Assembly (NCBI RefSeq): GCF_020085105.1
Contig: NC_058058.1
Location: 3,419,587-3,483,586, forward strand
Direction: 5' to 3'
Source of the DNA: Siniperca chuatsi
Lineage: Eukaryota > Chordata > Actinopteri > Centrarchiformes > Sinipercidae
Length of the DNA: 64,000 bases
In this document: positions 1 to 64,000 of the stretch, one piece after another
Layout: every line of letters starts with the position of its first letter
Position numbering within the stretch: position 1 is the first letter of the stretch
Made by a program: the position numbers and the translations under genes
Notes under the pieces: model-generated
Seen by the model: only the letters and a program-made list of their open reading frames with translations
Told to the model about the DNA's origin: nothing
Database searches by the model: none

Positions 1-719
1 GTGCATCCGAATGAAGGCTATTTCAGGACTGCACTTACTTACTGTTATAGTTGAGGAATATGGACAGAGCAGCAATACTGGACTACTGTATTTATTTCCA
101 ACTAGTGCTGACACAGTTAGCTGAATAATCGAGTAATTGATCAACAAAAAATTAATAGACAACAATTGTGATGACTGACTCATAATTTATGTCACTTATC
201 ATACAAAAATGCCAAAACATTTTCTTGTTCCAGCTTCTTCTTGCTGCTTTTTTCTCAGTTTGATTTCATTGTAAATTTAATATATTTGGGTTTTGGACTT
301 TTGGTCTGACAAAACAAGACATTTGAAGGTGTCACTGCGGGCTTTGGGAAATTGTAATGAAAAAGTAAGCTGGTTTTACCTCTTTAGGCCTCCAAAAATC
401 ACGTGAATTAAACGTAAATGTGTAAAGGAGAAATCTTCAGTTAAAAGTCTGTGGTTAAACTGCTCACAGCTCATTGACACACACAACCAATGACGAGGCA
501 TCACAACTAGCCAAAAGGTACATTTTAAAAGGGTCAAAAGCCAATTACGTGGTGGTTGGAGGGTTAGAGCAGCTTTTAATACTCAATAGTGACAAATAAA
601 CTTACTTTAGTTGAGTCTCTTTTGGGCAAAATTCCAACCTGTCAAAATCTGGAACGAGGAGAAAAGACATTACACCAGAAATACTTACTGTTACCCACAC
701 ACCCAACTCACACTCCACA

Positions 720-1205
720 CTCACCCACTTCTCTCCCTCTCCATTGTCCAGTGTGATTAGTGAATATTGCATAATTCATATTTTATTATATTCATCATAT
801 TATACTATATCATATTTTATATTATATACATATATTTACACTGATATAGTAGTTTATATTGTCTTACACTTACATATTAATACAACATATAGTGATAAGT
901 ATATATTATCTTGCTGATTTATTACCCCACTATGTCACTTTGCTTAGGGACGGTACTGCACCATTAGTTTAAAGTGCAACACTGGTCGTGGGTACTGTAT
1001 GTATATTGCTTGCCTTAAAATTTTGACTTGATTGCTCCTGTGTTATTTTATTATTATTATTATTATTATTATCATCATTATTATATTTCACTTCTTATTT
1101 CTTTTTTTCTTACCTTTTCTCTATGTATCTATTTTTACTTCTCTGTCAACCCCCCCTCCCCCGGGGATTAATTAAGACTAATTTCATCTTATCTTATCTT
1201 ATTAA
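720..1205 (+). repeat. 3' end of a LINE-like repeat, low confidence
   Basis: A non-coding AT-rich stretch with TTA repeats ends in a C/G-rich block (CCCCCGGGGATTAATTAAG) followed by a short CTTAT-type tail. Fish non-LTR retrotransposons often end with a GGGGATCAATAAAG-like motif and a short tandem tail. No coding part is present. The left limit is a guess. It lies beyond the last visible TATDN1 exon, probably in an intron. Confidence 0.35.
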
Positions 1206-1359
1206 TGAACATAAAGAATGTATAGACCATAGAGACGCTCAAGAGAGGAAAAGCAATGAGCCATAAGTTACTCAATTCTTGTGGATACATTTTTTTTTCT
1301 AATTTCTGGTCTGTGTTCTTTCATTACCGCACAAATGCAACAGCATGAACAGTACACAC

Positions 1360-3946
1360 CGAGTCCACACTCTCCGATGGCCACCACCTTTCCTCTGTGT
1401 GCTGCTGCCAGCTCCCTCAGCCCTGAGAAGTACTGCGATTCTCCACTCTGCTCAAACTCACTGCAGCGGGTGGGATGGCAGCCGACCGTGCAGTAGAACT
1501 CATCTGTAATAAAGGAGGGAGCTTGTTAAATGTAAAAGTATAAAAGGTCCAGCAGAGAGGAAAGCATTAGGCAGATTTGGCTGATTCTGCCCATGAAGAA
1601 ATGGACTAATACAACAAAACTACCTGAAATCACTTATTTTTTATGTATGTTCTAATGAAGACCTCATAAATTCACACCACACCATTTGGTCATACTTTGT
1701 TCCACAATATGTGTTTGTCATTGCTATCATTACCTCTGGTCTCAGCTAGTTTAAGGGCCTCCTTGCTGTCTTCAAGGCTTCCTCCTGTGATCATAAACTG
1801 TAACAAAGCAACAGATATTACATTACTTATGAAACCTACAGCCTACAGCAAGTCTACAGCAGTGCTTTGAGCTAAATGCTAATGTCAGAATGCTTACAAT
1901 GACAATGCTAACATACTGATGTTTGGCAGGTATAATGCTGACCATGTTCACCACATTAGTTTAGCATGTTAGCATGCCAACATTTGCTAATTAGCACTAA
2001 ACACAAAGTACAGCTGAGGCTGATTGGAATGTCATTAGCTTTGGTTTATGACCAAATACCTGCAAAGTATTGAACGAATTACAATTTTGACCTGATGATG
2101 GCGCTAGATAAGGAGTCAGAGGATCGCCAAAGTTATTACAATCCACCCTAAAGGGGACATGAATGTCCGAACCAAATTTCGTGGCAGTCCGTCCGATGGT
2201 TGTTGAAACATTTTATTCATAACCACAAACGTCACCAAAGTCAGTAGGATCGATTCATCCTCTGGGAACCTTGAAGGTCTGTACTAAATTTCATGGCAAT
2301 CCATCCAATAGTTGTTGAGATACTTCAGTCTGGACCAAAGAGGTGGACCGACTGACCAACCGACCAACACTGCAAACCCTAAAGCCACTTGTGCGACTAC
2401 ACATAGAATAAGTGCACTTATATCAAAGTGATGGACACATGGCTTACCTTTTCGACTCCGATTCTGAGAGCTCTGTCGATGATCTGATTGAAGTCATCTG
2501 TCAGAAAATCACAACTGGTCTCAGATTAACTTTGCCTCAACAGCTGACAAGTCATAAGTAAATAAGTTGCTCACCGTCATGTTTCTGCTTCCCCCTGTAG
2601 AGTCCTCTAAACATGGGATCTGTCAGGTTGACACCGATATCTGGAGAGGGAGAGGTCGGTATTTATTGATACTGAAATATGTCACCAAACGTTTTGTTTT
2701 GATTCACAGCTGATGTGCTGGAACCGATAACATGTTCTCTTGTGATACAGTTCTGTGATACTGGTACCAACAGCCTGCGGGGATATCTTCTCTTGCAATA
2801 ACCATGTTATTGATACCGTGGTATAAAATGATATCACAATACACTCTCTAGTGATTGATATTGCTGGCACAGAAACCAAAAATACATAGTCAATATGCTG
2901 ATACAAAATAGGGGGTGGATGATACGGTCAATGATATGGCCAATTATTTTCTTGATTAATCGACTAAACATTTACTCTGCAACGCGCCATGTGTGGTTTT
3001 CCCCAAACAATACTTATATTTATATATATTTAGTTTTCTATCCAATAAGACAAAGAAGAAAAAGGCAAATCCACAACACTGAGTAGCTGGAACCAGCAAA
3101 TGTTTGGCCTTTTTCCTTCATAAATAACTTGATTCATCAATTATTAATTATTACAAAACAACTTGTTAACTTTTTTGTTCAGATTGAACAGATATGAGTT
3201 ACTTAAGTGATTGTTTAGTCCATAAAATAACAACTAAAAAGTGAAAAATGCCTGTCATAGTTTCCAATTAGAGTCCACTTTAACATCTTCTAATTGCTCG
3301 TATCATCTGACCAACAGTCTAACATCCAATGATATTCAGTTTCTAATGATATCAAAACAGAGAAAAGCAGCAAATTCTGTGGGTTGTTTTGCACCATTTC
3401 ATCTGCTTGTTACTAAGTGAAATTGAAAGCATTTTATAAGTGTATTAACCAAAAGCTCCACCTAGTCCTATAACCCTGCGTAGGCTACACAAGGCTTCAA
3501 ATTCCCTGTGGGGCTTAACAGGGAGTGACACAGACAGGGTTAAGGGTTTGATTCACACAGAGGAAAGATCAAATATTTTGCCACCACCACCTTCATGACT
3601 CAATTTGGATTTTTCACTTTAATGCCAACACAGTACCTGCTGCTGATAGTAGCAGTAGCTGTAGTGCAGTATAAGCTGTCTTCAGGATTGGTGAACTGCT
3701 ATAAACCAAAACCAAACCATCTGACACTTCCCTGCACAGCTGCAAAGCTCTGCGACTGCTGTGTTGTCATTTTCAGCAGGGCTAACTCATAGCTCCAATG
3801 CTAACTAAACATGCAGGCTTGTCTGTTTAAAACAAACTCCAGTCTGCAGTGACACGCAGAGTCTTCTACTTTCTCGTTATATTTTATTAATCTAGCCATT
3901 AAACACGTTAAAGAGGTGTCTTACCAATGAATTTGTGCTGAGCCAT
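1360..3946 (-). CDS. tatdn1: TATDN1, TatD-type DNase, 5' five exons (gene runs off the left edge)
   Basis: Putative metal-dependent deoxyribonuclease of the TatD family. Five minus-strand exons splice in frame: 3946-3925 (start MAQHKFI), 2640-2575 ([13 protein letters not shown]), 2497-2448, 1797-1734 ([19 protein letters not shown]) and 1503-1360 (TVGCHPTRC, then [10 protein letters not shown]). All have GT donors and AG acceptors, and phases 1, 1, 0, 1, 1 agree across junctions. The order and wording match vertebrate TATDN1 as I remember it, about the first 110 residues. The metal-binding GECGLD is split at the last donor, so the remaining exons should lie left of the window; none was seen in 1-1359. 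The start is the only ATG in exon 1 and faces NDUFB9. Identity is secure; exon edges were placed by eye. Confidence 0.92.
1850..2350. repeat. Dispersed perciform-type repeat (copy 1)
   Basis: AT-rich sequence with repeated GCTAAC/TTAGCATG words, then segments reading TTTGACCTGATGATGGCGC and CCATCCAATAGTTGTTGAGA. Related text recurs at 13370-13620 and, in the opposite orientation, at 17480-17890. I recognise it as a common fish interspersed repeat but cannot assign a family. It lies in a TATDN1 intron. Confidence 0.6.
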
Positions 3947-4304
3947 GGTTGTAAGGGCAATATTTCTAAAACGAACCACACATGCAGCTCTCACCAATCC
4001 CATAATGCTACAATACCGTAATTACTATAACAGGGAGAAGCCACATTGCTGAAATAGCTAGCTTTTAGGCTACTTTTCCCGTCTTTTCCAAAAGAAAATT
4101 CACAAAAGATAATGTGGAGCCAATTTACTTATAGTTAGCCATTATTACTAACATCTGCGATAAAATCCTGACCAAAAAAAGCGACAAAAAGACAAGAAAT
4201 ATGTTTGCGCATTTTGAAGGCATTTACGGTCATATCGTCCAATCGCCACAAAGTCCCAGAATCCTCCGCGCTGCTTGGCGAGAAGGTGACAGGGGACGGC
4301 GAAA
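3947..4304. promoter_or_regulatory. Shared divergent promoter region of TATDN1 and NDUFB9
   Basis: Only 358 bp separate the two start codons, which point away from each other. The interval therefore contains both 5' UTRs and presumably a bidirectional promoter. No clear TATA box stands out. The part nearest NDUFB9 is the most GC-rich. The head-to-head layout matches the human TATDN1/NDUFB9 pair; shared control is inference. Confidence 0.6.
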
Positions 4305-5120
4305 ATGGCCTCTGCCTATCTTACTCACCAGCAGAAAGTGTTGCGGCTTTACAAGAAATCACTTAGACATCTCGAGTCATGGTGCATCTTTAGGTAAGAA
4401 GAGTTGTCTTCGTTTAAGCTCTATGGTGATTAGTCAAAAATTCAGAATTCGCTGTGCAGTCTGTTTGCTGTGCTGATAAGCTAACAGCTAAGCTAACTAC
4501 TAGCTGCTGCTAGCCAGGTCACTCATTCCTCAAGTCAGTCAGTTCCACAGCAAAATAACCTAATGTTACCCTCATCAGCTCATCCACTCTTCATTCAAAC
4601 ACGAATATATCCCTGACACCGCCCTGTTAATTGTAGACATTATACTGGTCAAAGATAAGTTGATAATTTACACTTGTATCGGGCGCCAGCTAGCGTCGAT
4701 ATCTGTGAACAGTGAAGTAAGAGCAATAACGTTACCTAAACTTGACTCCTAGTCTCAGGACAGACGAACTAAAATGTGAATGCATTAGTCAGAAATGTTC
4801 ATACATAATGTTATTTAATTTAATGGTAAGGTGTTTACAGATGACAGCTGTCATTTGCCCATCACTCCTAACACTGTTATGTAAAAGTTTGCTCCACACA
4901 GCAATATCATGAAGTTTAGTTCTTGCACGATTTACTGACATCAGCAGGATGATAATTAATTCAGATTCAATCAATCATGCAACCGATTAAGTCATCAGCG
5001 TTTGTCACAGCTTCAACTCTGTTCCATAAGATGAACTGAATAATTGGAAGTTTTTGTTGGTTGCTGGTCAGGCAGAGACATTTAAAGACATCTTGTGCTC
5101 TGTTAAGGTATGATATAAAT

Positions 5121-5163
<43 letters not shown>

Positions 5164-7608
5164 ATGCATGCATGCATGCATGCATGCTGTAGTCACATAA
5201 AAGAAAATACGTTTTTGATAGAAAAACTCAATTAGACCCTGAACCATACTGGACTTTTAAGGCCAGTATTTATATTTTAGAGTTTAAAAACTTGATAATA
5301 TACCAAAATATGAATTGATTGGGGCATTTTAGAGTTAAAAAGTAAACGTGTCACTGCTCTAATGGGCAAACAATGTAATGTTAACATATTTGGCTTTTCT
5401 GCGCTGCAATTTCTTATTGATTTATTATCTTATTGCCCATACAGAAATATGTTACAAGCTCATGTTGGCTGACTGATTTATCAAATGTTCTACCATTTTA
5501 AATATTGTTATAAGCTCAAACAATATTGTTATTTTGTAAAAAAGAAAATTAAATGAAAAGAAGAATCAAGAAGAATTTGACATTGCATCAAACATCTCAA
5601 TGTTACAGTGCAAACTGAGGCTGGAGCACACCGTAGTGTTTTCTCAAGAGGAAGAAATGCTGTTTGTTAGTTAATCAACAGAAAAATAATCAGCAAATAT
5701 TTATAATAATATTTTGCTAAGCATTTTCATCATTTTTAGAAGCAAAAAAACAAACCAAACACCCTAGTAGTTCCAGCTTCTCCATAGTAAGGATTTTCTG
5801 CTTTTTAGTCTTATGTGATAGTAAATTAAATATCTTTAGGTTTTGGACTGTTAGTCGAACAAAAAAAAAGAATTGAGGAAAATTGTGATGGGCATCTCTT
5901 ACTATTTTCTGATATTTTATAGACAATGATTAATTGAGAAAATGTGCAGATTAATCAATAATGTAAACAATTGTTAGCTGCAACCCTACTGTTTATAAAT
6001 GTATACAAATACAAACATACAGTATGTTTCTGTTTGTGTGAGATTTTAATGGTTATACTGTTTCTACATTTTTCTCTTATTATATGTCTTGCAGTTATGG
6101 GACACATCCTGGTCTCCCTCGGTTCTGTCAGTAATATGTCATATGAGAAATGTTACTATTGTGTTTTCCCGTTATAGAGACAAATACCGGTTCTACGCCT
6201 GCATGCTGCGGGCTCGCTTCGATGAGAACAAGAATGAGAAGGACATGGTGAAGGCCACGGTGATGCTGAAGGCGGGAGAGGAGGAGTTCTGGGCCAACCA
6301 ACATCCCCAGCCCTACATCTTCCCCGACTCTCCTGGAGGGACCTCCTACGAGAGATATGAGTGCTACAAGGTGAGGGAGGGTTTCATGTGCTCTATCTGG
6401 ATAGCGACCATCAAATAATTTGTGATGTGAGAAAGTGTGTTGCACTTGCTGTCAAGTAGTTACTGCCCTCTGCTGGAAATGTAAGGGAAGTGCAACTGGA
6501 TTGTATCAACATCTACTACAAACATCACATATTCTGAGAAATTCTATCCTCAGAATCTCTCTCTGTTGTTTGTTTATTGTAAATCAACAACATGAACTTG
6601 TCATTTTGAATCCTCAAAACTTTCATACTTTTTACCAGGTAGCCTATTTTAGCTAATTAGAAACAATTATATCAACTTATTGAAATCAAAACATGATATG
6701 AAAATGCTGGCAGCCCTAATGTTACGTGACGAAAGTCCTGAGCTCTGCTTTGTTCCTGTAGGTCCCAGAGTGGCTGCTGGACCACTGGCACCCCTCAGAG
6801 AAGGCCATGTACCCTGACTACTTCTCCAAGAGAGAGCAGTGGAAGAAACTGAGAATGCAGAGCTGGGACAAAGAGGTGGGCTATTCAGCACCCTGTCTGT
6901 CTACAGGAAACGTTTTACAAACCACCAGGGCACATCACCTCTTCTTTTTGCTATATTATATTTTCCATACAAAAAGCAAAATCGACATTACAGTACTACC
7001 CACTTACCCTTCTAATATTTAAAGGGACAGTTCACCCCAAAATCAAAAACCTCTTACCTGTAGCGCAATTTATCCATCTAGATTGTTTTGGTGTGAGTTG
7101 CCGAGTTTTGAAGATATCGGCCGTAGAGATGTCTGCATTTTTTGAATATAATGGGGGCTATATGGCGCTCGGCTTGTGGTGCTCAAAGCACCAAAAAATA
7201 CATTTGGAAAACTCAATAGCAATGTCTCTTTCCAGAGTTCATGATCCGGTTACGCAAGATAATCCAGAGACCTTGTTGTGAGCAGTTTCATGTAGGAACT
7301 ATTGGTAGAAAGAAAATAGTTCCTACATGAGCCTGTGGCTCTGAGAAATTGTGATTTTAATCTTTTCACTACTCTGACATTTCATAGACAAAAAAAAATA
7401 CCAATGAATTGAGAATGAAAATAACTGTTAGTTGCAGCCTTGTTGTAAACTTTTGTCCCCTCCTGTCTGGTTCCAGGTCGCCCAGCTGCAGGCTGAAACA
7501 CAAGCTGGTGGCCCCAAGACCGAAGCCCTCCCTCCTGCCCGCAAGGAGGGCGACCTCCCCCCTCTGTGGTGGCAGTACGTCACCCGCCCCAGGGAGCGCC
7601 CCACATAA
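4305..7608 (+). CDS. ndufb9: NDUFB9, mitochondrial complex I subunit B22, complete, 4 exons
   Basis: Accessory LYR-motif subunit of NADH:ubiquinone oxidoreductase in the mitochondrial inner membrane. Exons are 4305-4393, 6178-6370, 6762-6875 and 7477-7608, with GT-AG introns and an open frame of 175 residues (human about 179). Exon 1 gives [20 protein letters not shown], which carries the LYR-type motif LRLYK, then HLESWC. Exon 2 ends [20 protein letters not shown]. Exon 3 has [15 protein letters not shown]. The C-terminus reads [16 protein letters not shown]. The start ATG has a good context (GAAAATGG) and matches the conserved YLTHQQK start. It is divergent from TATDN1. Intron 1 (about 1.8 kb) contains a GT/GCAT microsatellite and intron 3 a MITE-like repeat. 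Nothing looks broken. Confidence 0.96.
5125..5187. repeat. (GT)n followed by (GCAT)n microsatellite
   Basis: About 18 GT units run directly into about six GCAT units, inside NDUFB9 intron 1. The GCAT stretch is built from the self-complementary word ATGCAT. Confidence 0.95.
7021..7335. repeat. MITE-like dispersed repeat in NDUFB9 intron 3
   Basis: It starts AAAGGGACAGTTCACCCCAA, an opening I recognise from common fish interspersed repeats, and contains TAGATTGTTTTGGTGTGAGT. It has no coding content. The element ends near the inverted words GTTTCATGTAGGAACTAT and ATAGTTCCTACATGAG, a short hairpin at about 7288-7332. The family is not assigned. Confidence 0.55.
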
Positions 7609-7877
7609 ACACCCTCCACCTCCTGGGTCACCCCCGCAGTCTGAGGAGATATTATCTCTATCACACAACAGCAGCACCAAGACTGGCTGCGCTCTGAATT
7701 ACCATCTGTCTGTAAAGAATGTTTTATTAGTAATTTCTGAGGCGGTTCACCTGTGCAGGTTGCATGGCTGAGAAAACGACCTGCTTGAATTCACACTGAT
7801 TGTTCAGTAGTTAGTTTAAGGAGGTTGGTGACTTTGAGAAGCCTGTAGATGTGTCACTAAATACCTGTAACTGTTCC

Positions 7878-7883
7878 AATAAA
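7878..7883 (+). terminator. Polyadenylation signal AATAAA of NDUFB9
   Basis: AATAAA lies 270 bp after the NDUFB9 stop codon and is followed by a GT-rich stretch (TGTGTGTGTTG) about 15 bp later, the usual layout of a vertebrate poly(A) site. Confidence 0.75.
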
Positions 7884-9003
7884 TATGTATGATGAAAATT
7901 GTGTGTGTGTTGCGTACAATGAGGCACATTGTATGCTGTATGCATGTTTAACTGCAACTGAAAATTGCTCCATATCCAGACATCTACAGTGGGTAAAATG
8001 TTACTGATGAGCATGAAAAGACCAACTGAAAAAGAAACTGTTTTACTTTTATTTGGTCAGAACGTTTGTCGTGCCTCCAAATATCTCCTACATTTACGTG
8101 TGTGTGAGATCACTTGCACTTCATGAGATAACACACACAGGGATGTACAGTATGTCTTGTGCGTACAGTGTTTGCATGCATAAAGCGTCGTGTAGCCTTT
8201 AGTTGAAAGTAAATCCCCAGCAGCTAAGATCTAGTGTTGGCTGACCTCCACCCCTGAAATCTGATGCCATGGCATTACGTGAGGTCACCGGACTCTATGC
8301 AAAAATAAGAATGATAAAGGTGTAATTTGCCTCACCCTGACAGGTGCAACACAGCTAACAGGAGAGAGAGGAGGATGTCAATCAAACACATTTTGCACGT
8401 TCCTACACCCAAATGCAAAATAAGTGAAATCACCTGTGTAGGTGTACCAGGCTCTGGCTGTGGTCATGACACTTTGACATCACTGTTAGGTGTTGTTACT
8501 GGTGATTAAATTAAACTAGTGGTTAAACTAATGATTATCAGCCTGGTGTCACTTTAAATGTGACGCGAAGGCAGTTGGATATTGGCAGTAAAATAAAGTA
8601 ATTACTGGTCAGGTATTAGACACTGGATGGTGGAGCAGTTTATTTCTAAGTCACACTGACCCCTTTCTGTTAGTGCTGCTTCTTAAACTTCAAGAACAGT
8701 TTAACTTGTGATCATTAGTCTTTGCCCTTAAATTCTAAGGCCCAAAAATCAATAATGTGTTAGCCTGTCTCTCAGTACTCTCTGACTTCCCTACCTTGTC
8801 TGTGGTTCCTACTGAAGACGCACATCTAAAAAGAAAAAGGCTTACAGATATATTTTTTATTTTTTAAAAAGGCTTAGTAATTTCTAAAAACCGCTGTTGT
8901 TTTCAGCAAACGTTACACAAACAGAAAGATATTTGTTTTCAGCAGCGGATTAATTAGGGCTTCAGACTGTTTTACTTGTTGGTTAATGGAAAACACTCCA
9001 TCG
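7884..9003. other. Intergenic spacer between NDUFB9 and the fibrinogen-domain gene
   Basis: No coding sequence or recognisable repeat was seen here. The right part should hold the 3' UTR of the minus-strand fibrinogen-domain gene. A minus-strand AATAAA (TTTATT on plus) occurs around 8855, about 150 bp past its stop. Confidence 0.5.
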
Positions 9004-12000
9004 CTATGGCGACAAGCGTGGCCTGAAGTTGCGTGGTCGTATCATCATGGTGACGGCCTTCAGAGAGTAGAAGTCTGAATCCTTCCAGGAGAACCAGACA
9101 ATGCCGTCCGGCCCGAGCAAGTTCTGAGCTTTCAGAGAGTACCGGCCCCCCTGGTGGAAAAACATTTCAACATTAATATAATTAATATATATTCGACATT
9201 GAGTTAATATTGGTCCTGCTTTGTTCTGTGTTCTTGTGCACTGCATCCTACCATATCTTGTGGTGTATTCTTGTAGACAGTCCTACCTTGTAGTAGACGC
9301 CGTTGAGGTTGGCATAGAAACACTGGTGGAACCACCAGCCGGCGTGGCTGATCTCGGCACAGATGTTGCCGGTGTCTGGCGTGCTGAAGCCCTGCTGGTC
9401 GTGGTACCAACCGAACGAATCTTCCACCGTTCCACTGAAACCAGACACATGGAGGCGGTACTGGTTCTCCTCATCCTCTATCCTGCAGGAGGAGAAGAAA
9501 CCGTAATGTCAATAACAAACTGTAATGTGTTAACATGTTTACAACGTTAAGTGATCCTTCACTGCCTGCACCCCGTAGTTACTGTTCCTACGCTTGTCAA
9601 GCTTTCCAATCTTGTACGTTGCACAAGCAGTCTACAAAATTCATCGTAATCTTTAAAACAATGGGTCTTTGTTATATAACCACCCTCCAAACTCTGTATA
9701 CCAAGTATCACTCTTACTAGCCTCATGCACACGGCTTCGCTATGTGGAGAAATCCGAAGCTTGACAGACCTCTACAGTACCTGTCCTCTACATGTGTCTC
9801 TAACTGTTACTATCTATATCATCTATCCTTCTTCCACAGTCTCTTTCTACCTGTCTGTCTACCTGAAGGTGTGGTACAGGGCGTGTCTGTGGGCGTGGCT
9901 CCAGTCCTGCAGGTCGATGCGGAGGCTGTAGTGGCCGTGGTTGGACAGCAGGTGGAGCTGTTGGTTGCCCAGCCAGTGTTCTTCTCGCGGGTTGCCGAAG
10001 CCGTCGCGGTACTCTGACCAGCCGCGGTTAAAACTCACTGAGCCATCGCGGCGCCGCTGAAACACCGTCCAGCCCCCACCTGGGGCACGCACATGTACAC
10101 ACAAAGGCATACAATATGACACGTTTAAAATATTGCCACGCTTTTTCTACTGTGACCTGTCAAAATGTCTTCCATGAAAAAGGCATCTGCCCTGTTTTGG
10201 GGCCCCAAAAGCTCCAGGCTTACTGTGTGTCAACTGGTTAGTGCTAATTAGACTGCACATTTGTTTCACGATATGCACTTAAAGCACAATGTCAACTGAC
10301 TTGATAAAGGCCTTAAACCTGCTGTAAACACAACACTGACATATCACCTTATGACATTGATATTGCAAGCGTGTTAGCAAACAACAACATTAGCATTCAT
10401 TTTGAGTTGTGTTTGTGTCCACCTGATGAATGTCTGGTTTGGTCTCCACCAACTCCTGGGGGAAATATCTGGCTCTTCAGCTGCTAAATGCTCCACTATG
10501 TTCACCAGCTAGTTGCTAACTTTGTCTGTCTGCTGTTTGGTGCTGAGCAGGTAGTGCACAGTGGGTTTTTAGAGCTTTTATGCTGAAAACAGCTGCGTGC
10601 TGTGGACAAAAACAACACTGATGAGAGCAGTGAGACTGAACCAAAACAGTAAAATTGTCCGTAAAACCAAAACAATGAGCTGAAAGACGCTAAAACACTC
10701 CGTAGAACTGAAGTCGGGTGGTAATTCTCTGTGAGTTCATCACTACGAGCGATGTTCATTATTTCAATTTTGTGCTTATGTTGCATATTCCTCAATTAAT
10801 TTGTGTTTAATCAAATTACCACACAACAAACCTGCAGCCTGGTACAATACCAGCATAGTAAGACCTCACACATTGCAGTGTGGGAATGTGGGAGGAATGG
10901 GGGGGGGGCTGGGAGAAGAAGCTCCTTTTTGTCCTGGCCCCTTAGCGGGTCAATCCGGCCATGAATATTCCTCGTATCGTCGAGTCATGTATATTTATAC
11001 ATACAGTGTAATGGATATGTAAGCTCACAGATTTACTGTACATACAGGTATACATGCCTTTTGTGTACATACAGTACCTTGGTACCTTGAACCACTGTGT
11101 GCACCCACACATGTTGTCATACTGCATATACGTGTGAATATATAATACACAGTGTGTGTCTCACCCTCGGTCTCCATGTCGCAGTAGACAGGCAGGGTGG
11201 AGCCTGGCGACAAGACGATGGTGTAAACTCCAGATCGCTGAACACCATTGTGATACAGAGATGCACAGTCTGATGGACAGAAAGACAGGTACTGTCCATC
11301 TGAAAGAGAGAGAGACAAAGAGAGACAGGGCTTCACACGGCATCATGAAACCGAACCATAAAACTGTCAACTAAGCCTAATGAAAGTGAAAAAATCCTGA
11401 GTTGTTGTTGTTGTGTTGCTGTTGTTTATATAAACTGCACAATGTTCCCACAAGTAAACACACCATTCATAATCTCTATAATAAACTGCATCATTGGCCA
11501 TAATCAATTCACTGTACAACAACGATTTACCTTACAAGACCATCAATCAATAGTATGTTTAACTCCTCCCATCACTATAACTGACTTACATTCCATGAGT
11601 GTTTATAAACCTGAGATGTTGGTCCCAAATTGTTCACTTCTATGTGGAAGAATATATAGTGCCTTTTCTCCAGACACTATGCGGGTCTGCTGCAATGCAT
11701 GATGGTACTTGGAGGAGAGGAGTAAGTAAGTAAAGTGTATTTTTGATGCACCTGTTGAGACCTAGGTAAAATGCATAAATTAAATGATTGGCCCCACAAG
11801 GTGCCACCACATTATCCTAAACTATAATTGGCTATCTGCCTGGTCAAAGGCGGGACCTTAGTTCCAACCAACTGTTTGAGGAGTAAACCAGACTTTCGTT
11901 TATAAGGTTGTATGCAAGGTCTGTTTATCTTTTAAACTGAAACTGTAAGATACTGTAATGTTAGTAATTAAAATAGATATGAGTAGTGGAGACAGAAATT

Positions 12001-15000
12001 GTGAATTAATGCTATTCTGACGTTTGTGTGCACGTCTGAGAATAAAGAAATCTCCTGGGAAGCTCATGCTGCTCGACATAATTTAAAAGGCAATATAGCC
12101 TACAGGGACCAGTAGAGGTGGAGTGAAATGTCCATGCGGGTGTGGGTCTCTAAATCGGAGAAAATAACTGGTTTGTTGCATGTGTACCTGGTGGCAGTGT
12201 GTCTCGCATGCCGAGCAGCGGTGTAGTTCTGATGACGTTGATCGTGCAGCCTGTGTTGTGGCTCATGTGCTGCACAGCGGCTGACAGGTTGTGGAGCTGC
12301 GCCTGCAGCTCGTACAGCAGCGTTGCATGCACGTGGAGCAGTGTGTCGGCCTCGGCATGACGCCACTCCAGAGAACGCAACCGCTGGTCAAAGGTCGAGT
12401 TTAAACTAGCACTTTCTTCACCCTGAGAGGTAGAAAGAGAGAAGAAAGGAGATGGTTTAATGCACAGAAATGGTAAAGTTGAGACAATCTTAAGGGAATG
12501 CACAGGGAAAATGCAGTATCTACAAAGTGTCAAACCTATTATATAGTATGTTTAAATATGTAATTTAAAAGGTCGCTCGCCCACAGCAACTCATGTGAAT
12601 TCCAATAGATCTAAAAGCTAAGATGGCTACTGCTGCTCAATAGTTTTAGTGAGACTAAAAGTAGGTGAATTTAGCCCATTGTGTAGTTTATATGCTCAAA
12701 TCTGAAGGGAAAACATGGTCTACTGCTCTACTAAGACTTTCTGATAAACTTCTGGCAGCAAACAATGGCACCATGGCAGGGGCGACCTGGAGACACTGCA
12801 GCCCAGAAAAATGCTCTCTGGTTCAGGCAGACGGCAGAGAAGGATGCAGGGCCCTGGCTAAAGGGCCTGCAGCTAATCCTGTTAGCATTCAGGGTTAAGG
12901 AGGGCTTAGTGGGTGTCAAAACTGAGAGATAAAGACAGACAGAGAGATAAAGACAGGCAGAGATAAACAGAGAGAGAGAGAGAGAGAAATGAGGGTGTTG
13001 GGTTTCACCTGCCTGAATAATATTTTCCCCTATTTTAATAAAAACTGCATGTAATAACAAGCAACATTATCAGTGTTGCTGTTTGTTAGCAATATCTTGT
13101 CTGTTCAGGAATTTGATGAACATATTTAGTTATTATCAAATCCCATACATAATAAAAGCAACAAACAGTTTGCCAGGTAGTGGCGTTATAATCTTCAACA
13201 TCGTTAACTCCTGAATTGTAAGGTCCAAAAATATATGCTCACAGCCGTGTTGAGCCAAAAAACACACATTGCTATTTGTTTATGGGTTTTTTCTCCAGTA
13301 TTAAAAATGTATCTGAAAATATTTTATTATAAATCTTTAGTCAGCTATTTCTCTGGTCTCCTGCTAAATGCTAAAATGCATGGGAGCATGCTATGTTCGC
13401 CTGCATATTAAAGTTCAACTGAGACCAACTGGAAATTTGACCTGTTGTTGATGCTAGATGAAAAGTCAGGGGGATCACCAAATTCATTATTATTCATCTT
13501 TTGGGGAGTTTGAATATCTGTACAAAATCCATTGTATAGCTTTTGAGATATGTCACTCTGGATCAAAGTGTGGCGTTTCGTCTGTCTGTCCAGCAACAGA
13601 CAAAACGACTGATTAGCCACACATCAATGCTACAGATGGATGTACAGTAATTTAAAACTAATTATTAATCCAAGGTTAAAAGTAATTTAAAGGGTTCAAA
13701 TTATTAAATAGACGTTACAAAATAAGTATATTGGGTGTACAAATTAGTAATATGAACACACAAATTGTTAGACGGTGTAGTCCCACATTCGTCCAGGAGT
13801 GTTCTATCGTAGAAAAGGTTTCCGTCGTAGTCATCTGGACGCTGTTTTCAGAATCAAGACGTTTCAGCTCCCATCCGGAAGTCATTCTCAATTGTGAAAA
13901 AATGGACCGGGAACTCAGAAATTTAAGCTACTCTGTGTTACATAAGCCCTGCCCTCAGGAGGGAGTCTACCTGAGTATCTGCTAATTACCCTGCCTAGTT
14001 TCACCTGAAACTGACCTAAATGTTACCATGATGGCCCAGTAATCAGTAATCAGGCCTATTGTTTTCTGGCTGCACCTCCCTCATCACTGTTAAGTACCTG
14101 ATTAGAATGTGATTGGCGTGACCAAGGTGCTAATACACTGTGGTAAACTTTGGGCAGATTGAATCTCCACCATTTCTGTGGATGGGTTTCTTTTTTCACA
14201 AAATGGCTTCCTTGACACCCCGTTCAAACCAACTCAAAATAGCTAGAGTAATCAACAGATACTCAGGTAGACTCCTTCCTGAGGGCAGGGCTTATGTAAC
14301 ACACACGATGGGAGCCGAAAACGTCTTGATTCTGAACACAAATTGTTAATTACCAAACTTTTACTCTGACATGCCATATGCATGAAATGAGCAACAGCTT
14401 GGTCTTTTTGTTGTGTATGTCATTCTTGTTATGAATCTTGGTGCTTCCCTTCCATAAAATTACAGATTTGTCAACCACTTTTTAAAGATGTGGACAGGTT
14501 AACTTCCTGGAAAACAGTGACTTCATCCTGCACTAGTAGTCACATGAAATCTAACCAATAAAGCAGTTAAAATGTTTCAGTAATCCCACCCTTCTGCCCC
14601 TCCTATTAAATAAAACTTATTTTCTTGTCATTGGAATATAGTTTAGAATCTTAACTGTGAGTGCCCAGTCTCAAAATTTGGGAGGTGCAAGCAAGAGCCG
14701 CGATGACTTCCGGAGCCTACACACTGCGTCGAGAATAAACAAAGCTTAAGATAGCTAGCAATGGATGCACTGACCGTGTCTGTGGGAGTGTGGATGTGTG
14801 TTTGAGTTTGGCTCAGCCTCTGTCTGATCTCAGAACTCACCAGAAACTCAAATCTGTTAATTCCCTCCAGTGTCACTCAATGTACCTCTCATCTCTGTAC
14901 AGTCATGAAATAGATTCATAATGCCACGGGATGCATGGCATTTTTTTTTACTCAAGTTGAAACTTTTTCAACACGTGCAAACATGGCGCCCTGAGTGAAT

Positions 15001-15797
15001 TCGCGTCTACTCATGTCTTTTTATTGACCACCTCTAAAATTGTCTGAACACACAGTAAGTGTAACTCCCAAAATGTCGAACTATTCCTGTAAGAACCTTA
15101 AGCTGCCATTTCATTGTTCACTGTAAACTAGCGAACAGCAGGGTACCTGTATCTCCAAGGCCTTGACTCGATGCTGGTGGTTCCTCAGCTCCTCCTGCAG
15201 CTCTGACATTGTCTCCCTCAGCTCCTCCAGCTGCTCCTTTCTGTTCTGGTTCTCGTGGAGCCAATTTGAGACATCATCTGTACAGCGGAACATATCCGGG
15301 CAGCGTTTCTGTGACCTTCCCACTGGCACTGCAGGCAGCGTTGCCATCAGCCGGCACTGGCCGTTAGACGTCAGCTGGCTGCTGTACTCGCCGCACTGTG
15401 CTGCTGAACTACCAATAGTCCGGTTGAAGGTTTGGTTGGTGCTGTCATCAACACCAGTGTTGCTGTTGCGTATCATTGGTGGGGCATCCGGCGGCCGGTT
15501 GGAGTGTCTTTCCAGGAGAGATGAAGAAGGATGCCAGTCAGCGTCCTCATAGTTGTCCTTGTTGATGTCCCGTACGTCCCAATTTGTTTCAGTGTTTGTG
15601 TCTGGTTCATCCCTGCTTGTTTGGATGTCCAAGTCCAGTACATCCCCGTTTATTTCTGTGAGGGTGTTGGGGTGTACATCCTCATCATGTCCAACGTCTG
15701 TGTGTTCATCAGAGGCCACAAAGTCACCAGTGATAGGGTGGTAACACCAGCCAATCAGTAAGACAAAAATCAGTAAAACGGATTGCCACTTCATCAT
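9004..15797 (-). CDS. Secreted fibrinogen C-domain protein, angiopoietin-like, complete, 6 exons
   Basis: Exons on the minus strand: 15797-15147, 12422-12188, 11299-11165, 10079-9863, 9482-9287 and 9150-9004. All have GT-AG borders and matching phases, giving 526 residues. Residues 1-24 are a signal peptide (MMKWQSVLLIFVLLIGWCY). Next comes an Asp/Glu/Asn-rich stretch with N-glycosylation sites (NQTF, NRTI), then a coiled coil at about 175-217. Exon 2 looks helical too. The fibrinogen domain spans about 303-526: CPSDCASLYH, CDMETEGGGWTVFQRR, then WWFHQCFYANLNGVYY and YSLKAVTMMIRPRNF near the end. The order (signal, linker, coiled coil, fibrinogen domain) is that of angiopoietins and ANGPTLs. 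I cannot say which member; FGL1- or FGL2-like is the alternative. Likely an extracellular oligomeric ligand (inference). Intron 1 (2.7 kb) holds an inverted-repeat transposon. Confidence 0.9.
13370..13620. repeat. Dispersed perciform-type repeat (copy 2)
   Basis: It shares the words TTTGACCTGTTGTTGATGC, AAAAGTCAGGGGGATCACC and a GATATGTCACTCTGGATC-like end with the repeat at 1850-2350. It sits in intron 1 of the fibrinogen-domain gene. Confidence 0.55.
13758..14348. mobile_element. Inverted-repeat (foldback) transposon-like element with 13-bp target duplication
   Basis: The 13-bp word ACACAAATTGTTA flanks it at 13758-13770 and 14336-14348. The left arm (around 13848-13975) returns inverted at the right end. 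TTTTCAGAATCAAGACGTTT matches AACGTCTTGATTCTGAA, and CAGGAGGGAGTCTACCTGAG matches CTCAGGTAGACTCCTTCCTG. The left arm extends about 80 bp further out than the right. No coding capacity was seen. The left arm is repeated at 63847-64000. Confidence 0.7.
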
Positions 15798-17479
15798 GAA
15801 GATTCAGTAACTCGCCCTTCCTGCTTGTTGTTGACTTTTATCCATAGCAACTTTGAATGAAGTCACCGGTAGAATCAGTTTCAATTACAGGATCAACATC
15901 AGGGTCAGACCTCGTAGCAGCAAGAAAAGGTACAGACTTCGTCCAAAGTTAGGCTTGAGTTGTAGGTTTAGATTCAGGATGGGAAAGAACTGTCCAAAAC
16001 AAAGTGAAACAAAGAAACCTTGAAATCCTTGAAATCCTTGAAGTGAAAAAACCTCACTGAGGTGAAGAGAGTAGTTTTAGACGAGGATGCTGGTCCTGAA
16101 AAACAGATCGAAATCCAGCTGAGATCCCAGCCAGGTCAAAGGAAAGGTTCGGACCTGGGTGAATCTCTGGAAACAAACTGTTGAAGACATGAAACAAAGT
16201 CCAGATGAACCCCTTCAAGCTGTCTGATTCTTTACTATCTTCAGTGGGACAAATTTGCTATACATTTTGGGTAAATTAAGATCTTTTTTAAACTAAAAAA
16301 ACATGGCTGACTGAGTTCAGTACAAGGACATTTTATTGGAAATGTTTAAGAAGAGCGTACAGCAGCAGAAAAAAATTCCTAAGATTCCCAGTATCTGCCA
16401 TCGGACGTGAAAAACATTGTCATTGAACGTAATCTTGTGCTTTGCAGAATCAACGTTCTTGTCTGGCATTAATGTTGTCTTTTTCAGTGTTTACGTCTTT
16501 TGAGAAAGTTTTCAGAACAGGCCCTGCTTTCAACTTTCTTACCACACAATGGCAATGTAACTTTGACAATAAAACTAAAGATGAATAAATATTCTCTGTG
16601 AGTGTCTATCTTCAGCAAGTATTTGTCTTTGCAAGCTGATTTTCTTAATTAGCTGTAATCATTGGAAACCCATCAAGCTAAAAACTGATGACAAGCTTTG
16701 GAAAGTGCCCAGCAGGAATGAAAAGCATTGGCAAATTCACTAATGAGCTAAAACATTAAATCATGATCCTTTGGTTAACATGAATTTTATTTTTAAGTTG
16801 GAACACACGAAGTATACCTGTATATTCGAACCACATTCTTACCTGTTGCCCTGTATGTCCCAGCATCCCTGCGCTGAGTTCACCTCAATGGAAAAGCTTC
16901 AGGACAGCCAGGAGACTGTTTGTGTGTGTGTGTGTTTGTGTGTGTTCAGCACCGGGTATGACATCTTATCCTGATAATCCTCTAAGAGGATTGGCAGCCA
17001 TTGGCCTGGAAGGTAATAGATTACATATAATGCGATTTGAGTAATGTGGCTACAAGTTTCAGTTACTGACATAACACAGCAAATGAAAGCGACATGATGA
17101 ATAATAATGCGATTTTAACAGGTGTTACTGAAGGAAATCGTCAGCTGAAGCACTGATCTGTTGATTTCATGTTTAAGGCAACAGATCTGCAATTCTTGGT
17201 CACACACTGTAACTTTGGAAGACTTGAACACACTTGAATTGTCTAACTCAAACTGCTGAGGTCTCACATTAGCTGAACTTCTGGCACATTTTACCGTGTA
17301 TTGAAGTTTTGACCGACCACTGTTGCTCAATGTGCCATGCACTTAAGATGCAGCTTTAACTCTATTGGTGATTCCAGTGGTCTACCTGCTACAGTTTTGC
17401 TCAGAGACTTTCATAATGGCATTATGAAAATATTTTGTGGAAAACTGTATTGAAGTAGTAAGTAGTTCCTCATAGGAGG

Positions 17480-17890
17480 AATCCTAATCACTCTAGTGAT
17501 TCATTTGTGTTTTTTGTTCAATATCTAAACAACTGTTGGATGGATTGGCATGAAAATTGGCACACACATTCATGACCCCTTCGTGATGAATTATTATAAT
17601 TGTCGTGTTCCCTTAACTTCTCATCTAGTGCCATCATCAGGTCATATTTTAAATGTGTTCAATACTTACTACCTGCATAACTACTGACATTCCCACCAGC
17701 CTCAGCTATACTTTATGTTTAGTGCTAATTAGTAAATGTTAGCATGTTTACTTGCTAAACTAAGATAAACATACATAAAAAACATCAGCATGTTAGCATT
17801 GTCTTTGTGAGCCTGTTAGCATGCTGTGCCTAAGTACAGCCTCTCAAAGCCGCTAGCATGGCTGTAGACTCTTCTTAATCTCATAATAAA
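17480..17890. repeat. Dispersed perciform-type repeat (copy 3, opposite orientation)
   Basis: It contains the reverse complement of the words at 1850-2350: AACAACTGTTGGATGGATTG, then ATCATCAGGTCATATTTTAA, then GCATGTTTACTTGCTAAAC and repeated AGCATG words. Confidence 0.6.
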
Positions 17891-18522
17891 CGCTAAAAAA
17901 CCCCAAACCAAAACAAAAAGCGGCCTTCTCTGGGAAATCAGATGCCTGTCCAATAAGTTTCCTTATAAGATTTTACCACAGAAAGACTGTGGCTTTCAAA
18001 ATGATGTGTTACTCACTGTCCTTTTAACTCTGTTTTAAAAGTACCCCAATAAAGAGAGAATGTGTGGTGCCCCAACAGTATTTTTTCTGTAGGCTTAGAA
18101 TCCCCTGCAATGTTAATTACACCCCATAATATGAAAATGTTGAACAGAACAAACCACACACTGACAATATTGCTAAAATGTAAAGTTTGTCCTGAAGGTG
18201 GAGCTAAAGGAAATACAATGGGAGTCATTGAAATCAAAACATATTTTGAAGTTTGAATGCAGAAGTAGAACTTTTGGTCTGATAGAAAAGGGAAAAAAAT
18301 ATTAAAAATATTTATTTCAGGTAATTAAACGTGTGAGCAAACCTTACATGTAACATTTATTATTTTTGTTCAGTGTAGAAAAAAGCACAGAAAGACAGAC
18401 TTAATTTAATTGCAGGAGTTGGTGAATAAAGTGTCTCTAGGTCTGATACTGTGTCGATAATGTCATTGGTTTGACTTTTGTTTTATTGTGCCATTACCTC
18501 TTCTTTTTCTTCCTGAACATAC

Positions 18523-18523
<1 letters not shown>

Positions 18524-18577
<54 letters not shown>
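18524..18577. repeat. (AG)n microsatellite
   Basis: About 27 uninterrupted GA units. Confidence 0.97.
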
Positions 18578-18581
<4 letters not shown>

Positions 18582-19776
18582 TAATGGATTGAATGGGCTG
18601 TGGGAGCCCTCTGATGGGTTTATATTTACCTGCCTGCCTCTGTTTGTTCCATTAGAAAAACTGAAAAAACTAAACAACTCAAAGAAAGGACTTCATCATG
18701 ACAGACTGACATGAAGGACTGCAGCTTCAATTGTATTTTAAAAAAACAACATCAATAAAACCAAATTCTGTCTCTAGTGGCTACATACATCCAAAGCATT
18801 GATTTGATATTGTTTCATTTCTTTCAACCCCAAAGACAGAGCACAGTCGTGTCTTTGTAAAGAGTCTTGAGACCAAAACCAACATAACTCGAGTCCTTTC
18901 TCAATAATGAATGTTTTGCAACTAAGTTCTTTGGCTGTCTTCACATTTTTTTTAATTTTGAGAACACAACAAGAAAAATATTGTGACAGCTGATGTGAAT
19001 GTCCCGTTATTTTTACAGAATAATGCAGCTGGAAGAAAAATTATAATAAATGCTTTTAAGCTTTAAGCCAGATACACAGCCTCAACAAAAGGCTCCTGGT
19101 GGACATAGGGCCTACATATAGGACAGGTCTAGAGCCCTAAAGGGAGGCCCTAGTGGATGTGGAGTCTTAGTTGGTGTTCAGACAGAAAACACTGGTGTGT
19201 TAAAACAAGGGGCTGTGTTGGTGGGGGCGTGTTGCTTCAGGTACCAGTAAGACACTGTGGGAGAAATTTATGGGTATGAAGGAGTGTTTAAGTTATGCAA
19301 TGACATGACAGTTAACCTTCAGACCTGGCATGCTTTATGGGAAAAGATAAGCTGAAGACCTTGGAGATGCTTCACCTTCATAATAAGCATGGATAAGATC
19401 CTGTCTTGGCTGTTAGTCACAGACACTGTGTCTACTCGACCATCTGACAAGCACTTCTGATGCCTTTAAAGAGAGGCTCCTGGTGGATGAAGGGTCTTAA
19501 AATTAGGCTGCTGGTGAGCGTTGAATCTTAAAGTGAGGTTCCTAGTATTCTTAGAGTCTTAAAGAGAGGCTCCTGGTGGACACTGAGCTTTAAAAATGAC
19601 GTTCATCCTCATCAGCCTTTCCCCTGGTGGTCCATTAAACAAGTCAATCCCTTTCAGATCCATCATTAGTCACACTGAGGGCTCAGACAGTGGAAAGATG
19701 CTGCAGCAGATGAGTGTGTGTGTAACTGTAGACTCTGACCCACAGGTTTGAATCCCCTCTTCCCTCCAGTGACAAC

Positions 19777-19834
19777 ATGTTGGTGTTAATCTGCCTAATT
19801 TGTTGGCTGACACTTAACACTCAGCAGCAAGGTG
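19777..19834 (+). other. Possible orphan V-type leader exon
   Basis: It begins with ATG and reads MLVLICLICWLTLNTQQQG, a hydrophobic leader-like peptide. A strong donor (GGTGAGT) leaves phase 1, the phase of every V leader in this locus. No V exon with a conserved Cys/Trp framework was found in the next 800 bp, and there is no clear octamer upstream. It could be a relic leader of another V class, the first exon of another immunoglobulin-superfamily gene, or chance. Confidence 0.3.
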
Positions 19835-20479
19835 GTGAGTGGAGATTTGTTGTGTGTCTTGTTGTGTGTGAATTTGGAATTTAAAGACAAGTTGAAGGAT
19901 GATGTGGTTCCACTGTGGGTTGTTTATTGTTTGTTTTGTCTAATGGGTACTGCACACAAATAGTCAACATTGACAGTTCATCTTCACCTGCTGTTGACCC
20001 AAGATGAAAACAGACTAATAAGATACAACAATAAGTGTATAAGTGTAGAGCACAATTCAAATCAGACTTATTTATGTCCTGCTTGATTGTCACTGATGCC
20101 CTTTCTGTGAAGTATAAATCACTCTGGAAAACAGCGTGAGGAGAAAGCCTATATTAGTGACTTGAAAACTTGTATAGTGCCACAGCAATTCCACAAAAGA
20201 GCAGCACTGGTTTACAGCTGTACAGACAACACGACAGTTGGGAAAATGACCATTGTTGTAGTTCTAAGTCTGTGATAAGTGTGTTTTGATAGATGGAATA
20301 AAATAAAATACTGAAATTATAAAATAGTAATAACTACGAATCTGACCCTGAGATAAACCTACTCTTTGAGGATTTAATTAATATACTATTTTCAATTAAG
20401 ACAGCATCACAGCAGTAATTTTTGTAACAATATGGACACAACTGAATTGATGTTTATTATTATGTTCTTTATTAAGAAA

Positions 20480-20626
20480 CTCCTCGCTGGAGGGGGGCAG
20501 CACCATCAGGGTGGGATGGGCATTATCTAGGAGACACCAATCAGCTTAGAGGACAGGGACCACACAGCTGTCAATCAACCAACAGACACCTTGACAGCAC
20601 CGTCAGGGTGGGGACGACTCGACCCA
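20480..20626 (-). pseudogene. CL remnant: start of the constant exon only, with an 80-bp insertion
   Basis: On the minus strand a good acceptor (CTGCAG, as at the intact CL) is followed by the first codons of CL. The 18-bp word that begins CAGCACC and ends GGTGGG then occurs twice (20498-20515, 20595-20612) around about 80 bp of unrelated sequence, and the frame resumes only as far as SSEE. The rest of CL is missing. It heads the cassette whose V is at 21.6-22.1 kb. Confidence 0.8.
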
Positions 20627-21514
20627 CTGCAGAGAGAGAGAGATTAATAAAGTTTATATGAGGTAAACTAAACTCCACCCTGTTGGTTGCAGCAGAGGAG
20701 GCTACTGGTTCTGTTGGTCTTCCTCAGATTGACTGAAACTCATCTTAAACATTTCACTTCCCTCTGAACTCTGTAACCATGGCAACAGACAGGCATCACT
20801 GCTGAACCATGGCAACAGACAGGTTTCAGTACTATAGATAAAAGTTTAAAGTGGCACACTTTTACATATTGCATATGTTTTAAATTTCAAACTAAACATT
20901 CTAAGTTTCAAAGTTAAAAATATTACACATAAGATGAACGACTATCTTAAATATGTCTTGTCTCAATCCAAAACCTCATAAATGATGATATATGTCTGTT
21001 CTCTTCATGCAAGCAGGAATCATCACTGAACAGTCAGGCTTCATTTCTGAAACATTCAAATGAATGTTGTTAACTACTGAACAAGTTTTTCAAACTGGTA
21101 AAATTCTCACAATTAAACACGTCGAATGACTTTAAAATCATTAGTCTGGGGGAAAGATCGAGTAATAGCCATGAACATTAAACACTTAACCAAAAACGAG
21201 TTCTTGAGCTGAAATTTGAAAACGTATTAAATATTTTCTTAATACAGAGTAATGCAGAGTAGTTTTCTACCATAAACTGATGAGAATGAAAATTTTTTTT
21301 TTAAAAGTTTTAGTGCAACTAGATTATTCATTGAAGTGGGTTTTAGTCTGGTTAACGACACTGTGAAGCCTTGTTTGAATTGTTGCAAATACATTGCACT
21401 TCAAATATCAGACAGAATAATAAAACAAGTATCAATTTATCCATTAATAGACAACATCATCAGAGTAATCCAAGTCCCTGTTGGAGTCAGTCAGAGCATT
21501 TCCATAGAGAGCCA

Positions 21515-21560
21515 CTTTGCATCAGCAGCACCATGCTCCAGTGCTCTGGGAGAGTTTATA
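21515..21560 (+). promoter_or_regulatory. V promoter: octamer-like CTTTGCAT plus TATA-like box
   Basis: CTTTGCAT (one base from the immunoglobulin octamer ATTTGCAT) lies 33 bp before TTTATAGT. The leader ATG follows about 80 bp after the TATA-like box. The same block precedes each complete type-1 V. Confidence 0.75.
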
Positions 21561-21640
21561 GTCCTGAGAGTTGAACACTGGATGACTGACAGCTGTCCTT
21601 CATGACAACAGAAGCCACAGAAATCCTCCTCATCAAAAAC

Positions 21641-22114
21641 ATGACTTTGATCTCCGTCCTCATCTGGACTCTCCTCTGCTGCTGCTTCACAGGTAAAGTC
21701 CAGAGAATCAAGCTCCTCTCCTCTGTGAACATCCGTCCCTCTGAAATGAAGCCGACAAAACCATGACGCTGCTTTATGTTTTTGTCTCTGTATCCTCAGA
21801 GTCCAGAGGCCAGTATACAGTGACTCAGCCTGGAGCAGTGAGCTCTGCTCTGGGAGGCTCCGTCTCCATCAGATGTAAGATCAGTGAGACTGTTTTTAAC
21901 TCTAACTCTGTGGAATGGTACCAACAGAAACAAGGAGAAACTACTAAATTGCTCATTTACTGGTCAAATCGCAGAGCATCAGGGATTCCAGGTCGTTTTA
22001 CAGGCAGTGGATCAAACACTGACTTCACTCTGACCATCAGTGGAGTCCAGGCTGAAGATGCAGCAGTTTACATATGTGAGGGTCGACACTATGTCAACAG
22101 TCAGTATGTGTTCA
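21641..22114 (+). CDS. Type-1 light-chain V segment V21 (leader + V exon)
   Basis: Antigen-binding variable segment of a light chain. The leader exon is 21641-21692 ([17 protein letters not shown]). The V exon 21800-22114 starts [20 protein letters not shown]. Framework landmarks are present: [49 protein letters not shown]. The second cysteine is in YIC instead of YYC. Together with V25 it forms a subfamily ([23 protein letters not shown]). The frame is open up to the RSS. It would need inversion to join J at 39.3 kb. Confidence 0.9.
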
Positions 22115-22142
22115 CACAGTGAAAAAGCGTCGTACAAAAACC
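22115..22142 (+). promoter_or_regulatory. V21 RSS, 12-bp spacer
   Basis: Heptamer CACAGTG, 12-bp spacer, nonamer ACAAAAACC. The heptamer is a consensus match; the nonamer matches its usual core. Confidence 0.92.
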
Positions 22143-23760
22143 TCCCTCAGTCAGACTGAACAGAAACTGAAGTGACAGCTGCAGCTGGCTGTGGGGGGTG
22201 CAGCTGGCCAGAGTGAAACACTTTGGAAATATAATTTAATCTTTTTGAATAACCTCTGATAAAAATGATTTTAATAGTTTTTGTACAAGTACTTATGGAT
22301 ACATTCATCTGTTCAAGTGTGAAAAATATGGTCAATTTGAAGGATAAACATATATATGATTTTCTACTTAAGCATCCTGACGTGAATGCCTGGCTTCACC
22401 TCAGCTAAAAGTTTAGAGGAGCTGCTAAAAAAAAACTTAATGGCATATTTATTTCATTTTAAATAGTCTGAAAACTACCTGGCTGCTTTGATCCTAAAAA
22501 TCCAGTGCACTTTGTGCAGAAAAAGTACTGACGAGCTGATTCTGAGGAAAGACAGAATGGACATTTGAAACACGATGCATCATTAATAGCATGTTGAGTA
22601 AAACACTACAAAGTAAGTGCTAGTCAGCCCATGCATCTTCAGCTTGCATGCTTAATTTTTTTTTTCATTTCAGTTTTGCAGTTTTGACCAAGTTTACAGC
22701 AGCTGAGGTTGTTGCATGTTTAAATATCATATGATCATATTGTTTATCCTGCTGTAATATTGTCACGTTTCAAGTTTTTTTTTTATTCTGAAAATTAATA
22801 CGCACTTTCACATAAGCTGTCATGCACATGCACGTGTCCAGGGCAGCCCCCTCACTGAAAATAAGTTCCTGTGTGAGTCTCAGTGTTGGTGTCTCTGCCT
22901 TCTGGAACTAAGGAAGGCCTTAAAGACCGATTCTAGGGGAAAAGGAATTATAGATAGTCCTGTGTGTGTTAACAGATGTTGTTTTTCTTCAGACTTTTGT
23001 AGATTATTGACAGGATTTAACACATTGGCTTGATACAAGTGAAACCTTTAGGATTGGGAAATAGGGTCAAGGATGTCTTTCCATGTAAAGGTCAAACCAT
23101 GTCAGAACACTTAATATAAGCAAACAAAACCCCATACATTTGTTAAAAACAGGGGTAACAGATGATAAAATATTTTCTACATAAATAAAATAACACCCTT
23201 TAAGACAGCGGTTTTCAAAGTCTGAGACTGTGGGTCTTCCCACAGATAAAAGGACTGTCCTAAGGCTTTTATTAGTTTCTGATTCTGGGAAAGTGGGAAA
23301 AACAGTAAAATTCTCTATTTCTTTAAACAAATGACACACGTTTAAGCTATTTTATGTGATCTCCTTTTGATGACAAATGTAATAACTAATGTAGTATTTT
23401 TTCACTTCCATTCACTCAGCATCCCCTGAAACTGTTTGGAGTACCCAAGGAGCCCGCCCCCCCACTTTGAAAACCTCTGCTTTAAGACATAATATGATTA
23501 AAATCTACCAATACCAGTGCAATGAAAGTGTAATGCTGCAGGTAAATAATAACTCATTAGTAGTGTTCTTTTGGTGTTCCTAAACATATATGCAACACTG
23601 ATGTAAAGAAAAAAACTGCGTAAAATCTAAGATAAGAAACATGTGAAGTCATCTTATGCTGACGATACTCTACATATTGTTTCTAATCCTTATAACTCCA
23701 TTCAGTATGGAATATGGAATAAGACACTTGTTGCTGGCATAAAAACATCCATGAAAAAAT
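22143..23760. other. 3' flank of V21, paralogous to the flank of V25
   Basis: No gene was seen. Much of it matches 25465-27640 block by block, for example CTTATGCTGACGATACTCTA and GGAACTAAGGAAGGC. The main differences are a hAT-type MITE here (23206-23479) and an unclassified repeat in the other copy. Confidence 0.7.
23206..23479. mobile_element. Non-autonomous hAT-type MITE, 274 bp
   Basis: The ends are CAGCGGTTTTCAAAGT and, inverted, CAGAGGTTTTCAAAGT. An 8-bp target duplication CTTTAAGA is at 23198-23205 and 23480-23487. An 8-bp duplication with CAG..CTG ends is typical of hAT elements. There is no transposase. The paralogous site at 27332-27339 has a single CTTTAAGA, i.e. the empty site. 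Confidence 0.88.
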
Positions 23761-23764
23761 TATT

Positions 23765-23934
23765 GCTGCTCTCCTCCCAGCTGCTGCTGCTGCTGCTGCT
23801 GCCATCCACCTTCCAGGCCAGACTCCAGTCTGAGGGGAAGCCCTTGTAGGCCAGGCACATGAGCGTGGCCTTCCCCTGTTGCAGCTCCTCGCTGGAGGGG
23901 GGCAGCACCGTTATGGTGGGGACGACTCGACCCA
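23765..23934 (-). pseudogene. CL remnant, 3' half deleted
   Basis: It reads from an intact acceptor (CTGCAG) through [20 protein letters not shown], then [16 protein letters not shown] and a six-serine run to WEES. The sequence then jumps to a 3'-flank block (TTGTTGCTGGCATAAAAACA) that also occurs at 32868-32887. Compared with the CL at 33.1 kb about 350 bp are missing, including the second cysteine and the stop. There is no J nearby. Confidence 0.85.
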
Positions 23935-23980
23935 CTGCAGAGAGAGGGAGATTAATAAAGTTTATATGAGGTAAACTAAA

Positions 23981-24244
23981 GTGGTAGGCTCCGTCTTCAT
24001 CACATGTAGGACCAGACACATTGTTTATAGCTCAAACTATTTAGTCTGGTACCAACAGAGAAATGGAGAAACTCCTAAACTCCTCATTTACGCTACTAGC
24101 AGTCGAGCATCAGGGATTCCAGGTCGTTTTACAGGCAGTGGATCAAACTCTGACTTCACTCTGACCATCAGTGGAGTCCAGACTAAAGGTGCAGCAGTTT
24201 CCTACTGTCAGAGTTTTACATTATCAACAGTCAGGATGTGTTCA
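23981..24244 (+). pseudogene. Type-1 V fragment V24, fused to the 5' intron of the neighbouring CL
   Basis: It starts inside framework 1 ([10 protein letters not shown]) directly after CL-intron sequence. Leader, promoter and the first codons are absent. [35 protein letters not shown] and a cysteine in SYC remain. One base is missing at the CDR3, so the tail is out of frame. The same fusion point is seen in V33, so it predates the duplication of both. Confidence 0.88.
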
Positions 24245-24272
24245 CACAGTGAAAAATCGTTGTACAAAAACC
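24245..24272 (+). promoter_or_regulatory. V24 RSS, 12-bp spacer
   Basis: CACAGTG, 12 bp, ACAAAAACC: intact although the V is truncated. Confidence 0.85.
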
Positions 24273-24350
24273 TCCCTCAGTCAGACTGAACAGAAACTGA
24301 AGTGACTGCTGCAGCTGGAAGCTACTGCAGAGACTGATACACTTCACTGA

Positions 24351-24353
<3 letters not shown>

Positions 24354-24409
<56 letters not shown>
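24354..24409. repeat. (CA)n microsatellite after V24
   Basis: An imperfect CA run about 80 bp after the RSS, as after most V segments here. Confidence 0.95.
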
Positions 24410-24679
24410 GTCATGTTTACCCATACCCCAATTTCCGTTGCTCTCCAACCTAACCTTACCCTAAAGTGCTGAAGCTAAAATTTAATGATTGATGTTATGG
24501 GGTCTTGTGTTTTGTCTCCAAAAGGAAGGCGAGTCCCCACAATGCGGCTGTGTGAACAGATTTATGTCCCCACAACGTCAGTAATACATGTACCTTTAAG
24601 CTCTCACTCAGCTTTTCGCCATTCAATCCCACCCCTTTATATAATGGATCATTTAAACAGTCCATGCTCTCACTGAGGA

Positions 24680-24790
24680 GGAAACACAATGATATGTAGA
24701 GGACAGCTACAGGTCACTGACGTTTGCATATGTCTCCTGCCTCTCTGTACAAAAACCTCCCTCAGCTGGAGAGGAACTGGTCTGAATCAA
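24680..24790 (+). pseudogene. Ghost type-2 V: promoter joined straight to the RSS nonamer
   Basis: The octamer-like GTTTGCAT and CTCCTGCCTCTCTG match the promoter of the V at 56.4 kb. They are followed at once by the nonamer ACAAAAACC (24749-24757) and the type-2 downstream sequence CTCCCTCAGCTGGAGAG. The leader, V exon and heptamer have been lost, about 600 bp compared with 56.4-57.1 kb. Confidence 0.75.
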
Positions 24791-25137
24791 CAGCTGCACA
24801 GAAATAGAGACACTTTACAAGTTTGACTGATAATGAAGTCCAACACATTAACACAAGAAATAAAATATTTATTTTCATGTTTTCATTAAAGATTATGTTT
24901 TAAGTACATCAAATGTAATTATAATTTCACATGATTTATATTTACTTCTCAACAAACCTAAACACATTACATGTTTTTAATGAGCTTGTGTTTGTGGGAA
25001 AACACATATGTTATATTTTGAGATCACGCTGCTGATACTGATACTATACTGACATAATATGCTGATAATATCCTACTTCATAATTCAAATGCAATAAATT
25101 CTTCTCAGACTTTGTAGTTTACTCAGAATCATTAAAC

Positions 25138-25436
25138 TTTAGTGACTCAGCCTGGAGCAGTGAGCTCTGCTCTGGGAGGCTCCGTCTCCATCAGATGTAA
25201 GATCAGTGAGACTGTTATTAATTCTAACTCTGTGGAATGGTACCAACAGAAAGATGAAGGATCTCCTAAACTGCTCATTTACTGGTCAAATCGCAGAGCA
25301 TCAGGGATTCCAGATCGTTTTACAGGCAGTGGATCAAACACTGACTTCACTCTGACCATCAGTGGAGTCCAGACTGAAGATGCAGCAGTTTACATATGTG
25401 TGGGTCGACACATCATTAACAGTCGGTATGTGTTCA
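25138..25436 (+). pseudogene. Type-1 V segment V25, leaderless
   Basis: The frame opens at [13 protein letters not shown] and is intact to the [46 protein letters not shown]. Immediately before framework 1 the sequence becomes type-2 downstream DNA (AATCATTAAACTTT, also at 36545-36558), so leader and promoter are missing. It is closest to V21. It cannot be expressed by itself but could act as a conversion donor (inference). Confidence 0.88.
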
Positions 25437-25464
25437 CACAGTGAAAAAGCGTCGTACAAAAACC
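25437..25464 (+). promoter_or_regulatory. V25 RSS, 12-bp spacer
   Basis: CACAGTG, 12 bp, ACAAAAACC. Confidence 0.9.
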
Positions 25465-27655
25465 TCCCTCAGTCAGACTGAACAGAAACTGAAGTGACAG
25501 CTGCAGCTTGCTGTTGGGGCTGCAGCTGGCCAGAGTGAAACACTATGGAAATATTCTACCTTTTTAAATAAACGTAAATGAGGAGTTTAAATAAAAGAAA
25601 ATTATTTTAACAGTTTTTGTAAGGAGCACTTATGGATGTATTATTCTGATGTGGTTCAAGTATGAAAAATATGGTCAATTTGAAGGATAAACAAATTATT
25701 TTCCAACTAAGCATCCTGACATGACTGCCTGCCTTCCCCTCAGCTAAAAGTTTATAGGAGCTGTCTAAAAATAACTTAATGGCATGGAAAATATTTCAAA
25801 AATAGCATATTTCTTCATTTTAAATAGTCCAAAACCAATTAAAAATAGGCTATATGGAAAAAAGGTACACAGCGTCCAGTAAGGAGAGTGAGGCTTCATG
25901 TTATCTCTACATCTATGTTGTTTTTTTAGCTGCCTGGCGGGTTTTATCCTAGAAATCCGGTGTTTTTTTAAATTTTGTTGAAATTTTATCTGCGTCCTCT
26001 TGTGCACAAAGAGCAGCAACTAACCTTGATTTTTGGAGGTGACGAGATAAAAACAAACACTTTGTGTGGAGAAAGTACTGACAGGTATTCTGAGGACAGA
26101 CAGGATTGACATTTATAGTATCTGAAACTTACGTTTCATGATCTAAAAGACCCAAAGGCAGAACAAACCAAGAGGGAGAACTGGATCGTTAGTTCAAACA
26201 GTCTTTATTGTAAAAGTGACAAAAGATCACTGGTAGGGGAATGCTCCTCCTGAGCGGGCGAGGCAGGTGTAGTCCGTTGGAGCCAGTGGGGAAACTTCCA
26301 AAGCGGCCCTTGGAGGACCGGCCTGGCTCAGAGGGCGGAGGCAGTGAGAGGATGTTCTGGAGATGACTCGGTTAGCGTAGTAGGCAGAACAGGAAAGGCA
26401 GCTGACAGGAGACTGCAGAGATCAGGTAAACCACGATGGCTGGGATCAACGGCAGGAAGTAAATCTGCAGCAGAGACAGACAAGGTCATACAGTAGCCCT
26501 CCAAAAAAAAACCAAGCAACAAGAAAGCCTTAACTGGGTTGAGATTTAGGCCATAGCAAAGGGGCCACAATGGTACACTGAGACAATCTGGTGCTGGTTG
26601 TATGGCAGAGCCGGGTAGATATACTGTGAGGCTTGATTTTTGATCATCAGGTGTGCCGGTGATCAGCAGCAGGAGGGAAAACCAGAGCGCCCCGCCCAGG
26701 CCAGTACACACACACACACACACTGACCGAGAGACGAACAGAGGACTGACAAGGAGCACAGGGATGGGAGAGCAACACTAGAGTACACAAGGATAGGAGG
26801 AGAGAAGTGGCTAAACTATGACAGAAACATGATGCATCATTAGAGTTTCAGATTTAAGTATAGAAAATGTACAACATCTGTAAGTTGTTTATTCTAAACA
26901 TTAATACTCACATGCACGCAAGCTGTCATGCTCATGCACGTGTCCAGGGCAGCCCCCCCTACTGAAAATATGTTCCTGCCTGCGTCTCAGTGTTGGAGTC
27001 TCTGTCATCTGGAACTAAGGAAGGCTTTAAAGACCGACTCTAGTGGAAAAAGGATTATAGATAGTCCTGTTTGTGCTAACAGATATTGTTTTACCTATTT
27101 CTCACACACATGAAGAGGTCAGAGGTCCAGTATGGGGGGAACATAATAAAGCATGTATGCACTACATTGTTACTGTTACCATTATTGTAAGATTTGACAT
27201 CCCACTCATTCTGTCTTTTTTGTTTGTTTTGGTATTGTTTTTTTTCCAAAGCCAAGCAAATAAAACCCTGCATTTCTTTAAAACATGTGTAACAGATGAT
27301 ACATTTTTTTCTATGTGAATATGAAAATACCCTTTAAGATATAACAACATTTTGTCAGAACATCATAATATAACAAAACCAGTGACCAGTGCAATCAATA
27401 TGTAATGCAGCAGGTAAATAATAATTAATTAGTGGTGTTCTTTTGGGGTTCTTAAACAAATATGCAACACTGACGTAGATAGAATAAGATAAAGATAAAA
27501 ATAGTTTCAAATCTAAAATAAGAACTATGTGATATCATCTTATGCTAACGATACTCTACATATTGTTTCTAATTCTTAAAACTCCATTTAGTATTTTAGA
27601 TTTATGTAAACTACATTTTGATATAATCTGATAAAAATGGCCTCCTTTCATTCTT
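25465..27655. other. 3' flank of V25, paralogous to 22143-23760
   Basis: No gene. Same block order as the V21 flank, but interrupted by an unclassified repeat (26150-26830). Confidence 0.65.
26150..26830. repeat. Unclassified non-autonomous element A
   Basis: Absent from the paralogous flank at about 22.6 kb. On the minus strand it begins CTGTCATAGTTTAGCCAC and near the other end has a CTTTATTG word on plus. Similar layouts occur at 46630-47262 and around the LINE at 27.9 kb. No protein was recognised; the long minus-strand frame has no known motif. Confidence 0.5.
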
Positions 27656-28110
27656 CATTGTCACGGACTAACAGGCAGCCGACACCAAGATGGATGGGAA
27701 ATGTCTTTATTGAGATGACAGCCAGAAGTGGAGAGTGTGGAGATAGGTAGAGTGGATCTGGGGAAGTTACCGGAGGGAAGCCACAGGAGACCGGAGAGAC
27801 CACGGAGGAATGGAGAAGCCACAGGACTGGCGTCGACACGGAGGACTGGAGAACACACGGGGAACTGGAGAGACCACGGGGAACTGGAGAGACCACGGGG
27901 AACTGGAGAGACCACGGGGACGGCCTGGTGCATGGAGTCCTCTTCTTCTTCTTTTTTAACGGCGGTTGGCAACCAGCTTAATGGTGCATTACCGCCACCT
28001 TCTGTTCTGGAGTGTGGATCAGTCAGTAAACCATAATCTACAATTTCCCAGGGATTTAGGGGGGGAAGGAAAGAAACAACAAAACAAAAAAAAAAAAAAA
28101 AACCCTACCT

Positions 28111-31100
28111 TTAGATCCTATAATAAAGGCCAGTACCCCTTAAAAAACCCAACAATTCTCTCACCTGAGCTCTATCATTCATACTTAATATTGTTTTTAA
28201 AGTGAGTTTCTGCACCCCTAGTTCCTTTAGTCTATTATCCATTATCCCTCTCTCCCTCTGATATTTCCTACAATGTAGAATTACATGTTCTACCGATTCC
28301 TCTTCCTGACACTCCTCACACATACCTGTCTGATGTTTCCCCACCATTTTTAATGTTTTATTTAGAGCACAGTGTCCCAGCCTCAGTCTCGTTAGTACCG
28401 TTTCCTCTTTTCTGTTTCCCCCTCCTACCTTATTTACTTTAATACTCTTTTGGATATGGTATAAATGTCTCCCTTTCCCCTCACTATCCCACATTTCTTG
28501 CCATTTCTGGTTAATTTTTTCCCAGATTATACATTTTACTTCCGCTTTACTGATTCTTATTTGCATTTCTACATTTTCCTTCTTTAATGCCTTCTTTGCA
28601 ACCTTGTCCACTTTTTCATTCCCCTTCACTCCTATATGCGCTGGAACCCATAAAAATGTAACTAGTCCTCCCTGGTGTGTTATTCTTGTAACTGAGTAGA
28701 GAATTTCATAAAGTATATCCTGTCGACTTGACTGGAACGATACTAGACTAATTAGAGCTGAAGCTGAGTCTGTACATATTATGATTCTGTCAATTTTCGC
28801 TTCTTCCACCCAACGTAATGCGACTAAAATTGCAACCATCTCCACTGTACAAACTGCTAAGTTATTAGATGTTCTTCTATTGATTTCAATTCCTCTTGCT
28901 GGAACCACCACTCCCATTCCTGTTACCCCTGTTTCAGGGTTCTTAGTGCCATCTGTATATATTTGAGTATAGTTTTTATATACTTTAGTCATATAATCAT
29001 TAAACACCCCAACCAAATCCGCACTTTTTTCTTTCCTTTTAATCTCTAATAGATACCAATCTACCCCCGGACATCTCATCTTCCATGGGGCTATGATTGG
29101 ATGAACTATTGAAGAGCTGATTTTCATATCAGATGCCCCAAGCTCTTTTGCTGTTTTATTCCCTATATGACCAAAGTTGTCCTTTTTACTTCTCTCTTTC
29201 CTCCAGCATTCCTTCAGCACTTCTTTTGTGGGGTGCGAGTCATTATGCCCCTGCAAGTTAACCCAGTAATTTGCTATTATATGCCGTCTCCTTAGTTCCA
29301 GAGGCATCTCTCCTACCTCTTCCACAGAGCCCCATCGTCTGCAAAAAGTGACCTACCTACATCAGCTGGAATCTTTAAAAAGATATCATTAATCATTATT
29401 ATGAATAGTAGTGGGCTCACTACACTACCTTGAGGTGTACCATTTTCTACCGTATACTGACTTGACAGTTCTGATCCTATTCTTACTTGGATATTCCTTT
29501 CACACAAAAAATCTTTTATCCAATTGAAAACTCTCCCTCCAATCCCCAACTTGTGTAACTTAATCAGAACTCCCTCCTTCCACATCATATCGTAAGCTTT
29601 TTCTATATCCAAAAACACTGCAATTACTGCCTCTTTATTTGCCTGGGCTCTCCTTATTTCACCTTCTAGTCTAACAACTGCATCCATGGTACTCCTACCT
29701 TTCCTAAACCCACTCTGATAATTTGCTATCTTTTCCTTTTTCTCAAGCTCATATGATAACCTTTCTGTTATCATTCTTTCCATTATTTTGCATACATTAG
29801 AGGTTAATGCTATTGGTCTATAGCTGATGGGTTTTGATGGATCCTTGCCAGGTTTCCTTATCGGAATTACAACTGCATCACATAGCATACTTTATCTTTA
29901 CCCGGTGATGATGATCTTGACATTTTTATTGCTCTCTTCATTTCTTCCATTGTAAATGGTTCATCTATTATACAATCTACTTCCTCCTTCCTTTCTAATA
30001 TCCCTGGATAATGTCTTATTTTCTTCTTCTCTCTTCATCTGATAGGTTTTCTGAACTATGTATCTTTGCAAATGCTTTGACCATGCTTTCTGCTTTTTCC
30101 CTATTTGACACTGCTGAACCTTCCTCTGTTATTATAACCGGGTATTCCCATTCCCTTCTATCTCCTCCCATCCTCTTTATCATTCCCCATACTGCACCTC
30201 CAACGTCCTCCAGCTAGCCCTCTTAGCCTGTCGTACTGTTCTTCTCACTGTAGCCTGTGCCTTCTTGTACTGGATTAAATGTTGCATATTATGGGTTCTT
30301 TTGACTAGTCTGAATGCTTTATTCCTATCCCTTACTGCCTGCTGACATTCCTCTGTCCACCATGGTACCAATTTTCTCTTCTTCCTATTTTTATTTTTTG
30401 GAATAGAACTCTCTGCCGCTATTATAATTGCTGATGTAAACTGATTACTCAGCTCATCGACATCTTCAGATACCTCCATCCTCATTATCGCCTCCTCACT
30501 CAATATCTGGAACTTGTCCCAATCTGCCTTCTCAAATATCCATTTCGGACTTCCATCAGCTGGTCTTTTTCCCCCTCTTTCTCCAAATGAACAAACAACT
30601 GGATAATGATCACTACCTATTGTATTACTTGTCCAAATCTCCCAGTTACTAATACCAGCTAGCGAGTTAGATACTAAGGTAAGATCTATTGCTGATTCTT
30701 TCCCCGTATTTACATTCATTCTCGTACCTCTACCATCATTCATACATACTAAATTCCTATCCTCCATCAACTCTTCAATTACCCTTCCATTTGAGTCAAT
30801 ATGATCGCCTCCCCACACTGTACTGTGAGCACTAAAGTCTGCGCACCACACCACTTTATTTTTGTCTTGCCCTTGTATTGTCAGTAAGTTATTCAGATCC
30901 AAACTTTTACAGGGATTGTAATAATTTATTATGACCATTCCCCATCCCATATTTCCACCATTACACATCCCTGATCATCTCCCACACCCAGCTGTCTATA
31001 TGGGATTCCTTTCTTGATAAATGTAGCACAACCCCCGCCTTTTCCAAGATCTCTGTCTTTTCTTATCCCTAAATATCCATAAATTATAAAATCTAAGTTT

Positions 31101-31297
31101 GGCTTCAGCCAAGTTTCTTGAACACAGATTATGTCTGGTTTCACTGCCAGTGTTTTAATGAAGTGTTTGAATTCCTGACCATTAGCCAGTAAACTCCTGG
31201 CATTCCATTGTAGGAGGATTACCATAATTAAGATTAACCAACCCATGGTACATCCTGACTTGACTGAATGGCAAGGTTTTCCCTCACCTCTTCCCAC
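28111..31297 (-). pseudogene. LINE ORF2: endonuclease, reverse transcriptase, RNase H (broken)
   Basis: The endonuclease starts LLQWNARSLLANGQEFKHF (31297-30929) and continues in another frame (30968-30180: WCADFSAHSTVWGG, then GSDHYPVVC). Reverse transcriptase is at 29888-29313: IPIRKPGKDPSKPISYRPIA, NGTPQGSVVSPLLF, LFADDGALW. RNase H is in 29325-28111 (IYTDGTKNP, CTVEMVAI, CTDSASAL). The C-terminal knuckle is CEECQEEESVEHVILHC. Breaks: a frameshift in the endonuclease near 30.95 kb, a disrupted stretch between 30180 and 29888, and a deletion plus frameshift after FADD near 29.32 kb that removed the thumb region. It cannot encode a working protein. Confidence 0.88.
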
Positions 31298-32556
31298 GTC
31301 AGTCCCATTAATCCAAGGTGATTCACTGCTGCTTTAACTACTAGCTGAATTTTATCATTTTTGGATTTAACATCAGCAGTACTATTAATAACACCTGCAA
31401 TGAATGTAACCAGGTCTCTTTTATCCACGTAAACCCTGTCATTTGATCTTTTTTCCTGCTGTTGGTTCCTGATTGTCCCTTGACTGTTACTGTTATTGCT
31501 ACTACCTTTGTTCTTTCCATTTACCATGCTTGCTGCTTCAGCGTAGGTCATTTTTCTTTCTACTTTTGTCTTCTGGATTTCATTCTCGCGTTTCATAATC
31601 TCACAACCTCCGTAGGCCACATTATGAGCTCCACCACAATTACAGCACTTTGGCTGTACTCCTGCTCCACACATCCCATATTCATGACCCCCCCCACATC
31701 TTGCGCATCTTCTCTGCTCTTTACAGTTCCTAGCTATATGACCAAATCTTTGACAGTTAAAACATCTCAATGGTTTTGGAACATAAACTCTCACTGGGTA
31801 ACTCAAGAAACCCAGGGACACCTTTTTTGGCATATTGTCTTCTTCAAATTCAATCAATACTGTTTCACTTTCCTTTTTTACTCCTTCTCTTGTTGTTTTC
31901 AGCCTTTGAGTTTTTATTACTTTTCCTCCTTTGATATTCTTCTTGATTTCCTCCATTCCTACACTCATTGGCACTCCTGTGATGACTCCTTTACTTCCAA
32001 CATCATTTTTCCCCCCCAATTTCCCTGAGCTTTCCACCTTAATTTTCCCTATCTCTTTCATTTTAAGAGCTTTCTCAACTTGATTTTCATTTGCACATCT
32101 TATCAGTAGATTACCATCATTTAGCACCTTTGCGTACATTATTTCTCTCACTTTATTCGCCAGGGATGTTGTCAAAGTAAATGGGTTGATTTTCTTCATG
32201 TCACTTTGCGATTTCTCATTAAATCTTACTATGATTGTGTATTTGTCAGGTCTTTCTCTTTGATTTCCCTCTATCTCGTCATCTCCATTCTCCGATTTCT
32301 CTTCATTATCACTTCTAGCTCTTTTACTCCCTTTATCTTGATTGATATGTATCAATCTCCCTACTTCCCCCTCATTCTCTTCATCCGTCTCATCACTGCA
32401 ATCCATATCAGCCCAACTAGCATTACCTACCTCTGATCCATTCACAGAACAGTCGCGCTCAACCGCCTCACAAAAGATATTTCCACTTCCACTTGTTTTT
32501 CCCGTAAACTTTCGACTACTATTTTTTCGTTCTCGGCCTGCTGATGCTGCCGCCAT
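31234..32556 (-). CDS. LINE ORF1, 440-residue zinc-knuckle protein
   Basis: Nucleic-acid-binding chaperone-type ORF1 of the LINE. It opens MAAASAGRERKNSSRKFTGK, has an acidic, RNA-recognition-like middle, and three CCHC-type knuckles at about 270-330: CFNCQRFGHIARNC, CARCGGGHEYGMC, CCNCGGAHNVAYGGC. Then comes TYAEAA, a word common after the knuckles of this class. The frame is intact from ATG to stop. ORF2 follows on the same strand with a short overlap near 31.3 kb. Confidence 0.88.
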   Translation of the reverse strand: MAAASAGRERKNSSRKFTGKTSGSGNIFCEAVERDCSVNGSEVGNASWADMDCSDETDEENEGEVGRLIHINQDKGSKRARSDNEEKSENGDDEIEGNQRERPDKYTIIVRFNEKSQSDMKKINPFTLTTSLANKVREIMYAKVLNDGNLLIRCANENQVEKALKMKEIGKIKVESSGKLGGKNDVGSKGVITGVPMSVGMEEIKKNIKGGKVIKTQRLKTTREGVKKESETVLIEFEEDNMPKKVSLGFLSYPVRVYVPKPLRCFNCQRFGHIARNCKEQRRCARCGGGHEYGMCGAGVQPKCCNCGGAHNVAYGGCEIMKRENEIQKTKVERKMTYAEAASMVNGKNKGSSNNSNSQGTIRNQQQEKRSNDRVYVDKRDLVTFIAGVINSTADVKSKNDKIQLVVKAAVNHLGLMGLTWEEVRENLAIQSSQDVPWVG

Positions 32557-33086
32557 CTTTTTCGAATTGTCTCGCTACTCTTTCGTTGTCACTCGCTGTC
32601 TTCCTCTATCCAATGAAGTCAACGTTTCCCTGCATGGAGTCCTATCCATTAACGAGGTTGGACACTGAGTGTGGAGTGAATTTATCCTGGGTGTGATTGG
32701 GGCTGATTAAGGGCAGGAGTGTAATTAGGAGCAGGTGTGGGTGATTATGGGCTGGTGAGGACATGACAGGCTGTGACATTCATTCACACTTTCTCATCAC
32801 CAGTAAAGAGAAAATCTTACTCTGACATGAGTTATGATCCTGCAACTTTGATATATGGAATAAGACACTTGTTGCTGGCATAAAAACATCCATGAAAAAA
32901 AAATGTATCTGAAGAAAAATGATCTTTATTGTCTTACAGCATTAACAGCATCAGCATCATTACAACGATGAAAATGTCACTGTCTGAAGTTGAATAATTG
33001 TAAGGTGGTCTGATGACAGGAAGAGAGAGACAGTGTTGCAGAGCAATAGCAGAGTAAAACCAGTAGCAGAGTCCCAGTGAGTCAGG

Positions 33087-33412
33087 TCAGGACTGGGAAC
33101 ACTGGTCTCTCCTCAGTGTCTCTGTGAGCGGAGTCTGGCAGCCCTGGGTGACCTCACAGGTCACAGAGCCCACCTTCCTCCACTGGTCTGCAGGGAGCCT
33201 CAGGGTGCTGCTCCAGCTGTAGTGGCCGTCCCTCTCCAGCACCCCGGGGCTCCTGCTCTCCTCCCAGCTGCTGCTGCTGCCGTCCACCTTCCAGGCCAGA
33301 CTCCAGTCTGAGGGGAAGCCCTTGTTGGCCAGGCACATGAGCGTGGCCTTCCCCTGCTGCAGCTCCTCGCTGGAGGGGGGTAGCACCCTCAGGGTGGGGG
33401 TGACTCGACCCA
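33087..33412 (-). pseudogene. CL exon, full reading frame but splice acceptor lost, no J
   Basis: Light-chain constant domain reading [40 protein letters not shown], four serines, WEES, then [20 protein letters not shown] and RRDQCSQS-stop. Both domain cysteines and the terminal interchain cysteine are present. At the 5' border the acceptor CTGCAG of the other copies reads CTACAT, so no AG remains at the expected site. A V fragment lies directly upstream where a J should be. A minus-strand AATAAA is at about 32923. An in-frame exon that probably cannot be spliced. Confidence 0.8.
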
Positions 33413-33512
33413 ATGTAGAGAGAGAGAGATTAAGAAAGTTTATATGATGTAAACTAAACTCCACCCTGTTGGTTGCAGCAGAGGAGGCTAGTTTATATGA
33501 GATAAACTAAAG

Positions 33513-33785
33513 TGGTAGGCTCTGTCTCCATCACATGTATGACCAGTCAGAATTTTTATAGCTCAAACTATTTAGCCTGGTACCAACAGAGAAATGGAGA
33601 AACTCCTAAACTCCTCATTTACGCTGCTAGCAGTCAAGCATCAGGGATTCCAGGTCATTTTATTGTCAGTGGATCAAACACTGACTTCACTCTGACCATC
33701 AGTGTAGTCCAGACTGAAGATGCAGCAGTTTACTACTGTCAGGGTGCACATTACATCAACAGTAGTGTCAGATCAAAAGTGTCAT
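33513..33785 (+). pseudogene. Type-1 V fragment V33, heptamer lost
   Basis: It has the same fusion to CL intron as V24, starting [11 protein letters not shown]. The frame is open through [15 protein letters not shown] and [17 protein letters not shown]. The CACAGTG heptamer is missing. Only a nonamer-like ACAAAAATC remains at 33786-33794. Leader and promoter are absent. Confidence 0.87.
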
Positions 33786-33874
33786 ACAAAAATCTCCCTC
33801 AGTCAGACTGAACAGAAACTGAACTGACTGTTGCAGCTGGAAGCTACTGCAGAGACTGATACACTTCACTGAGG

Positions 33875-33875
<1 letters not shown>

Positions 33876-33901
<26 letters not shown>
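33876..33901. repeat. (CA)n microsatellite after V33
   Basis: A CA run of about 13 units. Confidence 0.93.
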
Positions 33902-33905
<4 letters not shown>

Positions 33906-34178
33906 TCTTGTTTCCATCATTTCAGAGGACATTACATTGACCTTCCTTAACCGTAACCCTTACCCCAATTTCCGTTGCTCTCCAACCTAACCTTACCCTA
34001 ACCTTAAACCAAGTGCTGAACCTAAAATTTTATGATTGATGTCATGGGGTCTTCTGTTTTGTCTCCAAAAGGAAGTCCCCACAATGCAGCTGTGTGAACA
34101 GATTTATGTCCCCAAACGTCAATAATACATGTACATTTAAGGTCTCACTCACAGCTTTTCGCCATTCATTCCCACCCC

Positions 34179-36085
34179 AAGCAGAGTATCTGTAGCCTGG
34201 ACATTGAACTGTTGTCTGTGGGACTCCGGCCATATTATCTGCCATTTGAATTCTCAACTGACTTCAACCATGTCAGTGTTTCAACAACACTGACTAATTT
34301 CACCCAGTTTGTGAGTTGTCCTACTAGAGAGGAGAGGACACTGGACCTGCTGTATGCTAACGTTAAGGACGCATACAGCTCTGCCCCCCCTCCCCCCCTT
34401 GGGCAGGTCAGACCACAACCAGGTTCACCTCAAACCCTGCTATGTGCCTCGGGTTAAAAGACAGCCTGCGACCACAAGGACAGTGAGGAGATGGTCAGAG
34501 GAGGCCTATGAGACACTGCAGGAATGTTTTGAAGTGACAAACTGGGATGCAATCTGTGATCCTCATGGAGAGGACATTGACGGGCTTACTGAGTGCATCA
34601 CTGACTCCATTAACTTCTGTGTGGACTGCACTGTCCCAACCAAGATGGCCCATTGTTATGCAAATAACAAACCGTGGGTAACACGTGGGTTACTGATGGT
34701 AATAGGGAGGAGGTGAGGGCAATCCTGGCTGACCTGAAGGTGAAGATCAGGGAGGACAAGGAGAAGTACAGGAGGAAGTTGGAGCGGAAACTCCAGCAGA
34801 ACAACATGAGAGAGGTCTGGAGCGGCATGAAGACCATCACTGGCTTCAGACCGACTGGCAGCAGAGGAGTTGAAGGCAGCTTGGACAGGGCCAACGAACA
34901 TAATCTGTTCTTTAACAGATTCGACACACCGGCTCCTGCTCATCCCCCCTCTAACTCAGCTGCTGCCGGCCCTCAAGCTCCTCTGAGTCCACTGCTCCCC
35001 CCTCCTCTATCTTCCTGGGAGAGTCCTACTCCCCCCTCAACTGGCTCTCAGGCTAACGGCCCTCTTCAGACTGATGACTCCCCACTCCCCTGCCTGTAAC
35101 CTCTGCTGTGTGCCTGACTACTGACCAGGTGAGAAGACAGCTGATGAAACTCCACTCAAACAAGGCTACAGGTCCCGGGTGCTAAAAGCCTGTGCCCCCC
35201 AGCTATGTGGAGTCCTTCAACATGTCTTCAACCTGAGCCTGAGTCTTCAAAGGGTTCCTGTTCTTTGGAAGACATCTTGCCTCGTTCCTGTGCCGAAGAC
35301 GCCGCGTCCCAGTGGCTCCAAGTACTAAAGACCGGGGGCACTCACCTCCCACATAATGAAGACCCTGGAGAGACTGGTGCTGGAACAGCTTCATGGACAG
35401 ATCCCTCCTGGACCCCCTTCAGTTTGCCTACCAGCCCTGGCTGGGAGTTGAGGATGCTATCATATTCCTGCTGAACTGCATCCACACCCACCTGGACAAG
35501 CCGGCAAGCACGGTGAGGATCATGTTTTTTGACTTCTCCAGTGCTTTCAACACCATCCGGCCAGCCCTGCCTGTGTCACTCCTGCCTGTGGCCATCTAAC
35601 TCTTTAACTCCTCCTTCTAAGTGTCAGTCTATATGACCCTAAGTCATTAAATTGGACATTGATCATTATCATCACTGCAATACTTGACATAATTGTGCAA
35701 TATTCTGTGTTAATACTGCTGTGCAATATACTCTTTTCAGTTTAAAATTCCCTATTTATTGATATTTATTCATACTTTTATTACTACTGTGCAATATCCA
35801 CCATCTCATTATAATCTTAACTTGACAGTTCATGCACTATTACTTACTACTTGTATTATTACATTGTATTATAATACCGTATTATTATCATCAACCGGTA
35901 AACCCACTTTGTACTTTACACTTATTTTAATTTTACACTCATACCCACTTGGTACTTAATTTATCTGACCTGTGTTATAGTGTATTATATTTTTTGCTTA
36001 GTACTTCTATTCCTGTGTGCACTGACGTGATAGGGAGCTGTAAAAGAGTTTCCCCTTGGGGATCAATAAAGTATTTCTGATTCTG
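34179..36085 (+). mobile_element. 5'-truncated CR1/Rex-like LINE fragment
   Basis: Coding remnants in order: end of the endonuclease (FTQFVSCPTREERTLDLLYA, then a DHNQVH-like word), linker (WSEEAYETLQECFEVTNWDA), and reverse transcriptase (IMFFDFSSAFNTI), followed by an abrupt jump to the C-terminal SLLPVAI. The 3' end is GGGGATCAATAAAGTATTTC then TGATTCTG. Several frame breaks and a large internal deletion. It sits exactly between CCCACCCC and TTTATAT, which are contiguous at 24635/24636 in the paralog. Confidence 0.85.
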
Positions 36086-36300
36086 TTTATATCATGGATC
36101 ATTTAAACAGTCCATGCTCTCACTGAGGAGGAAACACAGTGATATGTAGAGGACAACTACAGGTCACTGACATTTGCATATGTGTCCTGTGAACTGATCT
36201 GAATCAACAGCTGCACAGAAATAGAGACACTTTACAAGTTTGACTGATAATGAAGTCCAACACATTAACACAAGAAATAGAATATTTATTTTCATGTTTT
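36086..36300 (+). pseudogene. Ghost type-2 V: promoter joined to downstream flank
   Basis: A perfect octamer ATTTGCAT (36172-36179) and TGTGTCCTG are followed directly by TGAACTGATCTGAATCAACA, which normally lies after the RSS. Leader, V exon and whole RSS are gone. The deletion end points differ from the 24.7 kb ghost. Confidence 0.72.
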
Positions 36301-37920
36301 CATTAAAGATTATATTTTAAGTACATCAAATGTAATTATAATTTCACATGATTTATATTTACTTCTCAACAAACCTAAACACATTACATGTTTTTAATGA
36401 GCTTGTGTTTGTGGGAAAACACATATGTTATATTTTGAGATCACACTGCTGATACTGATACTATACTGACATAATATGCTGATAATATCCTACTTCATAA
36501 TTCAAATGCAATAAATTCTTCTCAGACTTTGTAGTTTACTCAGAATCATTAAACTTTCTGGACTCTTCTAAAACCATTTCAACATGAGAGTTTCCACCAA
36601 TGGCACACTTCATTTATAAGAACTGTACAGTATATCTGATTTTCATTCAAGTATTTTAACAATCGGCTTTGTTAACAAAAAACAAATTTGCAAATCGTGT
36701 AATGAAGCAGTTTCTGTTGTCAAAAATGCTCTAAGGAATTTGGAACAACAGATGAATTTACTTCTATCATGTCTGTGTTGCATTAACATTACATTAATAA
36801 TTATCTGATTACTTTGTTGTTTTCAAAACATCAGGTATATTAAACACGGCATTACAATAACTGATAATTTATTAAGACATTTCCGAGCAATTTTAAAATT
36901 TCAAACTCGTTTGAGTTTAATCTTTATGGATTTAATGGAACTATTAAAACAGCATCATGTGTTACTAATTTATATGTACAGGCCTCTGTAACGACAAACA
37001 TGGAGTTAAATTATCAAAAAGTTGTACATTAGTTACAGCATGACACTCTGTGCTCCTGCAGTGATACTGCAAACACAGGTGGAGGAGGTGTGAATACAAT
37101 ACACTATAGTACAGAACAGGACAGAGAGTGCAGATGTGAAGGACACTATGTTGAACAGACTTACTTCTGTTAAAATGTCAGACTTGTTTTAGGATACCAG
37201 AGCTAAAAAGAGACAGAGTTGGGCTGCACTGTCAGCTTTCAGATGTGTTGGGTACATACAACTTGCATTTCGTCTTAAAATTATCACCTGATGGCATGAA
37301 ATATTTGTGATCTGAGTCTGAGACATACCTATTAACTGTGGATTTAATGGATCTACTGTGATGATTAAGACAGCAGTTATTCCTGTAATCATACACATGG
37401 ACACCACTGATGAGATGAGTAGGTCTTTCTTTTTTTCTACATACACAGACTGTGTTGTCATCACTTTCATTGGTCTCAGATCACAGTCATGTTGTATCAC
37501 TTTATGCTGATGATATCCTACTTTTTAATTCTAATCCTAAAAATAAGATTTCTGACATTCTTATATTTATTCAGAGACCTGAAACTTACCATCATTTCTA
37601 GGTACAAATTAAATCCATACAACATATTAATCTTCATCAAGAGCAGACTTCAGTGATATTAGATAAATGGGTGGTTTCCAATTACAATGTTTTAATCATT
37701 ATGATTATTGTTACCAAGTTTTATTAATATCAGACAAACCTGCAATGACCATGAAGATAACTTTCTCCAGTCACTAAAGTATGAAGAATTGAATTAAAAA
37801 TTGAATTAGTCTCATTATTATTGTCTAACAAGTGTTCCTAATATGAAATGTATGGAAAAGAAATGAAGTCATAAGACTTTTATGAATGGAAACCATAAGG
37901 AAACCACTATTTGATGCCAC
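36301..37920. other. Gene-free flank, paralogous to 57190-60260
   Basis: No gene. It matches the stretch after the type-2 V at 57.1 kb, for example ACATGTTTTTAATGAGCTTG and GTGCTCCTGCAGTGATACTG. The other copy has two extra LINE insertions. The site AAATTATCACCTGATG (about 37279-37294) is the empty form of the 58.2 kb LINE site. Confidence 0.7.
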
Positions 37921-38078
37921 TTTTATTGATTTGAACTATTTAAACCATCAACACTACAACAAGCAAGAAAACATTAATTTTGAAACGTGTAATGAGAGAA
38001 AGAGACAACCAGAGAGAGGGAGTGCAGACTGAGAGCAGTAGCAGAGTAAAACCAGTAGCAGAGTCCCAGTGAGTCAGG

Positions 38079-38413
38079 TCAGGACTGGGAACACTGGTCT
38101 CTCCTCAGTGTCTCTGAGAGCGGAGTCTGAGAGCCCTGGGTGGCCTCACAGGTCACAGAGCCCACCTTCCTCCACTGGTCTGCAGGGAGCCTCAGGGTGC
38201 TGCTCCAGCTGTAGCGGCCGTCCTTCTCCAGCACCCCGAGACTCCTGCTCTCCTCCCAGCTGCTGCTGCTGCTGCTGCTGCCGTCCACCTTCCAGGCCAG
38301 ACTCCAGTCTGAGGGGAAGCCCTTGTTGGCCAGGCACATGAGCGTGGCCTTCCCCTGCTGCAGCTCCTCGCTGGAGGGGGGCAGCACCGTCAGGGTGGGG
38401 ACGACTCGACCCA
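38079..38413 (-). CDS. Immunoglobulin light-chain constant exon (CL), the only intact copy
   Basis: Constant domain of a teleost kappa-like (L1-type) light chain. An acceptor CTCTCTCTGCAG precedes the exon. It reads [20 protein letters not shown], then [20 protein letters not shown], a seven-serine run, [38 protein letters not shown], and ends RRDQCSQS. Domain cysteines (LMC, VTC), the tryptophan and the penultimate interchain cysteine are all present. It is 110 residues, usual for CL. The phase fits the J at 39.3 kb: the last J base plus TG makes the first codon. A minus-strand AATAAA lies at about 37922-37927. J and CL are 878 bp apart. Confidence 0.93.
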
Positions 38414-39291
38414 CTGCAGAGAGAGAGAGATTAAGAAAGTTTATATGAGGGAAACTAAACTCCACCCTGTTGGTTGCAGCAGAGGAGGCTACTAGTTCTG
38501 TTGGTCTTCCTCAGATGGAATGAAACTGATCTTAAACGTTTCACTTCCCTCTTTGAGCTCAGTAACCATGGCAACAGACAGGCATCACTGCTGAACCACA
38601 AGAACAGACAGGTTTCAGTACTATAGATAAAAAGTTAAGACGTTTTAGTCAGGTGTATATTTTTTAATTAATAAACTAAAAATTCAAAGATTCAGAGTTT
38701 AAAAAAAGCACACATAAGATGAAGACTGTGAGGCTTTTATTGCTTCAACTTTCTAAAATATTTCTTGTCTCAATCCAAAACCTAATAAATGATAATATGT
38801 GTTTGTTCTCTTTATGTAAGTAGGAATCATCACTGAACAGTCAGGCTTCATTACTGAAACATTCAAATTAATATTGTTAACTACTGAACTAGTTTTTTAA
38901 ACTCTCATAGAAAATATTCCGAATGGCTTTAAAATCATTAGTCTGGGAGAAAGATCGAGTGATACCCATCCACATTAAACCCTGAACCAAAAATTTGTGG
39001 CAGAGTTCTTGAGCCGGAATATTAAAACTTCAAAAACTAAATAAATATACTTTATTCATAAGGAGTAATGCAGTATAATTTTCTTAGAAGAATGAACTGA
39101 ATTACAGTTCATTGCAACAAGATTATTCATTGGAGTGGATTTTAGTCTGGTTAACGACACTGAGAAGCCTTCAAGAATTGTTGCAAATTTATCAAATTTC
39201 AATTAGCAGACAAAATATTGTAGAAAGGTCTATGAAATTCAAATTTAATACATACAAAATTTGGGTTATTAAAGGAGTCATATGTACTTAC

Positions 39292-39329
39292 AGTTAACTT
39301 CCAGTCTGGTTCCTCCACCGAATGTGTAC
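39292..39329 (-). CDS. JL segment, the only intact one
   Basis: 38 bp encoding [12 protein letters not shown], with the FGXG motif that forms the beta-bulge of light chains. It is followed by a consensus donor (GTAAGT). The leftover base is in phase with CL at 38413. Same strand as CL, opposite to every V. Confidence 0.95.
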
Positions 39330-39368
39330 CACAGTGATACAAAGTCATTGAGCCGCCGTACAAAAACC
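39330..39368 (-). promoter_or_regulatory. JL RSS, 23-bp spacer
   Basis: Read on minus: nonamer GGTTTTTGT (39368-39360), 23-bp spacer, heptamer CACTGTG (39336-39330). It pairs by the 12/23 rule with the V signals. Both V and J heptamers face the same way on the chromosome, so joining inverts the DNA between them. Confidence 0.95.
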
Positions 39369-39900
39369 TCTCACTGTAGAGAGACACGGCTCTCTGACTT
39401 TGACACAAACAAACTCACCAAAGACATTCACAGTTTACCCAGTTTATTTAATAACTAGTTAAAGTGTTTAAAAAAATATTCCCCAACTCTGAATATGTAG
39501 GCCTATTTAACCTTTTCTTCGTGAAATGTTAAACATCTGCAAGCAATATTCATTTCTCTTTCAGTAAAATAAATCGAAATAAGATATTTCAAAAGAAAAA
39601 CTCTAAACTAAAAGCTGTCATATGTAAATAATTATCATAAATGCATGTTTATTGTAGATTATGATAAATGAAAAAGTAATTTGCTTAAATTTGTCGATGT
39701 TGATTTTTGTGGTAGTGAATTAGGGAGAATTTACAAAATAGTCAGGAAGAAAATGCGTCCATCATATTAAAGACAAAGCCACTTATAAATGAGTGCTCAA
39801 ACATTCATAATCAATACTTTTCTAAACTGATTGATCCATTGATAAACAGCATCATCAGAGTCCCTGCTGGAGTCAGTCAGAGCATTTCCATAGAGAGCCA

Positions 39901-39946
39901 CTTTGCATCAGCAGCACCATGCTCCAGTGCTCTGGGAGAGTTTATA
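39901..39946 (+). promoter_or_regulatory. V40 promoter: octamer-like plus TATA-like box
   Basis: CTTTGCAT at 39901-39908, TTTATA at 39941-39946. Confidence 0.78.
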
Positions 39947-40026
39947 GTCCTGAGAGTTGAACACTGGATGACTGACAGCTGTCCTTCATGACAACAGAAG
40001 CCACAGAAATCCTCCTCATCAAAAAC

Positions 40027-40500
40027 ATGACTTTGATCTCCGTCCTCATCTGGACTCTCCTCTGCTGCTGCTTCACAGGTAAAGTCCAGAGAATCAAGCT
40101 CCTCTCCTCTGTGAACATCCGTCCCTCTGAAATGAAGCCGACAAAACCATGATGCTGCCTTATGTTTTTGTCTCTGTATCCTCAGAGTCCAGAGGCCAGG
40201 TCACAGTGACTCAGCCTGGAGCAGTGAGCTCTGCTCTGGGAGGCTCCGTCTCCATCAGCTGTAGGACCAGTCAGAATGTTCGGAATTCAAACTCTTTAGC
40301 CTGGTACCAACAGAGAGATGGAGAAACTCCTAAACTCCTCATTTACCAGGCTAGCACTCGAGCATCAGGGATTCCAGGTCGTTTTACAGGCAGTGGATCA
40401 AACTCTGACTTCACTCTGACCATCAGTGGAGTCCAGACTGAAGATGCAGCAGTTTACTACTGTCAGAGTGCACACAACATTAACAGCCAGTGGTTGTTCA
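40027..40500 (+). CDS. Type-1 V segment V40 (leader + V exon), next to J
   Basis: Leader 40027-40078 ([17 protein letters not shown]), V exon 40186-40500, with phase-1 splice matching. It reads [65 protein letters not shown], then [13 protein letters not shown] up to the heptamer. All framework anchors are present and the frame is open. It is the V nearest to the intact J, in opposite orientation; inversion of about 1.2 kb would join them and flip the V promoter onto the J-CL strand. Confidence 0.95.
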
Positions 40501-40528
40501 CACAGTGGAAAAGCGTCATACAAAAACC
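40501..40528 (+). promoter_or_regulatory. V40 RSS, 12-bp spacer
   Basis: CACAGTG, 12 bp (GAAAAGCGTCAT, two changes from the other copies), ACAAAAACC. Confidence 0.93.
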
Positions 40529-40612
40529 TCCCTCAGTCAGACTGAACAGAAATTGTAGTCACTGCTGCAGCTGGAAGCTACTGCAGAGACTGATACACTT
40601 CACTGAGGACAA

Positions 40613-40637
40613 ACACACACACACACACACACACACA
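40613..40637. repeat. (CA)n microsatellite after V40
   Basis: A short CA run about 90 bp after the RSS. Confidence 0.92.
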
Positions 40638-41111
40638 GACAATATCATCAAGCAAATTAAACATTTAACCATTGTTGCTTTTAACCACACATGAACATGT
40701 AGCAAAATATGTTCAATGACAAAAAATGATCTTGATGAAAATCAAATTACTTTCTCTATCACAGCTTCTCACCATCCATTCATGTCCCATTATAATCCCA
40801 TGATGTTATCTGATTTGCCAATGAATAGAAAGGAGCCAAAGTGGGACAGGTAATGAGAAAAGTCTTGGTCATAACATTAGACTAAATACTGGATCACAGC
40901 TATTTCCACTATATGCACAAAATATTAAAATATGAAGACACAGATCAGCATCAGAAACCTTCATGATGGCCCAAACAAAACCTGTACATCCTCAAATATC
41001 AGAAAATATTGTTTAAAATATAAAATCTTGTGTCATCTAAAGAAAAGATGAATAGGAATTGTAATAATAACAAAGGACAGAAGAAAGTGACTCTTTTTGA
41101 TGTAACTATAT

Positions 41112-44100
41112 CAGAATCAGAATCAGAAATACTTTATTGATTGCAATCATGTGTACTGTCAAGTTGAGTGTAGCAGATTTAACCAGCTTATTAGGCAATG
41201 GATATTGCACAGCAGTAATATAGTTTAATAAATATCAACAAACATGGAATTATTAAACTGAGAACAGAGTATATTGCACAGGAGTAAGAGAATAATGCAC
41301 AATATTTTAGGTATTGCAGTAATGTTAATGATCCAATGTCCAATGTGTAATATCAGTGCCAGTTTCCCTGACACTTAGAGGGAAGAGTTAAAGAGTTTGA
41401 TGGCGACAGGCAGGAATGACTTCCTGTGGCGCTCTGTGGTGCTTTTTGGGGGAATGAGTCTTCCGCTGAAGGTACTCCTTTGTTTAGCCAGCACGTCGTG
41501 GAGTGGGTGGGAAACATTGTCCAAGATGGCATGTAGTTTGGCCAGCATCTTCCTCTCTGACACCACCGACAGAGAGTCCAGCTCCAACCCCACAATGTCA
41601 CTGGCCTTACAGATCAGTTTGTTGAGCCTGTTAGCGTCCGCTACCCTCAACCTGCTGCCCCAGGATGCAACAGCATACAGGATAGCACTGGCCACCAGAG
41701 ACTCATAAAACATCTTCAGCATTGTTGTTGAAGGACCTCAGCCTCCTCAGAAAATAGAGGCGGCCCTTCATATAGAGGGCTTGAGTGTTCTTAGCTCAGT
41801 CCAGTTTATGGTCCATATGTAGTCCAAGGTACTTGTAGTCCTCAACAATGTCCATACTGACCCCCTGAATGGAGACAGGGGTCACTGGTGCCTTGGCCCT
41901 ACGTAAATCTACAACCAGCTCCTTAGACTTTGTCGCATTGAGCTGCAGATGGTTCTGCTCACACCATGAGACAAAGTTACCCACAACAGCCCTGTACTCA
42001 GACTCATCACTCTGATACATCCCACCACAGCAGAGTCATCAGAAAACTTCTGAAGGTGGCAGGACTCCGTATGGTAGCTGAAGTCTGTGGTGTAGATAGT
42101 GAAGAGGAAGGGAGAGAGGACGGTCCCCTGAGGAGCCCCAGTGTTGCTGACCACGCTGTTCGACACATAGTGCTGCAGATGCACATGCTGTGGTCTGCCA
42201 GGTAGTCCACAATCCAGGACACAAGGGGGGCATCCACCTACATCGCTGCCAGCTTCTCACCCAGCAGGGCTGGCCAGATGGTGTTGAAAGCACTGGAGAA
42301 GTCAAAAAACATGATCCTCATTGTGCTTGCCGGCTTGTCCAGGTGGGTGTGGATGCGGTTCAGTAGGAAGATGATGGCCTCCTCAACTCCCAGCCGGGCT
42401 TGTACGCAAACTGAAGGGGGTCCAAGAGGGGTCTGACCATGGGCTGCAGCTGTTCCAGCACCAGTCTCTCCAGGGTCTTCATTATGTGGGAGGTCAGTGC
42501 CACCGGTTTGTAGTACTTAAGACACTTGGGCACGGCGTCTTCGGCACAGGAACAAGGCAAGATGTCTTCCACAGAATAGGGATGCTTTGAAGACTCAGGC
42601 TCAGGTTGAAGACATGTTGAAGGACTCCACATAGCTGGGGGTACAGGCTTTTAGCACCCGGGGCAAACGCCATCGGGGCCTGCAGCCTTGTTTGAGTGGA
42701 GTTTCATCAGCTGTCCTCTCACCTGGTCAGCAGTCATGCACACAGCAGAGGTTAGAGGCGGGGGAGAGGGGGAGTCATCAGTCATGAGAGGGCCGTTAGC
42801 CTGAGAGCCAGTTGAGGGGGGAAATAGAAATCTCCCAGGAAGATGGAGGAGGGGGGAGCAGTGGACTCAGAGGAGTCTGGGGGCCGACAGCAGCTGAGTT
42901 AGAGGGGATGAGCAGGAACTGGTGTGTTGAATCTGTTAAAGAACAGATTATGTTCATTGGCCCTGTGCAAGCTGCCTTCAACTCCTCTGCTGCCAGTCGG
43001 TCTGAAGCCAGTGATGATCATGCTGTTCCAGACCTCTCTCATGTTGTTCTGCTGGAGTTTCCACTCCAGCTTCCTCCTGTACTTCTCCTTGGCCTCCCTG
43101 GTCTTCACCTTCATATCAGCCTGGATTTCCCTCACCTCCTCCCTATTACCATTGTTAAAGGCCCTCCTCTTGGCATTCAGGATATCTTTGATGTCCTTTG
43201 TTACCCACGGTTTGTTATTTGGATAACAATGGACCGTCTTGGTTGGGACATTGCAGTCCACACAGAAGTTAATGTAGCCAGTGATGCACTCAGTAAGCCC
43301 GTCAATGTCCTCTCCATGAGGCTAACAGAGTGCATCCCAATTTGTCACCTCAAAACATCCCTGCAGTGTCTCAAAGGCTTCCTCTGACCATCTCCTCACT
43401 GTCCTTGTGGTCGCAGTCTGCCTTTTAACAAGAGGCACATAGCAGGGTTTGAGGTGAACCTGATTGTGGTCTGACCTGCCCAAGGGGGGGAGGGGGGAGC
43501 TGTATGTATCCTTAACGTTAGCATACAGCAGGTCCAGTGTTCTCTCCTCTCTAGTAGGACAACTCACATACTGGGTGAAATTAGTCAGTGTTGTTGAAAC
43601 ACTGACATGGTTGAAGACAACCGAGATTAATATGAGTGCACTCGGGAGCTGAGTCTGGAGTTTTGCTATGGCGGTGTGAATGGCTTTGCACGCAGATGCT
43701 GGGGTAGCAGAGAGGGGGATGTAAACAACCACAGCAATGGCATGTGAGAATTCACGTGGCAGATAATATGGCCGGAATCCCACAACTAACAGTTCTATGT
43801 CCGGGCTACAGATGCTCTGCTTGATAGTAACGTGACCAGGATTATACCATCTGTTGTTGACCAGAACAGCAAGCCCGCCGCCTTTCAGCTTACTGCTCCC
43901 GGTGAGATCCCTGTTGGCCCGAACAGTCTGAAAGCCGTCGATGGAAACGTTATGATCTGGGATTTTCTGGTGTAGCCATGTCTCTGAGAAGCACATCAAA
44001 CTACACTCACTGACTCCGGGCTAACACCGTTAGCTTGTCCATTTTATTCGCCAGTGATCTCACGTTGTCCATGACGAGAGAAGGCAGACATGGCTTAATC

Positions 44101-44130
44101 TATTACTGTAAGTCCATCCCTTCTCAATTC
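41112..44130 (-). mobile_element. CR1/Rex-like LINE, endonuclease to 3' end, broken
   Basis: Minus strand, 3' end at 41112 with the repeated word AATCAG. Recognisable parts: endonuclease start (NVRSLANKMDKLTVLAR, near 44.05 kb), FSETWLHQ (in 43999-43322), GRSDHNQVHLKPC, a linker at 43261-42899, reverse transcriptase FKPVALTSH-like and GAPQGTVLSPFLFTIYTTDF then FSDDSAVVG (42184), and a C-terminal frame (41722-41375) ending SFLPVAIKLFNSSL. Numerous frame breaks. The edge near 44130 is approximate. Family by resemblance of the reverse transcriptase wording. Confidence 0.85.
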
Positions 44131-44574
44131 TTCATAGTTTTTTTTTGTTCAAAATTTTTATGTTTTTATGCGTTTGTATGGCCTCATTACCTGGTATATC
44201 TGAAAAGATTTTGCAAAATTGTTGTTTAGACATTTATAGTTATTTATTAATATATTAATTACATTTCCACATTTACTTTTTTAAGCTCATAGCCTTGGAC
44301 TGTTTTTAGTTTTAGGATTAACAGTGTTTTTCTTTCTTCCTATCTACAAGACCGCGTTATTCTTGAAATAACATGCTTGGACACAACCTGTGTCATCATT
44401 AGGTCTTTATTGTTTAAGTAAAGTGAGAATTTAAACATTACAGCATGCAAAAGAAAGTACTCTTTAAAAATGAAATGATTTTCCTGACAGAGAGAAAGAG
44501 AGAGAAAGTGTTGCAGAGTGCAGACTGAGAGCAGTAGCAGATTAACACCAGTAGCAGAGTCCCAGTGAGGCAGG

Positions 44575-44893
44575 TCAGGACTGGGGACACTGGTCTCTCC
44601 TCAGTGTCTCTGAGAGCGGAGTCTGGGAGCCCTGGGTGGCCTCACAGAGCCCACCTTCCTCCACTGGTCTGCAGGGAGCCTCAGGGTGCTGCTCCAGCTG
44701 TAGTGGCCGTCCTTCTCCAGCACCCCGGGGCTCCTGCTCTCCTCCCAGCTGATGCTGCTGCCGTCCACCTTCCAGGCCAGACTCCAGTCTGAGGGGAAGC
44801 CCTTGTTGGCCAGGCACATGAGCGTGGCCTTCCCCTGCTGCAGCTCCTCGCTGGAAGGTGGCAGCACCGTCAGGGTGGGGGTGACTCGACCCA
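44575..44893 (-). pseudogene. CL pseudogene, acceptor and second cysteine lost
   Basis: It reads [65 protein letters not shown]. Then a 7-bp deletion (the GGTCACA present in the 38.1 kb copy) shifts the frame and removes the VTC cysteine. The intron border reads CCGTTG where the intact copy has CTGCAG, so there is no acceptor. No J lies between it and V46. It shares the altered border with the CL at 61.5 kb. Confidence 0.87.
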
Positions 44894-45760
44894 CAACGGA
44901 GCGAGGGTTTAATAAAGATTATATGAGGGAAAATAAACTCCACCCTGTTGGTCTTCCTTAGATTGAATGAAACTGATCTTAAACATTTCACTTCCCTTTG
45001 AGCTCAGTAACCATGGCAACAGACAGGCATCACTGCTGAACCACGGCAACAGACAGGTTTCAGTACTAAAGATAAAAAGTTTCAACTGGCAGACTTTTAC
45101 TCTGAGGCATATTCTTCATATTCTGAGTTTTATATCGCAAATTATTACACATAAGATGTAGACTGTGAGGCTTTTATTGTTTTAACTATCTCAAATATTT
45201 CTTTTCTCTATCCAAGACCTCATAAATGATGATATGTGTTTGTTCTTATCATGTAAGCAGGAATCATCACTGAACAGTCAGGCTTCATTACTCAAACATT
45301 TAAATGAATATTGTTAACTACTGAACTACTTTTTCAAACTGATAAAATTCTCACAATTAAACACGTCGAATGACTTTAAAATCATTAGTCTGGGAGAAAG
45401 ATCAAGTAATAGCCATGAACATTAAACACTTAACCAAAAATTATTGCCAGAGTTCTTGAGCCAAAATATTAAAACTTGAAAATATTTTCTTCATATAGAG
45501 TAATGCAGAGTAGTTTTCTACAATGAACTGATAAGAATGCAAAAAATAAAAGTTACATTTTTAGTGCAACAAGATTTTTTAGTGGAGTGAATTTTAGTCT
45601 GGTTAATGACACTATGAAGCCTTCAGAAATTGTTGCAAATAGATCAAATTTCAAATGTCAGACACAATAATAAAATAAGTATTGATCCATTAATAGATAG
45701 CGTCATCAGAGTAATACAAGTCCCTGCTGGAGTCAGTCAGAGCATTTCCATAGAGAGCCA

Positions 45761-45806
45761 CTTTGCATCAGCAGCACCATGCTCCAGTGCTCTGGGAGAG
45801 TTTATA
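45761..45806 (+). promoter_or_regulatory. V46 promoter: octamer-like plus TATA-like box
   Basis: CTTTGCAT at 45761-45768, TTTATA at 45801-45806. Confidence 0.78.
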
Positions 45807-45886
45807 GTCCTGAGAGTTGAACACTGGATGACTGACAGCTGTCCTTCATGACAACAGAAGCCACAGAAATCCTCCTCATCAAAAAC

Positions 45887-46366
45887 ATGACTTTGATCTC
45901 CGTCCTCATCTGGACTCTCCTCTGCTGCTGCTTCACAGGTAAAGTCCAGAGAATCAAGCTCCTCTCCTCTGCGAACATCCGTCCCTCTGAAATGAAGCCG
46001 ACAAAACCATGACGCTGCTTTATGTTTTTGTCTCTGTATCCTCAGAGTCCAGAGGCCAGGTCACAGTGACTCAGCCTGGAGCAGTGAGCTCTGCTCTGGG
46101 AGGCTCCGTCTCCATCAGCTGTAGGACCAGTCAGAATGTTAATTTTTGGAACAACAAGCACCTTTTATCCTGGTACCAACAGAGAGATGGAGAAATTCCT
46201 AAGCTGCTCATACACTTTGCTAGCACTCGAGCATCAGGGATTCCAGGTCGTTTTACAGGCAGTGGATCAAACTCTGACTTCACTCTGACCATCAGTGGAG
46301 TCCAGACTGAAGATGCAGCAGTTTACTACTGTCAGAGTGAACACTATATCAGTCAGCGTGTGTTCA
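45887..46366 (+). CDS. Type-1 V segment V46 (leader + V exon)
   Basis: Leader 45887-45938, V exon 46046-46366. Framework as in V40; CDR1 region SQNVNFWNNKHLLSWYQQ, LLIHFASTRAS (His in place of Tyr), CDR3 QSEHYISQRVFT, one residue shorter than most. Open frame and consensus borders. Potentially usable by inversion with J39. Confidence 0.94.
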
Positions 46367-46394
46367 CACAGTGAAAAAGCGTCGTACAAAAACC
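46367..46394 (+). promoter_or_regulatory. V46 RSS, 12-bp spacer
   Basis: CACAGTG, 12 bp, ACAAAAACC. Confidence 0.93.
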
Positions 46395-46629
46395 TCCCTC
46401 AGTCAGACTGAACAGAAACTGAAGTGACTGCTGCAGCTGGAAGCTACTGCAGAGACTGATACACTTCACTGAGTAAATACTACTGAGTAAGTGTGTAAAT
46501 GTACACACTTACCCACGCACACACTAAATATGTATATGTCAATATACTTTTAGGAAGAAGGATTTATTTGACATAAGTATTCTGTATATTCACTACTCAT
46601 TGCAATATTTAATAAATGCTTGGCTGTGT

Positions 46630-47262
46630 CGTAATGTACGATCTACGAACCCAAGGATGCAGAACACAGATAGAGGGGTATCAAATGACAAAGTCAATCT
46701 TTATTAGAATAACACGGAATCACTGGGAATGGGTTTCTTTCTCTAATCCGGGGCTGTCCTCCGCGGTTCTTGGAAGTCAGTGAAGATCCAGGAGCAGAGG
46801 CTGGAGAAGCGTATCCTGGACCAACTCGGGTAGAGTGCTGTGTGGATCTGGACAGGAAGTGGACCCGTGGTGTGGAGCAGACGGCGATGTGGCGACTCGG
46901 ACAGGCAGCGACTCCGATGCGTGGGGCAGGCGTTGACGTGTAGGCCTGGACTGGCGGCGATGTGTAGACACGGACAGACAGCTGACCCGTGGCGTGGAGG
47001 TGGCTGAGTCCGAGAGGTCTGGCTCAGGGTTGTAGCTTACAGAGTCAGGAAGTCAGCCGGCAAGGCAGTGTGGCTGGCGAGGCAGGTAGACAGGCAGTTA
47101 GGAATCCGGAAGGAGACAGGAGACAGACCAGAAGACACACACACAGACACACATCGAGAGACGAGCCAAGGACACACAAGAAACACAAGGAGAGGAGAGC
47201 ACACAAGAGCACACAGGGATGGGGAGGATAGGGTGGCTGACTATGACAGGCTGCTTCCAACA
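46630..47262. repeat. Unclassified non-autonomous element A-like
   Basis: On plus it begins near ACGAACCCAAGGATGCAGAA with TCAATCTTTATTAGAATAAC shortly after, and ends GGCTGACTATGACAGG. GC-rich GTGG/CGGA words in the middle. Resembles 26150-26830 in layout. It falls in the 3' flank of V46. The protein-like frames in it have no recognisable motif. Confidence 0.5.
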
Positions 47263-47479
47263 GGAAACGCATTAGCATCTCAGATGTCTGTTCATTGTTA
47301 TTGCACCATAAAATCGTCTTGTATGCCGATGACATACTATATAAATCACACAACCTGCGTGTTTCCTAGTTATCTCGCTACCCTCACTCCCCTCTTTAAT
47401 GTATAGCAAAGTTGGTTGCAGACTCTAGAATCCACATATCATCAAAGTGAAATGAAATTGTTAAAACTCAAAAACATTG

Positions 47480-47900
47480 TTAATAAGTACTTTCCTAATA
47501 ACTCCTAATGGAGTACTACATAGGAGACAATGATGAGTTACTAGAGAATGGACTGGGAGAGGATATACTAGTGAATCATTAGGTAATGATTAGTTCATGA
47601 ATATCTGTGAATCGATCATACTGACTTTTTTCTTCATGAGTTGTTCCTGTTAAACTACCAGCTGGTGAACAGCACAAAACTAGTAACGGCTCATTCATTC
47701 ATTACTTACACATTACTTACAGTTTTTGTGCACCCCAAGTAAAGTGATACATCGTACTGAGTTAAGTAGTCCTTCATCATTAGCTTATGATTACTTACCC
47801 TTTTTGTGCCCCCTCAAGTAGATTGGTGCATCATACTGAGTGGTTACTGAGTATGGAATCATTGCTTCATGAGTACCTGTCCATTAGTTAAATATTTCAG
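47480..47900. repeat. Dispersed repeat with internal tandem units
   Basis: Two diverged units of about 90 bp share ATTACTTAC..TTTTTGTGC..CC.AAGTA and CATCATACTGAG / CATCGTACTGAG. Palindrome-rich TGAATCATTAGGTAATGATT. I recognise the wording from fish interspersed repeats but not the family. Confidence 0.5.
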
Positions 47901-49878
47901 CAGTAAGCAACAGTGTTTGGGATTTCCTTTCATTGTTTTCAGATACAAGAACAGCCGCAACATACACAGTTGGTTCCACAACTATTTATTTATCTGCAAA
48001 AATATAAATATGCAAAACATAGTGTTTGTGTGCTTCAGTAGGAGACATAGGACTATAAGTGCTGCTGGTGGTCGCAGGGGTAAACCATAGACTGTATTAA
48101 CACACTAGTTTCTGCAGCCTGCAGTTCAGTGTGCCCGCCCGTTTCATCTGAAAAACATGTTTAAAAAAAACGTTTTGTCTCACTGCGACGATATTAACAC
48201 AATATCATTTAGTATGATCGATTTAGCCAACCCTTGCCTTAGGAACACCACGATTCTAATGTTATACCATTAGTGGTTAACATTAGCACTTGGCATTAGC
48301 ATGTAGCTGACATTAGTTTTTTGCAAGGGTAATAATAGCTTGACATAAGTTAACGTTTTAGCATTTAACAAAAATCATGTGGGTGTACGTGATTTACCTT
48401 TAATCGACTGGTCATCCGTTTCCGTGTCTTCCACCAGGGGCGTAGAACAAAATTCTGGACCCTGTACATCAGCATTCTCTATGGGCCCCTCCCCGCATCC
48501 ACGGCTATTCATTCCAGTATCTTTGTGGGCACTCCTCAAATGAGGGCCCTGTATACTCTTCCACCATGGCTGCCAACAGCGCAAGAGCTGAGTCTTTACA
48601 CCATGGCAGCAAGCCCCACCCCCAAAGTTCCTGTACTTTTGGAAAGTGCTACCCCCCGAGCAGGGACTTTCTGGGGGGGTCACAGGCTGGCCCTCTCTGG
48701 CGCAACAGCAACAACACATTTTCCCTTACATGCAACCCAGAAACCCAACAAAAACAAAGAGACTGAAAGTTCATTCTTAATCTTGGTAACAGCAAACCCA
48801 TTCTCCACAGGGTCCATGTACTCACTTTTATGGAGCTTTCAGTCATATCACATGATCTTCCTCAGCAGATGGAGTTGCTCAGTTGTCATTGAAATGTAGA
48901 TTTTCGAATTCCCATTCCTCTGAACATTTCTGGGACTTCTTGTCCACGTTGGCTTCAAAGGTAAAAGATTCCATGACAACTTGGCAAACTACTTCTGCTG
49001 AGGTGTGAGAACAAATTTGAGAGAAACTTATATTTTGTCTGTGCTTTATTGATCAACAATAAGGAGCATAATGACGCACAGTAAATATTCAGTACATTAC
49101 TATAGAGCGTTGAAGACTGCCAGATGTTGATATGGAAATTGTTTCTTTCCTCCTTTGCTGAGCTCAGTAACCATGGTAACAAACAGGCATCGCTGCTGAA
49201 CCATGGCAACAGACAGGTTTCAGTACTAAAGATAAAGTTAAAAGTGACATTTTGTTCCTCTGATGCATTAATGTTTGCTGAGCAAACTACAAACATATCT
49301 GAGTTTTAAAGTAAAAAAATACATTACCCAATATGACAGATGTCAGGTTTATATTGTTTTACAGTGTGTTAAAGATTTCTTGTCTAAAACAGAAAGGACC
49401 TTGATGGTGTGTGATTATACTGTTCATTCAAAATGAACCCTGTTAACAACTGAGTTACGTATTAAAACTAATCAAATCAAACCTACTCATACAGCATGTT
49501 GTTTAAATATAACAGTTATGTTTTAAGATAATCATTTGTAATAAAGTAAAGTACTTGATCAAGATCAAGGAAAACCCATGAACAATACTTGGCCCAGTAT
49601 TTGGGCTGAAATTTAAAAACTTTTCTGAACATTTTCTTCAGAAAGCATACTTTTTTTGGAATCTTAAAATCTAGAAACTTTTGAAATTTAAATTCCAGTG
49701 TAACAACATGTTTAACTGAAGAAGATTTTAGTCTGAGACATGATGTGACATACTCAAGAATCACTGCAATTAAATTAAATTCCAATCATCAGCTAAAATA
49801 TTTCAGTGACGTCTACAGTTATGAAATCAAGCAGAAAAAAACAGAATTTGGGTTATTAAAGGAGTTAAATGTTCTTTT
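47901..49878. other. Gene-free stretch with repeat pieces and J-cassette flank
   Basis: 48360-48720 looks like transposon-derived DNA (GGGGCGTAGAACAAAATTCT) with no supportable protein. 48720-48905 is a paralog of 55110-55290, the 3' part of an unknown gene fragment. From about 49140 (CTCAGTAACCATGGTAACAA) it matches the CL-J intron at 38.55 kb, so this was a J-C cassette whose CL is missing. Confidence 0.6.
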
Positions 49879-49919
49879 AGTTAACATCTAGTCTGGTTCT
49901 CCCTCCCTGTACCACAATG
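49879..49919 (-). pseudogene. Broken JL segment
   Basis: It aligns with J39: GGTACAGGGAGGGAGAACCA then GACTAGATGTTAACT. The FGGG codons are damaged, the donor GTAAGT reads AAAAGA, the heptamer is CATTGTG and no nonamer is found 23 bp further. The flanking text TTTGGGTTATTAAAGGAGT is the same as beside J39. Confidence 0.82.
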
Positions 49920-50449
49920 ACAGAAAGACAGCTCACTGACTTTGACAACAACTCACCTAACACATTCACAGTTATGAGGTAAAGTGTTTAACAGTCAGAA
50001 ACTCCACAAATTTAAAGGTAACCATTTAACCCTTACTGAATTGTTAAATGTCTTCAAAATCTTTTAAATCTCTTACAGTAAAACAAAGGCAAAAGCAAAA
50101 TTTGTTGGGAATGCACTGTACAACACCGGATAAACATACAAAAATGATCAGAGATAAATATTAACTGCAAAACAACACCTTGACTAGTGATAAAAATAAT
50201 AAAAATCAATTTGTTGAAACTTCAGTACGACAATGATGTTGATTTTGTGAATTTAGGGGAATTTACACAACAGAGGAAATTCTGAAAAAAAGTTTTATCC
50301 ACTGAAATTTTTCCAAATTCACATGGAAAAGAGCATTAACACATTCCTAATAAATACTCTGATTAACTGGTTGATCCATTGATTAACAACATCATCAGAA
50401 TAATCCAAGTCCCTGCTGGAGTCAGTCAGAGCATTTCCATAGAGAGCCA

Positions 50450-50495
50450 CTTTGCATCAGCAGCACCATGCTCCAGTGCTCTGGGAGAGTTTATA
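50450..50495 (+). promoter_or_regulatory. V50 promoter: octamer-like plus TATA-like box
   Basis: CTTTGCAT at 50450-50457, TTTATA at 50490-50495. Confidence 0.78.
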
Positions 50496-50575
50496 GTCCT
50501 GAGAGTTGAACACTGGATGACTGACAGCTGTCCTTCATGACAACAGAAGCCACAGAAATCCTCCTCATCAAAAAC

Positions 50576-51058
50576 ATGACTTTGATCTCCGTCCTCATCT
50601 GGACTCTCCTCTGCTGCTGCTTCACAGGTAAAGTCCAGAGAATCAAGCTCCTCTCCTCTGTGAACATCCGTCCCTCTGAAATGAAGCCGACAAAACCATG
50701 ACGCCGCTTTATGTTTTTGTCTCTGTATCCTCAGAGTCCAGAGGCCAGGTCACAGTGACTCAGCCTGGAGCAGTGAGCTCTGCTCTGGGAGGCTCCGTCT
50801 CCATCAGCTGTAGGACCAGTCAGAATGTTTATTATGGTAGCTCATACCACTATTTAGCCTGGTACCAACAGAGAGATGGAGAAACTCCTAAACTCCTCAT
50901 TTACCGTGCTAGCACTCGAGCATCAGGGATTCCAGGTCGTTTTACAGGCAGTGGATCAAACTCTGACTTCACTCTGACCATCAGTGGAGTCCAGACTGAA
51001 GATGCAGCAGTTTACTACTGTCAGAGTTTTCATGTTATCAACAGTCAGTGGTTGTTCA
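50576..51058 (+). CDS. Type-1 V segment V50 (leader + V exon)
   Basis: Leader 50576-50627, V exon 50735-51058. Same frameworks as V40; CDR1 [18 protein letters not shown] (longer), [14 protein letters not shown]3 [13 protein letters not shown]. Open frame, all anchors present. It lies right after the broken J at 49.9 kb, so any product must use the J at 39.3 kb or one outside the window. Confidence 0.95.
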
Positions 51059-51086
51059 CACAGTGAAAAAGCGTCGTACAAAAACC
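51059..51086 (+). promoter_or_regulatory. V50 RSS, 12-bp spacer
   Basis: CACAGTG, 12 bp, ACAAAAACC. Confidence 0.93.
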
Positions 51087-51167
51087 TCCCTCAGTCAGAC
51101 TGAACAGCAACTGAAGTGACTGCTGCAGCTGGAAGCTACTGCAGAGACTGATACACTTCACTGAGGA

Positions 51168-51192
51168 CACACACACACACACACACACACAC
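51168..51192. repeat. (CA)n microsatellite after V50
   Basis: A CA run about 85 bp after the RSS. Confidence 0.92.
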
Positions 51193-51484
51193 CAATTCAG
51201 ATTTACAGTATGAAACAATTACAAACAGGACTTACTGGAAAATCATTACATTTGAAAGTTTGTAAAAAATAGACCCATCACAGATACCAAAACATAAAAT
51301 TTCATCATTAGTTTCATTGTGTCATTGTGACAGTTTCTGAACGTTCTGGCAACTTTTATCACTGAGAAAACAAACAGTGCTGGACTCTTCAAACTCTTTT
51401 CAGATTGAGATTTCCAATATTTTACAAGAAGCATCAAGGCCAAGAATGTTCTTTTTGAAATATTCAGTTGTTTACAGCAAAGAT

Positions 51485-52375
51485 AAGATAAGATGTACCT
51501 TTATTGATCCCCTGTAGGGGAAATTCAATTTGACACAGCAGCACAAGGGAATGTAGAAAAAAATTCTAAATTTCTAAAATATACATACAGTACATACACT
51601 CATACAGCAACTGTTTGTATATACATGCGCTTTGAGGCTTATGGGGCTGGATGAGTCTGTGGTTGAACGTGCTCCTGAGCCGGCTCAGCTCGGCATAGAG
51701 AGGATGAGAGGGGTTGTCCATGATAGCTTTCAACTTCCCTCTCATCCTCCTCTCTGTCACTGCCTCCACATTGTCCAGTTCCATCCCCACCACGGAGCTG
51801 GCCTTCCTCACCAGCTTGCCCACTTTGTTGGCACCACAAGTCCCCATGCCACCTCAGCAAAGAAGAGAACACTGGCCACTACAGACTGGTAGAACGTCGT
51901 AGCAGCCTAGTGCACACATTGAAGGACCTGAGCCTCCTCAGAAAGAACAGCCTGCTCTGTCCTTTCCTGTAGAGAGCCTCAGTGTTGTCTGACCAGTCCA
52001 GTTTGTTGCTGAGTTGCACCCCTAGGAACTTGTAGGTGTCCACCATCTCCACCCCTTCCCCCTTATGGCGACAGGGGTGGGGGGCCTCCTGCTGCGCTGA
52101 AAATCCACCAGCAGCTCCTTGGTTTTCCCGATGTTGAGCTGTAGGTGGTTGCTGTCGCACCATCCTATGACTCTGTACTACTCCTCCTTATCATCTGTGA
52201 TACAGCCGACAATGGAGGAGTCATCCAAGAACTTCTATAAGTGGCACGTTCCCGAGTCGAAGCAGAAGTCAGATGTGGGGAACAAAAACGGTGACAGTAC
52301 AGTTCCTTAGGGTGTGCCAGTATTGCTTGTGACCGCGTGTGACAAGCAGCCTTGTGGCCTGATGGTTACAGTTAA
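51485..52375 (-). mobile_element. Second-subfamily Rex/CR1-like LINE, 3' part only
   Basis: The 3' end is TTTATTGATCCCCTGTAGGG on plus with an AAGATAAGAT tail. Coding remnants on minus: SNHLQLNIGKTKELLVDF, LRLSTGKDRAGCSF, SVVGMELDNVEAVTERRMRG and PSHPLYAELSRLRSTFNHRL. Frame broken several times and 5'-truncated. The wording differs clearly from the 41, 34 and 58 kb LINEs. A deleted copy is at 54225-54300. Confidence 0.82.
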
Positions 52376-53149
52376 AACTTTAAAAACTCAAAATGAAAAC
52401 AATAATTTTTAGATTTTAAAACATCGGAAATGTGACATGAAGTTATGCACTGAGGAGATCAGATCACGTATCAGCACAGCAGGTGATTGATTGTCAGTTC
52501 TGTGTAACCTCTACCTGTTGCCTGTTTTAGCACAGCCACAACATTAGATGGCAGTGGTGACCATTATTGTCATGAGAAAAACCCAAAGCAGCTGCGTTTA
52601 CTTTCTCTCACATTCACTTTGTCACACAAAGCAGTAACAGTGGTGCTGAGGAGAGAGAGTTTCATCTGTTCACAGCAGCTCCTACCTGCTTTAGGATACC
52701 ACAGCTAAGCACTGTCAGGCTGCACAGACAGAGCTGTCAGATGTGACCTGCATTACATCGTCTCATCTTGTCTTTCTAAAATAATCATCTATCATTAAAA
52801 TAATGGCTTTAAAATCATTAGACTGGGTGAAAGATAGCCATGCACATTAAACAATGAACCAAAATATTACAATTACAGTATTTTCTTCATACAGAGTTAT
52901 GCAGAGTAGTTTTATTCAATGAATTGATAAGAATGCAGAAAATAAAAGTTACACTGTTATTGCATCAAGATTATTTATTTAAAAGTGGATTTTAATCTGG
53001 TTATCGACACTGTGAAGCCTTCAAGAATTGTTGCGCTTACATCAAATTTCAAATGTCAGACCCAATAAGATAATAAGTATTGATCCATTAATAGACCTCA
53101 TCATCAGAGTCCCTGCTGCAGTCAGTCAGAGCATTTCCATAGAGAGCCA

Positions 53150-53195
53150 CTTTGCATCAGCAGCACCATGCTCCAGTGCTCTGGGAGAGTTTATA
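53150..53195 (+). promoter_or_regulatory. V53 promoter: octamer-like plus TATA-like box
   Basis: CTTTGCAT at 53150-53157, TTTATA at 53190-53195. Confidence 0.78.
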
Positions 53196-53275
53196 GTCCT
53201 GAGAGTTGAACACTGGATGACTGACAGCTGTCCTTCATGACAACAGAAGCCACAGAAATCCTCCTCATCAAAAAC

Positions 53276-53758
53276 ATGACTTTGATCTGCGTCCTCATCT
53301 GGACTCTCCTCTGCTGCTGCTTCACAGGTAAAGTCCAGAGAATCAAGCTCCTCTCCTCTGCGAACATCCGTCCCTCTGAAATGAAGCCGACAAAACCATG
53401 ACGCTGCTTTATGTTTTTGTCTCTGTATCCTCAGAGTCCAGAGGCCAGGTCACAGTGACTCAGCCTGGAGCAGTGAGCTCTGCTCTGGGAGGCTCCGTCT
53501 CCATCAGCTGTAGGACCAGTCAGAATGTTCATGTTTGGAGCAACTACCACCTTTTAGCCTGGTACCAACAGAGAGATGGAGAAACTCCTAAACTGCTCAT
53601 TTACTATGCTAGCACTCGAGCATCAGGGATTCCAGGTCGTTTTACAGGCAGTGGATCAAACTCTGACTTCACTCTGACCATCAGTGGAGTCCAGACTGAA
53701 GATGCAGCAGTTTACTACTGTCAGAGTGAACACTATATCAACAGTCAGCATGTGTTCA
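53276..53758 (+). CDS. Type-1 V segment V53 (leader + V exon)
   Basis: Leader 53276-53327 ([17 protein letters not shown]; Cys for Ser at residue 5), V exon 53435-53758. CDR1 [32 protein letters not shown]3 [13 protein letters not shown]. Open frame. Its flanks show it is a duplicate of the V50 unit. No J or CL accompanies it. Confidence 0.95.
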
Positions 53759-53786
53759 CACAGTGAAAAAGCGTCGTACAAAAACC
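53759..53786 (+). promoter_or_regulatory. V53 RSS, 12-bp spacer
   Basis: CACAGTG, 12 bp, ACAAAAACC. Confidence 0.93.
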
Positions 53787-53864
53787 TCCCTCAGTCAGAC
53801 TGAACAGAAACTGAAGTGAATGCTGCAGCTGGAAGCTACTGCAGAGACTGATACACTTCACTGA

Positions 53865-53865
<1 letters not shown>

Positions 53866-53924
<59 letters not shown>
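53866..53924. repeat. (CA)n microsatellite after V53
   Basis: About 29 CA units, the longest directly after an intact V except that at 63.4 kb. Confidence 0.95.
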
Positions 53925-53925
<1 letters not shown>

Positions 53926-54224
53926 AATTCAGATTTACAGTTTGAAACAATTACAAACAGGACTTACTGGAGAATCATTACATTTGAAAGTTTGTAAAAA
54001 ATAGACCCATCACAGATACCAAAACATCAAATTTCATCATTAGTTTCATTGTGGACACAGAAAGTTTCTGAACATTCTGGCAACTTTTGTCACTGAGAAA
54101 ACAAACAGTGTTTGACTCTTCAAACTCTTTTCAGATTAAGCTTTTCAATGTTTTACAAGAAGCATCAAGGCCAAGAATGTTCTTTGTGAAAAATTCAGTT
54201 GTTTACAGCAAATCAAGATAAGAT

Positions 54225-54300
54225 AAGATAAGATGTACCTTTATTGATCCCCTGTAGGGGAAATTCAATTTGACACAGCAGCACAAGGGAATGTAGCAAA
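54225..54300 (-). mobile_element. Deleted copy of the 51.5 kb LINE
   Basis: It holds only the 3' terminus (tail, TTTATTGATCCCCTGTAGGG, CAGCAGCACAAGGGAATGTA) and then resumes at ACATTAGATGGCAGTGGTGA, which at the V50 unit lies after the LINE region (52543). About 1 kb is missing. Confidence 0.85.
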
Positions 54301-54479
54301 AAATGAAACATTAGATGGCAGTGGTGACCATTATTGTCATAATAAAAACCCAAAGCAGCTGTGTTTACTTTCTCTCACATTCACTTTGTCACACAAAGCA
54401 GGAACAGTGGTGCTGAGGAGAGAGAGTTTCATCTGTTCACAGCAGCTCCTACCTGCTTTAGGAGACCACAGCTAAACAC

Positions 54480-54554
54480 TGTCACTGGAGAAGTAAAAAA
54501 ACATGATCCTCACCGTGCTCAGTGAAGTGTATCAGAGACTGATAGACTTACTGA

Positions 54555-54612
<58 letters not shown>
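54480..54612. repeat. Patchwork junction with LINE scrap, inverted V-flank scrap and (CA)n
   Basis: A scrap of about 38 bp (ACTGGAGAAGTAAAAAAACA, TGATCCTC) matches the CR1-like LINE at about 42293-42330. It is followed by CAGTGAAGTGTATC, the reverse complement of the V 3' flank, and then by that flank again in forward order before a CA run. Confidence 0.7.
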
Positions 54613-54615
<3 letters not shown>

Positions 54616-55275
54616 ATGCTGTACACAGACAAATTCATTAAGCGGTTTGAACATTTCACCATTATTGTTTTAACCACCAGTGAATATGTATCAAAACAAG
54701 TTTAATGACAAAAAAATGATCTTGATGGAAACCAAATTACTTTCAACATTACATTTTCTCACCATCCTTTCATATCTCATTATAATCTCATGTTCTTATC
54801 AATTTTAATCATCGGCTTTGACCTCAGCTTCATACTGGATCACAGTTATCACAACAATTTCTGGTGAAAAGAAAATACAAAGACATAGATCATCATCAGA
54901 AATATTTGCTATAAAAAAAGCCCAAACAAAACCTGTACATCCCTCAAATCACACAAAATATTGCTTTAATTATGTAGAATTATGTTATCTAAAGAAAAGC
55001 TCAAAATCAACTGGAATGATAAAAAGGCAAAAGACATAAGTGACCTACTTAATATGACGAGATCTACATAAATAACTAACTGTAGATATATAAAGCAATG
55101 CAATAACACATTTTCCCCTACATGCAACTCAAAAACCCAACAAATACACTGAGATTAGAGTTCATTCTTGACCATGGAAACACCAAAACAATCTGCACAA
55201 CTTCCATCCACTAACTGTTGTGAAGCTTTCAATCCTATCACATGATCTTCCTCAGCAGATGGAGTTGCCCAGTTG

Positions 55276-55535
55276 TCACTGAAATGTAGATTTGTAGAAG
55301 TTCTTGTACTTCAAATACATGGGCCGGACGTGGCCATCCAACAGGCCGGGGGGGTCAGGCACCGTGTAGTTCCTAGAGCACCTCCTCTTTTTGCATTCAT
55401 CACATGGGATGGAAATAAAGTACCGTTGGTTCAGCACGTCGATCAAAGATCTGTAGGTGTAAAGCAGGAAGCGCTGCACAATAAGGATGTGAGTCTCCTC
55501 CTCCTCCTCCTCATGGTCAGGCTTTGGGACATCTC
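55276..55535 (-). pseudogene. Unidentified protein-coding exon or gene fragment, C-terminal end
   Basis: The minus-strand frame opens after a stop near 55536 and reads [20 protein letters not shown], then [40 protein letters not shown] and [14 protein letters not shown]-stop. Composition and paired cysteines (CDEC..RRC) look like real protein, but I do not recognise the family. There is no ATG at a sensible start and no upstream exon was found on the minus strand to 56.4 kb. The 3' UTR-like sequence after the stop is duplicated at 48720-48905 without the coding part. It could be a relic of a host gene caught in the duplications, or part of a mobile element. Confidence 0.4.
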
Positions 55536-55679
55536 AGTATCCAGGGTGTTATTAACGCCATGCGACAACTTCTCAAACATGGCTCTCCAACCAAGAATAG
55601 ATCGTACTCTTTTTGGCGTTCAATGCCAAATGTTCAATACAATAAATTCTTCTCAGGCTTTGTAGTTTACTCTAATAGT

Positions 55680-56412
55680 TCATGTACGCATGCGTCGGCA
55701 TTGTGTGTGCCCGCCAGAGGCAACGACTTAAACCGTCAGAATTTGACATTTTATCCCGTTTATGAGCCACTTTTCATGCTACACTTTTATCCCGGCTATT
55801 TGTAAAAGTTTTTAGTCATCGGACGTGTGGATCAAAGGTTATTTTAAGTTGGCTGTCAACTCGACGTGGTTTACCGGAATACCTCCACTGCTGCTAGCTC
55901 ATCTCGGTTTGTTTTTAGCCTGGCGGCTAGGCTAGCCGGTCGCTTTTATTGAGGATTTTAAGCTTGAGGGAGTCTAGCTTATGATCCCACTCCTTCGTGG
56001 CTTGGCTCCATCATCACAGGCGCTCCGGGGCATGAAGTTGTTTCAGCTAAGCCTGAAGATCAGTCGATCCTCATGGGTGCAAAGCCCAAAGCAATGGCCT
56101 TTTCTACTCCTTGCCAAGTCCCAGTGGAGGCACGGTCACTCGTCGGTGGGGGTGGTGAGAAGTCTCCAGTGGGTTCGAGTCCACGTCAACTGGAGCACTG
56201 ACATGGTGCAAAGCGCCCACCTCCCCCTCCTTCACTCCCACTGGCAAACAGGTTTGACATCCTGGAAACGCAGGACTTCCCTCCACTGGAGGGACGCTCC
56301 CATTTTCCAGCGGTCAAGTCCTCCTCCTCCTCTTACTGAAAGTTACTGAAAGAGGCCGTGATCAGGAGAAGCTCTGGAGGTCTTTATTGTTATTATCTCT
56401 TATTTAGTTTTT
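55680..56412 (+). mobile_element. Retroelement-like 5' fragment beside the type-2 V promoter
   Basis: A GC-richer block (CTAGCCGGTCGCTTTTATTG, then ATG at 55981). In one frame it contains LANRFDILETQDFPPLEG, a proline/FPPL-type word that I associate with ORF1-like proteins of fish retroelements. No enzyme domain; frame interrupted. It has replaced the usual upstream flank of the type-2 V unit. Confidence 0.4.
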
Positions 56413-56417
56413 GTTTG

Positions 56418-57063
56418 TTTGCATATGTGTCCTGCCTCTCTGCTCCCGGCCGTTAAGAGGCCAGTGTTGATCAGTGGCTGCCCAGGCCTTTCAGAGCCAC
56501 TGACACGCCAGCAGCACAATGATGATGTCACTGATTCTACTGCTGGCCACCCTGGGACTTCTGAAAACTTTGCTTCAGGATGCAACCAGGTTCACCACAA
56601 TGATGTTCTGCTGTGATGGAGAAACACTGAAATGAGCAGCATTTACCTTCTTCCTTCTACTCTCCATGTTAAAGAAATGAGACTCTTCTGTTTGGATGTT
56701 GATCATCTTTCTCCAAGCTGGATTTGTCTCAATAACCCTTCTCCTCTTTTTCATGTTTTCCAGATTCATCAGGAGAAATCATCCTGACTCAGTCTCCTGA
56801 ATCTCAGTCTGTTGTTCCAGGACAGGCTGTCTCTATCAGATGTAAAGCCAGTTCAAGTGTTAGCAATGACTTGCAGTGGTACCTTCCGAAACCTGGAAAT
56901 TCTCCTAAACTCCTGATTTATAATGCTCAGTCCCGTCAGTCTGGAGTTTCAGATTGTTTCAGTGGGAGTCAGTCTGGAATTGACTTCACTTTGACCATCA
57001 GAGGAGTCCAGGCTGAAGATACAGGAGTTTATTACTGTCAGCAGCACAACAGCTTCCCGCTCA
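56418..57063 (+). pseudogene. Type-2 V segment V56, divergent and probably defective
   Basis: Octamer-like TTTGCAT at 56418-56424. A candidate leader starts at 56519 (MMMSLILLLATLGLL). The V exon 56764-57063 reads [81 protein letters not shown]3 QQHNSFPLT. It is clearly another V family, closer to mammalian kappa in wording. Odd points: WYLPKPG where WYQQKPG is usual, an extra cysteine (SDCFSG), a leader donor in phase 2 where the V exon needs phase 1, and a short RSS spacer. The frame itself is open. Confidence 0.8.
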
Positions 57064-57086
57064 CACAGTGATAGCGTACAAAAACC
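57064..57086 (+). promoter_or_regulatory. V56 RSS with an abnormal 7-bp spacer
   Basis: CACAGTG, then only 7 bp (ATAGCGT), then ACAAAAACC. The other V signals have 12 bp. Five bases are missing, so it breaks the 12/23 rule. Confidence 0.85.
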
Positions 57087-58169
57087 TCCCTCAGCTGGAG
57101 AGAAACTGATCTGACTCAACCGCTGCACAGAAATAGAGACTGATAATTAATAAGTAATGATAAGTTTGACTGATAATGAAGTCCAACACATTAACACATG
57201 TTTGTTTTGCTTTGAAATTGAATATTTATTTACATGTTTTCTTTAAAGATTATATTTTAAGTACATTCACATGATTTATATTTACTTCTCAACAACCTAA
57301 ACACCTGACATGTTTTTAATGAGCTTGTGTTTATGGAAAACACTTAAGTTATGTTATATTTTGAGATCACACTGCTTATACTGATACTATAGTGACATAA
57401 TATGCTGTTAATATCCTACTTCATAATTCAAATGCCATTAACTCTTCTCAGACTTTGTATTTTACTCAGACTCATTAAACTTTCTGGATACTTCTAAAAC
57501 CATTTCAACATGAGAGTTTCTACCAATGGCACATTTCATTTATAAGAAACCTACAGTATGTCCAGTACAATATGATAATTTATTAAGACATTTCTGAGCA
57601 ATTTTAAAATTTCAAACTTGTTTGAGTTTAATCTTTCTTGATTTAATGGAACTATTAAAACAGCATCATTTGCTTACTATTATATATCTTGAGACCTCTG
57701 CACTCTGTACTGACAAACATGGAGTTAAATTATTAAAAAGTTGTACATTAGTTACTGCATGACACTCTGTGCTCCTGCAGTGATACTGAAAACACAGGTG
57801 GAGGAGGTGTGAATACAAAAGGCATGAAGAAATGAAATTATGAAAAATCGGCCTTTATGACTCAGCAACATATCAATACAGCATTACACCAGTCAATCCA
57901 ACAATCAGTTTACAAGCCTCCTGTCTCTGCTCCACCATCCTCATGCTATAAGACAATACAATATATTACAGAACAGGACAGAGAGTGCAGATGTGAAGGA
58001 CACTATGTTGCACAGACTTACCTCTGTTAAAATGGCCTCATATCATCCTGTCAGACCAGCTCCTACCTGCTTTAGGATACCACAGCTAAACAGAGACAGA
58101 GTTAGGCTGCACTGTCAGCTTTCAGATGTGTCGTGTATGTAAAACTTGCATTTCTTCTTAAAATTATCA

Positions 58170-59460
58170 GAATCAGAATCAGAAATACTTTATTGATCCC
58201 CAAGTGGAAATTCTTTTGTTACAGCAGCTCACTATCATGTCAGTGCACACAGGAATAGAAGTACTAAGCAAAAAATATAATACACTATAATACAGGTCAG
58301 ATAAATTAAGTACCAAGTGGGTATAATACAATGTGGATTACCGGTTGATGAGAAGTATGTATGGTATAATAATACAATGTAATAATACAAGTGATAAGAT
58401 AGTGCATGAACTGTCAAGTTAAGTGTAACTCATTAAGATGATTATGAGACTGTAGATATTGCACAGCAGTAATAGAAGTATGAATAAACATCAATAAATT
58501 AAACTGAAAACAGAGAATATTGCACAATATTTCAAGTATTGCAGTGATGTCCAATGTCCAGTTTATCGACTTAAGGTCATATAGACTGACACTTAGAGGG
58601 AGGAGTTAAAGAGTTTGATGGCCACAGGCAGGAATGACTTCCTGTGGCGCTCTGTGGTGCTTTTTGGGGGGATGAGTCTTCCACTGAAGGTGCTCCTTTG
58701 TTTGACCAGCACGTCATGGAGTGGGTGGGAGACACTGTCCAAGATGGCATGTAGTTTGGCCAGCATCCTCCTCTCTGACACCACCGACAGAGAATCCAGC
58801 TCCACCCCCACAATGTCACTGGCCTTACGGATCAGTTTGTTGAGCCTGTTAGCGTCCGCTACCCTCAACCTGCTGCCCCAGCATGCAACAGCATACAGGA
58901 TAGCACTGGCCACCACAGACTCATAAAAGATCCTCAACATTGTCCGGCAGATGTTGAAGGACCTCAGCCTCCTCAGAAAATAGAGGCGGCTCTGGCCCTT
59001 CCTGTAAAGATCTTGAGTGTTCTTAGCCCAGTCCAGTTTATTGTCCATGTGTACTCCCAGGTATTTGTAGTCCTCAGCAATGTCCACACTGACCCCCTGG
59101 ATGGAAACCGGGATCACTGGTGCCTTGGCCCTTCGTAGGTCTACAACCAGCTCCTTAGATTTTGTCGCATTGAGCTGCAGATGGTTCTGCTCACACCATG
59201 AAACAAAGTTCCCCACCACAGCCCTGTACTCAGACTCATCACCACCGCTGATACTTCCCACCACAGCAGAGTCATCAGAAAACTTCTGAAGGTGGCAGGA
59301 CTCTGTGTGGTAGCTGAAGTCTGTGGTGTAGATGGTGAAGAGGAAGGGAGAGAGGACAGTACCCTGAGGGGCCCCAGTGTTGCTGACCACGCTGTCCGAC
59401 ACAGAGTGCTGCAGATGCACGTGCTGTGGTCTACCAGTCAGGTAGTCAACATCCTGATCA
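58170..59460 (-). mobile_element. 5'-truncated CR1/Rex-like LINE with an open 275-residue RT end
   Basis: Minus strand. The 3' end has AATCAG repeats and TTTATTGATCCCCAAG. One open frame (59420-58593) carries GAPQGTVLSPFLFTIYTTDF, FSDDSAVVGS (catalytic DD), NHLQLNATKSKELVVDLRRA, YKYLGVHMDNKLDWAKN and ends RKSFLPVAIKLFNSSL. Truncated within the reverse transcriptase (VDYLTGRPQHVHLQ). The uninterrupted frame suggests it is the youngest of the CR1-like copies here. Empty site at about 37288. Confidence 0.9.
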
Positions 59461-59879
59461 CCTGATGTTATGAAATATTAGTAATCTGACTCTGAGACAA
59501 ACTCAGTAACTGTGGATTTCATGGATCAACTGTTATTATTAAGAAAGCAGTTATTCCTGTAATCATACACATGGACGCCACTGATGAGATGAATAGGTCT
59601 TTTTTTTTTCTACATACAGAGACTGTGTTGTCCTAACTTTCATTGGGCCTGTTATTCTAAAACATTCATGGGGTTAAAATCTCAGATCACAGTGATGTTG
59701 TATCAATTTATGCTGATGAAAAAAATCTTTTTATTTCTAATCCTAAAAATAAGAATTCAGACATTCATATATTTATTCAGAGACCTGAAACTTACCATCA
59801 TTTCTAGGTACAAATTAAATCTATACAACATATCTATCTTCATCAAGAGCAGACTTCAGTGATACAAGATAAATGGGTG

Positions 59880-60008
59880 GTCTTGTCGGGTCTCTGTAAA
59901 GATATAATAAAGAATATGGTCTAGACTTGCTCTATAGGAAAAGTGCAATGACATAACTTCTGTTGTAAATTGGCGCTATATAAATAAAATTAAATTGAAT
60001 TGAATTGG
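59880..60008 (+). mobile_element. L2-type LINE 3' tail
   Basis: TTGCTCTATAGGAAAAGTGC, then TTGGCGCTATATAAATAAA and a GAATT-type tail; I recognise this wording as the 3' end of fish L2 elements. The paralog at about 37672 lacks it. Confidence 0.75.
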
Positions 60009-60417
60009 TTTTCTATTAAAATGCTTTAATCATTATGGGTATAGTTACCAAGGTTCATTAATATCAGACAGATATGCAACGACAATGAAAATCATTTCCC
60101 TGTCATTAAATTATGAAGAATTTAATTACAAAAAGGATAGTCTTGTTATTACCGTGGCATCATGTCTTCTACTAACATGCGTTCCTAATACAAAATATAT
60201 GGCAAAGAAGTCATAAAACTTCACTTCACTTTTATAAATAGAAACCAGAAGGAAACCAATCTTTGATGACACTTTTATTTTTCTGACCTATTAAAACCAT
60301 CAACAAGCAAGAAAACATTAATGTTGAAACGTGTGTTGAGAGAAAGAGAGAACCAGAGAGAGGGAGTGCAGACTCAGAGCAGTAGCAGTGTAAAACCAGT
60401 AGCAGAGTCCCAGTGCG

Positions 60418-60677
60418 TCAGGTCAGGACTGGGAACACTGGTCTCTCCTCAGTATCAGGGTGCTGCTCCAGCTGTAGCGGCCATCCTTCTCCAGCACCCC
60501 GGGGCTCCTGCTCTCCTCCCAGCTGCTGCTGCTGCTGCTGCTGCTGCCGTCCACCTTCCAGGCCAGACTCCAGTCTGAGGGAAGCCCTTGTTGGCCAGGC
60601 ACATGAGCGTGGCCTTCCCCTGCTGCAGCTCCTCACTGGAGGGGGGCAGCACCATCAGGGTGGGACAACTCGACCCA
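60418..60677 (-). pseudogene. CL pseudogene, internal deletion and frameshift
   Basis: The acceptor CTGCAG is intact. The exon has [20 protein letters not shown], one base missing at the GFP codons, an eight-serine run and YSWSST-type text. About 100 bp are then absent, joining mid-domain to the last codons ([11 protein letters not shown] frame). The second domain cysteine is lost. It occupies the place of the intact CL38 in the paralogous block. Confidence 0.87.
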
Positions 60678-61125
60678 CTGCAGAGAGAGAGATTAATAAA
60701 GGATTAATATGAGGTAAACTAAACTCCACCCTGTTGGTGTCAGCAGAGGAGGCTAATGGTTCTGTTGGTCTTCCTCAGATTGACTGAAACTGATGTTAAA
60801 CATTTCAATTCCCTCTGAGCTCAGTAACCATGGCAACAGATAAGCATCACTGCTGAACCATGGCAGCAGACAAATTTCTGCACTATAGATACACGTTTAC
60901 TTGGGTGTATATTTTTTAAATTTTGAAACTATTGATTGTAAGGCTGTTATTGTTTTAACTATCTTAAATATTTCTTGTCTCTATCCATATCCTCTTAAAT
61001 GATGATATGTGTTTGTTCTCTTCATGTAAGCAGGAATCATGACTGAACAGTCAAACATTCAAATGAATATTGTTAACTACTGACCTACTTTTTCAAAATT
61101 CTTATAATTAAACACAACGGCTTTA

Positions 61126-61345
61126 AATTCCGGGATATTCTGGTGTAGCCATGTCTCTGAGAAGCATATCAAACTACACTCACGGAACTCGGTCTGACTC
61201 CGGGCTAACACCGTTAGCTTGTCCATTTTATTCGCCAGTGATCTCACGTTGTCCATGACGATAGAAGGCAGACACGGCTTAAATCTATTACTGTAAGTCC
61301 ATCCTGTCTGCTGTCCGCCTTCTCAATTTTTCATAGTTTTTTTTT
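61126..61345 (-). mobile_element. 5' fragment of the 41-44 kb LINE, shared with the paralogous block
   Basis: CTGGTGTAGCCATGTCTCTG, then ACACCGTTAGCTTGTCCATT and TCACGTTGTCCATGACGA match 43965-44090. On the left it joins CL-J intron text (ACAACGGCTTTAAATTC), on the right the flank of CL61. Confidence 0.85.
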
Positions 61346-61473
61346 GTTCAAAATTTAAAAATGAAATGATTTTGCTGACAGAGAGAAAGAGAGAAAGAGA
61401 GAGAAACGGTTACTGAGTGACGGCTGAGAGCAGTAGCAGAGTAAAACCAGTAGCAGAGTCCCAGTGAGTCAGG

Positions 61474-61787
61474 TCAGGACTGGGGACACTGGTGTCTCCT
61501 CAGTGTCTCTGAGAGCAGAGTCTGGTAGCCCTGGGTGGAGCCCACCTTCCTCCACTGGTCTGCAAGGAGCCTCAGGGTGCTGCTCCAGCTGTAGTGGCCG
61601 TCCTTCTCCAGCACCCCGGGGCTCCTGCTCTCCTCCCAGCTGCTGCTGCTGCTGCCGTCCACCTTCCAGGCCAGACTCCAGTCTGAGGGGAAACCCTTGT
61701 TGGCCAGGCACATGAGCGTGGCCTTCCCCTGCTGCAGCTCCTCGCTGGAGGGGGGCAGCACCGTCAGGGTGGGGGTGACTCAACCCA
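61474..61787 (-). pseudogene. CL pseudogene, acceptor lost, second cysteine deleted in frame
   Basis: It reads [13 protein letters not shown]-type text, [20 protein letters not shown], five serines, [34 protein letters not shown], then directly [11 protein letters not shown]: the VTCEA block is missing in frame. The border reads CCGTTG as at CL44. The interchain cysteine (QCPQS) remains. A domain without its disulphide plus a missing acceptor argues strongly against function. Confidence 0.88.
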
Positions 61788-62658
61788 CAACGGAGAGAGG
61801 GATTAATAAAGATTATACTAGGGAAAATAAACTCCACCCTGTTGGTCTTCCTCAGATTGAATGAAACTGATCTTAAACGTTTCACTTCCCTTTGAGCTCA
61901 GTAACTATGGCAACAGACAGGCATCACTGCTGAACCACGGCAACAGACAGGTTTCAGTACTAAAGATAAAAAGTTTCCACTGGCAGATTTTTACTGAGGC
62001 ATTTTCTTCATATTCTGAGTTATATATCGCAAACTATTACACATAAGATAAAGACTGTGAGGCTTTGATTGTTTTAACTATCTCAAATAATTTCTTTTCT
62101 CAATCCAAAACCCAATAAATGATGATATGTGTGTGTTCTCTTCATGTAAGCAGGAATCATCACTGAACAGTCAGGCTTCATTACTGAAACATTCAAATGA
62201 ATGTTGTTAACTACTGAACTACTTTTTAAAACTGATAAAATTTTCACAATTAAACACGTCGAATGACTTTAAAATCATTAGTCTGGGGGAAAGATCGAGT
62301 AATAGCCATGTGCATTAAACACACAAAATTATTGCCAGAGGTCTTGAGCCAAAATATTAAAACTTATTTAACTTATTTAATATAAAATATTTTCTTCATA
62401 CAGAGTAATGCAGATTAGTTTTATACAATGAACTGAAAAGAATGAAAAAATAAAAGTAAAATTTTTAGTGCAACAAGATTCTTTAGTGGAGTGGATTTTA
62501 GTCTGGTTAACGACAGTGTGAAGCCTTCAAGAATTGTTGCAAATACATAAAATTTCAAATGTCAGACCAAGACCAAGTATTGCTCCATTAATAGACAGCA
62601 TCATCAGAGTAATCCAAGTCCCTGTTGGAGTCAGTCAGAGCATTTCCATAGAGAGCCA

Positions 62659-62704
62659 CTTTGCATCAGCAGCACCATGCTCCAGTGCTCTGGGAGAGTT
62701 TATA
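62659..62704 (+). promoter_or_regulatory. V62 promoter: octamer-like plus TATA-like box
   Basis: CTTTGCAT at 62659-62666, TTTATA at 62699-62704. Confidence 0.78.
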
Positions 62705-62784
62705 GTCCTGAGAGTTGAACACTGGATGACTGACAGCTGTCCTTCATGACAACAGAAGCCACAGAAATCCTCCTCATCAAAAAC

Positions 62785-63264
62785 ATGACTTTGATCTCCG
62801 TCCTCATCTGGACTCTCCTCTGCTGCTGCTTCACAGGTAAAGTCCAGAGAATCAAGCTCCTCTCCTCCGTGAACATCCGTCCCTCTGAAATGAAGCAGAC
62901 AAAACCATGACGCTGCTTTATGTTTTTGTCTCTGTATCCTCAGAGTCCAGAGGCCAGGTCACAGTGACTCAGCCTGGAGCAGTGAGCTCTGCTCTGGGAG
63001 GCTCCGTCTCCATCAGCTGTAGGACCAGTCAGAGTGTTTATATTTGGAATCAACACCGTTTAGCCTGGTACCAACAGAGAGATGGAGAAACTCCTAAACT
63101 CCTCATTTACTTTGCTAGCACTCGAGCATCAGGGATTCCAGTTCGTTTTACAGGCAGTGGATCAAACTCTGACTTCACTCTGACCATCAGTGGAGTCCAG
63201 ACTGAAGATGCAGCAGTTTACTACTGTCAGAGTTATCACTACATCAACAGTCAGGATTTGTTCA
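62785..63264 (+). CDS. Type-1 V segment V62 (leader + V exon)
   Basis: Leader 62785-62836, V exon 62944-63264. CDR1 [34 protein letters not shown] (Val for Gly), CDR3 [13 protein letters not shown]. Open frame and consensus borders. It pairs with V46 by flanking sequence. Confidence 0.95.
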
Positions 63265-63292
63265 CACAGTGAAAAAGCGTCGTACAAAAACC
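63265..63292 (+). promoter_or_regulatory. V62 RSS, 12-bp spacer
   Basis: CACAGTG, 12 bp, ACAAAAACC. Confidence 0.93.
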
Positions 63293-63351
63293 TCCCTCAG
63301 TCAGACTGAACAGAAACTGAAGTAACTGCAGAGACTGATACACTTCACTGA

Positions 63352-63352
<1 letters not shown>

Positions 63353-63396
<44 letters not shown>
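63353..63396. repeat. (CA)n microsatellite after V62
   Basis: About 22 CA units. Confidence 0.95.
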
Positions 63397-63531
63397 AATT
63401 CAGATTTATAGAATGAAACAATTACAAACAGGACTTACTGGAAAATCATCAAATTTCAAAGTTTGTAACAATAGAGCGATTACAGATACCAAAACATCAA
63501 ATTTCATCATTAGTTTCATTGTGGACACAGA

Positions 63532-63594
63532 TAGAAACTGAAGTGACTGCTGCAGCTGGAAGCTACTGCAGAGAATGATACACTTCAGTGAGGA

Positions 63595-63652
<58 letters not shown>
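63532..63652 (+). pseudogene. Duplicated V 3' flank without a V, ending in (CA)n
   Basis: AGAAACTGAAGTGACTGCTG and CTACTGCAGAGAATGATACA repeat the sequence that normally follows an RSS, but no V or RSS precedes it. A CA run of about 28 units follows. The V50/V53 post-V flank (ATCAAATTTCATCATTAGTT) lies directly in front. Confidence 0.75.
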
Positions 63653-63658
<6 letters not shown>

Positions 63659-63846
63659 TTGACAATTTCATTTAAGTGGATCAGAACTAATAATCTATTG
63701 AAATAATTGAATAAGCAAATTATATAATTATCAATGGACATAAACAAACTGTTCTATTTATTCATAGGAACTGGACAGTTACATTAAAATAAATTAAGTT
63801 TACCATCACAGCTTCTCACCATCAGTTCATAGCACATTAGGATTTG

Positions 63847-64000
63847 ATACGGTGTAGTCCCTCATTCGTCCAGGAGTGTTCTATCGTAGAAAAGGTTTCA
63901 GTCGTAGTCATCTGGACACTGTTTTCAGAATCAAGACGTTTCAGCTCCCATCCGGAAGTCATTCTCAATTGTGAAAAAAATTGGACGGGAACTGGAAATT
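63847..64000. repeat. Left arm of the 13.8 kb inverted-repeat element, cut by the window edge
   Basis: ACGGTGTAGTCCCTCATTCG, then GTCCAGGAGTGTTCTATCGT and TCAGAATCAAGACGTTTCAG match 13772-13900 with few changes. Confidence 0.85.

Follow-up and report, generated by a model that had tools for sequence, protein, structure and literature searches.

The stretch of DNA analysed here (the window, 64 kb) corresponds to bases 3,419,587-3,483,586 of the 28.8-Mb contig C17, within a searched genome of 719 Mb and 65 contigs. It contains a light-chain constant exon (CL38), a J segment (J39) and a V segment (V40), which together form the C38-J39-V40 unit (Table 1). The original prediction had placed J39 and CL38 on the minus strand and V40 on the plus strand, with RSS spacers of 23 and 12 bases, and all of these coordinates, strands and spacers were found to be exact. 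Following the split codon, CL38 starts with GRVVPTLTV, and its C1-set Pfam match was obtained with a CL38 copy that is one Ser shorter than the sequence in the window. The solved structures matched by V40 are antibody light chains and scFvs, and they add nothing on mechanism. The distance from the octamer-like element to the ATG of V40 is shared by most leader-bearing V of the array, and the V40 RSS spacer differs at two places from the spacer common to most V here. The exact pattern CACAGTG-N22-24-ACAAAAACC occurs only once in the window, at J39, and exact 12-RSS occur eight times, all on plus and including the V40 signal, with an expectation of 0.00 for either signal (100 shuffles). Sequence to the right of V40, at about 41080-42000, reads like a dispersed repeat.

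Table 1. Features of the C38-J39-V40 unit (positions in the window) and J-C units further right (positions on contig C17).
Feature	Position	Strand	Remarks
AATAAA	37922..37927	-	candidate poly(A) signal, ~150 bp past CL stop
CL exon (CL38), subtype A	38079..38413	-	open to TGA stop; C1-set Pfam match
CL38 acceptor CAG	38414-38416	-	in-silico splicing
J-C intron	38414..39291	-	GTAAGT donor 39286-39291
J39 segment	39292..39329	-	FGGG motif, GTAAGT donor
J39 23-RSS	39330..39368	+	CACAGTG-23-ACAAAAACC read on plus; exact match
Octamer-like promoter element CTTTGCAT	39901..39908	+	126 bp upstream of V40 ATG
TATA-like TTTATA, V40	39941..39946	+	
V40 leader exon	40027..40078	+	52 nt, then GTAAAG
V40 exon	40186..40500	+	open, GT/AG splice sites, V-set Pfam match
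V40 12-RSS	40501..40528	+	CACAGTG-12-ACAAAAACC; exact match
Stretch flipped by V40-J39 joining	39330..40500		1,171 bp; in-silico inversion
J-holding segment absent from J-less units	39218..39796	.	local alignments, edges approximate
Intact J-C unit	J at C17:3,511,262		open CL
Intact J-C unit	J at C17:3,587,974 and 3,588,362		open CL
Intact J-C unit	J at C17:3,601,707 and 3,602,068		open CL
Intact J-C unit	J at C17:3,654,066 and 3,654,451		open CL
J pair	C17:3,554,416/3,554,797		CL frame shifted near its end

Intact V segments in the window are not limited to V40. Six of the ten V loci (V21, V40, V46, V50, V53 and V63) have a leader, splice sites, an open exon and a 12-RSS; V23 and V25 are without a leader match and V33 is without a leader match or RSS. 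V56 belongs to another V family, whose leader is outside the scope of the V40-family leader query, and has no RSS in reach. CL38 is the only CL copy of the window that is both full length and provided with an acceptor. The frame of CL33 is open over 107 residues but lacks an AG acceptor, and the remaining CL copies of the window are truncated, frameshifted or stopped. The CL copies at 23768-24214 and 33090-33763 lie 55 and 108 bp, respectively, from a V for which no leader match was obtained, and these two CL/V pairs look like copies of one deletion, as the V alignment begins at the identical residue in both. J39 is the only J found in the window. The only other candidate, at 18842 (CACAGTC, ACCAAAACC), is a weak 23-RSS-like signal adjoined by an FG-containing frame, and its flank is not J-like.

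The window is the left end of a larger array of the kappa type (L1/L3). We searched a 314-kb stretch (C17:3,389,587-3,703,586) by tblastn, with two V sequences and one CL sequence as queries, and found 56 V loci, all on plus, and 30 C loci, all on minus; damaged copies are included in both numbers, and a CL fragment near 20.5 kb of the window, seen at a looser limit, stands outside the count of 30. The last 10 kb of the stretch yielded no V or C locus in this search. The prediction that all heptamers face one way was confirmed on the larger scale, with 46 of 46 exact 12-RSS and 12 of 12 exact 23-RSS on plus. J coding sequence, always on minus, adjoins ten of these twelve 23-RSS. The other two, at C17:3,488,686 and 3,671,721, are exact J-type signals alongside which no J coding sequence was found, and these could perhaps still be cut. 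The distance to the right from each 23-RSS to the nearest V signal is 1,010-1,404 bp in all twelve cases, and that of the J39 unit, predicted to be about 1.2 kb, is 1,171 bp. In addition to 12-RSS V segments, 23-RSS J segments and the opposite polarity of V and J/C, the array has further features of a kappa-type locus, namely repeated V/J/C mini-clusters (several of which are J-less), V-set and C1-set domains and J segments with an FGxG motif. The V orientation could in principle be an assembly error, an objection that the prediction itself had raised. We found nothing in its favor. The consistent polarity of the 56 V and 30 C loci and the exact RSS, all on plus, speak against this, as does a sister array located some 1.6 Mb from this one, in which V and J signals keep this polarity and, in three stretches, V and C do so too; we consider such an error to be extremely improbable.

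The sister array (C17:1,577,183-1,802,474) contains at least 42 exact 12-RSS and at least 23 J signals (up to three mismatches), all on plus; J signals are thus relatively more numerous than in the array of the window (12 to 46). The three stretches of it that were analysed contain J-bearing units of both C subtypes. Further groups of 12-RSS are located at C15:19.997-20.067 Mb and C13:1.37-2.26 Mb. Within each half of the C15 group, J-like 23-RSS point in the same direction as the V signals, and this group is therefore also likely to join by inversion.

The heptamers of V40 and J39 both read CACAGTG on plus. As the two signals read the same way, a germline 12/23 join between them has to proceed by inversion and deletion is impossible. 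Joining by inversion with a signal joint kept on the chromosome, as had been predicted, is thus dictated by the heptamer geometry, and it could be reproduced in silico: V40 abuts J39 on minus, with the coding joint at 39329/39330, and the 12/23 signal joint is kept at 40461-40528. Signal joints had been expected near both 39.3 and 40.5 kb; the one at about 40.5 kb is borne out in silico, whereas the boundary at 39.33 kb would hold the coding joint. A blunt join of untrimmed V40 and J39 is out of frame in silico, which is a frequent occurrence. When 0-8 bases were taken off V40 and 0-6 off J39, with no bases added, 20 of the 63 combinations gave an open chain after splicing to CL38, the first of them printed being 245 residues long. 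We searched the assembly for a signal joint carrying a J39-type signal (two heptamers plus seven spacer bases, up to one mismatch) and found none; as this is expected of germline DNA, it neither supports nor refutes joining.

We propose that RAG would cut at the J39 23-RSS (39329/39330) and at the 12-RSS of a V segment (40500/40501 for V40). The intervening DNA would then flip, so that the coding ends meet, and the product would read V-J-intron-CL in one direction with the V promoter as driver, while the heptamer-to-heptamer signal joint would stay in the chromosome. By the same geometry, longer inversions could bring any plus-strand V to J39 from the left or the right, and V40 could likewise join other J segments. 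RAG1 matches without internal stops are present on contig C4, and we infer that V40, J39 and C38 are cleaved, joined and expressed in B cells. It is also conceivable that V40 and J39 are mostly joined secondarily, that is, by a deletional join after an earlier inversion involving another J. An inversion spanning only one of the two partners reverses their relative polarity, and in zebrafish inversional joins are reported to link different clusters over distances of up to 81 kb (PMC3014032). But the V40 signal is the one nearest to J39, and a primary join across these 1,171 bp requires no earlier event, so that we regard secondary joining as an unlikely main route. Signals that might delete the locus were also considered. 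Exact heptamers within CL exons, as deleting elements, were absent from the matched stretch of all 30 C loci. An iRS-like signal, the intronic CACAGTG-11-ACTAAAAYC on minus, occurs at three places (window 21365, minus; C17:3,561,464 and 3,639,092), at least two of which are in introns of J-less units; five of the eight aligned J-less units either lack its heptamer or have a changed form of it, the J39 unit also has a changed form, and we therefore rejected the signal as not being a conserved part.

Taken together, we conclude with a probability of roughly 0.93 that C38-J39-V40 is a germline unit of a teleost kappa-type (L1/L3) light-chain array that is joined by V-J inversion. It offers a clean, annotated teleost light-chain unit of the inversion-joining kind in a chromosome-scale assembly.

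According to the original prediction, V, J and CL occur together in undamaged form nowhere else in the window. This is correct but hinges on the limits of the window, as another four intact J-C units follow within 200 kb to the right (Table 1), the next intact J being 52 kb away from J39. J39 is therefore one choice among several. The C loci fall into two subtypes, A, in which the CL exon starts with GRVV, as in CL38, or a decayed form of it, and B, which starts with GDAR; their introns also differ. J39, which ends with LEVN, belongs to the only J-bearing A unit found in this array, and the other nine coding J segments, ending with LDVGS, are all B-type. One might therefore speculate that J39-C38 is an intact-looking but little-used relic and that the B-type units to the right supply the light chains: all four intact units there are B-type, three of them have two J segments, the aligned sister units have lost their J, and most A-type CL copies are damaged, one exception being the CL at 3,582,951, which is open and has an acceptor but no J found alongside. 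All tested parts of J39-C38 (RSS, splice sites and frame) are nevertheless intact, and, on small numbers, CL38 looks constrained in its changes relative to the A-type CL exons of units that have a J. Compared with two such CL exons of the sister array, CL38 has three nonsynonymous changes against four and three synonymous ones (pN 0.012 versus pS 0.053 and 0.040; 6-7 changes each). The corresponding values are pN 0.026-0.038 and pS 0.033-0.060 against five B-type CL exons, and comparison with three CL exons from J-less units gave pN 0.036-0.039 and pS 0.040-0.053. Since the changes are few and pN and pS lie closer together in the latter two comparisons, these rates weakly support a possible constraint on CL38. 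On balance, we think it improbable that J39-C38 is a relic, and we favor a functional unit that joins by inversion.

How the A-type units might have lost their J can be seen from eight J-less units that were aligned to the J39 unit. Their intron passes directly into the sequence upstream of V, and about 580 bp including J are absent (Table 1). In some of these units the CL starts as in subtype B, so that units are mosaics. The A-type acceptor and exon start gave at least 12 genome matches (up to three mismatches), all on minus and all in this array; the sister array has A-type CL exons that this pattern does not pick up, so that the subtype is counted incompletely, and genome pattern counts are lower bounds throughout. 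The J39 end plus donor gave at least six matches at the same limit, J39 itself and five at 1.71-1.80 Mb on C17. Two units fetched from this 1.7-Mb array have an A-type CL with J in place, and their intron partially matches that of the J39 unit (~91% over some 620 bp including the CL exon). Given these J-bearing A units, it appears more likely that the presence of J is ancestral and its loss derived. Our literature search on J-less C units in teleosts, which was limited in scope, retrieved nothing on point, and descriptions may exist. We tentatively put forward, as a possible scenario, that the array is shifting from a mini-cluster to a translocon-like organization, in which the J-bearing ~580 bp were deleted from an ancestral C-J-V unit, the J-less unit then multiplied as a module that carries V, and J39-C38 was left as the last complete A unit of this array. 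If this were true, many V segments would rely on a small set of J-C units, which they would reach by long inversions. The J-less sister units provide material on how antibody loci of the cluster type lose J and also bear on whether V segments reach distant J-C units through longer inversions.

The V segments of the array are uniform in their leaders and divergent in their CDRs. A leader and donor like that of V40 (57-58 of 58 bases identical) was found in 41 of the 56 V loci (window 21641-63292, L009-L033). The remaining diversity values refer to the 36 open V that passed the filter (20 of the 56 loci did not); CDR3 is shifted in one of these 36. Among these, there are 26, 11 and 21 distinct forms of CDR1, CDR2 and germline CDR3, respectively. 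The values of pS and pN are 0.032 and 0.030 for the framework, 0.217 and 0.278 for CDR1, 0.073 and 0.207 for CDR2 and 0.543 and 0.189 for CDR3. Uniform leaders combined with divergent CDRs fit short-tract copying, and the CDR2 rates fit selection for change, whereas those of CDR3 do not.

The opposite polarity of V and J/C and inversional joining are already published in teleosts, and J39-C38-V40 is a new example; both are also covered by a review (PMC5192425, in the part used here). In the relevant parts of the respective papers, inversion is inferred for torafugu and Atlantic cod and shown for zebrafish (PMC5241823, PMC11223323, PMC3014032). In the zebrafish light-chain clusters on chromosomes 1 and 19, V is opposite to J/C, V and J have one-turn and two-turn RSS, and inversion within and between clusters was inferred by matching cDNA to BAC sequence (Zimmerman et al., 2008; PMC3014032). 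The layout described here is the same in another species, but many of its units are J-less, and the portion of the zebrafish description drawn on here contains none of this kind. In torafugu L3, and in L1 save one named exception, V is likewise opposite to J/C, the V 12-RSS is made up of CACAGTG and ACAAAAACC, and inversion has been proposed from either side of J-C, according to the sections of PMC5241823 that deal with these loci. By the same sections, the 52-nt leader exon and the TTTATA element of V40 agree with torafugu L3 V, unlike those of L1 V (40-nt leader and TTTAAA), and the V40 leader intron of 107 bp matches neither of the L1/L3 lengths (84-85 or 137). The kappa locus of Atlantic cod on chromosome 5 consists of tandem V-J-C mini-clusters, in which most V are inverted relative to J-C and the counts are nearly equal, with 104 V, 98 J and 99 C in the part of PMC11223323 that reports them. 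The array described here differs from this in that its 314 kb comprise 56 V loci, 30 C loci and 10 coding J segments, with damaged copies counted.
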